From Cellvibrio sp. KY-YJ-3 (GTDB lineage Bacteria > Pseudomonadota > Gammaproteobacteria > Pseudomonadales > Cellvibrionaceae), in NCBI RefSeq assembly GCF_008806955.1, contig NZ_CP031727.1, forward strand, positions 4,106,001 to 4,170,000: a stretch of DNA of 64,000 nt, read 5' to 3'. Shown in pieces: positions 1 through 64,000 of the stretch. Within the stretch, counting starts at the first letter, position 1. Every line of letters begins with the position of its first letter. Both the position numbers and the translations under genes were made by a program. A model generated the notes under the pieces. That model saw only the letters and a list, made by a program, of their open reading frames with translations. It searched no databases and was not told the origin of the DNA.

Positions 1-964
1 ATTGGCTGAGGGCTCCCTTGTCGGTGCCAATAATGAGCGAGGCAGTTCCCACCAAAAACTCCATACGGGTCACTTTGCCATCAGCAATAGCCACTGGTGC
101 CTGAACTTTTATAGCGCTAGGGTTGATGATGCTGTAGAGCAATAATTGCGACTGATCTGTAGCAATCACTAAATGCTGGGCACCGCTATCAATCTGCATA
201 GATACGGGCTTACTGCCATTTGGAAGCGAGGGAAGCGCTATCACTTCCTGACTGATACTGACTTCCCCGGTAATCATATTTTGACTGCTGCTAAAAATAG
301 CGAGCAGTAGACGCTCATCTGCCGTCATGGCCGCTAATAAAATACCGCTGGAAGTCTCTTGTACGGCTAGCTGGGTAAGCGCTGCGCCTTGGTCATCCAG
401 GGTTAAGGGAGAATCACCCAAGGGATACACCAAACTCGGTGTGATTTGGCGTTTATCGTTTGGATAACTGAGCGCGTAATTGGCTTTGGTTATTGATACC
501 TGGCCATTGCTGTAACCATAAGCAACCAGACCGTAATCAGGCGTACTGGTCGCCATACTGGTAAAACTCACATCAGCGGCGCGCGATATCTGGGCATTAA
601 GCACTTGGCTGCCATCGCTGACATTAAAAAAATGCACTGCGCCGCTACGCTTGAAACTGGCGCCAATTTCTTCGTAGCGTTCCAGCGTGAGGTATTCAGT
701 CGGGTCGGAGGCCTGCTGTTGCAACTGGGCGGGCGTGTAGCTGTGCAAGGGTTCAACCGAGGCACCACGAAACAAGGGAGCAATTTCGGAGAATAGATAA
801 AAGAAAATTAAACCGAGTGAAAATACTACCGCGAGTCCGGCAGACATCACCCCGTAGCGCGATAGCTGGTCTTTAAATTTGCGAATGTTGCGCAACTTGC
901 TGCGCTGCTCGCGATTGGGCATCAGGCTCTGGATTGGCTTTGCCGCTGTAATGGGTTCGGACAT
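1..964 (-). CDS. pstC: Phosphate ABC transporter permease PstC, large form (partial, 3' part outside window)
   Basis: An open reading frame starts at ATG 964 and runs off the left edge of the window, so only the first ~321 residues are visible. Residues 1-35 are basic and cytoplasmic in character. One hydrophobic segment follows at about 38-58, then a long soluble stretch without membrane segments. This is the layout of the large PstC permeases of Pseudomonas and marine gammaproteobacteria, which insert a big periplasmic domain after the first membrane helix. The transport core would lie outside the window. A good ribosome binding site (AGGTGAG) precedes the ATG. The gene lies downstream of pstS on the same strand but has its own Pho-box promoter and is separated from pstS by a terminator. 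The assignment rests on the N-terminal layout and the pstS neighbour, because the permease domain itself is not seen. Confidence 0.78.
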   Translation of the reverse strand, partial: MSEPITAAKPIQSLMPNREQRSKLRNIRKFKDQLSRYGVMSAGLAVVFSLGLIFFYLFSEIAPLFRGASVEPLHSYTPAQLQQQASDPTEYLTLERYEEIGASFKRSGAVHFFNVSDGSQVLNAQISRAADVSFTSMATSTPDYGLVAYGYSNGQVSITKANYALSYPNDKRQITPSLVYPLGDSPLTLDDQGAALTQLAVQETSSGILLAAMTADERLLLAIFSSSQNMITGEVSISQEVIALPSLPNGSKPVSMQIDSGAQHLVIATDQSQLLLYSIINPSAIKVQAPVAIADGKVTRMEFLVGTASLIIGTDKGALSQ

Positions 965-1014
965 GGTCTACTCACCTGTTTTATCGTCTGGCGCAAGAAT
1001 CCTAACAATCAAAG

Positions 1015-1032
1015 ATGACACTTTTGTTACAA
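1015..1032 (-). promoter_or_regulatory. Pho box at the pstC promoter
   Basis: On the minus strand this reads TTGTAAC-AAAA-GTGTCAT, two 7-base PhoB half-sites 11 bases apart with an A-rich spacer (consensus CTGTCAT-N4-CTGTCAT). A TAGGAT hexamer about 10 bases further on could be the -10, so the box would replace the -35. This is the arrangement expected for PhoB activation of pstC under phosphate starvation. Confidence 0.6.
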
Positions 1033-1042
1033 AAACCCGAAA

Positions 1043-1060
1043 CTGTCATCTGACTGTCAT
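1043..1060 (+). promoter_or_regulatory. Perfect Pho box in opposite orientation
   Basis: CTGTCAT-CTGA-CTGTCAT: both half-sites match the PhoB consensus exactly, but the box points away from pstC. Ten bases separate it from the minus-strand box at 1015-1032. No plus-strand gene follows; 23 bases further is the pstS terminator. It may strengthen PhoB recruitment at pstC or drive a short antisense transcript. Confidence 0.65.
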
Positions 1061-1082
1061 ATTTACCCTGGCTCTGTCTATA

Positions 1083-1110
1083 AAAAAACGCCGAACAAGT
1101 CGGCGTTTTT
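1083..1110 (-). terminator. Intrinsic terminator after pstS
   Basis: A hairpin with arms CGCCGA/TCGGCG and a five-base loop is flanked by an A-run on one side and a T-run on the other, so it can act in both directions. It lies about 35 bases past the pstS stop and separates pstS from pstC. Confidence 0.8.
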
Positions 1111-1144
1111 ATGGGTAACACAAGAAAATCCAGGCGCGCGCTGA

Positions 1145-2116
1145 TTACTTCTGCAATTCAGCCAGTGCTTTGTTGGCCATTGACGCAGGCAGTGGGATAT
1201 AACCATCGCGCACTACGGTTTCCTGGCCTTGCTTGGAAAGAATCAACTTCACAAACTCTAACTGAATCGCATCCAGCGGGCGGTTCGGATGCTTGTTGAT
1301 ATACATGAACAACACACGTGACAGCGGATAGGTTCCATCCAGCGCGTGAGTTGCATCGGCAGTAACGTAAGGCTGCCCATCTTTCTTGGACAGAGGCACG
1401 GCGCGCACACCTGAAGTGATGTAGCCAATACCTGAGTAACCAATACCGTTGATCGATTCAGACACACCCTGGACTACAGATGCAGAACCTGGTTGCTCGA
1501 GAATGTTGGATTTAAAATCACCTTTACACAGGGCTTCATCTTTGAAGTAACCATAAGTACCAGAAACGGCATTGCGGCTGTACATGGTGAAATCACGATT
1601 TGCCCATGCACCGGTCAACCCCACATCACCCCAACGAGTCAGGTCTTTGGCACCACCACATTTGCGGGTTGCCGAGAAAATGGCATCAACTTGAGGAATA
1701 CTTAAACCTTCGATCGGGTTGTCTTTGTTTACGTAAACTGCAAGTACGTCAATCGCTACCGGTACAGCGGTGGGTTTGTAGCCATGCTTGGCTTCAAACG
1801 CCTGGATTTCCTCGGTTTTCATCGCGCGGCTCATAGGCCCGAAGTTAGCAGTACCTTCGGTTAAGGCCGGTGGTGCAGTTGAAGAACCAGCACCTTGAAT
1901 CTGGATATTGACGTTGGGATACCACTTTTTGAAATCTTCAGCCCAAAGGGTCATCAGGTTGTTGAGTGTGTCAGAACCGATTGAGTTGACGTTACCTGAT
2001 ACGCCAGTGGTCGCCTTGTACTCTGGCAGCGCTGGATCAATTGCAGCCTGCAATGCAGTAGCACAAACCATAGAGCCGGCAAGAACCAACCCCTTCATAA
2101 TTTTCATAGCGTTCAT
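1145..2116 (-). CDS. pstS: Phosphate ABC transporter substrate-binding protein PstS
   Basis: Periplasmic phosphate-binding protein that delivers Pi to the PstCAB importer. The 323-residue product begins with a Sec signal peptide ending near ALQA-AIDP. The mature part has PstS-family phosphate-loop motifs such as GAGSSTAPP (about residues 75-83), FGPMSRAMK and [10 protein letters not shown]. An ATG exists 12 bases upstream (2128), but the ATG at 2116 has GGAG six bases before it and gives a better signal peptide. Paired PhoB sites lie about 95 bases upstream and a terminator follows directly, so pstS is probably a single-gene transcript induced by phosphate starvation. The protein is of the marine and Pseudomonas PstS type rather than the E. 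coli type. Confidence 0.95.
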
Positions 2117-2208
2117 AGAGCGCTCCATCTGTGATTACATGAGTAATAAATAGTGTGTCTACCTGTGAAGAGTTGTCCCTTCAGTGAGACTTACTTTACC
2201 CAGCAAAT

Positions 2209-2226
2209 ATGACAGTTATGTGACCG
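2209..2226 (-). promoter_or_regulatory. Pho box at the pstS promoter
   Basis: The minus strand reads CGGTCAC-ATAA-CTGTCAT, two PhoB half-sites with an AT-rich 4-base spacer; the proximal half-site is a perfect match. TAAAGT about 11 bases downstream is a plausible -10. It lies about 93 bases upstream of the pstS start codon. Confidence 0.75.
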
Positions 2227-2237
2227 GAGGAAATTTT

Positions 2238-2265
2238 TGTCACAAATGTGTCGCACAAATGTCAT
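2238..2265 (+). promoter_or_regulatory. Three PhoB half-site-like repeats at 11-bp period, opposite orientation
   Basis: TGTCAC, TGTCGC and TGTCAT begin at 2238, 2249 and 2260, exactly 11 bases apart, the spacing of PhoB half-sites. They point away from pstS and start 12 bases beyond the minus-strand Pho box, almost the same geometry as at pstC. There is no plus-strand gene downstream. Confidence 0.5.
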
Positions 2266-2295
2266 ACAGCCAAACCAGGGTTATACCGCCACCCA

Positions 2296-2325
2296 AAACA
2301 AAAACACCAGCCGAAGCTGGTGTTT
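2296..2325 (-). terminator. Intrinsic terminator after sspB
   Basis: In the minus direction a 10-bp stem (AAACACCAGC with GCTGGTGTTT) closes a TTCG tetraloop and is followed by a T-rich run. It lies just beyond the sspB stop codon. Confidence 0.85.
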
Positions 2326-2348
2326 GTGAACATCAAAAACGAGACGAT

Positions 2349-2780
2349 TTATTTAACCACGCGCAAGCCCGGTCGTTTGGCGGGAGGAGTGTCCCCCGAG
2401 GGTACAGAACCGCCTCCCGTCGACACAGGAGTCGGCCCACTGGGTGGCGGCGGTGCAGGATTAACTTCCGGCTCGAACATCATACCCTGCCCATTTTCAC
2501 GAGCATAAATTCCTAAAATTGCACCACAGGGAATATAGAGATTATTGACCACCCCACTAAAGCGCGCATTAAACGATACGGCAGTATTATCCATAAAAAA
2601 ATCTTTAATCGCCGAAGGGGAGATATTCAGAATAATTTGTCCCTCCTTGTTAACGTGTTGCTGCGGTACTTGGGTACCGGTCACATGCGCATCAACCAAA
2701 ATATGTGGCGTGCAGTTGTTATCTAAAATCCATTCATAGACGGCACGTAAAAAATAAGGGCGACTGGACGTCATGGACAT
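2349..2780 (-). CDS. sspB: ClpXP protease specificity-enhancing factor SspB
   Basis: Adaptor that binds ssrA-tagged proteins from stalled ribosomes and delivers them to ClpXP. The 143-residue product starts MSMTSSRPYFLRAVYEW, the family's N-terminal signature, followed by the PHILVDA and GQIILNISPSA strands. It ends in a proline/glycine-rich linker and a short basic tail, RPGLRVVK, which matches the ClpX-binding tail of SspB. An in-frame ATG at 2846 would add 22 atypical residues and overlaps the upstream terminator. The ATG at 2780 has AAGGA at the right distance. In related bacteria sspB follows sspA after the cytochrome bc1 genes; here no sspA gene lies between. Confidence 0.93.
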   Translation of the reverse strand: MSMTSSRPYFLRAVYEWILDNNCTPHILVDAHVTGTQVPQQHVNKEGQIILNISPSAIKDFFMDNTAVSFNARFSGVVNNLYIPCGAILGIYARENGQGMMFEPEVNPAPPPPSGPTPVSTGGGSVPSGDTPPAKRPGLRVVK

Positions 2781-2845
2781 AAGTGTTTCCTTGGTCTGAT
2801 CAGGGCTAAACAAATTGCAATTTACCTTGTTTTGCCAAGAGCTCA

Positions 2846-2874
2846 AACAAAAAGGGCGACCTAAGTCGCCCTTT
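2846..2874 (-). terminator. Intrinsic terminator after the cytochrome b/c1 gene
   Basis: The minus strand shows a 10-bp stem (AAAGGGCGAC with GTCGCCCTTT), a four-base TTAG loop and a T-rich tail, about 20 bases past the stop at 2894. It separates the bc1 operon from sspB. Confidence 0.85.
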
Positions 2875-2893
2875 CCGCTGTTATTTACTGCGA

Positions 2894-5128
2894 TCAGTGA
2901 ATCTCTCTCCAGAACTCGCGGTTCAGGAAGTAAACAAAGATAAACAGAATAATCAGAAAACCTAATACGTAATAACCAATCGCTTCGCGCTTAACTGCCG
3001 CAGGCTCAGCTACATACTCGAGGAAATTCACCAGATCATACATCGCTTGATCAAACTCGGCAGTAGTCATAGTACCCTTTACCTTGCCCTCGACCAATGC
3101 ACCGCAATGCTCATCCATTTCCACTTCACCCAAGTCGTTACGCGCCGCGCCACCATGGTGATTCAGTTTAGGACCGGCACCGCATTCCAGCAGCCCTTGC
3201 GGACCAATGAGCACGTGCGGCATACCAACATTAGGAAATACGCGGTTGTTGACACCCCAAGGACGGGTATCATCCTTGTAGAAGTTGCGCAGGTAAGTGT
3301 ACAACCACTCTGGCGAACGCGAGCGCGCTACCAGTGTCAAATCCGGCGGTGCCACACCAAACCAGACTTTGGATTGCTGTGGCTTCATCGCAATTTCCAT
3401 CAGCTGACCGATACGCTGACCACTGAAAATGAGATTTTCTTCCATCAAGTTGTGCGGAATATCCAAGTCATCCGCAACACGCTCGTAACGTGAAAACTTG
3501 GCAGAATGGCAGCCCATGCAGTAGTTGATGAAGTATTTGGCACCACTTTGCAAGGATTCTTTGTTATGCAAATCCGGCTCCATCTTGTCGCAAGGTATGG
3601 CACCGCAGGCAAATGCCCCACCTGCTGCGACCGCTTTGATGGGCACAATCATCAGAATCAGGAACAGCGCAAAACCACCAAGCACAACAATCGCAGGCAA
3701 ACCTTTCGCTTGGGTACGGGTCGGTTCAACCAAGTCTTTATCGCGTGCTGCCAGTAAAGGCAATACTGCAAAAATTGCTGCTAATGCGAAGCAGAGAACC
3801 AACAATAATGCAGGCACATCCCCACCAATGTAATCAACTCCCATCCAGGCGAAGATGACGGCAAAAACACCGCACACAATCCATGACGCCATGGACTTGG
3901 CTTTTTCCGGGCTAGTAGTTGTCCAAACTGGCATAGTCAGAAAGTAAGCGAAATAGAAGGTAGTAGCGATTTGCGACAACAAGGTTCTGCCGTCGGTAGG
4001 TGCCTTAACCCCCAGATAACCCAAGATCACGAACATAGCTGCGAAAGCAATTAACATCACACGCGGAATATGACCGCGGTAGCGCATGGATTTAACCTTG
4101 CTGCGATCAAACCAGGGCAATACAAACAGGAGTGCAATCGCTGCGCCCATCGCCACAAAACCAAGCAGTTTTGCCGTCAATACCATTGGCCCAAGTTCGA
4201 TTTGCAAAGTCACTGCACGCAACACCGCGTAGAAAGGTGTGAAGTACCAGACGGGTGCAATGTGGGTCGGTGTTTTCAGGTTATTCGCTTCTTCAAAGTT
4301 GGCATACTCCAGGAAGAAGCCACCCATTTCCGGCATGAAGAACATGATGAAACAGAAAGCAAACAAGAAAACAGTGATACCAACCAAATCATGCACTGTG
4401 TAGAAAGGATGGAAAGGGACGCCGTCGCGCGGGATGCCGTTTTCATCTTTGTTCTTTTTAATTTCAACACCATCGGGGTTATTTGAACCCACCTCGTGCA
4501 GCGCCAGGATATGCATCACTACCAGTGCCAGCAATACAATCGGCAACGCCACAACGTGCAACGCGAAGAAACGGTTCAGGGTAATACCAGAAATAAGGTA
4601 GTCGCCGCGGATCCACTCCACCAATCCTTCACCGACGACAGGAATTGCACCAAACAAGGATACGATTACCTGTGCACCCCAGTATGACATTTGACCCCAG
4701 GGTAATACGTAACCCATAAAGGCCTCTGCCATCAGCACCAGATAAATAGTCATACCAAAAATCCACACTAATTCACGCGGTGCTTTGTATGAACCGTACA
4801 TCATGCCGCGGAACATATGCAGATAAACAACAACAAAGAATGCCGAGGCACCGGTAGAGTGCATGTAGCGAAGAATCCAACCGTAATCCACGTCGCGCAT
4901 AATGTATTCAACAGAAGCAAATGCACCTTCTGCAGATGGGTTGTAGCTCATAGTCAACCAGATGCCGGTCACCAATTGGTTAACCAATACCAGCAGTGAC
5001 AGAACACCAAAGAAATACCAGAAGTTGAAATTCTTAGGCGCATAGTACTTACCCATGTGGGTATCCCACGCGCGCTGTACCGGCAGACGCTTATCAACCC
5101 ACTGCCACAAACCTGTTAACCAATTCAT
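2894..5128 (-). CDS. petBC: Fused cytochrome b / cytochrome c1 of the bc1 complex
   Basis: One uninterrupted 744-residue frame holds both haem subunits of ubiquinol:cytochrome c reductase. Residues 1 to about 400 are cytochrome b, with paired haem histidines at about 90, 104, 191 and 206 and a PVWY motif at 292-295 where PEWY is usual. Several extra membrane segments follow. A signal-peptide-like segment ending near VAAGGA (about 500) leads into cytochrome c1, with the CMGCH haem site at about 537-541, the SPEWLYTYLR motif, a GMPH candidate axial methionine and a C-terminal anchor. An fbcH-type precursor cleaved after translation is the known precedent (Bradyrhizobium). The start at 5128 has AGGAGG six bases upstream and lies one base past the petA stop, so translation is coupled. 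Confidence 0.94.
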   Translation of the reverse strand: MNWLTGLWQWVDKRLPVQRAWDTHMGKYYAPKNFNFWYFFGVLSLLVLVNQLVTGIWLTMSYNPSAEGAFASVEYIMRDVDYGWILRYMHSTGASAFFVVVYLHMFRGMMYGSYKAPRELVWIFGMTIYLVLMAEAFMGYVLPWGQMSYWGAQVIVSLFGAIPVVGEGLVEWIRGDYLISGITLNRFFALHVVALPIVLLALVVMHILALHEVGSNNPDGVEIKKNKDENGIPRDGVPFHPFYTVHDLVGITVFLFAFCFIMFFMPEMGGFFLEYANFEEANNLKTPTHIAPVWYFTPFYAVLRAVTLQIELGPMVLTAKLLGFVAMGAAIALLFVLPWFDRSKVKSMRYRGHIPRVMLIAFAAMFVILGYLGVKAPTDGRTLLSQIATTFYFAYFLTMPVWTTTSPEKAKSMASWIVCGVFAVIFAWMGVDYIGGDVPALLLVLCFALAAIFAVLPLLAARDKDLVEPTRTQAKGLPAIVVLGGFALFLILMIVPIKAVAAGGAFACGAIPCDKMEPDLHNKESLQSGAKYFINYCMGCHSAKFSRYERVADDLDIPHNLMEENLIFSGQRIGQLMEIAMKPQQSKVWFGVAPPDLTLVARSRSPEWLYTYLRNFYKDDTRPWGVNNRVFPNVGMPHVLIGPQGLLECGAGPKLNHHGGAARNDLGEVEMDEHCGALVEGKVKGTMTTAEFDQAMYDLVNFLEYVAEPAAVKREAIGYYVLGFLIILFIFVYFLNREFWREIH

Positions 5129-5129
5129 A

Positions 5130-5729
5130 TCAAGCCTCCTGATCTTCGCCAATCACAACTACTGAGTCGCTCTCATAACGGTGAGGAGGAACTTCCAGGT
5201 TGAGAGGAGCGGGCACACCGGAATAAACACGACCAGCAAGGTCATATTTGGAACCATGACAAGGGCAAAAGAAACCACCCTGCCACTTATCGCCACCTAG
5301 ATCAGCAGCTCCCACATCCGGGCGGAACATAGGTGCACAACCAAGGTGAGTACAAATGCCCAACAAGATAGCGAATTCTTTGTTAATCGCTCGCTCAGGG
5401 TTTTGTGCATAACTTGGTTGCATGGTTTCTTTGGATTCTGGATCCAGCAGTACACCCTGCTCTTCCACTGTTTTCAGGCTATCTAATGCAGCCTGGGTGC
5501 GGCGCACAATAAATACCGGTTTGCCACGCCACTCTACAGTGACCATCGCGCCCGGCTCTATTTTGCTAATGTTGTATTTAACCGGTGCACCAGCAGCTTT
5601 TGCTTTGGCACTGGGACTCCAGGAGCCCACGAATGGAATTGCTGCACCCACCACGCCGACCGCACCCACTGCACAAGTGGCACCGATCAACACGCGACGG
5701 CGTGTTTTATTTACTGCGTCATTACTCAT
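5130..5729 (-). CDS. petA: Ubiquinol-cytochrome c reductase Rieske iron-sulfur subunit
   Basis: Carries electrons from ubiquinol at the Qo site to cytochrome c1. The 199-residue product has an N-terminal twin-arginine-like signal (TRRRVLIGAT) that stays as the membrane anchor. The Rieske domain follows with both cluster motifs, CTHLGC and CPCHGS, which supply two Cys and two His ligands for the 2Fe-2S centre. The start at 5729 is preceded by GGGGAG; an upstream in-frame ATG at 5765 would add 12 residues with no better site. First gene of the bc1 operon with petBC, driven by the promoter at 5856-5884. Confidence 0.96.
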   Translation of the reverse strand: MSNDAVNKTRRRVLIGATCAVGAVGVVGAAIPFVGSWSPSAKAKAAGAPVKYNISKIEPGAMVTVEWRGKPVFIVRRTQAALDSLKTVEEQGVLLDPESKETMQPSYAQNPERAINKEFAILLGICTHLGCAPMFRPDVGAADLGGDKWQGGFFCPCHGSKYDLAGRVYSGVPAPLNLEVPPHRYESDSVVVIGEDQEA

Positions 5730-5855
5730 GACGAATTCTCCCCTAACAGCTTTAACGGCTAGCAAATCGCCTCACATCGCCCCACAACCTGATACTAAGG
5801 CTTATACGAAGTCTGGCGACAAAGGATTATTGGGTGACTCAAGAAAAGGCGGGCA

Positions 5856-5884
5856 ATCTTAATGAATTAACACGCGGCTTACAA
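5856..5884 (-). promoter_or_regulatory. Candidate sigma-70 promoter of petA-petBC
   Basis: The minus strand carries TTGTAA, a 17-base spacer and TAAGAT, about 127 bases upstream of the petA start. Spacing is ideal and each hexamer matches consensus at four positions. Confidence 0.45.
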
Positions 5885-5933
5885 GAATAACCACACTTAT
5901 ATAGTGGGTTATAGGGGTGCAATTTTAGACATA

Positions 5934-5970
5934 AAAAAACGCCCAAGCCAGCAAAGACTTGGGCGTTTTT
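5934..5970 (-). terminator. Intrinsic terminator after rpsI
   Basis: Stem AAAACGCCCAAG with CTTGGGCGTTTT around a 10-base loop, with T-runs in both directions. It lies about 45 bases past the rpsI stop. Confidence 0.88.
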
Positions 5971-6014
5971 GATGATCATCAACCAGCAGCACAAAAAGCT
6001 GCTGGAGAAAACCA

Positions 6015-6404
6015 TTAACGCTTGGAGAATTGTGGCTTCTTACGCGCTTTACGCAGACCCACTTTCTTACGTTCAACTTCGCGTGAGTCGCGAGTTACGT
6101 AGCCAGCTTTACGCAACTCACCGCGCAGGCTCTCGTCATACTCCATCAGAGCACGAGTCAGACCATGGCGAATAGCGCCCGCTTGACCAAAGCTACCACC
6201 GCCAACTACGGTGACATTTACATCAAACTTTTCAACCAAACCAACCAACTCCAGCGGCTGACGCACTACCATGCGTGCTACTGGACGACCGAAATATTCA
6301 TCCAAAGGACGATCATTTACAGTGATGGTACCTGAACCAGCGGTGATGAACACGCGCGCGGTAGAGGTTTTGCGACGGCCGGTGCCGTAAAATTGTGCAG
6401 ACAT
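6015..6404 (-). CDS. rpsI: 30S ribosomal protein S9
   Basis: Small-subunit protein whose C-terminal tail reaches the P-site tRNA anticodon loop. The 129-residue product has normal family length, the N-terminal [15 protein letters not shown] signature, the [14 protein letters not shown] loop and the conserved basic C-terminus KKPQFSKR. It follows rplM by 11 bases and ends at the terminator at 5934-5970, forming the usual rplM-rpsI operon. Confidence 0.98.
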
Positions 6405-6415
6405 GTCAGCTCCCC

Positions 6416-6844
6416 TTAGATGTTCAGTTCTTTAGGTTGCTGAGCAGCATGTGGATGCTCATTACCTGCATAAACTTTCAGTTTTTTGAACATAGCACGA
6501 CCCAGTGGACCCTTCGGCAACATACCTTTAACGGCAGTTTGAATGGTGCGCTCTGGCGCTTTCTCAATCAACTTTTGGAAGCTGATAGATTTAATACCAC
6601 CCACAAAACCAGTGTGCGAGTAGTAAATCTTGTCAGTTGCTTTACGGCCAGTCACGCGCACTTGAGCAGCGTTGATTACAACGATGTAATCGCCGGTATC
6701 AACGTGTGGAGTGAATTCTGGCTTATGCTTGCCACGCAAACGCGAGGCGATTTCCGCAGATAAACGGCCGAGTGTTTTTCCCGCCGCATCCACGATGAAC
6801 CAGTCTTGAGAGACAGATTCTGCTTTGGCAATATAGGTCTTCAT
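6416..6844 (-). CDS. rplM: 50S ribosomal protein L13
   Basis: Early-assembling large-subunit protein. 142 residues, standard length, with the motifs [29 protein letters not shown] and [18 protein letters not shown]. First gene of rplM-rpsI. The 113 bases upstream to zapE contain no other gene and must hold its promoter, though no clear hexamer pair stood out. Confidence 0.98.
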
Positions 6845-6957
6845 GTTATTCCTGCCTAATCGGATGTGGATACTAAATAGATGTACATAAAAATCCCCTA
6901 AAACAGGGAGGCGGCATACTACACAGCCAATGCTTGTATTTCAACCGATATTTATGC

Positions 6958-8106
6958 TTATTCTGGCCGATGCGGACGAGCCAAGTAGTCATGACTCTGC
7001 ATTTCCAACAGGCGACTAACCGTGCGCTGGAATTCAAAATCCAGCTTTCCAGTAGAATAAAGGCTAGCCAAAGGCTGTTCGGCCGAAATCACCAACTTCA
7101 CCTGACGGTCATAAAATTCGTCCACCAAATTCACAAACCGACGCGCCTGATCGTCATTGGCACGCCCAAGACCCGGCACATTACTAAGGATAACTGTGTG
7201 CAACTCACGCGCCAGCTCGATGTAATCATTTTGCGAGCGAGGCCCATCGCACAGCTCGACAAAATCAAACCAGGCAATACCTTCGCCGAGATGACGCGCG
7301 CGGATCATGCGCCCTTCAATCTCCAACTCTACATCATCCTGCAACACTGCACTGGCAGGTAACAAGCTCTTGAAACTACACATCAGGCTTTTATCGGCAG
7401 CAGCATCAAGTGGCGAGTGATACAACTCCGCCTGTTCCAGAGCGCGCAACCGATAATCCACACCCCCATCAACATTCACTACCAAGGTGTGCTGATTTAA
7501 CAAGGCAATAGCAGGCAGAAAACGCGCACGCTGCAAACCGTCTTTATATAAGCCATCCGGAACTATATTGGAGGTCGCAACCAACGTTACGCCGCGCGCG
7601 AACAGCTCCTCCATCAAAGTGCCAAGAATCATTGCGTCGGTAATATCCGAGACAAAAAATTCATCAAAACAGATAACACGCGCCTCGCTCGCAATAATAT
7701 CGGCGACTTTTTTAAGCGGGTTCTTTTGCCCATCCAACTTTTTAAGCTCCGCATGTACCCGTCGCATAAAACGATGAAAGTGCGCGCGTAATTTTTGTTC
7801 AAAAGGCAAGCTCTCGAAAAAATTATCCATTAGATAGGTTTTACCGCGCCCTACCCCACCCCAAAAGTACAGACCACGCACCAGCTTGCGTGAATCACCA
7901 CCCTTGAGCCGTTTTAGAAAACGGCCCAGCGCCGATTGCTGCTGCTCTTCACGCCAAGTTACCAGCAACTCCTCATAGAGATGCTGCAGATGCTGAACAG
8001 CCAGCTCCTGTGCAGGGTCATGGCGAAAATCTGGCCGAGTTAAATCGCGCTGGTAGCGCGCCATAGGTGATAGGGAAACTGAAGAATCCATCATGGCGAT
8101 TGTCAT
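6958..8106 (-). CDS. zapE: Cell division ATPase ZapE (AFG1-like)
   Basis: AFG1-family ATPase that acts on FtsZ rings under stress in E. coli. About 382 residues. The P-loop is GGVGRGKTYLMD and the Walker B motif ICFDEFFVSD; an AFG1-type C-terminal part includes the YHSPLD and ISAEQPL motifs. The ATG at 8106 overlaps the stop of the upstream hydrolase as ATGA, suggesting coupling; an in-frame ATG exists at 8121 and family alignments would also allow starts at MMDSS or MARYQRDL. The neighbourhood rplM-rpsI, zapE, yhcB, degS matches the conserved gammaproteobacterial arrangement. Confidence 0.93.
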   Translation of the reverse strand: MTIAMMDSSVSLSPMARYQRDLTRPDFRHDPAQELAVQHLQHLYEELLVTWREEQQQSALGRFLKRLKGGDSRKLVRGLYFWGGVGRGKTYLMDNFFESLPFEQKLRAHFHRFMRRVHAELKKLDGQKNPLKKVADIIASEARVICFDEFFVSDITDAMILGTLMEELFARGVTLVATSNIVPDGLYKDGLQRARFLPAIALLNQHTLVVNVDGGVDYRLRALEQAELYHSPLDAAADKSLMCSFKSLLPASAVLQDDVELEIEGRMIRARHLGEGIAWFDFVELCDGPRSQNDYIELARELHTVILSNVPGLGRANDDQARRFVNLVDEFYDRQVKLVISAEQPLASLYSTGKLDFEFQRTVSRLLEMQSHDYLARPHRPE

Positions 8107-8771
8107 ACTATGCTTACCCATTGCCGCTCAATCACCACACTCAAATCCGCCTTGAGTGCTGTTAAATATCCATGGAAAAAATGCCCGGCCTGCGGGTAGC
8201 GAATCAGCTGAACCATACCCTGCAATGCACCAACCCATTGATAGACCCCCTCAGCAATAACACGCTCATCTGCATCACCCTGCACAACACACACCGGACA
8301 GCCGAAGCGCCCATCACGCGCGTAGGGATACCGTTCCACCGGCGGGGCAATCAAGGTTAGGTGCTGCAATTTTGGGACTAGATAACTAACCTGCGCCGCA
8401 ACAGAAGAACCAAATGAAAATCCAGCCAGAAGTAAGGGTGCACTGGGGAACTGCTGATTTACCCACGCAACAACCGCCAACAGATCCTCTTGCTCACCGA
8501 TCGCATTATCAAAATCACCTTCGCTTTCCCCCACACCGCGAAAGTTGAAGCGCACCGCATGAACCCCTAAATCGCGGTAGACACGCATTAGTGTTGTTAC
8601 CACTTTATTATCCATAGTGCCGCCATGCAGTGGGTGTGGATGGCATATGATCGCCACTGCTTGGCGCGCCGCAAATACACCCCCGTCATCAGCAGCGTGG
8701 ATCATCACCTCCAGATGACCACAAGGTCCGGGAATCAAAAGCGCCTGCTCTTTGGCAAAAGGAAAAGTCAT
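8103..8771 (-). CDS. Alpha/beta hydrolase of the CPHPLHGG-type family
   Basis: A 222-residue soluble serine-hydrolase fold protein of unknown substrate. It shows the oxyanion-side motif CHPHPLHGGTMDNKVV near residue 43, the RFNFRGVGESEG strand, a nucleophile elbow GFSFGS at about 117-122, an acid in VVQGDADE and a catalytic His in AGHFFHG. These are the marks of the COG2945-type small hydrolases. Its stop overlaps the zapE start by four bases, so the two genes are cotranscribed. The promoter should be in the 143 bases shared with the divergent yhcB gene. Confidence 0.85.
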   Translation of the reverse strand: MTFPFAKEQALLIPGPCGHLEVMIHAADDGGVFAARQAVAIICHPHPLHGGTMDNKVVTTLMRVYRDLGVHAVRFNFRGVGESEGDFDNAIGEQEDLLAVVAWVNQQFPSAPLLLAGFSFGSSVAAQVSYLVPKLQHLTLIAPPVERYPYARDGRFGCPVCVVQGDADERVIAEGVYQWVGALQGMVQLIRYPQAGHFFHGYLTALKADLSVVIERQWVSIV

Positions 8772-8914
8772 GCAATACCTCTAAATTCAGTGCGAGTTCG
8801 CACATGGGCAATAATTTTTGCCCATTTTAATGAGAAAATGGACTTATAATAGATTTATTGGTGCTTCTGACAGCATATTGTCAGAGCGACGCCCTTGTTC
8901 AGTAGGAGATAGCT

Positions 8915-9421
8915 GTGTATTCACTTAGTACCCTTATCATCAGTGGCTTGGTTTGCCTGCTCGCCGGTGGTGGCCTTACCGCCCTAATTATGTATACGTT
9001 TCGCGCCCAGTTATTGGGGCACAATCTTGAGCAGCGCCTACATCACGCTGAAACCACACTACAAGCTTATCAACGCGACGTTGCCGAACACTTTGCACAA
9101 ACATCGCAATTGGTAAACAACCTGACTCAATCCTATCGTGAAGTGCACGAACACCTTGCCAGCGGTGCGCTAAAGCTGGCAACACCCGCTATAAGTCGCC
9201 AGATACTGGATTCCGCCAATAGTGGGTTGGGCGGCAACACTAAATCCTACATCAGTGGGCAGCATATTGAACCGCCCCGCGACTGGGCTCCCAAAGCACC
9301 AGGCACCAAAGGCACACTTAGCGAAGACTACGATTTGCGCGATGACCCAGTAGATAGTTCTCGCTTGCCAACAGAGTCCGCAGATGATTACGACTTTGAC
9401 GGCAAAGCGAATCGATACTAA
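8915..9421 (+). CDS. zapG: YhcB/ZapG family inner-membrane protein (DUF1043)
   Basis: Membrane-anchored envelope and cell-division factor in enterics. 168 residues: one N-terminal membrane helix (about 7-28) with the GGGLTALIMYT glycine motif, a coiled-coil stretch (about 35-85), the family signature YREVHEHLASGALKLA, then an acidic disordered tail. Translation starts at GTG 8915 with AGGAGA just upstream. It is followed by a terminator and then degS, which matches the zapE-yhcB-degQ/S gene order of enterics. Confidence 0.9.
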   Translation: MYSLSTLIISGLVCLLAGGGLTALIMYTFRAQLLGHNLEQRLHHAETTLQAYQRDVAEHFAQTSQLVNNLTQSYREVHEHLASGALKLATPAISRQILDSANSGLGGNTKSYISGQHIEPPRDWAPKAPGTKGTLSEDYDLRDDPVDSSRLPTESADDYDFDGKANRY

Positions 9422-9498
9422 AAATTAATATCTGCATCTAACGGATTATTTAATGCATAGCTCCCCATTGAGTTCACACACAGGATGTCGAACAAAAG

Positions 9499-9526
9499 TA
9501 AAACCCCGCATCTAGCGGGGTTTTTG
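9499..9526 (+). terminator. Intrinsic terminator after zapG
   Basis: Stem AAAACCCCGC with GCGGGGTTTT, a short ATCTA loop and a T-run, between the zapG stop and degS. Confidence 0.85.
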
Positions 9527-9560
9527 TTGGCCTGACAAATACCGCTCGACGGAGACACCC

Positions 9561-10682
9561 TTGATTCTATTAAAGCGCTTGCTGCAGTTTATAAGCTGGC
9601 CGATTACCGCAGGCGTTATTATTGCGTTACTTGCTCTTCTCTTATTTCCCCAACTACGTGGCAACAACGCACCAAAACCTGATGAACAAAAACACACTCT
9701 AGGCGTAGTTTCCTATGCAGATGCAGTCAGTCGCGCCGCCCCTGCTGTAGTGAATGTTTATACCGAAAAGCGAGTTGTACAACGCTATCAAAATCTTTAT
9801 AACAACCCGCTTTACCGCCAACTTTACGACAAATCCAATACCCCACAGCAAGAACGTATGCAAAACACCTTGGGGTCAGGCGTAATTGTCGATGCCCAGG
9901 GTCACATACTCACCAACAAACATGTGGTTAATGGTGCCGATAAAATTTTTGTATTGCTTTACGATGGGCGCGGCGCCTCTGCAGAACTAATTGGCACAGA
10001 CCCACAAAATGACTTGGCCGTATTAAAAATAACCACAGAAAACCTAACCCCTATCACCATTGGTGATTCCAACAATACCCGCGTGGGCGATGTCGTACTC
10101 GCGATTGGCAATCCGTTCGGTGTTGGACAAAGTGTTAGTCAAGGTATAGTCAGCGCTACTGGCCGCTGGAATCTTGGCATCAACAGTGCTGAAAACTTCA
10201 TTCAAACAGATGCAGCAATTAATCCAGGTAACTCCGGCGGCGCACTGATTGATGCTTACGGCAACTTAGTAGGCATAAACACGGCGATGTTGGATGAAAC
10301 CGGCGCCTCCGTTGGAATAAGCTTTGCGGTTCCTGCCGAGAAAGCAATGAATTCACTGCGCCAAATTGTCGAGTATGGTGAGGTGCGTCGCGGCTGGCTG
10401 GGGTTAGCAATTAACTCATTAACCAACGACCAGATCAAAGAAATGGGCGTAAATGGTTTGGTTGTGACAGAAATCGAAAGCAAAAGCCCCGCTGAAGATG
10501 CAGGTTTTCAAAAAGGCGACATCATTACACATATTGATGGAGTAGCTTTGATAGATGCGCCGTCTCTCATCAATTCAATCCGCAATATTCAACCTAATGC
10601 TGAAATTACCTTCAGGGTAGTTCGCAATGGCGAATCACAAGAGTTAAAGGCGATTGCAGGATTTCCGCCCACCAAAACCTGA
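9561..10682 (+). CDS. degS: Periplasmic serine endoprotease DegS/AlgW
   Basis: Membrane-anchored trypsin-like protease that senses misfolded outer-membrane proteins through its PDZ domain and starts cleavage of the RseA/MucA anti-sigma factor. 373 residues with one N-terminal membrane helix (about 12-31), a protease domain with His121 (TNKHVV), Asp151 (NDLAVL) and Ser225 (PGNSGGA), and a single PDZ domain from about 275. The single PDZ and the anchor separate it from DegP/DegQ. Start codon TTG at 9561 with GGAG upstream. Its position next to hisD recalls Pseudomonas algW. Confidence 0.93.
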   Translation: MILLKRLLQFISWPITAGVIIALLALLLFPQLRGNNAPKPDEQKHTLGVVSYADAVSRAAPAVVNVYTEKRVVQRYQNLYNNPLYRQLYDKSNTPQQERMQNTLGSGVIVDAQGHILTNKHVVNGADKIFVLLYDGRGASAELIGTDPQNDLAVLKITTENLTPITIGDSNNTRVGDVVLAIGNPFGVGQSVSQGIVSATGRWNLGINSAENFIQTDAAINPGNSGGALIDAYGNLVGINTAMLDETGASVGISFAVPAEKAMNSLRQIVEYGEVRRGWLGLAINSLTNDQIKEMGVNGLVVTEIESKSPAEDAGFQKGDIITHIDGVALIDAPSLINSIRNIQPNAEITFRVVRNGESQELKAIAGFPPTKT

Positions 10683-10688
10683 TAAAAA

Positions 10689-10720
10689 TAAAAATGGGCA
10701 CTTAAGTGCCCATTTTTATT
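10689..10720. terminator. Bidirectional terminator between degS and hisD
   Basis: A palindrome (AAAATGGGCACTT with AAGTGCCCATTTT) flanked by A- and T-runs lies between the convergent degS and hisD stops and can serve both. Confidence 0.88.
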
Positions 10721-10740
10721 TCATCGCTATCAACAAATAA

Positions 10741-12048
10741 TTAATCGACAATCCGGTATTCCGCCGAGCGCGCATGCGCTTCCAGATATTCACTGCGCGC
10801 CAGTACTGATGCTGTCTTCGATAACACTGATGCACCCGCTGCCGAACACATAATAATTGAGCTGCGCTTTTGGAAATCGTACACCCCCAGCGGCGATGAA
10901 AAACGCGCAGTACCCGACGTGGGCAATACGTGGTTGGGGCCAGCGCAATAATCACCGAGTGCTTCCGGAGTAAAACGCCCCATAAAAATGGCACCAGCGT
11001 GACGCACCTGCGGCAACAACGATTCTGGATCAGCAACCGACAACTCCAAATGTTCCGGTGCAATGCGATTACTCACCGCAATGGCTTGCTCCATATCGGC
11101 AACTTTAATTAATGCGCCGCGATTTTTTAATGACACACTCGCAATCGTTTCGCGCGCCAGCGTTGGCAATAAACGTTTGAGCGACGCCTCCACTTTATTT
11201 AAATAATCGGCATCCGGGCACAGCAAAATTGATTGCGCCTGCTCGTCATGTTCCGCCTGACTAAATAAATCCATCGCGATCCAATCCGGATCGGTCAGGC
11301 CGTCGCACACCACTAAAATTTCTGAAGGGCCGGCGATCATATCAATAGCCACCTGACCAAATACTGCTCGCTTGGCGGTAGCTACATAAATATTGCCGGG
11401 GCCGACAATTTTATCGACCTTGGCAATAGTTTCTGTGCCATAAGCCAGTGCCGCAACCGCTTGCGCGCCACCAATAGTAATGACGCGATCTACACCGGCG
11501 ATTGCCGCCGCTGCCAATACCATCGGGCTTATGTCGCCATCGGGCGCAGGTACCACCATGGTTAATTCATCAACGCCAGCAACTTTCGCTGGAATAGCAT
11601 TCATCAATACCGATGAGGGGTAAGACGCTTTGCCGCCGGGCACATATAAGCCCACACGCTCCATCGCTGAAATTTGTTGGCCGAGCACAGTGCCGTCGGC
11701 TTCAGTGTAGCGCCAGGAACTTTGCAACTGATGCTGGTGATAGTTGCGAATACGCTCAGCCGCAATTTCCAATGCGACGCGCTGCTCGGCACTGATTTGA
11801 GTCAGCGCATGCTGCAACTGCGCGGGAGTAACCACAAAATCATTAATGCTCTGCGCCGAGCGGCGATCAAACTTATTAGTGAATTCCACTACCGCTACAT
11901 CACCACGGATTTTTACCTGCTGCAAAATATCATCGACCACTGCTGCAACACGGGTATCGCTTACCGATTCCCACGCGAGCAGCTGATCCAAACGCTGATT
12001 AAAATCGCTTTGGCTTGCATCCAAACGGGTGATGATAGATTCAGACAT
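10741..12048 (-). CDS. hisD: Histidinol dehydrogenase
   Basis: Last two steps of histidine synthesis: NAD-dependent oxidation of L-histidinol to L-histidine. 435 residues, normal length. Conserved blocks include [52 protein letters not shown] and the metal/active-site segment AEHDEQAQS. The ATG at 12048 (GAGA upstream, product [10 protein letters not shown]) is preferred to the in-frame ATG at 12078. It follows hisG with a gap of about 115 bases. In Pseudomonas hisC comes next; here degS converges instead. Confidence 0.97.
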
Positions 12049-12162
12049 GGAATTCTCTTTTAAAAAAACCAATAACAATGTGAACTAAAAAAATAATAGG
12101 TTGATCATGCAGCCTATCCATTACAAATACCCATTGGCATTTGCAATGGACGGTATAGAAAA

Positions 12163-12798
12163 CTAATCGACCGCTACGGCGGTAGCGATATGATCGATAA
12201 TGGTTTGGATTTGTACGTGTTTCATTTTCATTGACGCTTTATTCACAATCAAACGTGAACTGATGTCTGCAATAAATTCACGCGGCTCCAAACCATTGGC
12301 GCGCAAGGTATTGCCGGTATCGACAATATCCACAATCTCATCAGCCAGATTCATAATCGGTGCCAATTCCATCGCACCGTAAAGCTTGATGATGTCCGTC
12401 TGGCGACCTTGTGAGGCGTAATATTGTTTGGCGATATTGACGTACTTGGTGGCAACACGGATCCGACCCGCAGGCAGTGATTCGCCCTTCACCCCGGCAG
12501 TCATCAATTTGCAGCGTGCGATATTTAAATCAAGCGGCTCATACAGGCCTTCAGCGCCGTTTTCCATCAAGGTATCTTTACCCGAGATACCCATATCCGC
12601 CGCGCCAAATTGCACATAGGTGGGCACATCGGCGCCGCGCAATAACAGCAACCGCACATTGGCCTGGGTGGTATCGAACACCAGTTTGCGGCTTTTTTCC
12701 ATATCTTCGAGCGGCTCAATACCTGCTGCAGCGAGCAGCGGTAAAGTCTCTTCCAGAATGCGCCCTTTAGTGAGCGCAATAGTCAGGGTTTGGCTCAT
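12163..12798 (-). CDS. hisG: ATP phosphoribosyltransferase, short form
   Basis: First step of histidine synthesis, joining ATP and PRPP. 211 residues, the short HisG type that lacks the C-terminal regulatory domain and works with HisZ in a hetero-octamer. No hisZ is in this window. Motifs: [17 protein letters not shown] at the start, [12 protein letters not shown], and the PRPP loop [17 protein letters not shown]. The ATG at 12798 (AAGGTGG upstream) is chosen over the in-frame ATG at 12906, which would lie inside murA. Gene order murA-hisG-hisD is conserved in gammaproteobacteria. Confidence 0.97.
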
Positions 12799-12811
12799 GG
12801 CATCCACCTTC

Positions 12812-14140
<1,329 letters not shown>

Positions 14141-14180
14141 CTATAGCCACCGAAATGAGCGAACAAGACTGCAGCCGGAA

Positions 14181-14426
14181 TTACTGCTGGGCCTGCCACT
14201 GCTCGGGGGTAAATGCCTTGATATAGTCCACCGCATGGATACTGCGATCGGCAAACTGGGAACTGAGTGTAGACAATACCAACTGCTGTTTTTTAACAGG
14301 AGTCAGGCCAGCAAAAGCCGGGCTGACAATCACCAAACCTATATGATCGCCCTGCACCTCTACGGATTTCACATCACACTCAGGGATTTGGCTTTCAATC
14401 AGGGCTTTAATTTGTTCGGCTTGCAT
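14181..14426 (-). CDS. ibaG: BolA-family protein IbaG
   Basis: 81-residue BolA-like protein. IbaG proteins partner with monothiol glutaredoxins in iron-sulfur trafficking and acid tolerance. The helix-turn-helix-like BolA signature is seen in VEVQGDHIGLVIVSPAFAGL followed by PVKKQQLVLS and a conserved His near HAVDYIKAFTPEQW. It precedes murA by about 100 bases, the conserved ibaG-murA order. The usual upstream neighbour mlaB is missing. Confidence 0.93.
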   Translation of the reverse strand: MQAEQIKALIESQIPECDVKSVEVQGDHIGLVIVSPAFAGLTPVKKQQLVLSTLSSQFADRSIHAVDYIKAFTPEQWQAQQ

Positions 14427-14572
14427 AATATTTTCCGATAATGGCTGGTTCGCACCCGGCAGTCACAGGCAGTGAACAGCCTTGGGCGAACATAATCTAG
14501 CGATAAGTAAATAAGGCGCGGAGTTTACCGGAATGTCGCCCATATCGCACTTAAAAATCCGCCCCCTGAAAT

Positions 14573-14601
14573 GCAAAACCCCCAGCCGGGGCTGAGGGTT
14601 G
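14573..14601 (-). terminator. Intrinsic terminator after mlaC
   Basis: In the minus direction AACCCTCAGCC pairs with GGCTGGGGGTT (one mismatch) and is followed by TTTT. It lies about 35 bases past the mlaC stop and isolates mlaC from ibaG. Confidence 0.75.
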
Positions 14602-14633
14602 AGGATAAAAAGATACTGAGGTCAGATCACAAA

Positions 14634-15260
14634 TCACGCATCCACGAGCCAGTTGGCAATCACCTGATCAATATCACCACTATGCTTCTTCAGGCCGGCC
14701 TTAAACTGACCGCTAAATGACTGCCCAAGATTTACCCCATTGAGAACCACATTGATGAGCTTCCACTCGCCAGACTTGCCCTGCACCATAGTGTAATCAA
14801 GCTTGTGACTAGTGCCTTCAGCCATTACTTCTTGCTTTACTACAACGCGCTTGGCGTTTTTGGGATCGGTCACCACACCCGCGAGTGTAACCTTGCTATC
14901 TGCATAGCCGAGAATGCCTTTAGCCAGAGATTTCACCATGCCATCTTTAAACACTTTCAGGAACTGCGTCCGTTGCGCGGGAGTGGCCTTGCTGTAGGTG
15001 GACTTGCCCATCACTGAAGCAGCAATGAAAGGGAAGTTAACCACTTCATCAAGTACCTTTTCTACCTGCTTGAAATAGATATCGTCTGCGGTTTTAGCCG
15101 CATTTTTTTCCTTAACCAAACCGAAGAGTTCCTGTGCAACCGACTCAACAATAACTTTCGGTTCTTGATTCGCGTCAGCTGCTTGGGCAACTGTATGGAC
15201 GCCGAATAATAAAAACGTGCTTAGAACAGCACCGGATATTTTGGTAAGCAGATATTTCAT
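14634..15260 (-). CDS. mlaC: Periplasmic phospholipid-binding protein MlaC
   Basis: Soluble carrier that ferries phospholipids between the outer-membrane MlaA complex and the inner-membrane MlaFEDB transporter. 208 residues with a Sec signal peptide (cleavage near VAQA-ADAN) and the Tol_Tol_Ttg2 fold. Seen motifs: VNFPFIAASVMGK, ATPAQRTQFLKVFKDGM, and the C-terminal GEWKLINVVLNGVNLGQSFSGQF. The ATG at 15260 has AAGG upstream and gives a proper signal peptide; an ATG at 15293 would add 11 polar residues. It is a single gene here, bounded by a promoter region and a terminator, without mlaFED or mlaB. Confidence 0.95.
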   Translation of the reverse strand: MKYLLTKISGAVLSTFLLFGVHTVAQAADANQEPKVIVESVAQELFGLVKEKNAAKTADDIYFKQVEKVLDEVVNFPFIAASVMGKSTYSKATPAQRTQFLKVFKDGMVKSLAKGILGYADSKVTLAGVVTDPKNAKRVVVKQEVMAEGTSHKLDYTMVQGKSGEWKLINVVLNGVNLGQSFSGQFKAGLKKHSGDIDQVIANWLVDA

Positions 15261-15566
15261 GGTAAAACCTTCCATTAAGTCAGATGAATTCATTCAAGTT
15301 GGCCCTGAGCCAGACTAAGGTGACCGAAACTCGGACAGCGCTAGTTCCTTATGGTGCCATTCTTTTTAAGGACATTGTGGGTGTGGCGATTTATTGAACC
15401 AAAGGGGAGGTTAACTTAACCTGAAGGCGCAGCGAGCAGGTTTGCGCGGCGGACTATAGCATTTTGATCTGCCGCTCGATAACCGCTAAAGCGGAAAAAA
15501 CATCGCAGCCCCTCGCCTTGGCGAACATGACCGCTATAATGCCCTCCCGCTTTTTGGAATAGTCAC
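15261..15566. promoter_or_regulatory. Divergent mlaC / kdsD promoter region
   Basis: A 306-base gap with no gene. A perfect TATAAT at 15535-15540 lies 27 bases before the kdsD start and is a likely -10, with only a weak -35. A short perfect hairpin (CCGCT/AGCGG, 15483-15494) followed by six A lies upstream. No remnant of the expected mlaFED genes was seen. Confidence 0.5.
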
Positions 15567-16538
15567 ATGGCCAGTTTTGATTATCTTAGCTCTGCACTAC
15601 GCACTATCCGCCTTGAAGCAGAAGCCGTTAACGCATTAAGTGAGCGCATCGATGCCAACTTCACCCGTGCGTGCGCGTTGATAATGGCCTGTAGCGGCAG
15701 AGTTATAGTGACCGGAATGGGTAAATCCGGTCATATTGGCAAAAAAATCGCAGCCACACTGGCAAGCACAGGCACCCCTGCCTTTTTTGTTCATCCCGGC
15801 GAGGCAAGTCACGGTGATCTGGGCATGATCACCAAAAGCGACATAGTGCTGGCCATTTCCTATTCCGGCACATCCAGCGAAATTGTTACCCTGTTGCCAC
15901 TATTAAAACGCGCGGGAATCAAAATTATCAGCATGACCGCCAATGCCCAATCCACATTGGGCGAAGTCGCTGAAGTGAACCTCGACATCAGTGTAGTTCA
16001 CGAGGCCTGCCCACTCGATTTAGCCCCCACCTCCAGCACCACTGCCACATTGGTAATGGGCGATGCTCTCGCCATTGCACTGCTGGAAGCACGCGGTTTT
16101 ACCGCGGAAGATTTTGCCTTCTCTCACCCCGGTGGCGCGCTGGGACGCAAACTACTGCTGCGCCTCTCAGATGTCATGCATACCGGCGGTGATATACCGC
16201 GCGTCTCCCCTGAAACACCGCTACTTGATGCATTAATGGTGATGTCAGAAAAAGGCTTTGGCATGACAACCGTCATGAATAGCGATAATGAACTACTTGG
16301 TATATTTACCGATGGCGATTTACGCCGCAGTATTGATCGCGGTGTAGATGTGCGCAGCGCTAAAACATACGAGTTAATGAACACCACCCCCAAAATTCTG
16401 CGCGAGAACATGCTCGCTGCTGAAGCATTAGCGGTAATGGAAGAAGCAAAAATAAACGTACTACTGGTCAGCAACGAACAAAAACAGCTTGTCGGTGTCG
16501 TAAAAATCAATGACTTGTTGCGCGCAGGCATCATCTAA
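15567..16538 (+). CDS. kdsD: D-arabinose 5-phosphate isomerase
   Basis: Converts ribulose-5-phosphate to arabinose-5-phosphate, the first step towards KDO of lipopolysaccharide. 323 residues: a SIS sugar-isomerase domain (about 35-180) with VTGMGKSGHIGKKIAATLASTG, and two C-terminal CBS domains (about 205-323) with the ending VGVVKINDLLRAGII. First gene of the KDO/Lpt block; kdsC follows after 31 bases. Confidence 0.97.
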   Translation: MASFDYLSSALRTIRLEAEAVNALSERIDANFTRACALIMACSGRVIVTGMGKSGHIGKKIAATLASTGTPAFFVHPGEASHGDLGMITKSDIVLAISYSGTSSEIVTLLPLLKRAGIKIISMTANAQSTLGEVAEVNLDISVVHEACPLDLAPTSSTTATLVMGDALAIALLEARGFTAEDFAFSHPGGALGRKLLLRLSDVMHTGGDIPRVSPETPLLDALMVMSEKGFGMTTVMNSDNELLGIFTDGDLRRSIDRGVDVRSAKTYELMNTTPKILRENMLAAEALAVMEEAKINVLLVSNEQKQLVGVVKINDLLRAGII

Positions 16539-16569
16539 CCTGCAATTGCAGCACCATCAGGAACAGAGC

Positions 16570-17109
16570 ATGAACTCAGAATTACGCGAGCGCGCCATAC
16601 AGATCAAACTTTTATTGTTAGATGTGGATGGCGTACTTACCGACGGCCGCCTCTACTTCAGCAATAGCGGCGAAGAATTTAAATCATTCAGCACATTGGA
16701 CGGACAAGGGATCAAAGCCCTGCAGAAAACCGGCGTTAAAGTAGGGATTATTACTGGACGAACCAGCAACCTGGTTGCCAAACGCGCCAACGATTTGGGA
16801 ATCGAGATTTTAGTACAAGGCCGCGAAGACAAGTGGAATGCACTACAGGAAATACTCCAGCATCACAGCTTTGCCTTGCATGAAATTGCCTTTATGGGTG
16901 ATGACTGGCCGGATCTTACCGTTATGACACGGGTCGGCCTTGCCTTCACTGTGGCCAATGCCCATTTCAGTGTTGCCCAACGCGCGCACTGGCAAAGCAG
17001 CGAACGCGGTGGTGAAGGTGCGGTGCGCGCAGCTTGTGATCTTATAATGCAAGCACAAAATACCTTTGATACCGCCTTAAATACCTACCTCACTGGAAGC
17101 ACTCACTAA
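16570..17109 (+). CDS. kdsC: 3-deoxy-D-manno-octulosonate 8-phosphate phosphatase
   Basis: HAD-family phosphatase releasing KDO from KDO-8-phosphate. 179 residues. Motif I is LLLDVDGVLTDG with the nucleophilic Asp, motif II GIITGRTS, and motif III GDDWPDLTVM. The ATG at 16570 (AGGAACAG upstream) gives a normal-length protein, whereas an in-frame codon at 16510 would overlap the end of kdsD. The next gene, lptC, starts three bases after the stop. Confidence 0.96.
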   Translation: MNSELRERAIQIKLLLLDVDGVLTDGRLYFSNSGEEFKSFSTLDGQGIKALQKTGVKVGIITGRTSNLVAKRANDLGIEILVQGREDKWNALQEILQHHSFALHEIAFMGDDWPDLTVMTRVGLAFTVANAHFSVAQRAHWQSSERGGEGAVRAACDLIMQAQNTFDTALNTYLTGSTH

Positions 17110-17112
17110 ATT

Positions 17113-17724
17113 ATGGCCCTATTACAGCGCATCCAGCGATTACACCAGCATATTCCGGGGCCCTGGCTAGTCGCCTTTGCCTTGGTGGTGGTGTTTTTTG
17201 CCTTTTCACTCAGGCACAAAGACGACATTCAACCTGGCCAATATGAGTCCAGCGGTTTTCCCCAGTACTACATGAAATCCGTGGAGACACGCGAATACAG
17301 TCCAGAGGGAACACTTCGCTATCAACTAACGACACCACAAGTAACCCATTATCAAATCAGCGCAGACGGCCCTTCGGAGCGCGATTACACATTCTTTGAA
17401 CAACCCTCCATGGCTTTTTACGACAAAGACGCTACTGCGCCCTGGCTAGTTAATGCGCGCGAAGGCAAAAGCCAACTCAATGGTGAATTCATCAGGCTGC
17501 AGGATGATGTCGTGATTCAACAGCAAACCAACTCCAATGGTGTTGTACGTATCACCACCAGCCTACTGGACCTATTCCCAAAGACACAATTCGCGCGCAC
17601 CGACAAAGCTGTTAAGATGCGCAGCGCAAAAGGCCAGATGTCGGCCCAAGGCATGGAAGCAGACTTCGCCAATAGTCAGCTTCAGTTAAAGTCCCAAGTT
17701 AAGGCCGCTTATGAACCGCGCTAA
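17113..17724 (+). CDS. lptC: LPS export protein LptC
   Basis: Bitopic inner-membrane protein that receives LPS from LptB2FG and passes it to LptA. 203 residues: one membrane helix (about 19-36), then a periplasmic beta-jellyroll. The GFPQYYMKSVETREYSPEG and LTTPQVTHY segments are typical. The end overlaps the lptA start by 14 bases, so the two are translationally coupled. Confidence 0.93.
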   Translation: MALLQRIQRLHQHIPGPWLVAFALVVVFFAFSLRHKDDIQPGQYESSGFPQYYMKSVETREYSPEGTLRYQLTTPQVTHYQISADGPSERDYTFFEQPSMAFYDKDATAPWLVNAREGKSQLNGEFIRLQDDVVIQQQTNSNGVVRITTSLLDLFPKTQFARTDKAVKMRSAKGQMSAQGMEADFANSQLQLKSQVKAAYEPR

Positions 17725-18268
17725 ATCACTGCTTAAAATACTTCCCCTGCTCGCGGGCTTATGCTGTTCGGTGACAGCTTGGGCGTTACCAAGCGACAAA
17801 AATGAAACTATCCGCGGCTCCGCTGACAACCTGACCGTTGATCAAAAAAACGGGGTGGCAACTTACACAGGCTCGGTTGAGATCCGCCAAGGCTCACTCA
17901 TTATCAATGCCGACTCAATCATCATCCACACCAACAATGAAGGTGGCGTGGAAAAAATGATCGCCACTGGCAGCCCTGCGAAATTCCAGCAACAGCCGGA
18001 AGCAGAACAAGGGGTAGTCACCGCATCCGCCAAACAAATTACCTACACCCCCAACAACGAGCATTTACTACTCATTGAAGATGCTTCCGTTGAGCAAAAT
18101 GGTGCCGTCATGAGTGGCCCACATATCGATTACGATCTGGTCAAAGAAGTGATGAAGGCAGAAGGCAACAACACTGGCGAAGGACAACGAATAGAGATAG
18201 TCATTCCCCCTAAATCCGCGAAACCAGAAGACCTACAGGCCCCCTCATCCACAGCCAATAGCAACTGA
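17711..18268 (+). CDS. lptA: LPS periplasmic bridge protein LptA
   Basis: Periplasmic jellyroll protein forming the bridge that carries LPS to the outer membrane. 185 residues with a signal peptide ending near AWA-LPSD and the OstA/LptA motifs [19 protein letters not shown] and [15 protein letters not shown]. The C-terminal 25 residues are proline/serine-rich and probably disordered. It overlaps lptC and precedes lptB by five bases. Confidence 0.94.
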
Positions 18269-18273
18269 TTCCT

Positions 18274-18999
18274 ATGCCTAGTTTGCACGCGCGACACCTC
18301 GCCAAGAGCTACAAAAAACGTAAAGTGGTTATCGATGTCTCTATCACAGTAGAGAGCGGCCATATTGTTGGGCTCCTGGGCCCTAATGGCGCCGGAAAAA
18401 CCACCTGTTTTTATATGATCGCCGGTTTAGTACCGGCAGATAATGGCAGCGTATTAATTGATGATCGCGATATCACCCAACTGCCAATTCATGGACGCGC
18501 ACGTGCCGGTATTGGTTATTTGCCACAAGAAGCATCCATTTTCCGCAAACTTACCGTCGCCGATAACATTATGGCGATCCTTGAGACTCGCAAAGACCTG
18601 GATCGGGAAGCACGCGCAGAAAAACTGGAAGCACTGCTGAACGAATTTCACATCACCCATATTCGCGACAGCCTTGGCATGGCACTCTCAGGTGGTGAGC
18701 GGCGCCGGGTAGAAATCGCCCGCGCACTGGCGACAGACCCTAAATTTATCCTGCTCGATGAACCCTTTGCGGGTGTTGACCCGATTTCGGTTAACGACAT
18801 CAAAGAAATAGTCCGTCACCTCAAAGATCGCGGGATTGGCGTTCTTATTACCGACCACAATGTACGCGAGACCTTGGACATCTGCGAGACGGCCTATATC
18901 GTAAGCGAAGGGCACATTATTGCCGAAGGTGATGCCGATACAGTGTTGAGTAACAGCAAAGTCCGCGAAGTCTATCTGGGCGAACACTTTCGCCTGTGA
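18274..18999 (+). CDS. lptB: LPS export ABC transporter ATPase LptB
   Basis: Cytoplasmic ATPase of LptB2FG that powers extraction of LPS from the inner membrane. 241 residues with Walker [11 protein letters not shown]-loop LPQEAS, signature [15 protein letters not shown], Walker [14 protein letters not shown] and H-loop [11 protein letters not shown]. Part of the kdsD-kdsC-lptC-lptA-lptB run, followed by rpoN after 167 bases. Confidence 0.97.
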
Positions 19000-19166
19000 G
19001 TTCAACAAACGCCTTAACCACCCGACAAACAACTTGACAAGTAATATTATTTGGCTACTAGGCATAAAGCTTGCTTAAGTATGTTGCTTGAAGCGCAAAC
19101 CCTGACTAAACTCCACCTAACAGATGTTTTCCATCCCGCGTTAAATAAGGGTTTGTTGCTACAACA

Positions 19167-20819
19167 ATGAAACAATCTCTCCAGCTTAAACTCGGCCAAC
19201 AGCTGACAATGACTCCCCAACTGCAACAGGCGATACGTCTTTTGCAGCTCTCCACGCTGGATCTTCAACAGGAAATCCAGGAGGCACTCGAATCCAATCC
19301 CATGCTGGAAGTTGAGGAAGGTTTTGACTCAGCAACTACCAGCAGCGATTATGAAGGCAGTGCGGACGATAAGATTGATTACACCCGCCAACAGGAAATT
19401 GCTGCAGAATCCGGCACCGACAATAGCGCCGACTTCAGTGCCAGCGACAATTTCTCGTCATCAACCGCTGATAACTTCAACGAACCTGGCTACGGCGAAT
19501 CTGAAAGTTTTGGCGAGGGCGAAAGCTTTAGCGATGGGGAATCCTTTGGTGATAGCGATGTCTATGGTGAAGGCGATAGTTTCAGCGCCGACAGCGGTGA
19601 CTGGAGCGACTCGATTCCCAGCGATTTACCGGTAGATACCAGCTGGGACGATGTTTACCAAACCTCATCAACCGGCAGCTCCAGCAACTACGATAATGAA
19701 GACAATGATTTTGAAAGTCGTCGCGCTGTTACCGACTCACTCTATGATCATTTGATGTGGCAACTCAATTTAACGCCCATGTCAGATCGCGACCGGGTGT
19801 TAGCGATGGCAATTATCGACGCGGTTGAACCCAGCGGCATGCTGTCTATTACCATCGAAGAAATATTCGAAGGAATGCGTGGCGATTTTGAAGAGCTGGA
19901 ACTGGATGAAGTTGTTGCAGTTCAACACCGGCTGCAGCAGTTTGATCCCTGCGGTGTGTGCAGCCAAAACTTATCTGAATGTTTATTGGTGCAGTTACAA
20001 CAGTTTGACCCCAAAACACCCTTTTTGGATTCGGCAAAATTAATCGCCAAACTTTACTTGCCTATATTGGGTAGTCGCGACTACCGTCAGTTAATGCGCC
20101 GCACCAAACTGAAAGAGGCCGAGTTGAGCCAGGCCATCACCCTGATCCAAAGCCTAAACCCTCGCCCAGGCGATATTATTGCCAGTGGTGACACGGAATA
20201 TGTAGTACCGGATGTGTTCGTTGAAAAGCGCGATGGCCGCTGGATTGTTGAATTAAACCCGGAAATTGCACCGCGCCTGCGTATCAATTCCAATTATGCC
20301 TCCATGGTAAAGCGCGCGGACTCGAGCAGCGACAACACATTTCTCAAGGATAATTTGCAAGAAGCCCGCTGGTTCCTGAAAAGTTTACAGAGCCGCAATG
20401 AGACTCTGCTTAAAGTAGCCAGTTGTATTGTGGAAAAACAACGCGGGTTTCTCGATTACGGCCCCGAAGCCATGAAGCCGCTGGTGCTGCACGATATCGC
20501 TGAAATTGTTGAGATGCATGAATCCACTATTTCGCGGGTAACCACCCAGAAATATATGCACACACCGCAGGGTATCTTCGAACTGAAATACTTTTTCTCC
20601 AGCCATGTTAGTACCGATAGCGGCGGCGAGTGCTCTTCAACAGCGATTCGCGCAATTATTAAAAAGTTGGTGAGTGCGGAAAACCCCAAAAAACCGTTGA
20701 GCGATAGCAAAATCACCGACCTGCTCGCGGAACAGGGAATTCAGGTAGCGCGTCGTACCATTGCAAAATATCGCGAGTCGCTGAATATTCCACCCTCTAA
20801 TGAGCGGAAAACCATTTAA
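19167..20819 (+). CDS. rpoN: RNA polymerase sigma-54 factor
   Basis: Directs transcription of nitrogen, motility and other activator-dependent genes. 550 residues, about 50 longer than Pseudomonas RpoN. Region I (1-50) is glutamine/leucine rich ([20 protein letters not shown]). Region II (about 50-190) is unusually long, acidic and serine-rich, with a repeating SFGEGES-like unit around 110-140. Core-binding and promoter-binding domains follow, with the C-terminal RpoN box [12 protein letters not shown]. The following hpf, ptsN, rapZ, ptsO order is the classic rpoN cluster. Confidence 0.97.
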
Positions 20820-20923
20820 TTATCATTAACCGGTTATAAATACGAAATTCGGAAGAAAATCACGGACGAGCTGTTAGGTTGTGCTGATCACAACCATTTT
20901 GTTTCTATCGAGAGGAAGTATCT

Positions 20924-21214
20924 ATGCAAATAAATATCAGTGGTCATCATTTGGAAGTTACCGATTCGCTGAAAGACTATGTCAGCAGCAAAATTGAGCG
21001 CCTGAGCCACCACCACGATCGCATTACCAGTACTCACGTCATCCTCTCCGTCGATAAGTTGATTCAAAAAGCAGAAGCAACCATCCATGTCAGCGGCAAA
21101 GATTTGTTTGCGGATGCCACTCACGAAGATCTGTACGCAGCAATTGATTCATTGGCCGATAAGCTGGACCGCCAATTAATCAAGCACAAAGAAAAGATGC
21201 GTAGTCATCGCTAA
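20924..21214 (+). CDS. hpf: Ribosome hibernation promoting factor, short form
   Basis: Binds the 30S decoding region and promotes 100S ribosome dimers in stationary phase, together with RMF. 96 residues, short HPF type without the dimerising C-terminal domain. Signature MQINISGHHLEVTDSLKDYV and the basic C-terminus KHKEKMRSHR. AGAGGAAG precedes the ATG. 104 bases separate it from rpoN, enough for its own promoter. Confidence 0.95.
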   Translation: MQINISGHHLEVTDSLKDYVSSKIERLSHHHDRITSTHVILSVDKLIQKAEATIHVSGKDLFADATHEDLYAAIDSLADKLDRQLIKHKEKMRSHR

Positions 21215-21290
21215 CCCACCCTGGAGGCAGCGAGATCATCTCCGCTCACTGCCTCAACAATTGAGAGATTCCTGGTAATCACCTCCTACC

Positions 21291-21740
21291 ATGCAAATTC
21301 AAAATCTTATTAGCCCCGGCCGAACCTTGTGTGCCGTTGAAGGCGGCAGCAAAAAACGTGCTCTGGAACTACTGGCCAACGCCATCGCACAGGATGTTCC
21401 TGGCATTGATGCCGATGAGTTATTTCGCCGTTTGATTGGTCGCGAGCGACTTGGCTCAACCGGTATAGGACACGGCATTGCCATTCCGCATTGCAGGGTT
21501 GAAAACTGCAGCGGCACGATCGGTGCACTCCTGACATTGGCTGACCCGATTGACTTTGATGCCATAGATTCCCAGCCTGTGGACATTCTCTTCGCCATGT
21601 TAGTGCCCGAAGATGCTCATGATGAGCATCTACAAACACTGGCCGCTCTGGCTGGGGCGCTGAATAATGCTGACTATCGCCAGCGTTTGCGTGCTGCCGA
21701 TAGCGATGCCGCACTTTATCAGGTCGCTATAGCGCCTTAG
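21291..21740 (+). CDS. ptsN: Nitrogen-PTS EIIA component PtsN
   Basis: Phospho-acceptor of the regulatory nitrogen PTS, which in other bacteria controls potassium transport and the KdpDE system. 149 residues. The phosphorylated His67 lies in HGIAIPHCRV. Other family blocks: SKKRALELLANAIA and PEDAHDEHLQTLAALA. The presence of kdpFABCDE in the same window makes the known EIIA-Ntr/KdpD link relevant, though contact is not shown here. Confidence 0.95.
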   Translation: MQIQNLISPGRTLCAVEGGSKKRALELLANAIAQDVPGIDADELFRRLIGRERLGSTGIGHGIAIPHCRVENCSGTIGALLTLADPIDFDAIDSQPVDILFAMLVPEDAHDEHLQTLAALAGALNNADYRQRLRAADSDAALYQVAIAP

Positions 21741-21752
21741 CAGGTCAATACC

Positions 21753-22622
21753 ATGCACCTCGTGATTGTAAGCGGGCTTTCAGGCTCAGGAAAAAGTACC
21801 GCCCTGCATGTCCTTGAAGATGTAGGCTTTAACTGCATCGACAATCTACCAGTCAGCCTGCTACCCGCGCTGGTTGCACAAATACAAATTCATAAAGATG
21901 ACCAACAGCGTTTTGCAATCGGCATTGATGTGCGCAACGCCTGGCAGGATCTGAATATATTCCCGCAGATGATAAGTACACTGAAAGAAGCGCACCTGCC
22001 ATTTCAAACCCTGTTTCTGGATTCTCAACCTGCCGTACTTATCCAACGTTTTAGCGAAACCAGGCGCAAGCATCCGCTGTCGGATAAACACACCAGCCTT
22101 GAGGAATCCATCGCCGCAGAGCAGCAGCTGCTTGAACCTATTCGCGATTGTGCCGATCAGGTCATAGATACCAGTCATTTAAATTTGCACGAATTGCGCG
22201 ACTTGGTAAAAGAACGTGTTGTAGGCCGCAGCGAATCGACGATGGCGATTTTGTTTGAATCCTTTGGCTTCAAACATGGTATTCCGGTAAACGCCGATCT
22301 GGTATTTGACGCACGTTGCCTTCCCAACCCCCACTGGAAACCTAACCTGCGCCCGCTTACTGGCAAAGATCAGGATGTAATCGAATTTTTGGAGGAACAG
22401 ATTACCGTCAAAGAGATGTACGACGACATCGAGCACTATTTGGCACGCTGGCTGCCGCGCTATCAGGCGAACAATCGTAGTTACATCACCATTGCAGTGG
22501 GATGTACGGGTGGCCAGCATAGGTCTGTTTACCTGGCAGAAAAGCTACAACGCTATTTTGACCAGAGTTTTAGTGATGTTCAGGTTCGACATCGCGATAT
22601 CAATAAACACAAAAAACATTAA
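21753..22622 (+). CDS. rapZ: RNase adapter / nucleotide-binding protein RapZ
   Basis: In enterics RapZ binds GlcN6P and steers RNase E to the GlmZ small RNA, controlling GlmS. 289 residues. Walker A is GLSGSGKS at residues 8-15; the C-terminal domain carries AVGCTGGQHRSVYL and the closing HRDINKHKK. The GlcN6P-sensing role is interesting beside a full GlcNAc-to-GlcN6P pathway elsewhere in the window. It is 12 bases from ptsN and 3 from ptsO. Confidence 0.96.
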   Translation: MHLVIVSGLSGSGKSTALHVLEDVGFNCIDNLPVSLLPALVAQIQIHKDDQQRFAIGIDVRNAWQDLNIFPQMISTLKEAHLPFQTLFLDSQPAVLIQRFSETRRKHPLSDKHTSLEESIAAEQQLLEPIRDCADQVIDTSHLNLHELRDLVKERVVGRSESTMAILFESFGFKHGIPVNADLVFDARCLPNPHWKPNLRPLTGKDQDVIEFLEEQITVKEMYDDIEHYLARWLPRYQANNRSYITIAVGCTGGQHRSVYLAEKLQRYFDQSFSDVQVRHRDINKHKKH

Positions 22623-22625
22623 ATC

Positions 22626-22898
22626 ATGGCAATTGAAACTCTCGACATCATTAATAAACGCGGACTGCATGCACGCGCTGCCGCGAAACTTGCCACCTTA
22701 GCCAACCAGTTTCAGGCTAATGTGCAAGCGCGGGTGAGTGACGGCGTATGGGCCGATGCCAAAAGTGTTATGTCATTAATGCTTCTTGCCGCCAGCTGTG
22801 GCAGCCGCCTGGAAGTGAGCACAGAAGGTGATGATGCCGAGGCGGCAATGACTGCCATCCGTGCACTCATTGCTGATCGCTTTGAAGAAGGCGAATAA
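22626..22898 (+). CDS. ptsO: Nitrogen-PTS phosphocarrier NPr
   Basis: HPr-like phosphocarrier between EI-Ntr (PtsP) and PtsN. 90 residues with the phosphorylated His15 in KRGLHARAAAKL and the second HPr signature SVMSLMLLAASCGS. It is the last gene of the rpoN cluster; ptsP is not in this window. Confidence 0.95.
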   Translation: MAIETLDIINKRGLHARAAAKLATLANQFQANVQARVSDGVWADAKSVMSLMLLAASCGSRLEVSTEGDDAEAAMTAIRALIADRFEEGE

Positions 22899-23049
22899 AT
22901 ACTCTATTGTTAATCTAAAGCGGTTGTTACTACCGCTTGAGTGCACTAAGCTGCGCGACCTTTTACACCGTTTCCCTTGTTATCGGCAATCGATTGGCAG
23001 ATAAATCTGCACACCAGCCGCTACTCACCCGATCAATACAGATATTTTT

Positions 23050-23568
23050 ATGGTTTATAACTACGACGACATCAATCCCGATGACTACATCCTCAGCAAA
23101 TCGCAAGTGAAACGCGATATGCATGCACTGCAAGCGCTGGGTGAAAGTCTCATTGATATGAACGAAAAGCAGCTCGCCAGTATTCCCCTGAGCGACACAA
23201 TGCTGGATGCAATTTACATTGCGCGCAAACTCCCCCCTAAAGAAGCACGTCGTCGCCAGATTCAATACATTGGCCGTTTGATGCGCGAGGGCAATCACGA
23301 GGAGATCAAAGCAGCGGTTGATAAAATGCAAAACCGCAGCGATCAATACGTGCATCGCCAACACCAGATCGAACGCTACCGAGACTTGCTGATTGAAGGT
23401 GACAAACAGATATTCCAGACACTGGTAACATCCTGCCCAGGTCTTGATGTACAACATTTACGCCAACTGGTTCGCGCTGCGCAAAAGGAGCGAGAGGAGA
23501 ACAAACCGCCAGCCAATGCACGCAAACTGTTCGGTTTCATTCGCGATCAACTCGCTGCACAAGACTGA
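23050..23568 (+). CDS. darP: Ribosome maturation factor DarP (YjgA, DUF615)
   Basis: Acts in late 50S subunit assembly in E. coli. 172 residues, all helical and charged. Signatures: SKSQVKRDMHALQALGE, RRQIQYIGRLMR and REENKPPANARKLFGFIR. The 151-base gap from ptsO holds a weak hairpin but no clear terminator. A terminator follows the gene. Confidence 0.93.
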   Translation: MVYNYDDINPDDYILSKSQVKRDMHALQALGESLIDMNEKQLASIPLSDTMLDAIYIARKLPPKEARRRQIQYIGRLMREGNHEEIKAAVDKMQNRSDQYVHRQHQIERYRDLLIEGDKQIFQTLVTSCPGLDVQHLRQLVRAAQKEREENKPPANARKLFGFIRDQLAAQD

Positions 23569-23577
23569 GACTGCCCA

Positions 23578-23618
23578 TAATGAAAAAGCCCGGACATGAT
23601 CCGGGCTTTTTCATTATG
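23578..23618. terminator. Bidirectional terminator between darP and motB
   Basis: A long palindrome (ATAATGAAAAAGCCCGG with CCGGGCTTTTTCATTAT around ACATGAT) between the convergent stops. A T-run in each direction makes it usable by both genes. Confidence 0.88.
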
Positions 23619-23633
23619 GCAATTGGAATTACA

Positions 23634-24605
23634 TCAGGGCGCATTGGCCGCATCAATCGCGTCATTCACCTCTGTTGGCGACAAAATCTTAGGGCCGGCT
23701 GGCGGTGGTGTTGTGAAGGTATCACTGCTGTTGATCAGCTTGCTGCTGTCTATACCTGCCCCGCTACCCAAAGCATCGGCCACCGCTTTTTTCAGCACAA
23801 TAATGGCGATGCGGCGGTTAATGGGTTCATTCGGGCGATCCACCAGAAAGGGAGCGGCTGAGCCCATACCCTGAACGGTGGCTACTTTTTCTTCTGGATA
23901 AGATCCCTGCAACAACGCGCGGCGCGCGGCATTGGCGCGATCAGCAGATAACTCCCAATTAGTGTAGGTAGCTCCAACACCGTAAGGTGTTGAATCTGTA
24001 TGGCCAGTGATGCTGATTTTGTTTTGCACTTTATTGAGGATAGGTGCAAGGGCGTTCAACACATCCACCGAATAAGGTTTGAGGTTGGCACTTCCCACAT
24101 CGAACATCGGCCGCTGATCCTTATCGACGATCTGGATGCGTAAACCCAACGCGGTAAAATCGATGAGGATCTGATCCTTAATTTGTTGGAACACCGAATC
24201 GAGCGCGTTAATCTCCGTCTCCAGTTGTTTTTTTAGCTCTTCCAGCTGCTCATTTTCAATGCGCTCCATTTCCTTTTTAAGCTGCTCTTCATTCACATCC
24301 TGCGCGGGAGCCTCTTGGGCTTCAGTAGGGGTAGAAGGTTGCACGGGCTGGTCCAAGCTGATCAAACCAGGGTTAGCACCGCCCTCGCCCACCACATAGG
24401 GGCTACCCGGATCCACAAAATAACCAGAAATGGCCTTTTTTTCCTCTGGTGTAGTACTACCCAATAGCCACATCAACAAAAAAAACGCCATCATCGCCGT
24501 CATAAAGTCGGCGAGCGCAACCTTCCATGAACCACCATGATGACCATGGCCATGGCCCTTTTTCTTTTTGATGATGATGGGTTGCTGAGCTGAATTCTTT
24601 TCCAT
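23634..24605 (-). CDS. motB: Flagellar motor stator protein MotB
   Basis: Peptidoglycan-anchored stator subunit. 323 residues. The N-terminus is lysine/histidine rich (KKKKGHGHGHHGGSWK), followed by the single membrane helix with the proton-binding Asp in ADFMTAMMAFFLLMWLLG. A charged coiled-coil linker (about 95-145) leads to the OmpA-like domain, with ITGHTDSTPYG and NWELSADRANAARRALL. It is 12 bases after motA. As in many pseudomonads, motAB stands outside any flagellar cluster. Confidence 0.95.
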   Translation of the reverse strand: MEKNSAQQPIIIKKKKGHGHGHHGGSWKVALADFMTAMMAFFLLMWLLGSTTPEEKKAISGYFVDPGSPYVVGEGGANPGLISLDQPVQPSTPTEAQEAPAQDVNEEQLKKEMERIENEQLEELKKQLETEINALDSVFQQIKDQILIDFTALGLRIQIVDKDQRPMFDVGSANLKPYSVDVLNALAPILNKVQNKISITGHTDSTPYGVGATYTNWELSADRANAARRALLQGSYPEEKVATVQGMGSAAPFLVDRPNEPINRRIAIIVLKKAVADALGSGAGIDSSKLINSSDTFTTPPPAGPKILSPTEVNDAIDAANAP

Positions 24606-24617
24606 AAAAAATCGACC

Positions 24618-25475
24618 TTACTTCTTGCTGGCGCGATATTGCTCTTCCAGCTCTTTAAAGCTGGGGCGAACACTGTGGAAAAGAACCTTACGACCAAACT
24701 CGACCGCGACCTGCGGTGGTACTCCGTTCATGGAAGCAACCAGTACCGCTTTTACACATTCGTAGGAACGGCTCTCGTCGCGTACCTTGCCCTGTAAATA
24801 ACTCGCAAATGGTGCGATGAAACCGTAGGCAAACAAAATACCGAGCAATGTCCCCACCAGAGCCGCCGCTACAGCAGCGCCAATTTCCGCTGGTGGCCCA
24901 CCAATTTTACCCATAGTAATAATTACCCCGAGCACGGCCGCGACAATCCCAAAACCGGGCAAACCATCTGCCGCATTCTGAATGGCACCAGGCACTACAG
25001 AGGCTTCCTGATGATGACCATCAAGCTCCTGCTCCATGAGTGACTCCAGTTCATGGGGCGCCATATTGCCTGCCACCATAATGCGCAGGTAATCGCAGAT
25101 GAATTCAACGATATGGTGATCTTTCAAAATAGAAGGGTAATTAGCAAAAATAGGACTGGAGTCGGGCTCTTCGATATCACCCTCAATGGCCATCAAACCT
25201 TCACGTCGAGTTTTGTTGAGGATGTCATAGAGCAGCGTCAGCAGCTCCAGGTAAAACACCTTGTTGAATTTGGAGGGCGTCATCAATGAGCCGCCGGATT
25301 TGATAACCCCCATAGTCACCGACAGCGGATTACCAATAATCATTGCCCCGAAAGATGCTCCGCAGATAATCAATACCTCGATGGGCGACATCAGCGCCAT
25401 TGGGTTACCGCCATGGACAACAAAGCCACCGATAACACAACCGAGGACAACAATAATGCCCAAAATGATATTCAC
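24618..25475 (-). CDS. motA: Flagellar motor stator protein MotA
   Basis: Four-helix proton-channel stator subunit. 285 residues when started at GTG 25475, which has GGGGG seven bases upstream and yields the canonical start VNIILGIIVVLGCVIGGFV. An ATG at 25538 would add 21 residues upstream. Conserved: EVLIICGASFGAMIIGNP, PGFGIVAAVLGVIITMGKIGGPP and the cytoplasmic loop with YDILNKTRREG. The stop is 12 bases from motB. Confidence 0.95.
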   Translation of the reverse strand: MNIILGIIVVLGCVIGGFVVHGGNPMALMSPIEVLIICGASFGAMIIGNPLSVTMGVIKSGGSLMTPSKFNKVFYLELLTLLYDILNKTRREGLMAIEGDIEEPDSSPIFANYPSILKDHHIVEFICDYLRIMVAGNMAPHELESLMEQELDGHHQEASVVPGAIQNAADGLPGFGIVAAVLGVIITMGKIGGPPAEIGAAVAAALVGTLLGILFAYGFIAPFASYLQGKVRDESRSYECVKAVLVASMNGVPPQVAVEFGRKVLFHSVRPSFKELEEQYRASKK

Positions 25476-25714
25476 GCAAAAACCCCCAATCCAAAAACAG
25501 GTTTGCCCCGAAGAGATAAGCAACCCGTGAAATAACAAAACAATTCAGGCGACAAGCTTAACAGTACCGTTTGAGTATAGGCAGCTTGAATTGAGGATCA
25601 AGACAAGAACAGGATTTAATCCATAACAGACGACGGCAACACAGCAATTACCCCTGATTCAGATAAAGCATCGTAGAATATCGGCACCGTTTTAATTTAC
25701 TCGAGTATCAACCT

Positions 25715-26029
25715 ATGAAAATTGAAGATCTCAGCCCCGCCATGCGGGAAAAATTGGAAGCCGCCGCCTTTCGTCGCTTGGTTGCACACTTGGATAGTCG
25801 CAAAGATGCGCAAAATATCGACTTGATGAACCTCGCCGGGTTTTGCCGCAATTGCTTAAGCAAATGGTATGTAGCCGCCGGAGCAGAACAACAGCTTGAA
25901 CTCGATTATGAAGATGCGCGCACACACATTTATGGTATGCCCTACAGTGAATGGAAAACACAATTTCAAACGGAAGCTTCGCCGGAACAACAGGCAAAAT
26001 TTGCGCAGGAAATGAACAAAAAAGATTAG
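25715..26029 (+). CDS. DUF1244 family protein
   Basis: 104-residue soluble protein matching the small DUF1244 family of proteobacteria, whose function is not known. The recognisable block is FRRLVAHLDSR followed by IDLMNLAGFCRNCLSKWY and YEDARTHIYGMPYSEWK. Two cysteines lie in the FCRNCL motif. The gene stands alone, with motA divergent on one side and a terminator on the other. Confidence 0.85.
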   Translation: MKIEDLSPAMREKLEAAAFRRLVAHLDSRKDAQNIDLMNLAGFCRNCLSKWYVAAGAEQQLELDYEDARTHIYGMPYSEWKTQFQTEASPEQQAKFAQEMNKKD

Positions 26030-26052
26030 CCAACACAAATATCGAGACAATA

Positions 26053-26080
26053 AAAAGCCGTTGCAACTGCAACGGCTTTT
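26053..26080. terminator. Bidirectional terminator
   Basis: Palindrome AAAAGCCGTTGCA/TGCAACGGCTTTT with a two-base loop, between the convergent DUF1244 gene and the six-bladed-propeller gene. Confidence 0.85.
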
Positions 26081-26119
26081 AGCAGACCCCATAAGCAGTG
26101 GGGCGATTAATTGCAGGGA

Positions 26120-26959
26120 TTATTTCAATTGATACGCTGTCACCGTATTTTTGAAAAAATTGGGCACAAACAGCTGCTGGGTATTGGGGTCGTAACCGAT
26201 GTCCGCCGTATTGATTTTTTGTTCGCGTGAATCGATCAACAATTCAAGACGACCATCGCTGTGAACGTAATACACCAAGCCCACCCAGCAAGACACAATA
26301 AACTCACCGCGCTCAATCATTTCTATACCGTCAATTCCTGACTCAAACCCTTTGGCAATCACCGCACGATTTTTGTCTGCATCAACCAATATTAACTCTT
26401 GGCCAGCGCCTACCACCAGGGTAGAACCTAAGGCTTTCAGGCCATTGGCGCTGCTGACCTTATCCAAATAGAGTTCGATTTTACCATCCAGATAGCGGTG
26501 GACTTTATTCGTGCGCGTGTCAGATACAAACACCACACCGGAAGAATTTACCGTCACATCATTTAAAAAAACTGAATCGGCAACAGGAATTTTTTTGATA
26601 ACTTTCTGTTTTTTGATATCAATAATGACCAGTTCGGTAATATCGGCCACATAGAGGTAATTCTCGTGCAGCGCCATACCTTTGGGCGCGTTGAGCCCGC
26701 TAATCCAGTTTTTATCGATTACTTTGCCATCGGTGGCTAATTTTGTGATGCCACCTTTGCCGTCAGCCACATTACCCTGCCCGTCAATCAATGCTACAAA
26801 CAGGTAGGGCGCCTTTTTGTCGGCCACATAAAGCACTGACTCGGGCGTGGGTAAATCGATCGTTTGCCACAGTGATTCCAATTGTTTGGCAGCCTGAGCC
26901 TGAGCGCCAGCAAATAACAAACTAAATGATAAAACGATGAGCGTAGAGAATTTTTTCAT
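26120..26959 (-). CDS. Exported SMP-30/NHL-like beta-propeller protein
   Basis: 279 residues with a Sec signal peptide (cleavage near AQA-AKQ), then repeated propeller strands such as LYVADITELVIIDI, GVVFVSDTRTNKVHRY and LVVGAGQELILVDAD. This resembles the SMP-30/gluconolactonase/NHL superfamily, but no metal-site set could be assigned, so enzyme activity is uncertain. It is divergent from the LacI-family regulator, which hints at joint control, but a direct link to GlcNAc use is only inference. Confidence 0.72.
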   Translation of the reverse strand: MKKFSTLIVLSFSLLFAGAQAQAAKQLESLWQTIDLPTPESVLYVADKKAPYLFVALIDGQGNVADGKGGITKLATDGKVIDKNWISGLNAPKGMALHENYLYVADITELVIIDIKKQKVIKKIPVADSVFLNDVTVNSSGVVFVSDTRTNKVHRYLDGKIELYLDKVSSANGLKALGSTLVVGAGQELILVDADKNRAVIAKGFESGIDGIEMIERGEFIVSCWVGLVYYVHSDGRLELLIDSREQKINTADIGYDPNTQQLFVPNFFKNTVTAYQLK

Positions 26960-27108
26960 GGATAAACCTCATTATGGTTATGGGTCAACACGAACACGCG
27001 CAGCAATAACACTTGTGCAACAGTCGGCGCATCCACATCTGTTTGCGCGTTCATGGTGCCACTGCTGATATACAGATCCAAAATGTTTTACATATCCTTG
27101 CGTGGCCT

Positions 27109-27133
27109 CACTGATTTACCGGGCTAATCAGTG
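27109..27133. promoter_or_regulatory. Inverted repeat in the divergent propeller / lacI intergenic region
   Basis: CACTGATT and AATCAGTG form perfect 8-base arms with a 9-base gap, about 85 bases before the LacI-family start. It is unlike the GACAACGTTGTC operators. It may be a regulator site or a structural hairpin; no T-run follows. Confidence 0.3.
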
Positions 27134-27215
27134 GTGTCACAGCCAGTGAAATGATTGCGCTCTGCCAGCCTAAGCTCTAACCTAGCACTTTACTGATCAA
27201 CTGAAACCTACCACT

Positions 27216-28268
27216 ATGAAAACCAGTGTCGATAAACACGCACCCAAGTCCAAAGCCACGATTAAAGATGTCGCCAAACTGGCTGGCGTCTCGTTTAAAA
27301 CCGTATCGCGCGTCATTAATAAAGAGGGTACGGTTGGGCAAGAGCTGCAGGAAAAAGTGATGCAGGCGGTCAAGGCGCTGAACTACCAACCGAATCTATC
27401 TGCGCGGTTACTGCGTGGGGCGGCCTCTTCCATCGGTTTTATTTACGACAACCCCAACAGCAACTACGTGATCGATATGCAAAAAGGCATATTGGGCGAA
27501 TGTCGCCGTCAGGGTTATGAGTTGGTGATTCACCCCTGCGATTCCAAAGCCGACGACATTATCGATGAAGTGTTGAACATGGTAGATCGCAGTCAAGTAG
27601 GCGGCTTGGTACTCACACCACCCATGTCGGAAATGCCTGAGGTACTCTCTGCACTGGGCAAACGTAAAATCCCATTTGTGCGCATTCTGTCCGGCTCACA
27701 GCCGCCCGATAAAAAAGGCCCCTGTATTTTTATCGACGACCGCACAGCAGCTTACAAAATTACCCAATACCTGATCGACCTTGGTCACAAATCTATCGCC
27801 TTTTTAGGTGGTGAAGAAACCCATAAATCCAGTATTGAACGCTTGGAAGGCTACAAAGCCGCACTCAAAGCCAACAAAATTACACTCGATAAAAAATTAA
27901 TTATCCCCGGTGAATATTCGTTTGAATCAGGGGTAAAACGCACTCGCCAACTATTGGCATCCAACTTAAAACCTACAGCTGTATTTGCCTGTAACGACGA
28001 AATAGCCGCGGGCACTTTATTTGCCGCGCGGATTCAAGGCGTGGAAGTTCCACAGCAACTTTCTATTGTCGGCTTTGAAGACAGCCCCTTCTCGCGTCAA
28101 GCCTGGCCCAACCTCACCACTGCACAGCAACCCAATACCACGATTGCTGAACGGGCGACCGGGCTGTTAATTGACACAATTCGCGCGCACCGCGATGTGG
28201 AGAGTGAAGGTTTTTATCCGCAGTTAATTGTGCGTGACTCCACCTGCCCAGCCCCGACTAAACGCTAG
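27216..28268 (+). CDS. nagR: LacI-family transcriptional regulator, probable GlcNAc repressor (NagR-like)
   Basis: 350 residues. The LacI helix-turn-helix (ATIKDVAKLAGVSFKTVSRVIN, shown here as two adjoining blocks: ATIKDVAKLAGV and SFKTVSRVIN) lies at about 14-35, followed by the hinge helix LSARLLRGAAS. The ligand-binding domain contains CNDEIAAGTLFAA and SIVGFEDSPFSRQAWP. LacI repressors bind palindromes with a central CG, which fits the three GACAACGTTGTC sites found at the nagK operon and the receptor gene. In Shewanella and Xanthomonas LacI-type NagR proteins control comparable loci. Specificity here is inferred from location. Confidence 0.85.
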   Translation: MKTSVDKHAPKSKATIKDVAKLAGVSFKTVSRVINKEGTVGQELQEKVMQAVKALNYQPNLSARLLRGAASSIGFIYDNPNSNYVIDMQKGILGECRRQGYELVIHPCDSKADDIIDEVLNMVDRSQVGGLVLTPPMSEMPEVLSALGKRKIPFVRILSGSQPPDKKGPCIFIDDRTAAYKITQYLIDLGHKSIAFLGGEETHKSSIERLEGYKAALKANKITLDKKLIIPGEYSFESGVKRTRQLLASNLKPTAVFACNDEIAAGTLFAARIQGVEVPQQLSIVGFEDSPFSRQAWPNLTTAQQPNTTIAERATGLLIDTIRAHRDVESEGFYPQLIVRDSTCPAPTKR

Positions 28269-28293
28269 TTCAATAACTCAGATACCAATCAAT

Positions 28294-28326
28294 AAAAAGG
28301 CCGACTTGTTGCAAGTCGGCCTTTTT
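28294..28326. terminator. Bidirectional terminator between nagR and nagB
   Basis: Stem AAAAAGGCCGACTTG with CAAGTCGGCCTTTTT and a three-base loop, between the convergent stops. Confidence 0.9.
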
Positions 28327-28358
28327 AGTTTTTAGCGATACTCTAACGGAAGTGTGAA

Positions 28359-29162
28359 TCAACGAAGTTTCAATTGCTCCAATCTTTCCAATAATTTTTG
28401 ATTTTCTATTTCGATATGTTTGTAAAAATCCACATCCGACAGCTGCGAAGCAGCCGCTTCATCAATTACTAACACCACCTGTTGATGCAACTGTAAGGCC
28501 GATGCCGGGCAAGCGGCGGTTAATGGCCCTTCGACTGTTGCTTTAATTGCCTCAGCTTTATTTTCACCCGTGGCGAGTAGCACCACTTTTTTTGATTCGA
28601 GAATTGTACCTATACCCATGGTGATGGATAGATGGGGCTGGTATTCGTCTGCGCCAAAAAAACGGGCGTTGTCTTCGATAGTCGCGCGCGTTAAGGTTTT
28701 TACTCGCGTGCGAGACATAAGTGACGAAGATGGCTCATTAAAACCAATATGCCCGTTGCGACCAATGCCGAGTAATTGAATATCAATACCACCTTTGTGT
28801 TTAATGGCCGCTTCATAAATTTCGCAAGCGTTAAACGGATCTTGCGCATCACCCGGCGGAACATGAGTTTGCGCCTTGTCGATATCAACATGATCAAACA
28901 ACTGTTGATTCATAAAATAGCGATAACTTTGCGGATGGCTTGATGGCAAGCCAAGGTATTCATCCAGATTAAAACTGCTCACACGTCTAAATGAAACCTG
29001 AGCATTTTTATAAGCAGCAATCAACTCTTTATAGAGTGCAACCGGCGTGGAACCCGTCGCCAAACCCAAAACTGAATCAGGTTTTTGATTAATTTGTTGG
29101 ATAAAAATATCTGCACCATAACGCGCAACAGCGGCAGCATCTTTTAAAATTACAACTTTCAT
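28359..29162 (-). CDS. nagB: Glucosamine-6-phosphate deaminase
   Basis: Converts GlcN6P to fructose-6-phosphate and ammonia, joining aminosugar breakdown to glycolysis. 267 residues, the classical NagB type rather than the SIS-type NagB-II. Motifs: [25 protein letters not shown] and [14 protein letters not shown]. Last gene of the nagK-nagP-nagX-nagA-nagB run. A structured repeat element (29206-29313) fills the gap from nagA. Confidence 0.97.
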
Positions 29163-29205
29163 CGAACACTCCAGTGAGTGGCATTAACTAAAAATTTAGC
29201 ACTAA

Positions 29206-29313
29206 GGTCAGGCAGCGGATTTTGTTGGCAGACTGTCGGAGACAGGGATGTCGACGACAAACCTACATGGATGTATTCACGGCGTGTCTGCCAACAAAAT
29301 CTGCTGCCTGACC
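29206..29313 (-). repeat. Dispersed stem-loop element, copy A (short core)
   Basis: Arms of 28 bases at 29206-29233 and 29286-29313 are complementary at 27 positions; the one exception is a G/T pair. Read on the minus strand, the core begins AGACACGCCGT (29279-29289), contains CGTCGACA (29249-29256) and ends TGTCTCCGAC (29235-29244). The same three blocks in the same order occur in copy B at 48732-48892, but the arm sequences of the two copies are unrelated. It begins eight bases past the nagA stop, inside the nag operon. Not a simple terminator: no T-run follows. Confidence 0.85.
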
Positions 29314-29320
29314 GGTCTAA

Positions 29321-30478
29321 CTACAGGTGTACCTGCAGATCACCCGCTACCCAGGTATGGGTTACACGATAATCATCAGTAAAATGAACCAGATCCGCGC
29401 GATAACCGTTAGCGATACGCCCCAAATAATCATCCACCTGCATAAATTGCGCAGGGTAAAGCGAGGCCATGCGCAGGCTCTCCGCCAACTCCACACCAAC
29501 CCAGGTAGTGTTCAGACGCACCGCATCTATCATCCCAATCGCACTACCCGCCAAACGCCCTTCCGCATTTACCAGGCAACCATCTTTTTCATAAATAGTT
29601 TCGCCATAAATTTGAAACGATTTTTCCGGCGAGCCGACAGTCGACATAGCGTCCGTCACTAAATACATTTTGCCTTTGGGTTTTGCAGAGTAAGCAATGC
29701 GCGCAGAAGCCGCATGCACGTGATAGGTATCAATAATAATTCCGCACCAACTGTTAGCGTCCTCAAGTGCAGCCCCCACGACTCCGGGTTCACGACCAGT
29801 AGTCGGGCGCATCGCGTTATACAAATGCGTAAATCCGGAAAGCCCCTCTTTAAGAGCACACACTACCGATTCGTAATGCGCATCCGTATGACCCGCACAG
29901 ATAACTACACCGGCCGACGTTAATTGTTTAATTTGACCGGGCGCCGCATGCTCGGGCGCCAGCGTGAGCATCACTTTAAAATCGTGCTGACCTTTTACCG
30001 AGGCCACCAACCAATCAATATCCGCCTGCTCCATTGCGCGAATGTAGCGCTCGTTGTGCGCACCGCGACGTGCCATATCAAAAAACGGCCCTTCCACATG
30101 CACGCCAAGAACACCTTTCATACCAGCAGCAACCGCATCCGCCACCGCTTTTACACCGGCCTGATGCACCTCACGGGTATCGCTAATCAAGGTTGGCAGT
30201 AATGACGTAGTGCCTGTTGGGCGATGACCATCGAGAATGGTTTGAATGGCACTGACACTGGTATCGTTAGTAAAAAATGCCCCGCCGCCGCCATTCACTT
30301 GCAGGTCGATAAAACCGGGCGCCAGCACACCACCCGCCAGCAGTGTTTGCGGAATGGATGAATCCAGTTGCGCACGTGGTAGCAGCGCGTCAATTTTTTC
30401 GCCCGCGAGTACCAGCGCGTAGTCATCCAGAAATTCTTCGCCGGTAAAAATGCGTGCACCGACCAAAGCTTGTTTCAT
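29321..30478 (-). CDS. nagA: N-acetylglucosamine-6-phosphate deacetylase
   Basis: Hydrolyses GlcNAc6P to GlcN6P and acetate. 385 residues, amidohydrolase fold. Seen: metal/active-site blocks GVHVEGPFF, CAGHTDA, THLYNAM, and the catalytic Asp in LVTDAMSTVG; the N-terminal beta-domain start PGFIDLQVNGGGG. It follows nagX by 47 bases and is followed by the structured element and nagB. Confidence 0.97.
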   Translation of the reverse strand: MKQALVGARIFTGEEFLDDYALVLAGEKIDALLPRAQLDSSIPQTLLAGGVLAPGFIDLQVNGGGGAFFTNDTSVSAIQTILDGHRPTGTTSLLPTLISDTREVHQAGVKAVADAVAAGMKGVLGVHVEGPFFDMARRGAHNERYIRAMEQADIDWLVASVKGQHDFKVMLTLAPEHAAPGQIKQLTSAGVVICAGHTDAHYESVVCALKEGLSGFTHLYNAMRPTTGREPGVVGAALEDANSWCGIIIDTYHVHAASARIAYSAKPKGKMYLVTDAMSTVGSPEKSFQIYGETIYEKDGCLVNAEGRLAGSAIGMIDAVRLNTTWVGVELAESLRMASLYPAQFMQVDDYLGRIANGYRADLVHFTDDYRVTHTWVAGDLQVHL

Positions 30479-30525
30479 AAAAACACCTGTGAAACGGTTT
30501 AACGCCTAAAGTAAAAAGACGTTTT

Positions 30526-31647
30526 TTAGAGGCTAATAATAATATTGCGCTTATGCAGCACCCAAGCCACACACCACAGAATCAATACCATCAGCAGCGC
30601 AAACAATAATGAGGCCAAATAGGGATCAGCAAAAGTGCAGAAGACCGCATAAAGTGCCGCATAAGCCGATTCACCACCCACTGGAATTAAATACAAGGTT
30701 GTAGCCAACAAACCCGACAGCACATAAATAAATAAGGGGTTTTTGCCAATAATTTCAAAAAAATGATAAACCGGTTTAACCACGCTTGCCGCCGCAGATT
30801 GTTCAAGTTTAACCAGCAATAACAACAGCAGGATGGCAACCCCGCAGGTCAATACCACAAAAGAACTGGTCCAGAGTGATTTATTAATCGGGAACAACAA
30901 ATTCCACACCAGCGCCAAACCAATCAATAACAGTGCTGCAACAAATAATTGGCTTAACGCTTTCGCTTTATCCTCGCTCGCCAGCAATACCCGCGTCGCT
31001 TCAAAGCCAATAATCACATTTACAATGGAGGGAAAAGTGCTGAGGATGCCTTCAGGATCAAAGGCTAGCCCCTTGCCTTGCCACAAATGATTTGCACCCA
31101 ATACTGCCAAATCAAATTGACGCACCAGGTTATGTTCAAGGCTGTAAGGGTCAGCAGCGACATTTAGCAAACCCCAATAGCCAAGCAATAAGATCGCACT
31201 CATCACTACCCGACCGGTAAAACCAAAATACAAAATAATAAATGCCGCAAAACCGTAGGCAATCGCAATGCGCTGCAACACCCCCATCACCCGCCAATTT
31301 TCAATGTTGTTGGTAAACGGATAAGCCGAGAGCAAAACACCAATCACAAATAACAGCACCACACGGCGCAGAATTTTTTGTGCTTGTGCCGCAGGCGCCA
31401 GCTGACGTAAACCACGCATAGCGAAATACATGGAGGAGCCAACGATAAACATAAAGAAGGGAAAAACAAAATCGGTAGCTGTGGCGCCATGCCAATCAGC
31501 GTGCAATAAAGGGCCGTAAACAAAACTCCACGAACCCGGTGTGTTGACCAGAATCATCAACGCGAGGGTCAAACCACGCATTACATCCAAAGCCTGAAAA
31601 CGTTGTTTGACCACCGGATACCTCGCAGATGATAAAAATAGTTCCAA
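30526..31647 (-). CDS. nagX: NagX-like membrane protein (DUF5009, heparan-alpha-glucosaminide N-acetyltransferase-like)
   Basis: 373-residue polytopic membrane protein with roughly ten hydrophobic segments. The N-terminal motif RFQALDVMRGLTLALMILVNTPG is represented by its parts ALDVMRGLTLALM and LVNTPGSW. HADWHGATATDFVFPFFMFIVG is likewise seen as HADWHG and FPFFMFIVG. These mark the family related to lysosomal HGSNAT. In Shewanella the homologue NagX is part of the GlcNAc regulon with an unproved role, perhaps acyl transfer to or from aminosugars. It lies between nagP and nagA. Confidence 0.88.
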   Translation of the reverse strand: MELFLSSARYPVVKQRFQALDVMRGLTLALMILVNTPGSWSFVYGPLLHADWHGATATDFVFPFFMFIVGSSMYFAMRGLRQLAPAAQAQKILRRVVLLFVIGVLLSAYPFTNNIENWRVMGVLQRIAIAYGFAAFIILYFGFTGRVVMSAILLLGYWGLLNVAADPYSLEHNLVRQFDLAVLGANHLWQGKGLAFDPEGILSTFPSIVNVIIGFEATRVLLASEDKAKALSQLFVAALLLIGLALVWNLLFPINKSLWTSSFVVLTCGVAILLLLLLVKLEQSAAASVVKPVYHFFEIIGKNPLFIYVLSGLLATTLYLIPVGGESAYAALYAVFCTFADPYLASLLFALLMVLILWCVAWVLHKRNIIISL

Positions 31648-31665
31648 AAAATAACTCGCGATGAA

Positions 31666-32958
31666 TTATTTCCAGCTGCGCAGTTTGTATCCTTTTGCTG
31701 CGTAATAAAGAATGAATAAATAACAGGGTGTCATTACGATGTATGCAGTCTGACGATCCACAATAGTGGACGCCGCACCTAAAATAACCGGCACTACCGC
31801 ACCACCGGCGATTGCCATAATTAATAGCGCCGAACCAGTTGCAGTGTATTTACCCAGACCGCTCAGCGCCAAAGGCCAAATAGCTGGCCATACAATGGCA
31901 TTGGCAAGCCCCAGCAGCGCAATACACAAAATAGTATTGGGAATAGCGGGCATACCCAGGAATGAAAAAAGCGATGAAATAGAAGTGGATTCGTTGCTAC
32001 CAAACACAATTGCCAAACTGATAAATACCCCCAACACAGCGGAGACCAACAGCATATTTTGTTGGGAAATTACCCGCGGAATTAACACTATGCCAAGAAT
32101 GTAACCAAACACCATACAGGCCATAGTGATAGAGGTGAGGATAGAAAAATTGGTATAGCCAATACTGCGCCCATAGGAGCCAATGGTATCGCCTGCGATC
32201 ACCTCCACGCCCACATACAAGAACAGCGCGACAACACCCAACACTAAATTCGGAAATTGAAACACTTCGCGCAGCGGCAGCTTTTCTTCTTTACTTTTTT
32301 CCAAATCCAATTCTGGCAGCGACGAAATTCTTACCAAAAAGGCAACAATACCAATCACTAACGCCATGTAGATATAGGGTAATACAAGGTTATTCGCGAG
32401 CTGTTCGATTTCTTCGGGGCTTGGTGTTTTTGATGCGGTGCCACTCATGCCACCAAGAATCAAAGCGGTAAATACCAAGGGCGCCACAATGCCTGCCGAT
32501 TTATTCAAGATCCCCATAATACTGATACGGCGAGCAGCAGACTCCTCCGGCCCCATTTTTACGACATAGGGATTAACGGCAGTTTGCACTAACGTTTGGC
32601 CCGCCCCCATCATAAATTGCGCAACTAAAAACAACAGAAACCAATGGGATTTTGCAGCGGGAATGTATAACAGCGCGGCAGATGCCATCACCGCTAAACC
32701 AATGGCCATCCCATTTTTATAACCGACTTTGCGAATCACCCAGGATGAGGGCAAAGCAAAAACCGTTACTGCAATGTAAAACGAAAATAAAATAAATGAT
32801 GCTTGAAAAGGCGTCAGGGTTAGTACCAACTCCAGGTACGGCATCAGAGAACCGTTGAGCCAGGTTACAAAGCCAAAAATAAAAAACAAACCGGCAATCA
32901 TCGCCAAGGGAATTAAGTTGGATGACTGCTTGGGTACCGCCATAGTTTCGACTGACAT
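31666..32958 (-). CDS. nagP: GlcNAc permease NagP (MFS, FucP/GluP-like)
   Basis: Probable inner-membrane proton-coupled importer of GlcNAc. 430 residues with about twelve membrane segments. FFIFGFVTWLNGSLMPYL near the N-terminus and GAGQTLVQTAVNPYVV are hallmarks of the glucose/galactose (FucP-type) transporters to which NagP belongs. Position between the kinase and NagX supports GlcNAc as substrate. 126 bases without a gene separate it from nagK. Confidence 0.92.
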   Translation of the reverse strand: MSVETMAVPKQSSNLIPLAMIAGLFFIFGFVTWLNGSLMPYLELVLTLTPFQASFILFSFYIAVTVFALPSSWVIRKVGYKNGMAIGLAVMASAALLYIPAAKSHWFLLFLVAQFMMGAGQTLVQTAVNPYVVKMGPEESAARRISIMGILNKSAGIVAPLVFTALILGGMSGTASKTPSPEEIEQLANNLVLPYIYMALVIGIVAFLVRISSLPELDLEKSKEEKLPLREVFQFPNLVLGVVALFLYVGVEVIAGDTIGSYGRSIGYTNFSILTSITMACMVFGYILGIVLIPRVISQQNMLLVSAVLGVFISLAIVFGSNESTSISSLFSFLGMPAIPNTILCIALLGLANAIVWPAIWPLALSGLGKYTATGSALLIMAIAGGAVVPVILGAASTIVDRQTAYIVMTPCYLFILYYAAKGYKLRSWK

Positions 32959-33084
32959 AGTAAGTAACCTGCGCTAGTGGGTTTACATTGGGTTCTTATG
33001 TTTTTAGGTAAGGCTATTGGTACTGACCGAATTCATTGTTTCGTAGTTTTTATGAGCCCCCGTGTTTGCGGGCAAGACAAAAAT

Positions 33085-33993
33085 CTATTTGCTAGAGATT
33101 TCCTGAACATTAAATTGCTGCTTGGCAAAATAGACAGCGCCGAATTCTGGTTGATACAACGCAGGCGAAAGGTTGTCCGCCATGTCTATGTCCATCCAGG
33201 GAATAAGGCGCGGCGCCAAACCACCAATAATCGACATACGACCAGGCTGGGTTGCCCATAGGCGACGAGCTACAGCGCTCATATAAGCAGCGCCTTCTTT
33301 TACAATACTCATTGCAACTTCATCGCCCGCATCTGCAGCATCCACCACAAAAATGGCAAATTTGGCGTAATCACCTTGTTTGGCACCAAACATTTTGTCC
33401 ACGATCATCACACCCTCAGCCTGCAAAAAACTACTAATGCTGTGGCTCAAAATAGTGGCCGGGCCAAGGTTGTCGTAATCGAGCAGCACGGCTTTAATCG
33501 CTTCCAATCCCATCCAGGCACCGCTGCCTTTATCGCCGATTGGAAAACCGTGACCGCCTAAAAACAACGACGCATTATTAACGTAGGAATAACCACAAGA
33601 ACCGGTGCCCGCAATCATCACCGCTCCTTCATCACTGTTGTGAGCACCAAGGCAGGCGATATGCAAATCGGTAGTGAGAAACATTTTTTTGAAGGGATGC
33701 TGCCAATCGCTCATCACTTCATAGAGACTGGGAACATTTACACCCGCAAGACCCGCGCCCGCAATCAACTGCCCCATCACAGCAGGTGGTAAACCGGCAT
33801 CGATAAGAGCCAGTTCGGCGGCAGTGCGAATAGAATCTTTAGCTTGCTGTACACCATGGAAAGGGTTAGCCGGGCCGCCAACGCCAGTGCCTAGCACTTG
33901 TAAATCAGCGGTCATGATACTGGCACGACACTTGGTGCCGCCGCCGTCAATCCCGATGTACAAGGTCTGCTCGCCAAGCGGCATTTTCACCAT
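33085..33993 (-). CDS. nagK: N-acetylglucosamine/glucosamine kinase, BadF/BadG type
   Basis: Phosphorylates the imported sugar at C6 with ATP. 302 residues of the ASKHA fold: phosphate-1 motif YIGIDGGGTKCRA, the MIAGTGSCGY and GDKGSGAWMG motifs of the BadF/BadG/BcrA/BcrD family. No zinc-binding ROK motif, so it is not an E. coli-type NagK; glucosamine kinase activity (GspK-type) is possible. The ATG at 33993 has AGAGGT upstream. First gene of the nag operon, after a leader of about 270 bases. Confidence 0.9.
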   Translation of the reverse strand: MVKMPLGEQTLYIGIDGGGTKCRASIMTADLQVLGTGVGGPANPFHGVQQAKDSIRTAAELALIDAGLPPAVMGQLIAGAGLAGVNVPSLYEVMSDWQHPFKKMFLTTDLHIACLGAHNSDEGAVMIAGTGSCGYSYVNNASLFLGGHGFPIGDKGSGAWMGLEAIKAVLLDYDNLGPATILSHSISSFLQAEGVMIVDKMFGAKQGDYAKFAIFVVDAADAGDEVAMSIVKEGAAYMSAVARRLWATQPGRMSIIGGLAPRLIPWMDIDMADNLSPALYQPEFGAVYFAKQQFNVQEISSK

Positions 33994-34141
33994 GATCTAC
34001 CTCTTTATTTTTAAATATAAACTTTGGCTCTTAAAGAGCCGCGCAACCATGCCAAACGCTATTAAAGTCTGACAGTGGAATGGTCGCATATTTCCATATC
34101 CGGCTGCGACAAAGGTGGTTATTTAAATCAAATCCGGATTC

Positions 34142-34173
34142 AAAAAAGGTTAGCGCCCTTTCGGGCACTAACC
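34142..34173 (-). terminator. Intrinsic terminator inside the nag operon leader
   Basis: The minus strand has an 11-bp stem (GGTTAGTGCCC with GGGCGCTAACC, one G/T pair) closing a GAAA tetraloop, followed by six T. It lies about 90-120 bases downstream of the predicted start site and about 150 before nagK, so transcripts from the operator-controlled promoter must pass it. Two upstream CGGGCA segments (34205-34211 and 34243-34248) could pair with its 5' arm (34162-34168). It might instead end transcription from the upstream genes. Confidence 0.8.
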
Positions 34174-34270
34174 ACAAGACCACTACTACAGCTCTAGAGA
34201 ACTCATGCCCGCTGACACCACACAGGATATGGAGAGCTACCCTGCCCGGCTTTCATCATCGGACAGGATT

Positions 34271-34299
34271 AGATTACGCCTTTCAGACAACGTTGTCAA
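34271..34299 (-). promoter_or_regulatory. Promoter of the nagK-nagP-nagX-nagA-nagB operon
   Basis: On the minus strand: perfect -35 TTGACA (34294-34299), a 17-base spacer and -10 TAATCT (34271-34276). The operator at 34286-34297 overlaps the -35 and spacer, so a bound repressor would block polymerase. Predicted start near 34264. Confidence 0.8.
34286..34297. promoter_or_regulatory. LacI-type operator at the nag operon promoter
   Basis: Perfect 12-base palindrome GACAACGTTGTC with the central CG typical of LacI-family operators. It is identical to the two sites at the TonB-dependent receptor promoter. Probable binding site of the regulator encoded at 27216-28268. Confidence 0.82.
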
Positions 34300-34453
34300 A
34301 GAATATTTATCGATTCATTATTAATCTGGAAAATATTTATTTGCACAGAGAAAATTCGCACCAAAAAGTGACGGAACCACAAGCGCACTACAACAAAAAT
34401 ACAAAGGCGCCCCCCCTAGTACATAGCCGAAAGTTATTTTGCGGCGCTATAAA
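34300..34453. other. Unassigned intergenic stretch
   Basis: 154 AT-rich bases between the nag promoter and the end of the DUF6445 gene. Nothing recognisable as a gene, and no clear terminator directly after the DUF6445 stop. A long plus-strand open frame across the region looks non-coding. Confidence 0.4.
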
Positions 34454-35143
34454 TTATTCATTAAAACTAAAAAAAACATTCGCTGTCAGGCGATTGTTGC
34501 GCGGATCAGTCCCCAAGCTGAGCTCCGACAGGATATTGGCCGAATGCAGTAAACAGCCGCGATAAATTACCAAGCGATTAAACCGTGCGGAGATAAAACC
34601 AATCTTGGTAAAGGTTTCATCTGTATCAGAAAAATAGCGCTTGGTACGGCGCCGGCTATTTAATTCATCATAACAAGTATCCAAATAATGATCGCAGCGC
34701 TCGGGCGTAATCGTTTCATAACCGGTGGCATTGTGGCGATAAAACCCGGTGCCGCCATGGAACTCATCGCACAGGTACAACAGAGTGGCAAAAAAATGGG
34801 GATTGCTCGCATCAAAATGTGGGATGGTTTGCAAGGGGCCAAGTGCCGCTTCGGGTACCGTCATCATGCACATAGCCTCTTGTAGCATGGTAATTTTTGC
34901 CGAGGCTGCAATCGCAAATTCTTCGCGTAGCACATTGCCAACCGTCGCCGTTAATACACGGCCATAATCCGCCGGTGCAGCGGTGCGCACACCTGGATAA
35001 CCTTTGCGCTGGGCAGCGGCAGCATAGGGAGTAAAGGTAGATTGCACGGCGGCATCAACCATCTGCACAGGGTCAGGTAAAAAATCATCAACACAGATAA
35101 CTTTATTCTGCTCATTACCTACCGTCAGTATTTGAATATTCAA
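34454..35143 (-). CDS. DUF6445 protein, 2-oxoglutarate/Fe(II) oxygenase-like
   Basis: 229 residues of unknown function. From position 105 on it shows a jellyroll dioxygenase-like pattern: PHFD (His109, Asp111), then GGTGFYRH, YRGCLLHSA (His200) and NRLTANVFF (Arg218). This gives a complete candidate HxD...H iron triad and a 2-oxoglutarate Arg. No signal peptide, so cytoplasmic. A TTG at 35143 with GGGG upstream is the likely start; another TTG lies at 35161. The gene follows the halogenase-like gene by about 90 bases, and such genes often accompany receptors of the sugar-uptake type. Substrate unknown. Confidence 0.75.
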   Translation of the reverse strand: MNIQILTVGNEQNKVICVDDFLPDPVQMVDAAVQSTFTPYAAAAQRKGYPGVRTAAPADYGRVLTATVGNVLREEFAIAASAKITMLQEAMCMMTVPEAALGPLQTIPHFDASNPHFFATLLYLCDEFHGGTGFYRHNATGYETITPERCDHYLDTCYDELNSRRRTKRYFSDTDETFTKIGFISARFNRLVIYRGCLLHSANILSELSLGTDPRNNRLTANVFFSFNE

Positions 35144-35234
35144 CTTGGCACCCCAACTCAAAGTAACAATTCAACGCAGTAATTCAACGTAAGAAATCAA
35201 CACAATAACTCAATACCCAACTATTTTTTACTAT

Positions 35235-36764
35235 TTAGCGCTGCTGCGACACCAGCGCTTTTTTTAATTCTGTCAACCATACCCGATGGGATAATAAACT
35301 CGTGGCGGAGTGCTTGGATTTTTTTTGCACTTCATTTATCAGCCCAGCCGATTTTTCCGCTTCCGCCACACCTAACCGCCCGGGGCGGGTGGGATAGCCC
35401 ATGCCGTAGAGTACAAATAAATAGTTTTCCAAACCAAAAATATCAAACGCACTGAAAAAATCGCTGCGTTTGGGCGGCGCTAATTTCCATAGGGCCAGCC
35501 TCTCCTGTAACAGAGGAGAAAGACTAAGCTTTTCAGTATTCTCTATCCAAAAATCTGAATCGCGCCGATCAGAAATAAAATAGTGGAGCTGGACAAAATC
35601 CATTACCCGCTCCCACGTATAACTAACTACTTTATTGCAATAATCTGCGAGTAACGGAATGTCATCCTGATACTGTGGAAAACTGCGCGCCAATAACTGC
35701 GCGGCAAAATCCGTAACAAGAATAGAGGTAGCTTCCAATGGTTCAACAAAACCTTGCGCCAACCCGAGTGCAACACAATTTTTTTGCCAGAAAGATTCTC
35801 GGTAACCAATTTTCATAGGTACACGGCGCAGATTCGCCTGCTGCAAATCGCGCCCAACATAAGCAGAGAACTGTTGGACGGCTTCATCCTCGCTCATAAA
35901 GTTAGAACCATAGACAAAACCAATACCGCGCCGGTTGGTAAGTGGTATATCCCAAATCCAACCAGCTTTGTGCGCCGTGGCCAAGGTGTAGGGCAGAATC
36001 TCGTCCGTATCCGCTGTCGGCTCCTGCAGCGCCAAGGCGGTATCGGTCAGGATTTGAGAGGATTTATCCAAAAAGGAAACGCCAAGTGTTTCACCAATTA
36101 AGAGTGCAGCAAAACCACTGCAATCGATATAAAAATCAAATTCCTCAGTGGTGCCGGACTCATAAGTCAAGGCTCTAATACTGCCATCGTCATGCAGCAA
36201 TACTTGCGCAATGGTTTCAATACAATGTTTTACAGCAAATTTTCCGCGGGCATTTTTTGCCAACAAATCCGAAAATTTTGCTGCATTAAAATGGTAGGCA
36301 TAGTCCACTGCTCCCACGTAAGGAGGTGATGAAATTTGTTTGGGTGAGCGATTTTGCTCTGCTATGGTATAAATTTCTGATAAACGGGAAAAATCACAAA
36401 TCGATTTATTGTGTAGCCAGTAGTTGGTGACATCGAACCCCAAAGGAAAAGGCGAACTGAAAGGGTGATAGTAAAAATTATTGGTACCGGATTTTTTGGC
36501 ATCCATCCACTGCGCAAACTTAATGCCCTGCTTGAACGTGGCATCGCAACTGGTGAGCAGATCTATTTCGCTAATACCGAACTTTTTCAGTGTGGCTTTT
36601 ATTTGCGGAACCGTACCCTCGCCCACACCAATCACGGGAATGTCTTTGGATTCTATTAATGTAATTTGAATTTCAGGATCGCGACTGAGCTCCACACCGA
36701 GATGATTTGCCGCCATCCAACCGGCAGTGCCACCACCCACAATTGCTATGCGTTTTATTTTCAT
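35235..36764 (-). CDS. Flavin-dependent tryptophan-halogenase-like protein
   Basis: 509 residues of the FAD-dependent halogenase fold. The FAD motif GGGTAGW is at 10-16 and the halogenase hallmark WIWDIP at 269-274. The catalytic Lys and Glu of PrnA/RebH have counterparts in ATFKQG (Lys78) and PLEATS (Glu344). All key residues being present argues for real halogenation or related chemistry. Homologues often lie beside TonB-dependent receptors in sugar loci with no known natural substrate. ATG 36764 has AGGTGG upstream. No flavin reductase partner is in the window. It is separated from the receptor gene by a terminator. Confidence 0.9.
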   Translation of the reverse strand: MKIKRIAIVGGGTAGWMAANHLGVELSRDPEIQITLIESKDIPVIGVGEGTVPQIKATLKKFGISEIDLLTSCDATFKQGIKFAQWMDAKKSGTNNFYYHPFSSPFPLGFDVTNYWLHNKSICDFSRLSEIYTIAEQNRSPKQISSPPYVGAVDYAYHFNAAKFSDLLAKNARGKFAVKHCIETIAQVLLHDDGSIRALTYESGTTEEFDFYIDCSGFAALLIGETLGVSFLDKSSQILTDTALALQEPTADTDEILPYTLATAHKAGWIWDIPLTNRRGIGFVYGSNFMSEDEAVQQFSAYVGRDLQQANLRRVPMKIGYRESFWQKNCVALGLAQGFVEPLEATSILVTDFAAQLLARSFPQYQDDIPLLADYCNKVVSYTWERVMDFVQLHYFISDRRDSDFWIENTEKLSLSPLLQERLALWKLAPPKRSDFFSAFDIFGLENYLFVLYGMGYPTRPGRLGVAEAEKSAGLINEVQKKSKHSATSLLSHRVWLTELKKALVSQQR

Positions 36765-36794
36765 CGCAAACCCACCTGTTTGACACGTTATAAA

Positions 36795-36830
36795 CAAAAA
36801 AAGCCCAGCAAAATGCCGGGCTTTTTTTTC
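36795..36830 (-). terminator. Intrinsic terminator after the TonB-dependent receptor
   Basis: Stem AAAAGCCCGGC with GCTGGGCTTTT (one G/T pair) and a seven-T run in the minus direction, between the receptor stop and the halogenase start. Any expression of the halogenase from the receptor promoter needs read-through. Confidence 0.85.
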
Positions 36831-36842
36831 GTTACTCAGCTA

Positions 36843-39548
36843 TTAGTATTTATAGCTTAAACCCAGCATGTAGGTAGCTTCACCTTCAAATGACCACGCA
36901 GGGAAACCTTCCAGCAATGGCGCCTTCATACCATATTCTGCAGTGTAGGCTTCGGCTGCACCGTACTGGATATCGTCTTCTTTCAGTACGTTGGTCGCTT
37001 CAAGAGACAAACTCAAACTATCGGTAATGTTCCAACCAAAACTCAAATCCAATGAACCGTAGTCATCATGCATGCGGTTACCGTAATAACCAGTTTCACG
37101 AATCATGTACTCGGAACGCCAGTTGTAGGCCGCACGCGCAGAGTAAACATCATTTTCCCAGTAACCCACCAGGTTCAAACTGTCGTTTGAAGATTCGGTA
37201 AACACACCGATACGGTCCGCATAACTTTCAGCCGGCGCATTGCCGTTGGTATAGGTGTAGTTCAGAACAACACCAAAACCGTTGTCGAATGCGTGGTTCA
37301 ATTGCAACTCGATACCATCAATCTCGCCGCCACCGGAGTTTTTCAGGGTGTTGACTTCCCAATTATCCATACCAGTATCAGGGCTTACCAAACCGATTGA
37401 TTGATTGATTTGAATTTCATTAGTAACAAAGTTGTTCACTGATTTCACAAAATAAGCAGCAGAGAACATGTTTCCATCGCCGTAGTAGTATTCGATACCT
37501 ACGTCAGCTTGTGAGGCCTTCATGGGTTTCAGACCCACATTACCAATGGTTAAGCGCTCGTTACCTTGCACGGTATCCTGATAACCAGCTTGGGTAGCAG
37601 CGGTGAACATATCGTTGTAGTTCGCGCGGCTAATGGCTTGCGATGCAGTGGTACGCAATACCAAATCATCCGTCAAATCAAAAGATACGTTCAAGCTTGG
37701 CAATACATCATCATACTTTTCAGTCGTTGACGACAAACTGTTGCTGTAGAAAGCATTTTGCGCCAAGTCGCCCGCTGCTAACGGCGTGCCGTCAATTGCG
37801 TATGACTTGCCAGTCACTTCAGTGCTTACATAACGAAGACCAAAGTTACCTTTTACGCCATCCGCTTCAAAGGTGAACATACCGTAGAGCGCATCGTTTT
37901 GTTCATTCAGCGCAGCATAACCGGAGCGCTCTTGTTTCCAGCCAGTTACATCAGCCAGAGTTGCGTCGATCATTGCACTCAGCACGGGTTTTGGTGCTTT
38001 GAAACCATGAGAACCCACTTCGAAGGTGCCACTGTAGAATTGTGAAGTGGGGCGCTGAGTTTGAGTGCCAATTACCGCTTGATCAGACGACTTCTCTACA
38101 TCGTGATCAGTAGTGCGGATACCGGTTTTGAATGATTTGATCGCGCCCAGATCCAGATCAAATTCAACATCGATCTGACCATAGACTTCTTCATCCGAGT
38201 TCGGACCTCTTTTTACCGCCCAGGATTCTGCAGCCGATTGCGCGCGGTAGTTGTCCAGCGTCATATTCAAATCAGACGTGGCGTTGATTTTAATTTGCTT
38301 GCCAGTGGCATCAACACTGCCCGCCCACAACGCCATGTTGTAATCACCCAAGCTGGCAAAGTGAGAGAAGTTGGTAGTAATGTTAGTACCACCTTCCGCT
38401 TTAGTGCCGCCTACGCGACCAGTTACTGTGTAATTATCACCTTCATATTTCACATCAAAGTCGTAGGTGTCAGATGACATCTCAGCAACACGACCCCAGG
38501 TTTGGTTGAAGGTTTCAGTGCCCAGTGCGCCACTCGCCCAACCCGCAGTCAAGTTACCGCGAATAGGTTGCTTGACAGTGCTTTTCACACACAGACCTGC
38601 AGCATTGGTTTGCTCACACACGTAGTTGGTATTGCCGGCTGATTTATCCAAGCCAGTAAACAAATAAGTACTGGTATTGGTGTTGTTGGCTTTCAAATCC
38701 AACGACAGAACATGTAAACCAAAACTCAAGTTGTCAGTGGGTGCCGCTTGCAAGGTCAAATCCAATGCGCTGCGCTCACGCTCCTGAATAAAGGTGGTTG
38801 GTGATACATCATCCCACCAGCGGTAATCTGACTCGGTGCCGCGACGAACGTAATCAAAATCTTCTGCGGCAGCAGCAACCAATACACCAAAGGTTTCGGA
38901 ATCATTTTTCCAGCTGTACAAGCCAGACAATTCGGGAGAAACATCATCACTGATAGTACCGGTACGCGCTTTCGCACCTACGTGTACAGTGTTGGCTTCC
39001 ATATCAAGTGGTTTGCGGGTTTTTACAATAACAGTACCGCCGATACCACCTTCATTTAAGTCAGCTTGTGAGGACTTATAAACTTCCATGCCGCCGATTA
39101 ATTGTGAGGGCAACAAGGAGTAGTTGAAACTGCGATCAATCGCCTGTTGGTCATACCAGCCGGTTGATGCAACATTTTGACCATTCAATTGGGTCAATGT
39201 CATTTGGGGCGCGGCACCACGAATCGATACCGAAGCGCCTTGACCAAACGCGCGACCTACAGTCACACCGGGAACGCGGCCCAGAGATTCGCCTACGTCA
39301 GAATCGGGGAACTTACCCACATCTTCTGCCGATACTGCATCAACCACTGCAGTTGAGTTGCGCTTGATATCCACGGCATTTTTCAACGCGCCGCGAATAC
39401 CGGTCACCATTACTTCTTCTACCTGATCAGCAGAGTCTTGTGCAAAAGCGACACTTGGAACCCCCATCATCGCAACGGCTGCAACAGAACCGAGCATGAT
39501 TGCACTTTTGTTGGCTAGCTTGATCGCGTCACTTAACTTATTACGCAT
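36843..39548 (-). CDS. TonB-dependent receptor, probable chitooligosaccharide/GlcNAc transporter
   Basis: Outer-membrane receptor driven by TonB/ExbBD. 901 residues from ATG 39548 (GGGAG upstream); the frame is open further upstream but those codons fall in the promoter. A signal peptide ends near AFA-QDSA, followed by the TonB-box-like VEEVMVTGIRGALKNA and the plug domain with KFPDSDVGESLGRVPGV and the ADLNEGGIGGTV block. The rest is a 22-strand type barrel ending in ...LGLSYKY. This is the TIGR01782-like class found in polysaccharide users. Two LacI-type operators sit in its promoter, so it shares regulation with the nag operon; GlcNAc oligomers as cargo is inference. Confidence 0.92.
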   Translation of the reverse strand: MRNKLSDAIKLANKSAIMLGSVAAVAMMGVPSVAFAQDSADQVEEVMVTGIRGALKNAVDIKRNSTAVVDAVSAEDVGKFPDSDVGESLGRVPGVTVGRAFGQGASVSIRGAAPQMTLTQLNGQNVASTGWYDQQAIDRSFNYSLLPSQLIGGMEVYKSSQADLNEGGIGGTVIVKTRKPLDMEANTVHVGAKARTGTISDDVSPELSGLYSWKNDSETFGVLVAAAAEDFDYVRRGTESDYRWWDDVSPTTFIQERERSALDLTLQAAPTDNLSFGLHVLSLDLKANNTNTSTYLFTGLDKSAGNTNYVCEQTNAAGLCVKSTVKQPIRGNLTAGWASGALGTETFNQTWGRVAEMSSDTYDFDVKYEGDNYTVTGRVGGTKAEGGTNITTNFSHFASLGDYNMALWAGSVDATGKQIKINATSDLNMTLDNYRAQSAAESWAVKRGPNSDEEVYGQIDVEFDLDLGAIKSFKTGIRTTDHDVEKSSDQAVIGTQTQRPTSQFYSGTFEVGSHGFKAPKPVLSAMIDATLADVTGWKQERSGYAALNEQNDALYGMFTFEADGVKGNFGLRYVSTEVTGKSYAIDGTPLAAGDLAQNAFYSNSLSSTTEKYDDVLPSLNVSFDLTDDLVLRTTASQAISRANYNDMFTAATQAGYQDTVQGNERLTIGNVGLKPMKASQADVGIEYYYGDGNMFSAAYFVKSVNNFVTNEIQINQSIGLVSPDTGMDNWEVNTLKNSGGGEIDGIELQLNHAFDNGFGVVLNYTYTNGNAPAESYADRIGVFTESSNDSLNLVGYWENDVYSARAAYNWRSEYMIRETGYYGNRMHDDYGSLDLSFGWNITDSLSLSLEATNVLKEDDIQYGAAEAYTAEYGMKAPLLEGFPAWSFEGEATYMLGLSYKY

Positions 39549-39621
39549 GGTTAATCTCCCGAGATTGGTACTTTTATGTGTATTGATAACGATTAAACCT
39601 TTTCGAAAATCGCCGCCCCAA

Positions 39622-39633
39622 GACAACGTTGTC
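39622..39633. promoter_or_regulatory. LacI-type operator O2 at the receptor promoter
   Basis: GACAACGTTGTC, identical to the other two sites, located just downstream of the predicted transcription start (about +4 to +15). Centre-to-centre distance to the upstream copy is 36 bases. Confidence 0.8.
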
Positions 39634-39642
39634 GATGAATTA

Positions 39643-39671
39643 ACACTATCCAGACCGGACAACGTTGTCAA
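39643..39671 (-). promoter_or_regulatory. Promoter of the TonB-dependent receptor gene
   Basis: Minus strand: perfect -35 TTGACA (39666-39671), a 17-base spacer and a weak -10 TAGTGT (39643-39648). Same layout as the nag operon promoter, with the operator over the -35. Confidence 0.65.
39658..39669. promoter_or_regulatory. LacI-type operator O1 at the receptor promoter
   Basis: GACAACGTTGTC overlapping the -35 hexamer and spacer of the receptor promoter. From here to 39844 the intergenic region is AT-rich with nothing recognised. Confidence 0.82.
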
Positions 39672-39844
39672 CAACTTTGTAAATACGCGTAAACGAAAGT
39701 AAATCAATGGCTGCTGTGGAGTTTTAGAAGAAATCTATTACAAATCAAATGATTAGATTATTTATGTGCCAAACACCGCAAAAAAATTATTTTTGTTGTT
39801 ACCGAAAAAACATTACGAAAATACACACATGAATTTCCAGGCAT

Positions 39845-39874
39845 AAAAAAAGCCGCAAAAAAGCGGCTTTTTTC
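39845..39874 (-). terminator. Intrinsic terminator after the DUF3014 gene
   Basis: Stem AAAAAGCCGC with GCGGCTTTTT around an A-rich loop, with T-runs in both directions, about 40 bases past the stop at 39912. Confidence 0.85.
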
Positions 39875-39911
39875 AGGCTTTAACGCCCGCCTACTTACGC
39901 ACAACAATAAC

Positions 39912-40763
39912 TCACTGGGTGATAAGGCGTGCACGCAATTGGCGCAAACTTGCCTTCACGCTGCGCGCATTTTCGGGGCCCATGCGCAGCATTAATTTGT
40001 GGGTTTGTGGTAATTGTTCCAGTGCCGGGTCAGCGTATTGATAAAACACTTTTGGACGAACTAACAATAAGTCGCCTTGATGATCTGGCGCCGCCAAGAT
40101 GTTATCAATCGCTGCAATCAGCACGCTGTGGAAATTCGGTTTTTTCAAACCTAATTCGCGAAAGGCTTCTTCGAGTAAAGGATAAAAACGACGGTACACG
40201 GCAATCGCTGCATCGCTATCAATTAACGCCAAGGTAGTGACATAGGTTTCATAACGCTGGTAATTGTTGGTGGATACGCGCTCCTGCTCAACCGCTTCGC
40301 CTTCAATCATCACGGTAAAACTATCCACAATAAATGGTGGCGGTGGTGATATGACCGGGCGGTATTCGTGAATGACTTTACCCTCGGAAAGATTGTTCAC
40401 AGCCAATACAAATTTACGAATCAATTCCTGCGGCACCAGTAATTCAATGAGCCCTTCGCCACGCAATTGCATTAACGCCGCCAATACACTGCTGTCACTC
40501 TCGCCGAGTGCTGGTAGCGGCTCAACTTCAATTACTTGGGCCGGTGGTTGATATTCTTCGATGGGCGCCTGTTCCGCCGGAACGCTACTGGCAGTAACAG
40601 CCGTTGGGGTGGTAGCGCCAGGCGTTACCTGCGTAGGGGTAATTGCAGGGCCATCATCGCGCAGGAACATAAAGGCAAGGCCCAGCGCAATCAAGGCAAT
40701 GACTACGGTAACAATCATGGCAGTAGACGAAGATTTGGGACGGGGCTGGTAATCATCACTCAT
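39912..40763 (-). CDS. DUF3014 family membrane-anchored protein
   Basis: 283 residues. A short basic N-terminus, one membrane helix (about 16-36, STAMIVTVVIALIALGLAF region), a Pro/Thr/Ala-rich linker to about 95, then a conserved domain with QELIRKFVLAVNNLSEGK, YRRFYPLLEEAFRELG and VLIAAIDNILAAP. This matches DUF3014, of unknown function; the folded part should be periplasmic. ATG 40763 with AAGGG upstream. Single gene; divergent from cti. Confidence 0.82.
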   Translation of the reverse strand: MSDDYQPRPKSSSTAMIVTVVIALIALGLAFMFLRDDGPAITPTQVTPGATTPTAVTASSVPAEQAPIEEYQPPAQVIEVEPLPALGESDSSVLAALMQLRGEGLIELLVPQELIRKFVLAVNNLSEGKVIHEYRPVISPPPPFIVDSFTVMIEGEAVEQERVSTNNYQRYETYVTTLALIDSDAAIAVYRRFYPLLEEAFRELGLKKPNFHSVLIAAIDNILAAPDHQGDLLLVRPKVFYQYADPALEQLPQTHKLMLRMGPENARSVKASLRQLRARLITQ

Positions 40764-40944
40764 GGCAAACCCTTTTGTTGGTGACTTGTTGGTAATGGTG
40801 GATAACACGAATTAATGGGCGATTATGGCGTAATACCTATAGGCCTGACAGCCTCCTTGATGCAGGGTTCCCAACTTTTACTGACAACCGCTAGACTGAC
40901 GGCTATTTCTGGCCTGTTCAGCGTTGAAGATTTTAAGGATTTCT

Positions 40945-43278
40945 ATGAGTCGCCTTGCTCTTTTTGCTCTTTTTTTAACCCTGTTAGGCTGTGTCAGTAT
41001 CGGGGGTTCCCAGTGGGATCAACGCTACGGCAAAGCCGTTCCGCGTGAGCTTTCCTCCGACCCACAACTGGCGACTCACACTTATTATGGCGATACCAAA
41101 ACCATCATCGAACAGCGCTGCGTGGTGTGCCACGGTTGTTACGACTCGCCCTGCCAACTCAAACTTGAATCCTATGAAGGACTATTGCGCGGCGCCAACC
41201 CCGCCAAAGTTTATGATGGTACTCGCCTGCTGGGCGCCAGCCTGACCCGCTTGTTTGAGGATGCCCAGTCCACGGCTGAGTGGCGCAGCAAAGGTTTTCA
41301 CCCGGTAATCAACGAGCGCGGCAACAGCGCAAGCGCCAATATCGATGCAAGTGTGACGGCCCAGCTGCTGCAGTTAAAACAAGACAATCCACTGCCAGAA
41401 GATGCCCTGCTCTCGGATGCGTTCAATCTGGACATTAATAGCCCCCAGTACTGCGCCAGCATTGAAAACCTGTATAGCTATACCGCCAAGAACCCATTAT
41501 TGGGTATGCCCTATGGCCTGCCGGGGCTGAATGAACAAGAGCATAAGGTCACCATGGAGTGGCTTAAACAGGGAGCGGCGATGGGCAAAGCACCAGTGCT
41601 CCCGGAAAAAATTTACACTGAAGTCGCACGCTGGGAAGCCTTTTTAAATGGCAACACACTCAAAGCACAGTTGATCAACCGCTACATTTATGAACACCTG
41701 TTTTTGGCGCAGATCGATTTTGCCGCCGCGCCCGGTGTGTATTTCCGCCTGGTGCGCTCCAGCACGCCACCGGGCGAACCTATAAGCCGTATCAGCACCG
41801 CACGCCCATTTGATGACCCGGGCGTGAGCCGGGTTTACTACCGCCTCTGGCAAGATCCCTCCAGTGTCGTCGCCAAAAACCATATGCCCTATCGCCTGGA
41901 CGCGGCGCGAGCGCAGCAATGGCAAGAACTGTTTTATACCCCCGCCTATCCAGTCAGCCACCTGCCTGACTACAACAGTGCAACAGCCTCCAACCCATTC
42001 ATCACCTTTGCACAACTGCCAATTAATGCGCGCTATCGTTTTATGCTCAATGAAGCGCAGTTCACTATTATGAATTTCATCAAAGGCCCGGTGTGCCGCG
42101 GGCAGGTGGCACTCAATGTGATTCAGGATCACTTCTGGGTATTTTTCTATTCACCCGAATCACAAGCCACCGATGAGGATGCACGTTTTCTGGCGGAAAA
42201 TAGCAAACACCTGCAATTGCCAGCGGGTGCGGGTAATACCCTGTTGCCGCTCACTAACTGGATTAAGTATTCAGAGCTGCAAAAAGAGTATCTGGCGGCT
42301 AAAGCCAATTTTGTGAAAGAAAAAATCGCCGCTAATGGCGGGCTGGAAATGCACAGTATTTGGGATGGCGATAAAGGCAATAATAACAACGCCGCGCTCA
42401 CCATTTTTCGCCACGCCGACAGCGCCAGTGTGCACAAAGGCATGATTGGCCAATCGCCCAAAACTGCCTGGGTGATTGGCTACCCGCTGCTGGAGCGGAT
42501 TCACTATTTATTGGTGGCGGGTTTTGATGTGTACGGCAATGTCTCCCATCAACTGTTGAGCCGGCTCTACATGGATTTTTTGCGCATTGAAGGCGAGATG
42601 AATTTTGTTGAATTATTGCCTCGGGAGACGCAGCAAACCACTTTGCAGTATTGGTATCGCGATGCGGAAGCAAACCTGCAAACCTATATTGATCTCTACT
42701 TGAAGCAGGTAGATATCACCAATAAGATTCACTACCAGAGCGACGCCCATCAGGAAGAGCTCTACCTCAAGTTGAAACGACATCTGGGCAAAGCGGGCCA
42801 GTCGCCGCATAACCTCAACACCGCCAAATTGCCAGCGCACAAACTGGCGCTCTATCAGGAGTTGCAAAATACCAGCGGTAAGGCCATCAGTTTTTTGCCG
42901 CAAACCACACTCATCGAATTGCGCGGTGTGGGCTTATTTAGCCTGATTCACAACAGTGCTTACTCTAATTTATCGTCACTCTTTGGCGAGGACAAACGGC
43001 GTATTCCCGGCGAAGACAACCTCACCCTTGCACGCGGGGTAATCGGCGCCTACCCCAACAGTTTTATGCGCATAGAACCTCATGAATTGGACGAGTTTAT
43101 CGCCCAGCTGCAGCAATTGGGCTCGGAGCAGGACTACCGCAACTTCAAGGCTCGTTTTGGAATCCGGCGCACTCACCCCGACTTCTGGGCATTTAGCGAT
43201 AGGGTTCATCAACTCTATAAAATCGCTGCACCGGAAGAAGCCGCATTGCTGGACTACAATCGGCTGGAAAATCGTTAA
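40945..43278 (+). CDS. cti: Fatty acid cis/trans isomerase
   Basis: Periplasmic haem enzyme converting cis to trans unsaturated fatty acids in membrane lipids, a rapid response to solvent or heat stress. 777 residues from ATG 40945 (AAGGA upstream). The signal sequence ends in a lipobox-like LLGC (Cys16), so it may be lipid-anchored. The single c-type haem site CVVCH (Cys59-His63) lies just after. Family length and the SMDFLRIEGEMNF-type C-terminal region (here MDFLRIEGEMNFVELLP) agree with Pseudomonas Cti. Confidence 0.92.
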   Translation: MSRLALFALFLTLLGCVSIGGSQWDQRYGKAVPRELSSDPQLATHTYYGDTKTIIEQRCVVCHGCYDSPCQLKLESYEGLLRGANPAKVYDGTRLLGASLTRLFEDAQSTAEWRSKGFHPVINERGNSASANIDASVTAQLLQLKQDNPLPEDALLSDAFNLDINSPQYCASIENLYSYTAKNPLLGMPYGLPGLNEQEHKVTMEWLKQGAAMGKAPVLPEKIYTEVARWEAFLNGNTLKAQLINRYIYEHLFLAQIDFAAAPGVYFRLVRSSTPPGEPISRISTARPFDDPGVSRVYYRLWQDPSSVVAKNHMPYRLDAARAQQWQELFYTPAYPVSHLPDYNSATASNPFITFAQLPINARYRFMLNEAQFTIMNFIKGPVCRGQVALNVIQDHFWVFFYSPESQATDEDARFLAENSKHLQLPAGAGNTLLPLTNWIKYSELQKEYLAAKANFVKEKIAANGGLEMHSIWDGDKGNNNNAALTIFRHADSASVHKGMIGQSPKTAWVIGYPLLERIHYLLVAGFDVYGNVSHQLLSRLYMDFLRIEGEMNFVELLPRETQQTTLQYWYRDAEANLQTYIDLYLKQVDITNKIHYQSDAHQEELYLKLKRHLGKAGQSPHNLNTAKLPAHKLALYQELQNTSGKAISFLPQTTLIELRGVGLFSLIHNSAYSNLSSLFGEDKRRIPGEDNLTLARGVIGAYPNSFMRIEPHELDEFIAQLQQLGSEQDYRNFKARFGIRRTHPDFWAFSDRVHQLYKIAAPEEAALLDYNRLENR

Positions 43279-43363
43279 TAAAAGTTTCACAAAGAAATGT
43301 TAACGATTTGCGCAAAAACGGCACCGTAAATTGCGGCACAGGGGTAAATGAAGTATTCTTTCT

Positions 43364-43382
43364 AATAATCAATCTCATTTAC
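43364..43382. promoter_or_regulatory. Candidate Fur box upstream of feoA
   Basis: AATAATCAATCTCATTTAC matches the 19-base Fur consensus at about 12 positions, 20 bases before the feoA start. Iron repression of feo is well known; the match alone is moderate. Confidence 0.4.
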
Positions 43383-43401
43383 ATTCAAGACGACATTATC
43401 T

Positions 43402-43701
43402 ATGAATACTGCTGTGCTTGCTGACTCCCTCTCCCCCGTGCTGCGCCTTGATCAATGTCGCAAAGGCGCGACCGTGCGGGTGACGACCCTGATTGAACAA
43501 CCGCTGTTTGGTGCGCAAGACGAACGCGTCAGCCTGCGTTTGAAAGAACTGGGGTTTTTACCCGGCGCATTGCTCAAAGTGATCGGCTTTGGCTTGATGG
43601 GCTCAGACCCCATGGCAGTGCAAGTCAACGGTACCAAATTCGCGTTGCGTCGCGCTGAAGCCGCCAAAATCTGTGTGGAACCTGCATCCACTCACCCCTA
43701 A
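43402..43701 (+). CDS. feoA: Ferrous iron transport protein FeoA
   Basis: Small SH3-like protein that assists FeoB. 99 residues, slightly longer than usual. The FeoA pattern is RLKELGFLPGALLKVIGFG then DPMAVQVNGTKFALRRAEAAKI. It is 23 bases before feoB and forms the feo operon with the small Cys-rich protein. Confidence 0.93.
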   Translation: MNTAVLADSLSPVLRLDQCRKGATVRVTTLIEQPLFGAQDERVSLRLKELGFLPGALLKVIGFGLMGSDPMAVQVNGTKFALRRAEAAKICVEPASTHP

Positions 43702-43724
43702 TCAGGCCTCTATCAGGTAGCTCT

Positions 43725-45581
43725 ATGTCCTCCCCTATTCGCTTTGCGCTGATTGGCAACCCCAATTGCGGCAAAACCTCGCTGTTTAATCGCTTGACCG
43801 GCGCCCGCGCCAAAGTGGCCAACTACCCCGGCGTTACCGTTGAGCGCCGCTCGGGCATAGTGACCGGTTTAACGAAACCCGCCGAATTGCTCGACTTACC
43901 CGGCACCTACAGCCTATTTGTGACATCGCCCGATGAGCAAGTAGCCCGCGATGTGATTCTGGGCAAACTGGCCGGTGAACGCCGCCCGGATTTACTTATC
44001 GCTGTCGTCGACGCCTGCAACCTGCGCCTGGGCTTACGGTTGGTGATGGAGCTGAAAACCCTCAATCGCCCGATGGTGCTGGCACTCAACCAAATGGATG
44101 AAGCCAAACGTCGCGGCATCAGTATTGATACAGCAGCGCTCTCGCACGCGATTGGTATGCCTATTATCGAAACCGTCGCGGTGAATAGCCAGGGTGTGAA
44201 CGAGTTGCGCGCACTCTTGGATGGCTATGCACAACAGCCACCACTGGCCGCTGGCGAGCAGAGTTTGACCCTGAGCGACCGTCAGGAATCGGTAGAAGCG
44301 CTCTATGCCGAAATCGAGAGTTTGATACGCCAATACGTCATCGCCCCCGCGCACCTGCCGCGCTGGCAAGATCGTCTGGATGCCTTGGTAATGCACCCGC
44401 TGCTCGGTTTAGTGGTGCTATTCAGTATTTTGTTGGTGATCTTCCAAGCGGTATTTGCCTGGGCATCACCGGCGGTGGATTTAATTGATGCGGGTTTTAG
44501 TGGGCTTGGAGAGTTAGTCGGCACGCTATTGCCCGACGGCATTCTGAAAGACTTTATCGTAGAGGGATTGATTGCCGGCGTGGGCGGTGTGCTGGTATTC
44601 CTGCCGCAAATTATCATCCTGTTCTTTTTTATCCTGGTACTCGAAGACACTGGCTACCTCACCCGCGCCGCGTTCTTGCTGGATCGCCCCATGCGCGGGC
44701 TGGGCTTGTCCGGCCGCTCGTTTATCCCACTGCTGTCGAGCTTCGCCTGCGCTGTTCCCGGCATTATGGCGACACGCACTATCTCCGACCCACGCGAGCG
44801 GTTTATCACCATCATGGTCGCGCCACTCATGACTTGCTCGGCGCGCCTCCCGGTGTATGCGCTAATTATTGCGGCGTTTATTCCCGAACAAACCGTGTGG
44901 GGCTTTTTTAACCTGCAGGGTTTAACCCTCTTTGCCCTCTATTTCGCCGGTGTCGCCAGCGCCGCACTGATCGCCTGGATCATGCGCCGCCGCAGTGGCC
45001 GCGAAGAATTTCCACTGCTGCTCGAGTTGCCCACCTACCGCTGGCCCATGGCCTATCACCTGTTGATGGGTTTGCGTGAACGCGCGTGGATTTTTATCCG
45101 CCGTGTGGGCACCATTATTCTCGCCCTCTCGATTGTGCTCTGGTTTTTAGCGACATTCCCCGGCGCCCCGGAAAACGCCACTATGCCTGCTATCGACTAC
45201 AGCTTCGCCGGTCAACTCGGCCACTTTATGCAGCCGCTGTTTGCCCCACTGGGTTTTAATTGGCAGATGTGTATTGCACTCATCCCCGCCATGGGCGCAC
45301 GCGAAGTTGCCGTAAGTGCGTTAGCAACGGTTTATGCTGTAGGTGAAGAATCGATTGATGTTGCACTTGGCTCTGCACTCGCTGCAAGCTGGTCACTGCC
45401 GGTGGCCTACGCCTACCTCGCCTGGTTTGTGTATGCACCACAATGCATATCCACCATCGCCGTGGTAAAACGCGAAACCAACTCCGCCAAAGCGACGACT
45501 TTTTTCACCGTTTATTTATTTGCATTAGCTTACTTTGCCGCCTGGGCGACCTACCAAATCGCCAGCGCAATTGTGGGTTAA
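43725..45581 (+). CDS. feoB: Ferrous iron transporter FeoB
   Basis: Inner-membrane Fe(II) importer with an N-terminal G domain. 618 residues, shorter than the ~770-residue E. coli protein. G1 is GNPNCGKTSLFN (about 10-21), G3 DLPGTYSL, G4 NQMD. Gate motifs follow: SFACAVPGIMATRTI and MTCSARLPVYALII (first Gate, with the conserved Cys) and IPAMGAREVAVSAL (second). The shortening looks to be in the linker and the C-terminal part, and the transport core is intact. Confidence 0.96.
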   Translation: MSSPIRFALIGNPNCGKTSLFNRLTGARAKVANYPGVTVERRSGIVTGLTKPAELLDLPGTYSLFVTSPDEQVARDVILGKLAGERRPDLLIAVVDACNLRLGLRLVMELKTLNRPMVLALNQMDEAKRRGISIDTAALSHAIGMPIIETVAVNSQGVNELRALLDGYAQQPPLAAGEQSLTLSDRQESVEALYAEIESLIRQYVIAPAHLPRWQDRLDALVMHPLLGLVVLFSILLVIFQAVFAWASPAVDLIDAGFSGLGELVGTLLPDGILKDFIVEGLIAGVGGVLVFLPQIIILFFFILVLEDTGYLTRAAFLLDRPMRGLGLSGRSFIPLLSSFACAVPGIMATRTISDPRERFITIMVAPLMTCSARLPVYALIIAAFIPEQTVWGFFNLQGLTLFALYFAGVASAALIAWIMRRRSGREEFPLLLELPTYRWPMAYHLLMGLRERAWIFIRRVGTIILALSIVLWFLATFPGAPENATMPAIDYSFAGQLGHFMQPLFAPLGFNWQMCIALIPAMGAREVAVSALATVYAVGEESIDVALGSALAASWSLPVAYAYLAWFVYAPQCISTIAVVKRETNSAKATTFFTVYLFALAYFAAWATYQIASAIVG

Positions 45582-45602
45582 TCAACGAAGGGGGGAATAA
45601 CT

Positions 45603-45788
45603 ATGTGGCAAGACATTCCGTGGCAAGAACTGATTGTTGGTATTTGTGTTCTGGCGGCGGTGATTTTTTTAGTGCGCCGCTGGCTGTTCCCCTCCGCCAA
45701 AAAATCCGCCGCCTGCGGTGGATGTGGCGGGTGCGATAAAACCAGCGACGCCAGCTGCAGCAATCCCACCGAAAAAACACAACATTGA
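45603..45788 (+). CDS. FeoB-associated Cys-rich membrane protein
   Basis: 61 residues: one membrane helix (about 9-26) followed by a cysteine cluster CGGCGGCDK and a further Cys. This is the form of small proteins found directly after feoB in many bacteria, sometimes in place of FeoC. It starts 21 bases after feoB with GGGGG upstream. A role in feo function or metal sensing is inferred from position only. Confidence 0.8.
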   Translation: MWQDIPWQELIVGICVLAAVIFLVRRWLFPSAKKSAACGGCGGCDKTSDASCSNPTEKTQH

Positions 45789-45891
45789 ACGTAGGGGCGC
45801 GATTTATCGCGCCCTTTGATGTGCCCTCCCCCATATCCCACCTCGATCCTGAATCAATCCAACGTGGGCGCAATCATTCAAAAGGTAAAAT

Positions 45892-46797
45892 CTAATAACC
45901 TCCTCCCGTCTCCCCATACCAATACCGCGGCTGATTAATCGGCATGGATTTGGGCAGGGAGGGATTGCTGAGCAGCAGCGGTTTGCGATTCACCAGATAA
46001 GGCAGGCCATTTTTGATGCGAGGATGGGACTTGAAAAACTGCTCGAATTCGCCGTTATCGATTAAGCGTTCAAAACCGGATTCCATCCGTTTGGCTAATT
46101 CTTCGTTATCTTTATTCACAAAAAAATACATGGCCGCGGGGTAAGACAAATACCAATTCGGCGCAACCACCAGATCGTACCGCTGCAAAAAGGCAGTTTC
46201 ATTAGCAATTTCGGTGACGCCGCGCGGAAAATAATCAAAGCGTTTAGCCGCCAGCATTTTGTACAACTGCTCCTTACCTACCCCTTCAGTAACCGGCAAT
46301 CCATTCGCTTTTAGCACAGCCGTATCCGGCCAGTTTGCGCCCTGTCCTGCGACCAGTTGTTGTAGATCCTGCAGCGAGGTTATTTGTTTGAAGCGCGCTT
46401 CGTCCTGACGGCGAATCACCATCAACCGCGCGCCAATTAAGCCTTTGAATAATGGAATACGAATGGGACGTAGCAGGGTTTCCCGGTGATTGGAGGTGAC
46501 TGTCCACAGCAGGTTATTGGTGCTTTCGGTATTGCTTAATTCAATAAGCCAGCGCCACTGGGTGAATTGGCGATCGGAAAATCGCAGTTCAATGAGCTCA
46601 TTGGGGGCTTTGCTTGCGGCAAGAATCAGGCGCAGCAGGTTGACGTAGTAGTCATCCTCACGCTCCGGGGTGACAGCTTCCACATTCACCACATAAATGC
46701 TGGGGGTAGTTTCGGCAGGTGTAACAGCGACCTGTGCCCGGGCACAATTTGCGAGAACAAACACGGCCGTAAAGATGTGCCAGCGCAAGTGCCACAT
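45892..46797 (-). CDS. Periplasmic solute-binding-like protein (SBP family 3 fold)
   Basis: 301 residues with a signal peptide (HIFTAVFVLANCARA, then QVAV). The body resembles amino-acid-type binding proteins: LIGARLMVIRRQDEARF, the ITSLQDLQQLVAGQG domain-crossing segment and YFFVNKDNEELAKRMESG near the C-terminus. No transporter genes adjoin it, and several unlinked proteins of this type act as sensors or are of unknown role. The ATG at 46797 is preferred to one at 46923, which would overlap the divergent permease gene. Confidence 0.75.
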   Translation of the reverse strand: MWHLRWHIFTAVFVLANCARAQVAVTPAETTPSIYVVNVEAVTPEREDDYYVNLLRLILAASKAPNELIELRFSDRQFTQWRWLIELSNTESTNNLLWTVTSNHRETLLRPIRIPLFKGLIGARLMVIRRQDEARFKQITSLQDLQQLVAGQGANWPDTAVLKANGLPVTEGVGKEQLYKMLAAKRFDYFPRGVTEIANETAFLQRYDLVVAPNWYLSYPAAMYFFVNKDNEELAKRMESGFERLIDNGEFEQFFKSHPRIKNGLPYLVNRKPLLLSNPSLPKSMPINQPRYWYGETGGGY

Positions 46798-46914
46798 AGA
46801 CTGATCCACAGAAGTCACCTTGCTTGAGATTAGCACAGGGAAAGGGATGACACCGCCGGAGTTGCTGCCGTATAGTCGCGCATCACCAGCAGGGCTACTT
46901 ACGGAATTCGCACC

Positions 46915-48009
46915 ATGCAACAAAAACTGGAAACTCGCACTTTTTTGCTCTTTCTGCTCATCGTCTCTGTGGGCTTCTTACTCGTTTTGAAACCTTTCTT
47001 TGGCACCATTTTTTGGGCTTGTGCGATTACGGTAATTTTTTATCCGATGCAGACGCGGCTGATCAAATATTTCAATGGCCGCCCCAATACCAGCGCATTA
47101 CTCACATTATTTGCCTGCATTTTGGTTGTGGTATTGCCGGTCACCATCCTGATTAGCTCGGTGGTTGCCGAGGGTTCGGCTTACTACAAGAAGCTGGAAT
47201 CGGGAGAGGTAGACCCGGCGCGCTATCTCGATCAGGTACGCACAGCCTTCCCCGCCGTGCAAGCAACCCTGGATCGCGTTGGAATCGATTTTGCCAAGGT
47301 CAAAGAAGGCGCGTTGAGCGTGACCATGAGCGGCGGCAAATGGTTGGCACAAAATGCGTTAAGCATCGGCCAAAACACTTTTAAGCTACTGCTGAATATC
47401 TGCCTGATGTTGTACCTGACGTTCTTCCTGCTGCGCGATGGTAATTACCTGTTGGAATTATTAATCCGCGCCTTGCCACTGGGCGATTCCCGCGAACGCT
47501 TGTTGTTTTCCAAGTTTGGTGAAGTCACTCGGGCAACCATCAAAGGCAATATGGTAATCGCGCTGATTCAAGGTTCACTCGGCGGCCTGATTTTCTGGGC
47601 GCTGGGTATTCCCGGCGCGCTCTTGTGGGGTGTGGTAATGGCGGTGCTGTCGCTGATTCCCGCGGTGGGGCCAGCGATTGTTTGGGTGCCGGTTTCAATC
47701 TATCTGTTTGCCAGCGGTGAGAATGTCAAAGCAATCATTTTGATTGCTTTTGGTGCGGGAGTAATCGGCTTGGTTGATAACATTCTGCGCCCGATTTTGG
47801 TGGGGCGCGATACCAAGCTGCCTGACTATATCGTGTTGCTCTCCACCCTCGGCGGCTTGGCGCTATTTGGCATTAACGGCTTCGTGATTGGGCCGGTGAT
47901 AGCGGCCTTATTTATCGCCTTTTGGGGAATTTTTATGCGCGATGTAAACGTGCCCGATGCCCCACCGGTCGCACTGGAGAGTCAAAAGCCGGAGGAATCC
48001 GCTGAGTGA
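46915..48009 (+). CDS. AI-2E family (PerM-like) membrane transporter
   Basis: 364 residues with about eight membrane segments. Family features: the N-terminal LVLKPFFGTIFWACAITVIFYP-type helix pair (seen as LKPFFGTIFWACAI), a soluble segment at about 85-150, then LIPAVGPAIVWVPVSIYLF and DNILRPILVGRDTKLPDYIVLLS. The substrate cannot be told from sequence; despite the family name few members export AI-2. Confidence 0.88.
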   Translation: MQQKLETRTFLLFLLIVSVGFLLVLKPFFGTIFWACAITVIFYPMQTRLIKYFNGRPNTSALLTLFACILVVVLPVTILISSVVAEGSAYYKKLESGEVDPARYLDQVRTAFPAVQATLDRVGIDFAKVKEGALSVTMSGGKWLAQNALSIGQNTFKLLLNICLMLYLTFFLLRDGNYLLELLIRALPLGDSRERLLFSKFGEVTRATIKGNMVIALIQGSLGGLIFWALGIPGALLWGVVMAVLSLIPAVGPAIVWVPVSIYLFASGENVKAIILIAFGAGVIGLVDNILRPILVGRDTKLPDYIVLLSTLGGLALFGINGFVIGPVIAALFIAFWGIFMRDVNVPDAPPVALESQKPEESAE

Positions 48010-48085
48010 TCTGCTAGACTGCGCGGCCTTTTTACCTTGACTCCACCTCAAGTGGAGCCATAAATCCCTAAGATGAGATTTGATT

Positions 48086-48706
48086 ATGTCTAACCAATTC
48101 AAGAGCGTTGAAGAACTCGTGAGCTACGGCATTGGCCGTCAAATGGGCGATCAATTGGCCAGCAACCCGTTTGATGGTGTATCACCTGAAGCAGTAGCCC
48201 AAGGCGTTGTGGATGCATTGAAGGATGTTGCAATGCCTTACAGCAATGAAAAGATGCAAGCCGCCTTTGAAGAGATTAACAACCGTATGCAAGCCAAAGC
48301 GGCTGAACAGCACAAGGCGTTGGCAGGTGCTGGCGAAGCTTTCTTGGCAGAAAACGCCAAAAAGACGGGCATTACTGTGACTGCATCTGGTTTGCAATAT
48401 GAAGTAATTACACAAGGCTCCGGTGCAGTTCCAACCGCGACTTCTAAAGTAAAAACCCATTACCACGGCACTTTGATCGACGGTACTGTGTTTGACAGCT
48501 CCGTGAATCGCGGTCAGCCAATCGATTTTCCGGTGAACGGTGTTATTGCCGGTTGGACCGAAGCATTGCAATTGATGCCAGTCGGCTCCAAATGGCGTTT
48601 GTATGTTCCGCATAACCTCGCCTACGGTGAGCGCGGTGCAGGTGCCAGTATTGCGCCTTTCTCAACGCTGATTTTTGATGTTGAGTTGATTGATATTGTT
48701 GGTTAA
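48086..48706 (+). CDS. fklB: FKBP-type peptidyl-prolyl cis-trans isomerase
   Basis: 206 residues: an N-terminal helical dimerisation domain (about 1-90) and a C-terminal FKBP domain with VKTHYHGTLIDGTVFDSS, GVIAGWTEALQLMPVGSKW and NLAYGERGAG. No signal peptide, so cytoplasmic like E. coli FklB/FKBP22. The ATG at 48086 is used rather than the TTG at 48080. A long structured repeat follows the stop. Confidence 0.94.
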   Translation: MSNQFKSVEELVSYGIGRQMGDQLASNPFDGVSPEAVAQGVVDALKDVAMPYSNEKMQAAFEEINNRMQAKAAEQHKALAGAGEAFLAENAKKTGITVTASGLQYEVITQGSGAVPTATSKVKTHYHGTLIDGTVFDSSVNRGQPIDFPVNGVIAGWTEALQLMPVGSKWRLYVPHNLAYGERGAGASIAPFSTLIFDVELIDIVG

Positions 48707-48731
48707 TTAATTCGTACCAACGTCGAGCTCC

Positions 48732-48892
48732 AGCAGGAGTTGCGGAGGTGTTTCCGAGACACGCCGTAAATCCTTCCCTGGAGGCTCGCCGTCGACAGCC
48801 GCATTTGTTCCATACAAATTGCGGCACTTCCCACATCCGTGTGGGTCGTCCATGTCTCCGACGGTCTCAGAAACACCTCCGCAACTCCTGCT
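48732..48892 (+). repeat. Dispersed stem-loop element, copy B (long core)
   Basis: Arms of 29 bases at 48732-48760 and 48864-48892 are complementary at 28 positions. The core starts AGACACGCCGT (48757-48767), has CGTCGACA (48790-48797) and ends TGTCTCCGAC (48853-48862), the same blocks as copy A. Between the last two blocks copy B carries about 50 extra bases that form two small hairpins (GCCGCA.../...TGCGGC and CCCACA/TGTGGG). It starts 26 bases past the fklB stop, in the same orientation as that gene. Confidence 0.85.
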
Positions 48893-48957
48893 TCATCAGC
48901 TTCGATAAGCTTTACAAGCACCCCATTATTCACTGTTAATTTGTTAACGGATTTTCC

Positions 48958-49875
48958 ATGTGGTTTAAAAATTTACGTTTGTATCGTCTCACCGAACAGT
49001 GGACTATTTCCGCTGAAGAATTAAATGAAAAGCTTGCCGAATTTTGTTTTAACCCCTGCGGCAACCTGGACCCAATGCGCTATGGTTTTGAACCACCGCT
49101 GGGGCGTCACGGCAGTGAGTTTGTACACGTGACTAACGGTTACGTGATGATTTGCGCTAAGAAGCAGGAAAAAATTCTGCCCGGTGGCGTGATCAAAGAA
49201 CAGCTGGAGGAAAAGGTACAAGCGATTAAAGACGCCGAATCGCGCCCGGTTGGTCGCAAAGAGCGCGACACGTTAAAAGACGAAATTATTTTTTCGCTGC
49301 TACCGCGCGCCTTTACCCGTTCGTCGCTGGATTACGCCTATATCGCGCCGCAGGAAGGGCTGATTGTGGTGAATTCTTCATCTGCAAAACGCGCGGAAGA
49401 TTTGCTTAGCAAATTGCGCGAAGCACTGGGCAGTTTGCGCTGTTTACCTATCGCACCCAAAAATATTCCCACCCAGGTCATGACCCATTGGTTGCGTGAG
49501 AGCGAAGCACCGCACCAGTTTGAATTGGGTGAAGAGGTTGAACTACAAGCCGCAAAAGATGGCCGCGTAGTCCGCTGTAAAAAACAGGATTTAACCGCAA
49601 GCGAAATCCGCAATCATTTGGAAAGCGGAATGCACGTAAGCAAAATCGCGCTGGTGTGGAAAGAATCCATCAGCTGCATTATCGATGATCAAGTCGCAGT
49701 GAAGCGCTTGAAGTTTGAAGATGTGATTAGCGACAAAGCCAACGAACGTAACCCGGAAAGCAAAGCGGAGCAATTTGATGCCGACTTCGCGATTATGGCG
49801 ATGGAGTTAAAAAACTTTATCTCCGCGTTGCTGGCAGCCTTTGGTGGTGAAGCTGATTCAATGTTAGATAATTAG
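48958..49875 (+). CDS. rdgC: Recombination-associated protein RdgC
   Basis: Ring-forming DNA-binding protein that limits RecA action at replication forks. 305 residues, standard size. Signatures: the start MWFKNLRLYRLT, GFEPPLGRHG, LLPRAFTRSSLDYAYI, and the DADFAIMAMELKNFI block near the C-terminus. The promoter should lie within the 65 bases between the repeat element and the start. Confidence 0.96.
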   Translation: MWFKNLRLYRLTEQWTISAEELNEKLAEFCFNPCGNLDPMRYGFEPPLGRHGSEFVHVTNGYVMICAKKQEKILPGGVIKEQLEEKVQAIKDAESRPVGRKERDTLKDEIIFSLLPRAFTRSSLDYAYIAPQEGLIVVNSSSAKRAEDLLSKLREALGSLRCLPIAPKNIPTQVMTHWLRESEAPHQFELGEEVELQAAKDGRVVRCKKQDLTASEIRNHLESGMHVSKIALVWKESISCIIDDQVAVKRLKFEDVISDKANERNPESKAEQFDADFAIMAMELKNFISALLAAFGGEADSMLDN

Positions 49876-49989
49876 TACCTGACTGAATTAGTGAGCCCCC
49901 ATTAATGGTTTGCAAAGTCATATAGCAATTAAACATCATTACAAGTCGAGGGGAAGATCAGGCACTTCCCTATTTACTGGATAATAATA

Positions 49990-51687
49990 ATGACCTTTTT
50001 CCCCCATTTCAGTCAGCATCAGGTAACGATAGCACTGAGTGTTTACATTGGGCTAATACTCAATAGCCCGGTTCTTATTCGCAATTGTGCAGGAGGCTGG
50101 CTTCAGACAAGCTCTGCGCTTTTATCTGCCCTAGCATTATTTTCGCTGTGTTATTTACTTGTCCGTTTTTTCAGCTTATTCGGGCAGACTGGTTATAAAT
50201 TTTTTTCAAGCTTTACCTTGCTTGTATCTGCTGCAGCAAGTTACTACATGACATTTTTCAATGTGGTGATTGGCTACGGTGCCATTGTTTCCACGCTAAC
50301 ATTCGATACTGACTTAAACAGTGAAGTGGTAGGTTACACATTTTTCCTGTGGCTTGTGCTCACGGGATTAGCTCCCTGTGTGTGGCTGTGGTTTACCAAA
50401 TTAACCAATACCACCTACAGCAACATGGGAATTAAATCTATTGCCAAAAGTTGTTTACCCATACTAGGCGCACTAGTGGCATTTAATGTCAGCATCAAAA
50501 CCATTATTGCCATCACAGAAGATCACGCACGTAAAAACAATCAATATACGGCCAGCACTGGCGGCATTATTGCTCACTCTTATTTACCGACCAACTGGAT
50601 CGCCAGCCTCAGTATTTACCTACATCAACTCGGCAAAGAAAGCACCAGCAATCAAAAGTTGTATGACCCAAGCAAACACTTCACCTATCAAGCAACACCC
50701 GCACTTGATGATTTATTTGTGGTATTTGTGATTGGTGAAACCACGCGCTGGGATCATATGGGGCTATTTGGTTACGAGCGCAGCACAACTCCGCTGCTCG
50801 CACAAGAACCCAACCTGATTGCAATGCGTGGCACCTCATGCGACACAGCAACAAAACTTTCACTACGCTGCATGTTTGTACGCGAAAATGGTACTGAAGA
50901 CGATGCCCAACGCACGCTCAAAGAGCGCAATGTATTTGCCGTGCTGCGTAAATTAGGGTTTACCTCAGAATTATTTGCCATGCAAAGCGAAGCCTGGTTT
51001 TATTCAAGCCTGGATGCTAATCGCTACGAAATCCGTGAAGTAGTTGCGGCGGAATATGCTTACAGCAAACATCCTATTGATGACATGTTATTAGTAGCTC
51101 AAATGGAGCGATCCATTAGCAAGCACCTACAGGGAAAACACCTAATCATATTGCACACAAAAGGATCTCATCACCTTTATAGCCAGCGTCATACGCGAGA
51201 CTTTGCAAACTTCACACCGGAATGTATGGACATAGATGATAGTTGCACCAAACAGCAATTGATCAACTCATTTGATAACTCTGTGCTGTACGTTGATTAC
51301 ATGCTGAAAAATGTATTCGATAAATTGCGCAATAAAAATGCACTAGTGTTTTATGTTCCAGATCACGGCGAATCTATCGAGGAAAACCAACACTTCCACG
51401 CCACCCCCAAAGAGATGGCGCCCCCCGAACAATTTCGCGTTCCTTTTATTGTTTGGGCATCGGATAAGTTTATTGCACAACCGCAACATCAAGTGCTATT
51501 TTCCAATCTGAAAAAGCGTGAAGAAAATAATTTCAATCCACATCATGAACAAATTTTCGATAGCCTGCTCGGCTGCATGGGCTACTCGTCGCCCGACGGT
51601 GGTATCAACACGCAAAATAACTGGTGCGGCGACAACCCAAAATCAATGGCCTTCGACAACCACTCTTCTGGCCTCAGCCAGCGTTAA
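49990..51687 (+). CDS. Phosphoethanolamine transferase (EptA/MCR-like sulfatase fold)
   Basis: Adds phosphoethanolamine to lipid A or another envelope glycan. 565 residues: five N-terminal membrane helices (to about 190), then the periplasmic catalytic domain. GETTRWDHMGLFGYERSTTP contains the metal-binding Glu. Thr288 in SCDTATKLSLRC corresponds to the nucleophile, flanked by Cys284 and Cys294 as in MCR-1. VPDHGES and HFHATP complete the zinc site. The usual SCGT is SCDT and the usual VPC is LRC, so the substrate may differ from lipid A. Its last 45 bases overlap the convergent sulP gene. Confidence 0.88.
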   Translation: MTFFPHFSQHQVTIALSVYIGLILNSPVLIRNCAGGWLQTSSALLSALALFSLCYLLVRFFSLFGQTGYKFFSSFTLLVSAAASYYMTFFNVVIGYGAIVSTLTFDTDLNSEVVGYTFFLWLVLTGLAPCVWLWFTKLTNTTYSNMGIKSIAKSCLPILGALVAFNVSIKTIIAITEDHARKNNQYTASTGGIIAHSYLPTNWIASLSIYLHQLGKESTSNQKLYDPSKHFTYQATPALDDLFVVFVIGETTRWDHMGLFGYERSTTPLLAQEPNLIAMRGTSCDTATKLSLRCMFVRENGTEDDAQRTLKERNVFAVLRKLGFTSELFAMQSEAWFYSSLDANRYEIREVVAAEYAYSKHPIDDMLLVAQMERSISKHLQGKHLIILHTKGSHHLYSQRHTRDFANFTPECMDIDDSCTKQQLINSFDNSVLYVDYMLKNVFDKLRNKNALVFYVPDHGESIEENQHFHATPKEMAPPEQFRVPFIVWASDKFIAQPQHQVLFSNLKKREENNFNPHHEQIFDSLLGCMGYSSPDGGINTQNNWCGDNPKSMAFDNHSSGLSQR

Positions 51688-53370
51688 ATAAAAACGCAGC
51701 ACGCCTTTTATCGGTTTGATATTGGCGTGCGCCAGTGTACTCAGTGGCTGTTTGGGAATATCAGTCAGAATTAATTCGGTATTATTTTTTTCGCATTTGG
51801 CGATCAGTTTATTCAACGCCGACAAGCCACCCGCATCCAGTAGCGATACTTCTTTTAACGAGAGGATAATATGTTGCTGTTCGGTGCAGAGCGTTGAAAG
51901 CTCTCCAAAAACGCGATCAGCGGCGGCAAAAAATAATGGCCCGCTAATACTGAACGCCCGCCAGTTTTCCGGTAGTTGTTTACCATCAATTCGTCCATCA
52001 CCTGTCACATCATCCACATGGGTCATGGCCGCAATTTCTTTCATAAACAGCAGCGCCGCTAACACAATACCGGCAGTAATCGCGATCACCATATCGAACA
52101 ATACCGTTAACGCAAAACAGGTGATAAAAACCCAAACATCACCGCGCGGTGCGGTTTTAATTAAGTGCACCGCTTTATGCGCTTCACTCATTCCCCAAGC
52201 CACCATCACCAACAGCGCCGCCATGGCAGGCATTGGTAAATAAGCGAGCAGCGGCGCGAGCGCAACCAACCCCAGTAAGACCACTAACGCATGGATCATG
52301 CCCGCCACTGGCGATTCCGCGCCCGCCTTAATACTCGCTGCCGAACGCGCAAGTGCAGCAGTGGCGGTAATGCCACCGAAAAATGGTGTGATGATATTGG
52401 CAATACCCTGCCCCAATAATTCGCTATTGGCACTGTGGCGTTTGCCGCTCATGCCATCCAACACTACCGCACACAATAAGGATTCAATCGCGCCGAGCAT
52501 GGCAATCGCAAAGGCAGCGGCGAGTAAATCCTGCACCACGCGCAAATTCCATTGAATCGATTCGCCATTTGCACCGGCCTGCAGCCAGGGCCATTCAAAT
52601 TGCGGCAGCTGCGGTGGAATACCCAAACCGGTGCTACCGTCGGCCAGCGTATAAGAAAAACGCGAGCCAATTGTGTCCACATCAAAGCCGGATTGATTCA
52701 ACACTACAGCGACCAGAGTGCCGACAATCAGCGCGGGCAAATGCGGTGGCACAGGCAACTTTAATAACGGCCACAACAGCATGATGGCGAGCGTCGCGGC
52801 AGCGACAACAAAACTCGGCCAATAAAAATCCGGCAAGCTTTGTATTAACAACCAGAGCTTTTCCAAATAGTGTTCGGGCATATCGGGCAATTGCAAACCA
52901 AAAAAATCTTTTATTTGCAAGGTCGCAATCACCACCGCAATACCGGCGGTAAAACCAAGCGTTACCGCTTCAGGAATATATTCAATCAAACGCCCCAAGC
53001 GCAGCAGTGCCATCACCACCAAAATTCCACCAGCCATCACACTGGCCACCAGCAAGCCACCCAAACCATATTTTTGCGCGATGGGATAAAGGATCACGAC
53101 AAACGCCGCCGTAGGGCCAGAAATACTAAACCGCGAGCCGCCCAGCAGCGGAATTAAAAACCCGGCGATGATGGCGGTATACAAACCGTATTGCGGCGGC
53201 ACACCGCTGGCGATGGCGAGTGCCATCGCCAGTGGAATCGCAATAATGCCAACGGTGATGCCCGCTAATAAATCGCGGGTGAAGCGCGGCGCACCATAAT
53301 GTTCAGTGATGCACGCCTCGCGCAAGGCGTGGCCAAGTCGCAGGGAAAACAAATGGGCGCGATGGGGCAT
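51643..53370 (-). CDS. SulP-family anion transporter with STAS domain
   Basis: 575 residues: about twelve to fourteen membrane segments (AGITVGIIAIPLAMALAIASG near the start, ISGPTAAFVVILYPIA, LGQGIANIITPFFGGI) and a C-terminal STAS domain (about 445-560) with ISGPLFFAAADRVF and VSLLDAGGLSALNKL. Transports sulfate, bicarbonate or another anion; the substrate cannot be told. AAGGA precedes the ATG at 53370. No carbonic anhydrase gene adjoins. Confidence 0.92.
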   Translation of the reverse strand: MPHRAHLFSLRLGHALREACITEHYGAPRFTRDLLAGITVGIIAIPLAMALAIASGVPPQYGLYTAIIAGFLIPLLGGSRFSISGPTAAFVVILYPIAQKYGLGGLLVASVMAGGILVVMALLRLGRLIEYIPEAVTLGFTAGIAVVIATLQIKDFFGLQLPDMPEHYLEKLWLLIQSLPDFYWPSFVVAAATLAIMLLWPLLKLPVPPHLPALIVGTLVAVVLNQSGFDVDTIGSRFSYTLADGSTGLGIPPQLPQFEWPWLQAGANGESIQWNLRVVQDLLAAAFAIAMLGAIESLLCAVVLDGMSGKRHSANSELLGQGIANIITPFFGGITATAALARSAASIKAGAESPVAGMIHALVVLLGLVALAPLLAYLPMPAMAALLVMVAWGMSEAHKAVHLIKTAPRGDVWVFITCFALTVLFDMVIAITAGIVLAALLFMKEIAAMTHVDDVTGDGRIDGKQLPENWRAFSISGPLFFAAADRVFGELSTLCTEQQHIILSLKEVSLLDAGGLSALNKLIAKCEKNNTELILTDIPKQPLSTLAHANIKPIKGVLRFYLTLAEARRVVVEGH

Positions 53371-53543
53371 GGGAATCCTTTTTCAAAATCTTGATGCGGA
53401 TTTTTGTCGTCGAATGGCAACCGTGGTTGGTGGCAAATTACTTTGCAAAACTAACGCCAGAATCCACGTTCGCTATTTTTAATTACTCATCCAGTATGGA
53501 CACTCATCACTGTCAGCATAGCTGATGCAATGGATAAACCGAC

Positions 53544-53560
53544 TTTACAACTTCTTTACG
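53544..53560 (+). promoter_or_regulatory. Candidate KdpE-binding site of the kdp operon
   Basis: TTTACA-N5-TTTACG followed by CCCC resembles the E. coli KdpE site (TTTATA-N5-TTTACA type followed by CCCC). A third TTTACG lies 32 bases further on (53587-53592). It is about 80 bases before kdpF, the expected position for an activator site. The rest of the 53371-53640 gap shows nothing else. Confidence 0.6.
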
Positions 53561-53640
53561 CCCCTCGCTTCTTCCCCACTCGATTCTTTACGCGCGTTTT
53601 CCCTAACCTGATCTCCTCGTTAACAGATGAGGTTATGCCC

Positions 53641-53727
53641 GTGAATACGTTGCTGTTGTTGATTGTTATAGCGCTCTCCATCTACTTGTGTGTGGCCATG
53701 GTCGCACCTGAAAAATTTCAGGAGTAA
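53641..53727 (+). CDS. kdpF: KdpF small subunit
   Basis: 28-residue single-helix peptide (NTLLLLIVIALSIYLCVAMV, then APEKFQ) that stabilises the KdpABC potassium pump. GTG at 53641 with GAGG eight bases upstream; an ATG two codons before is too close to the ribosome binding site. It lies three bases before kdpA. Confidence 0.88.
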   Translation: MNTLLLLIVIALSIYLCVAMVAPEKFQE

Positions 53728-53730
53728 GCC

Positions 53731-55470
53731 ATGCTGGAAATTACGCTGATTGTTGTTGCCAGCTTGATGCTGGCGTGGCCGCTGGGGATTTATATGGCGG
53801 GAATTTTCTCTGCGCAGCCTCACGCCAGCGACCGGTTTTTTTTACCTATCGAGAAAACGCTTTATCGCCTTTTAGGGATTAATGCGGCGCGCGGCATGAA
53901 TTGGAAAACCTACGGCAGTGCGTTTCTGCTGAGCAATTTTTTGCTGTTTATCGCCGCTTTTTTGTTGTTTTTATTTCAGCATCGCCTGCCGTTAAATCCT
54001 GATGGTATAGGTCCACTAAGCTGGGATCTGGCGTTGCACACCGCCGTATCCTTTATCACCAATACCAATCAGCAACATTATTCAGGGCAAGCGCAGCTGA
54101 GTTATTTCTCGCAATCGGTGGCGATTGTGACCCTGCAATTTGTGACTCCGGCGATGGGTTTGGCAATTTGCCTTGCGGTATTGCGGGGGCTGCTTGGGGG
54201 AAACAATAAAGACACTGCCGCTGAAGGCGAAGAGCGGGATCTGGGCAATTATTATGTGGATGTGACCCGCGCCGTGGTGCGCGTATTAGTTCCCGCTGCC
54301 TCTATTCTCGCGCTCTTGCTGACGTGGCAAGGTGTGCCGAGTAGCTATGAGGGTGCGGCGACAATCACCACACTTGAATCAGGCACCACGCTCGAGTCAG
54401 CCAGTGTTGAACAGACAATCCCGCGCGGGCCAGTCGCAGCGATGGTGGCGATCAAACAACTCGGCACCAATGGCGGCGGCTGGTTCGGGCCTAACAGTAC
54501 CAATCCACTGGAAAACCCCACGCCGCTAAGCAATGCGCTGGAAACCATGGCGCTGGTGCTTATCCCCATGGCGGTGGTGTTTATGGCGGGCTATCTGCTG
54601 CGCAGCCGTCGTTTTACTTTGATGTCTTTGGCGGCGATGGGAATACTCAGTATCGCCTGCATCAGCGCCAGCGTTTACAGCGAGCGCCAACCCAATGCGG
54701 CCTTTAGCGGACTCAGCGCAACTGATGTGAACATGGAAGGTAAAGAGGTTCGCTTTGGCGCCGATGCCTCCGCACTCTGGGCGACACTTACCACCCAAAC
54801 CTCCAACGGTTCGGTGAATGCGATGCACGATTCACTCAACCCGATTGCAGGTTTAGTGACGCGCGCGGGCATGCTAATCAACGCCATCTGGGGCGGAATT
54901 GGCTGCGGCTTTGTGAATTTTATGGTGTATGTGTGGATCACTGTATTCCTAGCCGGTTTGATGATCGGGCGCACGCCGGAAATCTTCGGGCGCAAGCTGG
55001 AGACACCGGAAATTCGTCTGCTCGGCGTGCTGATTGTGTTGCCCAGTTTGTGCATTCTTGGGCTAACCGCCATCACGCTGGCAATCCCGTCTATCACCGG
55101 CACCAGCAACCCGGGTTTTCACGGTATCTCCCAAGTGATTTACGAATACGTCTCCGCCTTTGCCAATAACGGTTCGGGGTTTGAAGGGTTGAGCGATAAC
55201 ACACCCTGGTGGAATTTGAGCACCAGTTTGTGCCTGGCATTGGGTCGCTACTTGCCGCTGTTTATCCCGCTGATGATTGCCGGATATCTCGCGCGCAAAC
55301 GTGTCGCGCCGGAATCCAGCGCCAGTTTGAATATCGGCAGCACCACCTTTTGCCTGACGCTGGTGACGGTGATTCTGCTACTCAACTTCCTCTCCTTCCT
55401 GCCCTCCATGGTGCTTGGCCCGATTGGCGAAGCACTGCAACTGGCTCAACATTCAGGGGCTGCCAAATGA
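53731..55470 (+). CDS. kdpA: Potassium-transporting ATPase subunit KdpA
   Basis: Channel-like subunit carrying the K+ selectivity filter. 579 residues, about ten membrane segments. Filter-type motifs: FITNTNQQHYSG, GTNGGGWFGPNSTNP, GCGFVNFM and FANNGSGFEGL, one per pseudo-repeat. The stop overlaps the kdpB start as ATGA. Confidence 0.97.
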   Translation: MLEITLIVVASLMLAWPLGIYMAGIFSAQPHASDRFFLPIEKTLYRLLGINAARGMNWKTYGSAFLLSNFLLFIAAFLLFLFQHRLPLNPDGIGPLSWDLALHTAVSFITNTNQQHYSGQAQLSYFSQSVAIVTLQFVTPAMGLAICLAVLRGLLGGNNKDTAAEGEERDLGNYYVDVTRAVVRVLVPAASILALLLTWQGVPSSYEGAATITTLESGTTLESASVEQTIPRGPVAAMVAIKQLGTNGGGWFGPNSTNPLENPTPLSNALETMALVLIPMAVVFMAGYLLRSRRFTLMSLAAMGILSIACISASVYSERQPNAAFSGLSATDVNMEGKEVRFGADASALWATLTTQTSNGSVNAMHDSLNPIAGLVTRAGMLINAIWGGIGCGFVNFMVYVWITVFLAGLMIGRTPEIFGRKLETPEIRLLGVLIVLPSLCILGLTAITLAIPSITGTSNPGFHGISQVIYEYVSAFANNGSGFEGLSDNTPWWNLSTSLCLALGRYLPLFIPLMIAGYLARKRVAPESSASLNIGSTTFCLTLVTVILLLNFLSFLPSMVLGPIGEALQLAQHSGAAK

Positions 55471-57551
55471 AGAATTCGACTATCAAAAAATCCCAAAAAA
55501 CAGCGCCTGCGCTCGACCAAAGCCAACTCGCCTCCGCTTGCTGGATCGCCGTAAAAAAACTCAATCCACGCAGCGCCAGTAAAAATCCGGTGATGTTTGT
55601 GGTGCTGATCGGCACCCTTTTAAGCGCCGGTATCACCTTGCAACGATTATTCGCCGGTGCCAGTTTTGGTTTTGAACTGACTTGCGCATTGATCCTGCTA
55701 TTTACCATCTGGTTTGCCAATCTCGCCGAGGCGATTGCGGAAGCGCGCGGACGCGGGCAAGCCACCAGCCTGCGTTCAGCACGCCGCGATCTGATGGCCG
55801 AGCGGTTAGATAATCATGGGCGTATCACTAAAACCATTCCCGCCACCGAACTGCGCAAGGGCGATAAAGTACTGGTAAGCGCGGGTAACTATGTACCTGC
55901 CGATGGCGAGATTATCGAGGGCGTGGCCAGCATTAATGAATCAGCCGTGACCGGTGAATCGGCACCGGTATTGCGCGAAGCCGGTACCGATCACTCGGGC
56001 GTTATCGGCGGTACCAAAGTGTTGAGCGGCGAGATAGTCGTGGCCATCACCACCGAACCGGGCGAGAGTTTTCTTGACCGCATGATCGGTTTGGTGGAAG
56101 GCGCCAAACGCCAGAAAACCCCCAACGAATTGGCGCTCACCGTTTTGCTTGCGGCGCTGACGTTGGTGTTCTTAATCGCCGTGGCCAGCCTGCCCGCTAT
56201 GGCCGGTTTTATGGGCGTGAATCTGGATAACACCATGCTCATCGCGTTGCTGGTTTGCCTGATTCCCACCACCATCGGCGGGCTTCTACCTGCAATTGGT
56301 ATCGCCGGAATGAACCGGGCGCTGGCCGCCAATATAGTCGCCAAATCCGGTAAGGCCGTGGAAGTCGCGGGCGATATAGACACACTCATGCTCGACAAAA
56401 CCGGCACCATCACCTTTGGCGATCGCCAAGCCACGCGCTTTTTGCCGGTGGCGGGAACCAGCGAACAAGACTTGCTGGAAGCCGCCGTTTACAGCTCGCT
56501 GCAAGACCCAACGCCCGAAGGCAAATCCATCCTCAAGCTGGCCGAAAATCGCGGGTTTCAGTTACCCAGCTTGCCAAGCGATGCGGTCTTTTCACCCTTC
56601 TCCGCCGAAACCCGCCTGTCGGGTTTAAGTCTGCCCGCAAGTGATGGCCAAACCGAAGGTGAGCAGGGCAAGAGTGCGCGCGAATTTGTCAAAGGCGCGG
56701 GCACAGCGGTAAGCCGCTGGGCAGAGGGTTACGATCTGTTTGTACCGGGCAGTTTGCAGGGTCTCATTAATCAGGTCGCGCAAACTGGCGGTACGCCGCT
56801 GGTGGTCGCGAGCAACACCGCCATCCTCGGTGTAGTGGCCTTGAGCGATGTGATCAAACCCGGTATCGCTGAACGTTTTGCCCGGTTGCGCGCACTGGGT
56901 GTACGCACAATTATGGTCACCGGCGATAACCCTATCACCGCGGGTGCAATAGCCGCCGAAGCCGGAGTAGATGACTTTATCGCTGAGGCAAAACCGGAAG
57001 ACAAACTCGCGTTGATCCGCGCCGAGCAAGCCAAAGGCCGACTGGTCGCGATGGTAGGCGACGGCACTAACGACGCTCCTGCACTCGCGCAAGCGGATGT
57101 TGGCCTCGCGATGAACTCCGGTACTCAAGCCGCGCGTGAAGCGGGCAATATGGTGGATTTGGATTCTGACCCGGCCAAATTGCTCGCAGTGGTAGAAGTA
57201 GGCAAACAATTGCTGATGACGCGCGGCGCACTCACCACCTTTTCACTCGCCAACGATGTAGCAAAATATTTTGCGATAGTGCCCGCGATTTTTATCGCCG
57301 CGATTCCCAGTATCGGCGCACTGAATTTTATGCAGTTGCACAGCCCGCAAAGTGCCGTGCTCGCCGCGCTAATTTTTAACGCGCTGATTATTCCGGCACT
57401 CATTCCACTCGCGCTAAAAGGCGTCAACCTGCGGGCGATTAGCGCGGAAAAATTACTGCGCAACAATATGCTGGTGTACGGTTTAGGCGGTGTCGTCTTA
57501 CCGTTTATTGCGATCAAATTATTGGATGTGATGCTGACGCCGTTAATGTAA
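55467..57551 (+). CDS. kdpB: Potassium-transporting ATPase subunit KdpB
   Basis: P-type ATPase subunit that powers K+ uptake. 694 residues. The phosphorylated Asp310 is in DKTGTITFG; TGES (162-165), where E. coli KdpB is inhibited by Ser phosphorylation, is present; MVTGDNPITAGAIA and MVGDGTNDAPALAQADVG form the hinge. The frame is open upstream inside kdpA, but the ATG at 55467 overlaps the kdpA stop and gives the family N-terminus. Confidence 0.97.
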   Translation: MKNSTIKKSQKTAPALDQSQLASACWIAVKKLNPRSASKNPVMFVVLIGTLLSAGITLQRLFAGASFGFELTCALILLFTIWFANLAEAIAEARGRGQATSLRSARRDLMAERLDNHGRITKTIPATELRKGDKVLVSAGNYVPADGEIIEGVASINESAVTGESAPVLREAGTDHSGVIGGTKVLSGEIVVAITTEPGESFLDRMIGLVEGAKRQKTPNELALTVLLAALTLVFLIAVASLPAMAGFMGVNLDNTMLIALLVCLIPTTIGGLLPAIGIAGMNRALAANIVAKSGKAVEVAGDIDTLMLDKTGTITFGDRQATRFLPVAGTSEQDLLEAAVYSSLQDPTPEGKSILKLAENRGFQLPSLPSDAVFSPFSAETRLSGLSLPASDGQTEGEQGKSAREFVKGAGTAVSRWAEGYDLFVPGSLQGLINQVAQTGGTPLVVASNTAILGVVALSDVIKPGIAERFARLRALGVRTIMVTGDNPITAGAIAAEAGVDDFIAEAKPEDKLALIRAEQAKGRLVAMVGDGTNDAPALAQADVGLAMNSGTQAAREAGNMVDLDSDPAKLLAVVEVGKQLLMTRGALTTFSLANDVAKYFAIVPAIFIAAIPSIGALNFMQLHSPQSAVLAALIFNALIIPALIPLALKGVNLRAISAEKLLRNNMLVYGLGGVVLPFIAIKLLDVMLTPLM

Positions 57552-57602
57552 GGCGCCGTTGATGTAATTGCACCACAGCCCTTTATGCCATTGAGGTTTA
57601 CG

Positions 57603-58190
57603 ATGAATTTTTCACTCAGTTTTTCCCAACAATTTTTTATCGGCTTGCGTTTTTGTTTGCTGATGTTAGCGCTGTGCGGAATCCTGTATTCCACCAGCAT
57701 CACCACACTCGGCGAGCTGTTGTTTCCCTATCAAGCCAAGGGCAGCTTACTCGAACACAAGGGCGAGACACGCGGCTCAGTATTGATTGCCCAGAATTTT
57801 AGCGGCGCGGGTTATTTTCATGGCCGCCCCAGCGCTGCCAACAATGATCCAACAGCGACTGGCGGAAGCAATCTCGCACCGAGCAACCCGGTACTGCGCG
57901 AGCGCGCATTGGCCGATAGCAGCGCGATTCAAGCGCGCGAGCAGATTAGTGCTGCGCACATCCCGGTAGACTTAATCAGCGCCTCCGGCTCCGGGGTTGA
58001 TCCACACATCTCCCCTGCTGCTGCAGAAATACAAATCGCGCGGGTTGCGCGAGCGCGAGGTATCAGCGAAGCAGAGGTTGCGCAATTAATCGCGAACAAT
58101 ACCGAACAAAAACAATGGGGAATTTTCGGACAAGCGCGTGTTAATGTGCTTTTATTAAATCTCGGGCTAGATCAACTTGCCCCGCGCTAA
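57603..58190 (+). CDS. kdpC: Potassium-transporting ATPase subunit KdpC
   Basis: Periplasmic single-span subunit of KdpFABC. 195 residues with one N-terminal helix and the family blocks GSVLIAQNFSGAGYFHGRPSA (seen in parts), GGSNLAPSNPVLRER, IPVDLISASGSGVDPHISP and RVARARG. ATG 57603 with GAGG upstream. Confidence 0.96.
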   Translation: MNFSLSFSQQFFIGLRFCLLMLALCGILYSTSITTLGELLFPYQAKGSLLEHKGETRGSVLIAQNFSGAGYFHGRPSAANNDPTATGGSNLAPSNPVLRERALADSSAIQAREQISAAHIPVDLISASGSGVDPHISPAAAEIQIARVARARGISEAEVAQLIANNTEQKQWGIFGQARVNVLLLNLGLDQLAPR

Positions 58191-58209
58191 TCAGTAGATA
58201 ACATTTGCC

Positions 58210-60870
58210 ATGAACGATGAACAAACACAGCGTCACCAACAAGCCGATGCGCTGCTCAAAACAGTGCAGCAGCAAGGCGGTGGGCAGTTAAAAATATTTT
58301 TAGGCGCGGCGCCCGGCGTAGGTAAAACCTGCGCCATGCTCAATGCAGCGAAAGAATTACAGCAGCAGGGCACAGCAGTGTGTGTGGGCTTGGTGGAGAC
58401 GCACGGGCGCGCCGAAACCGAAGCCTTATTGCAAGGCTGTACCCTATTGCCGCGCAAAACCATTCACTACCAAAATCAACAACTCACGGAATTTGATGTG
58501 GATGCCGCGCTCGCGCTACGGCCAAAAATTATTCTGGTAGATGAACTCGCGCACACCAATGTGCCCGGCAGCCGCCACAAGCGTCGCTATCAAGATATTG
58601 CCGAATTACTTAAAGCGGGAATCAATGTTTACACCACACTCAATGTGCAGCACATCGAAAGCTTAAATGATCTAGTGCTGCAAATTACCGGCGTACGCGT
58701 GCAAGAAACGGTGCCCGATTCGTTTATTGATCAAGCTCATGAAATTGTCTTTATCGATTTACCTCCGCAAAACCTGATCGAGCGGTTGCAACAGGGAAAA
58801 GTCTATGTTGCAGAATACGCACGCTCCGCGCTGGAAGGTTTTTTTTCACCAGCCAATTTAACCGCACTGCGCGAATTGGCGATGAAAATTGTTATCGAGC
58901 ACGTGGATGACTCGCTCAAAACCAGGCTCGATTCACGCGGTGAACAACAACATCTCGTTATTAACGACAAGTTGTTGGTATTAATTTCCAACCGCAGCGC
59001 GCATGAGTATTTAATTCGCATCGGGCGTCGCCTTGCAGAAAAACGCGGCATGAATTGGTTGGTGGTATGGGTGGACACTGGCCAGGTGCAACTACAGCAA
59101 GACAAAGCGCGCTTGCAATCGGCCATGACACTGGCGCAGGAACTCGGTGCACGCACAGAAATACTGCGCGGCCCCAGCACCTGGCAAACCATTATTCCGT
59201 TTATTCGTGAAGAGCGCATCAACACTGTTCTGGTAGGCTCAGGCACACGCAAATGGCGCTGGCGAAAACCACTTTATCAGCGTTTGATTAACAGTGGTTT
59301 GGGGCTGGAGGTGAGTGTCTACCGCGACCCGGATCAGCACAGCCGCGTTAATCATTTTATTCAACCTGCAGAAAAATTCTTGCCGAGTGCGCGCGGTTAT
59401 TTACTCAGTATTCTTGGTGTCGCAGTCGCCACCCTAGTGGCAGTTTTAGCAAAAAGCTGGCTACACCCGGACAATCTGGTATTAATTTATGTAGTCGCCG
59501 TGATTATCAGCGGTCTGCGATTTGGCGCCGCTCCGGCAGTTGCATCGGCAGTTGTTTCTTTTTTAAGTTTTAATTTTTTCCTCACTGAACCCTTACACAC
59601 ACTGACAGTGCACAATCAAGACGATATCACGCGGTTAGTATTTTTAGTCGTGATTGGTTTGGTCTGTGGCCCCGCCGCCTCACGTATTCGCCGCCAATTT
59701 TTATTACTCGCCGAATCCAATCGCTACTCGGAGTCCCTGCAACGGCTCGCCGAACAATTTGCTGTTGCCGACGACCAAAGCGCGCTATGGCAAGCATTGA
59801 CGAAAGAACTCAACAGTTCGCTGCTGGCAGAAACCTGCATCGTGCAATTTAATAAAGATAATACTTTCTATACGTTTCCAACGCGCAGCGAAAAATTCAC
59901 CGAACTGGATATGGCCGCCATTGAATGGACACGCAAACAAGCAGCGGCCTCCGGGCGTTTTAGCGACACACTAAGTAAATCCAGCTGGAGCTGTTTTCCT
60001 ATCGCTAAAAATAATAAAACTGTCGCCGCAATATTGGTACGTTTGCACAATGAAAAAACCAGTCTCTCCGCTTATGATCTGGATATCATCAACGCCATGA
60101 CCCAACAGGCGGCCAACGCATGGCAACGCATCTACCTCACCAAAGATTTGGAGTCTGCGCGGGTAAAAGCAGAAATCGAACAGCTGCGTTCAGCACTGCT
60201 CTCGTCCGTTTCGCATGATTTGCGCTCACCGCTTTCAGCCATGATTGGCGCTGCCGACAGCTTGCGGTTATTAGATCAACAGCTCAGCATCGAAGACCGC
60301 AGTGAATTAATCGATACGATTTTGCAAGAGAGTCGCCGCCTTGACCGCTATATCCAAAACCTGTTGGATATGACTCGCCTCGGCCACGGCACCTTAAAAA
60401 TTGAGCGCGACTGGGTTTCCGCCAGTGATATTATCGGCAGCGCCCTCACCCGCTTAAAACGTTACAGCCCGGAAGCCTTGATTGAATTTCGCGTGAATGG
60501 CACTGCACCGCTGCTCTATGCACATGCAGCCTTAATCGAACAAGCTGTGTTTAATATTCTGGAGAATGCCGCAAAATTTACTCCGCCCGGCGAAAAAATC
60601 ACTGTCACACTCGAACAAATTAATGATATCTGTACCATTAACATTGAAGATAAGGGGCCTGGAATTCCTGAAGATCTGCGCGAGAAAATTTTTGATATGT
60701 TTTATGTAGTATCCGATGGTGACCACAAGAAAAATAATACCGGCATGGGCTTGGCTATTTGCAAAGGTATGATCGCCGCCCACGGTGGCAGCGTAACGGC
60801 ACTGGAAGGTTCACAAAAAACCGGCACGCGCTTTTTGGTAGAAATTCCGCTACCATTGAACCAGAAATAA
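58210..60870 (+). CDS. kdpD: Sensor histidine kinase KdpD
   Basis: Membrane kinase that senses potassium limitation and phosphorylates KdpE. 886 residues: KdpD domain with Walker A GAAPGVGKT (32-40), a universal-stress-like domain (about 250-375), four membrane helices (about 395-500), GAF-like region, then the kinase. His669 (SVSHDLRSPLSA) is the phosphorylation site; N box NAAKFTPPG, G boxes DKGPGIPEDL and GMGLAICKGM. It is 20 bases after kdpC. Confidence 0.96.
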   Translation: MNDEQTQRHQQADALLKTVQQQGGGQLKIFLGAAPGVGKTCAMLNAAKELQQQGTAVCVGLVETHGRAETEALLQGCTLLPRKTIHYQNQQLTEFDVDAALALRPKIILVDELAHTNVPGSRHKRRYQDIAELLKAGINVYTTLNVQHIESLNDLVLQITGVRVQETVPDSFIDQAHEIVFIDLPPQNLIERLQQGKVYVAEYARSALEGFFSPANLTALRELAMKIVIEHVDDSLKTRLDSRGEQQHLVINDKLLVLISNRSAHEYLIRIGRRLAEKRGMNWLVVWVDTGQVQLQQDKARLQSAMTLAQELGARTEILRGPSTWQTIIPFIREERINTVLVGSGTRKWRWRKPLYQRLINSGLGLEVSVYRDPDQHSRVNHFIQPAEKFLPSARGYLLSILGVAVATLVAVLAKSWLHPDNLVLIYVVAVIISGLRFGAAPAVASAVVSFLSFNFFLTEPLHTLTVHNQDDITRLVFLVVIGLVCGPAASRIRRQFLLLAESNRYSESLQRLAEQFAVADDQSALWQALTKELNSSLLAETCIVQFNKDNTFYTFPTRSEKFTELDMAAIEWTRKQAAASGRFSDTLSKSSWSCFPIAKNNKTVAAILVRLHNEKTSLSAYDLDIINAMTQQAANAWQRIYLTKDLESARVKAEIEQLRSALLSSVSHDLRSPLSAMIGAADSLRLLDQQLSIEDRSELIDTILQESRRLDRYIQNLLDMTRLGHGTLKIERDWVSASDIIGSALTRLKRYSPEALIEFRVNGTAPLLYAHAALIEQAVFNILENAAKFTPPGEKITVTLEQINDICTINIEDKGPGIPEDLREKIFDMFYVVSDGDHKKNNTGMGLAICKGMIAAHGGSVTALEGSQKTGTRFLVEIPLPLNQK

Positions 60871-60900
60871 ACTGCCTATGAAAAAGCACGAGCATTTGTG

Positions 60901-61587
60901 ATGAGCGCAAAAATTCTGGTCATCGACGATGAAAATCAAATCCGGCGCATGTTGCGTATCGCACTAAAGAGCGAAGGTTACGACATTAGCGAGGCAGAAA
61001 ATGGTGAACAGGGTCTCGCCTGTATTGTTCGCCAGCAACCGGATTTAGTCGTGCTAGATTTAGGCCTGCCCGATATGGACGGGCAAACACTGCTGCGCGA
61101 ATTACGCAGCTGGTCGGCAGTGCCGGTAATTGTGCTCTCGGTGCGCAACAGTGACAAAGAAAAAGTGCAACTGCTCGACGCAGGCGCGCAAGACTATGTG
61201 ACCAAACCTTTTAGCATTGAAGAGTTTCTCGCCCGTGTCCGCGCTAACCTACGCGACCATATTAAGCAGCAGAGCGCACAAATTCTAGACGACGGTTATT
61301 TGCATATCGATTTAGGCAAACGCCTCGTCAAAACTGACAACAACCCCGTCGACCTCACCCCCAAAGAATATGCAGTGCTCTCCAAACTCGCCAAAGTGCC
61401 CAATTGCGTAATTACTCAAACCCAGTTATTACAGGAAATTTGGGGGCCAACGCATCAGGAAGATTCCCATTATTTGCGTATAATAGTCAGCCACTTGCGG
61501 CAGAAACTGGGAGAAGACCCAGCCGAACCCAAGTACCTCAAAACTGAAGCTGGTGTTGGCTACCGTTTACTCTTTGCTCCGCGATAA
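60901..61587 (+). CDS. kdpE: Response regulator KdpE
   Basis: OmpR-type activator of kdpFABC. 228 residues. Receiver with Asp9/Asp10 (IDDE), phosphorylated Asp53 (VVLDLGLPD) and Lys in VTKPFS; winged-helix domain with DLTPKEYAVLSKLA and the ending TEAGVGYRL. Last gene of the kdpFABCDE series. Confidence 0.96.
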   Translation: MSAKILVIDDENQIRRMLRIALKSEGYDISEAENGEQGLACIVRQQPDLVVLDLGLPDMDGQTLLRELRSWSAVPVIVLSVRNSDKEKVQLLDAGAQDYVTKPFSIEEFLARVRANLRDHIKQQSAQILDDGYLHIDLGKRLVKTDNNPVDLTPKEYAVLSKLAKVPNCVITQTQLLQEIWGPTHQEDSHYLRIIVSHLRQKLGEDPAEPKYLKTEAGVGYRLLFAPR

Positions 61588-61656
61588 ATTGCACCGCGAT
61601 AAATCGTACAGCGCAAAACCGAAACGTTAGTCACACCCACTACCGGATTTATGACT

Positions 61657-62691
61657 ATGCGTTTTATCCCCCAGCTCGCACTGCTTGCGACCAGTTTTTT
61701 TATCATCAGCTGCAGCCCTAAACCCGAAATGAGCAAAATTGAAGGTTTTGCACAGGGCACAACCTACAACCTTACCTTTGAATTACCCACCGACAGCAAT
61801 CTGCCGGTGGAGAAAATTGAAACTGCCATCAGCGAAGAACTGGCGCGCATGGATAAGGTATTGTCTAACTACCGCGATGATTCGGTGATTGAACAATTTA
61901 ACGCGCAAAAAACTACCGAGGCCCAAACCGTGGATGCCGAATTGGTGGAGCTTGTTGAAATCGCACGCACTGTGCATCGCGCCAGCAATGGCTGTTACGA
62001 TCTCACCATCAAACCGCTGTTTGATTTATGGGGTTTTAAAAATGATGTATTCACACCGCCGAGTGAAGATGCATTAGGTGTGGCGCTCGCCAGCATCGGT
62101 TTGGATAATTTGGAAACCGTCAACACTACACAGCTGCGCAAACAACTTCCCAATTTGCGTATCGATGTTTCTTCCATCGGTCAGGGTTATGCAGTTGAAC
62201 GCATGGTAAAAATTCTGGAGCAATTTGGCGTACAAAATTATCTGGTGGAAATCGGTGGCGAATTAAAAATTCAAGGTAAAAAAACCGACGACGAAGCATG
62301 GCGTATTGCACTGGAAAAACCCCTGCCCAATGAGCGCAAAATGCATAAAATTGTGAGCTTCGATTCCGGCGAACCCATGTCACTGATCAGCTCGGGAACC
62401 TATCGTCACTTTTTTGATGACAATGGCAAACGCTACAGCCATATTCTGGATGCGCGCAGTGGCAAACCCGTTGAACACAACACGGTGTCTGTCACCATTC
62501 TCCACCCTGATGCCACACTGGGCGACGCCTGGTCTACTGCATTTTCCTGTCTGGGTAGCCGCGAAGGTTTAAAAGTGGCCAATGCACAAAATCTCGCGGT
62601 ATTGTTTATCGATCAGGAAGGCGACCAGCTGATTGAAACCGAATCGGATGCTCTGAAAACAATGAGTGGAATTAGTTTTAAAAACCCTTAA
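61657..62691 (+). CDS. apbE: FAD:protein FMN transferase ApbE, lipoprotein
   Basis: Attaches FMN to periplasmic domains of proteins such as RnfG/NqrC. 344 residues with a lipoprotein signal (IISCSPKP, lipidated Cys). ApbE motifs: GFAQGTTYNLTF, LSNYRDDSVIEQFN, DLTIKPLFDLWGF, DVSSIGQGYAVERM, VEIGGELKIQG, SSGTYRHFF and HILDARSGKPVEHNTVSVTI with the catalytic Asp/Thr region near GDAWSTAFSCLG. Targets are not in this window. Confidence 0.95.
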   Translation: MRFIPQLALLATSFFIISCSPKPEMSKIEGFAQGTTYNLTFELPTDSNLPVEKIETAISEELARMDKVLSNYRDDSVIEQFNAQKTTEAQTVDAELVELVEIARTVHRASNGCYDLTIKPLFDLWGFKNDVFTPPSEDALGVALASIGLDNLETVNTTQLRKQLPNLRIDVSSIGQGYAVERMVKILEQFGVQNYLVEIGGELKIQGKKTDDEAWRIALEKPLPNERKMHKIVSFDSGEPMSLISSGTYRHFFDDNGKRYSHILDARSGKPVEHNTVSVTILHPDATLGDAWSTAFSCLGSREGLKVANAQNLAVLFIDQEGDQLIETESDALKTMSGISFKNP

Positions 62692-62712
62692 TAGCCAACA
62701 GGATTCTTCAGC

Positions 62713-63018
62713 ATGAAACTCGTCTACACCCACGAAAACCGTTTTCTAGTTGGTAATGCGCAGAACATTCTCGAACAAGCCGGAATTCGTGTGGTGTGGA
62801 AAAATGAATTTTCCTCGGGCGCTATTGGCGAAATATCGCCCTTTGATACCTGGCCGGAACTGTGGGTGGTGGACGATACCAACTACGAACAAGCTATCGA
62901 TATTCTGTCCAATGCGTTTAACACGCCCACTGCACCGGAATGGCAATGTGCACAATGCAATGAACAAAACGACGCTGCTTTTGAGACCTGTTGGAATTGC
63001 CAAACGGAGAAAATATAA
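62713..63018 (+). CDS. DUF2007 protein with C-terminal zinc ribbon
   Basis: 101 residues. An N-terminal DUF2007 ferredoxin-like domain (MKLVYTHENRFLVGNAQNIL, then ELWVVDDTNYEQA) and a C-terminal four-cysteine ribbon, CAQCN and CWNC. Family function unknown (sometimes called putative signal-transducing). It is 21 bases after apbE and probably cotranscribed. Confidence 0.83.
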   Translation: MKLVYTHENRFLVGNAQNILEQAGIRVVWKNEFSSGAIGEISPFDTWPELWVVDDTNYEQAIDILSNAFNTPTAPEWQCAQCNEQNDAAFETCWNCQTEKI

Positions 63019-63036
63019 CAGCTGACCAAAGCATTA

Positions 63037-63984
63037 TTACTCCCCAGAGGTTAACCCCACCATATCAGGGCCGATATATTTCTCCTCCACCCATTCACGC
63101 AAATGCGCACTCATAAATTCAATAAAATTATGGGCGGTAACTGGTAAGCGGCGATCGCCGTGTTGCACCAAATACCAGTGACTGTGCAGCGGAAAATTGT
63201 GCAGTTTAATTTGCGCCACGCGCGCTTGTGATTGCGCCAAGGTATGCTCGGACAATACTGCCAAACCCAAACCATTTTCCACACTCATTCGAATCACTTC
63301 ATTGCTTTCAATTTGCATGGTGTTGTGTAACTGGAAATTCTGTTCACGCAAAAAATTTTCAAACACCATACGCGTTGCACTACCCGGCTCGCGCATTAAA
63401 AAACGTTCATCAACTAACTCTGCAAAATCTACGTCATCCCTTTGCGCTGCCCAATGATGAATGGGGGCAATCAATACCAGCGGGTTGCGTAAAAAACGGC
63501 GACTGACAACATGATCACCCGTAGGTGGATGACTGAATAAATACAAATCATCCAATTGATTTTCAAAGCGCTGCAATACACTACCGCGATTGCCAATATT
63601 AAACGTCACATCCACCGCCGGATATTGCTGCGCATAGGGGCTGAGCAAACGCGGCAATACATACTGCGCGGTAGTCACCACCCCAATACTGAAATAGCCT
63701 TTATTGCCGCGCGCAGCATCCGTTAAAAATCCATCAAAATCCTCAAAGCGCGTCAATGCATCCAGTGCCGCGTGGTACAGCTCATTGCCAACAAAGGTGG
63801 GTTTATAACGGCCATCGCACTGCTCCAATAGTGGTTCGCCCACGGCTTCGCTCAAGCGTTTGATTTGCAACGAAACCGTAGGCTGGGTGAGGTGCAATTG
63901 CTGCGCCGCTTGCGAGATGGAACCGCTGCGCACCACCGCGACATAGACCTGCAACAGGCGAAAGGTGAGATGGCGAATATTCAT
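63037..63984 (-). CDS. LysR-family transcriptional regulator
   Basis: 315 residues. The N-terminal helix-turn-helix is seen in LLQVYVAVVRSGSISQAAQQ and LHLTQPTVSLQIKRL; the effector domain includes GYFSIGVVTTAQYVLPRLL and ENGLGLAVLSEHTL. The GTG at 63990 is a possible alternative to ATG 63984. It converges on the DUF2007 gene, and its target is probably on its other side, outside the window. Confidence 0.9.
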   Translation of the reverse strand: MNIRHLTFRLLQVYVAVVRSGSISQAAQQLHLTQPTVSLQIKRLSEAVGEPLLEQCDGRYKPTFVGNELYHAALDALTRFEDFDGFLTDAARGNKGYFSIGVVTTAQYVLPRLLSPYAQQYPAVDVTFNIGNRGSVLQRFENQLDDLYLFSHPPTGDHVVSRRFLRNPLVLIAPIHHWAAQRDDVDFAELVDERFLMREPGSATRMVFENFLREQNFQLHNTMQIESNEVIRMSVENGLGLAVLSEHTLAQSQARVAQIKLHNFPLHSHWYLVQHGDRRLPVTAHNFIEFMSAHLREWVEEKYIGPDMVGLTSGE

Positions 63985-64000
63985 AAACACGCCCTTGGTT

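Follow-up and report, generated by a model that had tools for sequence, protein, structure and literature searches.

In the 64-kb window (the whole stretch of DNA that was analysed), a long hairpin, copy A, occupies the gap between nagB (28359-29162, minus strand) and nagA (29321-30478, minus strand), and a second, copy B, lies between an FKBP-type isomerase gene (48080-48706, plus strand) and rdgC (48958-49875, plus strand). The core reads on the minus strand in copy A and on the plus strand in copy B, which in both cases is the sense strand of the flanking genes. Below, CATCC strand denotes the one on which the core reads, and GGA strand the opposite one. In copy A, two arms of 28 nt separated by 52 nt (29206-29233, the 3' arm on the CATCC strand, and 29286-29313, the 5' arm; 96% complementary) enclose two small hairpins delimited from the sequence and the counted structure: hairpin 2 (29234-29259), with AGGGAT in its plus-strand loop, and hairpin 1 (29261-29283), with a GTGAA bulge and ATGGAT in its plus-strand loop. 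In copy B, arms of 29 nt (48732-48760, 5', and 48864-48892, 3'; 97% complementary) are 103 nt apart and enclose hairpin 1 (48763-48785), placed from sequence and fold, and a hairpin 2 (48787-48863) that is larger by about 51 nt, the core measuring 103 nt compared to 51-52 nt in 13 regular copies. The extra stretch lies in the loop of hairpin 2, at approximately 48798-48848, and contains two small hairpins. Related insertions were found at the copy B locus in genomes G002, G008 and G013, and in hairpin 1 in G004. Small hairpin modules were also seen within the loops of other elements (L236, L241, L162 and, in G012, L121 and L122), and the loop looks like a favoured insertion point for them. Copy A folded with z-scores of -10.28 on one strand and -11.01 on the other, and the plus strand of copy B with -11.23; none of 200 shuffles was as good in either copy. 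At the curated gathering score, Rfam gave no match within the window. An earlier note on this DNA had described copies A and B as sharing an ordered core enclosed by nearly perfect stems of 28-29 bp, with no sequence in common between the two stems. The three core blocks do occur in the same order in both copies and the stems are nearly perfect; the statement about the stems was nearly right, the innermost AGAC/GTCT being common to both.

A core pattern allowing up to 3 mismatches had 17 matches in the own genome (G000, 4.49 Mb in a single contig) compared to 5 for a reversed-pattern control, and all 17 copies carry complementary arms of 21-31 nt; copies A and B are therefore not a product of chance. 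The 13 regular copies align across 92 columns. The model R1 gave 23 matches in this genome at E-values up to 10, corresponding to the 17 pattern copies and six others, of which five resemble a second subfamily and one is borderline (E = 0.009). In all, R1 matched 25 of 37 genomes (the own genome and relatives within one order), one of which, G025, is included on a single weak match. With 116 candidates scored per genome, the R1 counts are lower bounds: at least 90 in G012, 82 in G016 and 75 in G022; G009 gave none, though it belongs to the same genus. A scan of species genomes found at least 120 stretches; among the 80 listed were matches from Stenotrophomonas, Xanthomonas, Marinobacter, Microbulbifer, Rheinheimera, Arsukibacterium, Halopseudomonas, Oceanisphaera and Alcanivorax. 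Stenotrophomonas maltophilia SJTL3 carries at least 123 elements (123 of 150 scored candidates) and Xanthomonas hortorum at least 150 (150 of 150). Among readable copies from species genomes, 99 of 113 had an arm score of at least 9 and 14 fell below. Copies used for counts were those with the core pattern and an arm score of at least 9, armless copies having been dropped (these 14 of 113 in one set). In G012, the second subfamily has conserved inner and outer parts around a block of 7-9 bp that is variable yet complementary. The expectation of similar cores in other gammaproteobacteria is thus supported, and the proposed family of structured elements, whose arms differ between copies yet pair, has been extended from two copies to a dispersed family larger than first stated. 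Two outcomes had been named that would have spoken against it, a core confined to the two places and further copies with unpaired arms; neither was observed, although there are the 14 of 113 copies with low arm scores. These are dispersed, chromosomal, non-coding elements of about 100-150 bp.

Close pairs are a recurrent arrangement in some genomes. Among the matches listed, all 24 pairs in S. maltophilia, 227-340 bp apart, and 10 of 13 in G012 were convergent, and X. hortorum had one pair; in the cases inspected, the arms of the two members differ. The middle segments of the S. maltophilia pairs, compared at 20 loci of which 4 were without result (the pattern missed the partner), have other repeats in common and no gene by eye. 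In SJTL3 (L383-L402), the convergent pairs enclose other palindromic repeats (GGTAGGTGTCGACC- and GGGGTCAGATCC-like) and form composite blocks. The core pattern had no match in viral contigs, and searches with copy A had none in phages or plasmids. A search of plasmids with a Xanthomonas copy gave three weak partial matches; of the two inspected, one has a haloalkane dehalogenase gene on one side and an ISAs1 transposase gene on the other, and the second adjoins a symporter gene. No description of the element was found in the text of openly licensed PMC papers, though one may exist elsewhere, and the exact core strings led to no paper among them. Titles and abstract openings of the literature on dispersed repeats, REP, RAYT/TIR, CsrA with REP and Cellvibrio repeats held nothing on it.

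The arms vary almost without restriction while remaining paired. Watson-Crick pairs made up 7186 of the 7755 arm positions in 306 distinct arm sets. With the 13 regular copies arranged as a three-way junction of the outer arms and two hairpins, pairing was found in 93.6% of cells compared to 69.0% in shuffles, and 24 of 35 pairs had changed on both sides. The covariation score was 0.645, against 0.179 for shuffles and 0.075-0.115 for slid versions; as the structure was derived from the same 13 sequences, the score favours it over the slid versions. The 20 arm pairs comprise 260 cells, of which 241 paired and none was G.U on the CATCC strand, and core hairpin 2 covaries too. Combined, these values support the idea, put forward from copies A and B, that some force preserves pairing.

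The kind of change was examined in nearest pairs and at shared loci. In seven nearest pairs of subfamily II (21 copies kept, compared to 31 rows in an earlier listing), there were 12 double changes, 10 of them transversions, and 2 one-sided changes; among the other nearest pairs compared, 9 further cells differed with a Watson-Crick pair on neither side. These counts involve no phylogeny. A route through G.U intermediates would yield mainly transitions, and the predominance of transversions therefore argues against it. At shared loci, two compensated changes separate L003 from L042 (G000 and G007), a G-C pair is swapped for C-G between L013 and L044 (a locus that by eye resembles lipB-lipA), and a compensated swap occurred in hairpin 2 between L138 and L412 of two Stenotrophomonas genomes. 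Five Stenotrophomonas loci were checked; four have a clear counterpart in SJTL3 and all four counterparts are occupied, one of them (L183/L413) by a different element. L182/L411 has unchanged arms and L248/L410 two fresh one-sided arm changes. Since such one-sided changes are found and arm mismatches at the rdgC locus are common to four species, correction of the arms is not immediate.

The remaining mismatches have a strand polarity. Isolated arm mismatches read on the GGA strand of the 306 arm sets were GT 227, AG 95, GG 33, AC 25, AA 11, CT 8, TT 5 and CC 4; on the CATCC strand, A.C (215) and G.T (28) were among those counted in 226 copies. The bias of GT over AC holds in three genome sets (86:6, 166:23 and 71:7). 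This indicates either that folding of the GGA strand is protected or that C mutates more on the GGA strand. RNA nearest-neighbour energies give a contrast of 4.06 kcal/mol between AC and GT and of 0.02 between CT and AG; DNA energies give 1.77 and 1.42 kcal/mol, respectively. Because both contrasts are seen and only the DNA energies predict both, the mismatches favour single-stranded DNA over RNA as the folded molecule, with RNA still a serious rival. The same pattern would also arise if C simply mutated at a uniformly raised rate on the GGA strand, an alternative that the near-equal log ratios (2.21, 2.47 and 2.11) would fit well.

The turnover of the element was followed at orthologous sites. 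Between G000 and the sister species G007, 15 of the 23 model matches were comparable, with flanks 76-94% identical, the other 8 lying outside the G007 stretches compared. The same element is present in G007 at four sites (L003, L006, L014, L016) and the core is in the opposite orientation at three (L011, L013, L001). The flipped core of L011 sits between homologous arms (22 of 28 bases alike; 13 of 19 outside the common inner end), whereas arm similarity is weak at L013 and L001, where an independent insertion is possible. L034 is of subfamily II in G000 and of type I, also reversed, in G007. At the other seven sites (L002, L004, L005, which is copy A, L007, L010, L012 and L036), G007 has no element. 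As the missing stretches exceed the hairpin (at L004, L007 and L036) and the ends of the unit are undefined, loss from G007 and gain in G000 look alike; gain, in addition to loss, would probably explain the empty sites. At the copy A site, among 12 genomes with both flanks aligned, the element was found only in G014 besides the own genome. The 11 empty sites measure 53-143 bp and have longest perfect stems of 5-9 bp compared to 16 in G000 and G014; that of G007 perhaps retains a remnant of one arm. The FKBP-rdgC site is occupied in 14 of 21 genomes by eye; the element is reversed in G018 and G006, the outer arms of G018 resembling those of other species and the arms of G006 being unlike them. 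A plain hairpin, shorter than the element, takes its place in G012 and G016. Two further observations concern the copy B site. The 251 bp around copy B (48707-48957; L289) are identical letter for letter in G007, with gene flanks at 89.9% and 93.0%, which suggests either recent exchange or strong constraint. In G009, G017, G005, G020 and G003 (L301, L302, L303, L306 and L307), the site holds a different long repeat with GGA/TCC-capped hairpins.

Genomic context was analysed for 226 copies: neighbouring ORFs allowed 144 to be classed, and a crude caller placed 59 within an ORF. In gaps between co-directional genes, sense orientation of the CATCC strand outnumbered antisense by 59 to 33 (p=0.009), and close to the 3' ends of genes by 78 to 42. 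With dnaA placed, the element showed no overall preference for a replication strand (111 vs 86, p=0.087; among the matches listed, which were 89 of at least 123 in G037 and 61 of at least 150 in G038, with members of close pairs dropped), and because only G037 is biased, replication strand was not used as support. A Y1/RAYT transposase was considered as the mover and found no support: Y1_Tnp had no match in the element-rich genomes G000, G001, G016 and G018, and only one of 35 fetched Y1 loci carries the element. Identity with the self-complementary TIR family that PMC3733652 describes in S. maltophilia seems unlikely, since different inverted repeats were found at all four Y1 loci of SJTL3. 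At one of them, L348, self-complementary GGGGTCAGATCCCTTTCGC repeats lie on both sides of the Y1 transposase gene and may be the TIR family of that paper. Among the 14 largest clusters of neighbouring ORFs, no recurrent recombinase or parent transposon was seen by eye.

Our tentative preference is for a REP/MITE-like element that would be recognised as a folded single strand and whose arms would be kept matched by template switching together with selection. The unit would consist of a long, fast-changing stem topped by a three-way junction that holds two small hairpins. Selection would act on the folded strand with GGA in both loops, most likely as single-stranded DNA bound by a protein that would read the loops and the junction. 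Arms would stay complementary because the recogniser needs the folded GGA strand, and they would copy each other by template switching at replication, which would rewrite both sides simultaneously and could flip the core between the arms. Template switching is described in PMC8794818 as making and keeping hairpins, rare loop inversions included. This explanation is weakened by the lack of a mobilising enzyme, the lack of an overall replication-strand bias and the practical absence from plasmids and phages, as well as by arm correction that is not immediate, the C-mutation alternative and the undefined ends of the unit.

The main rival, because its loop motifs match CsrA/RsmA sites, is an RNA in which the transcribed GGA strand would form a candidate two-site CsrA/RsmA module, acting as decoy or regulator, with selection on the RNA keeping the arms paired; we hold it to be somewhat unlikely. 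On the GGA strand, hairpin 1 has ANGGAN in all 319 copies (A and GGA being partly required by the pattern), and hairpin 2, which is outside the pattern, has it in 279 of 319 compared to 10.7% in letter-shuffled regions, the remainder being 29 copies with CAGGA, 10 with another GGA and one with no GGA; a spacing of 23 nt between the two GGA is kept in 271 of 319 copies. Loops of this kind, ANGGAN or CAGGA on hairpins, resemble the CsrA SELEX consensus RUACARGGAUGU and the RsmE hexaloop ANGGAN (both as given in PMC7652899), and G.U is the commonest mismatch of the GGA strand. CsrA was found in 36 of 37 genomes. However, it is equally present with or without the element, and G002 has 10 elements and no CsrA match (in an 85% complete assembly). 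An RNA is further opposed by the AG/CT bias, which RNA energies do not predict, by double changes that are mainly transversions, by core flips at shared loci, and by the GGA strand being antisense more often than sense between co-directional genes, copies A and B included. A combined possibility, unlikely in our judgement, is that a self-spreading module with two near-optimal candidate CsrA/RsmA hairpins, in tens to hundreds of copies per genome across gammaproteobacteria, might double as a genome-wide CsrA decoy or supply new CsrA targets at those copies that have a transcribed GGA strand.

Reading from the other strand, a cis-acting mRNA element (3'-end stabiliser, processing site or terminator) would suit the location near gene ends with the CATCC strand oftener sense, and the shorter plain hairpin at the copy B locus of G012 and G016. 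Pairing is less protected on the CATCC strand, orientations are opposite at shared loci and copies A and B lack a T-run after their arms; we regard it as distinctly improbable. Gene conversion or recombination between copies, swapping whole hairpins with no need for template switching, would account for L183/L413, where the Stenotrophomonas flanks match closely and the element differs in core and arms, and for the exchange of subfamily at L034; single compensated pairs within near-identical elements (L138/L412 and L003/L042) speak against it, and we give it very little credence. Insertion of the core into pre-existing palindromes such as terminators, with arms made of target DNA, is the least credible of the alternatives: unrelated arms in many copies and the plain hairpins at the copy B locus speak for it, but the eleven empty copy A sites have no stem above 9 bp, and arms common to many copies in S. 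maltophilia and in subfamily II indicate that arms travel with the core.

Compared with all of these, recognition as folded single-stranded DNA is still the reading that we prefer. The family provides hairpins by the hundred whose arms are nearly free in sequence yet stay paired, with strand polarity, flips and presence or absence among close relatives, and is well suited to asking how genomes maintain pairing in hairpins. It makes testable, on real genomes, whether long hairpins are maintained by template switching or by selection, and whether the mismatch spectrum separates single-stranded DNA from RNA as the folded molecule. The CsrA-like loops, if functional, would link a dispersed repeat to a global regulator.

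Among known systems, REP/BIME/REPIN sequences are likewise palindromic repeats of small size, present on the chromosome in many copies, frequently as inverted pairs and near gene ends, and according to PMC3733652 REP dimers can lie within long palindromes whose letters vary but pair. The present element is longer, at 92 or more aligned positions compared to the 20-40 bp of a REP palindrome, and has a conserved two-hairpin junction cap and variable arms. It lacks a constant unpaired GTAG/CGTC tag at the base of its stem: where some copies read GTAG, others have GGGG or GGAG, and these letters pair. It is also unlinked here to RAYT genes of the GTAG type. With MITEs it has in common presence or absence at orthologous sites (7 of 15 empty, loss being possible). 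As to the conserved terminal inverted repeats of a parent transposon and the target duplication of a MITE, the arms here are variable, no parent was seen by eye among the 14 largest neighbour clusters and the ends of the unit are undefined. Integron attC sites, according to PMC2727003, also have little sequence conservation, are recognised as a folded single strand and have a strand preference. Their ends are conserved (AAC...GTT) and their tip is variable, whereas in the present element conservation is found at the tip and variation in the outer arms, and no cassette array was seen. RNAs of the CsrB/RsmY type share the ANGGAN/CAGGA loops on small hairpins; they are encoded by few trans-acting genes per genome (PMC7652899), compared to tens to hundreds of dispersed copies here. 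The R0, R1, R2 and R6 repeats of P. fluorescens are of similar build, at 80-177 bp with inverted repeats of 24-43 bp around a core, but by their description in PMC2718517 they combine identical inverted repeats with a core of variable size, the reverse of the conserved core and variable arms found here. The description that fits best is that of a variant among dispersed palindromic elements, one whose cap is conserved and whose arms are free in sequence but matched.
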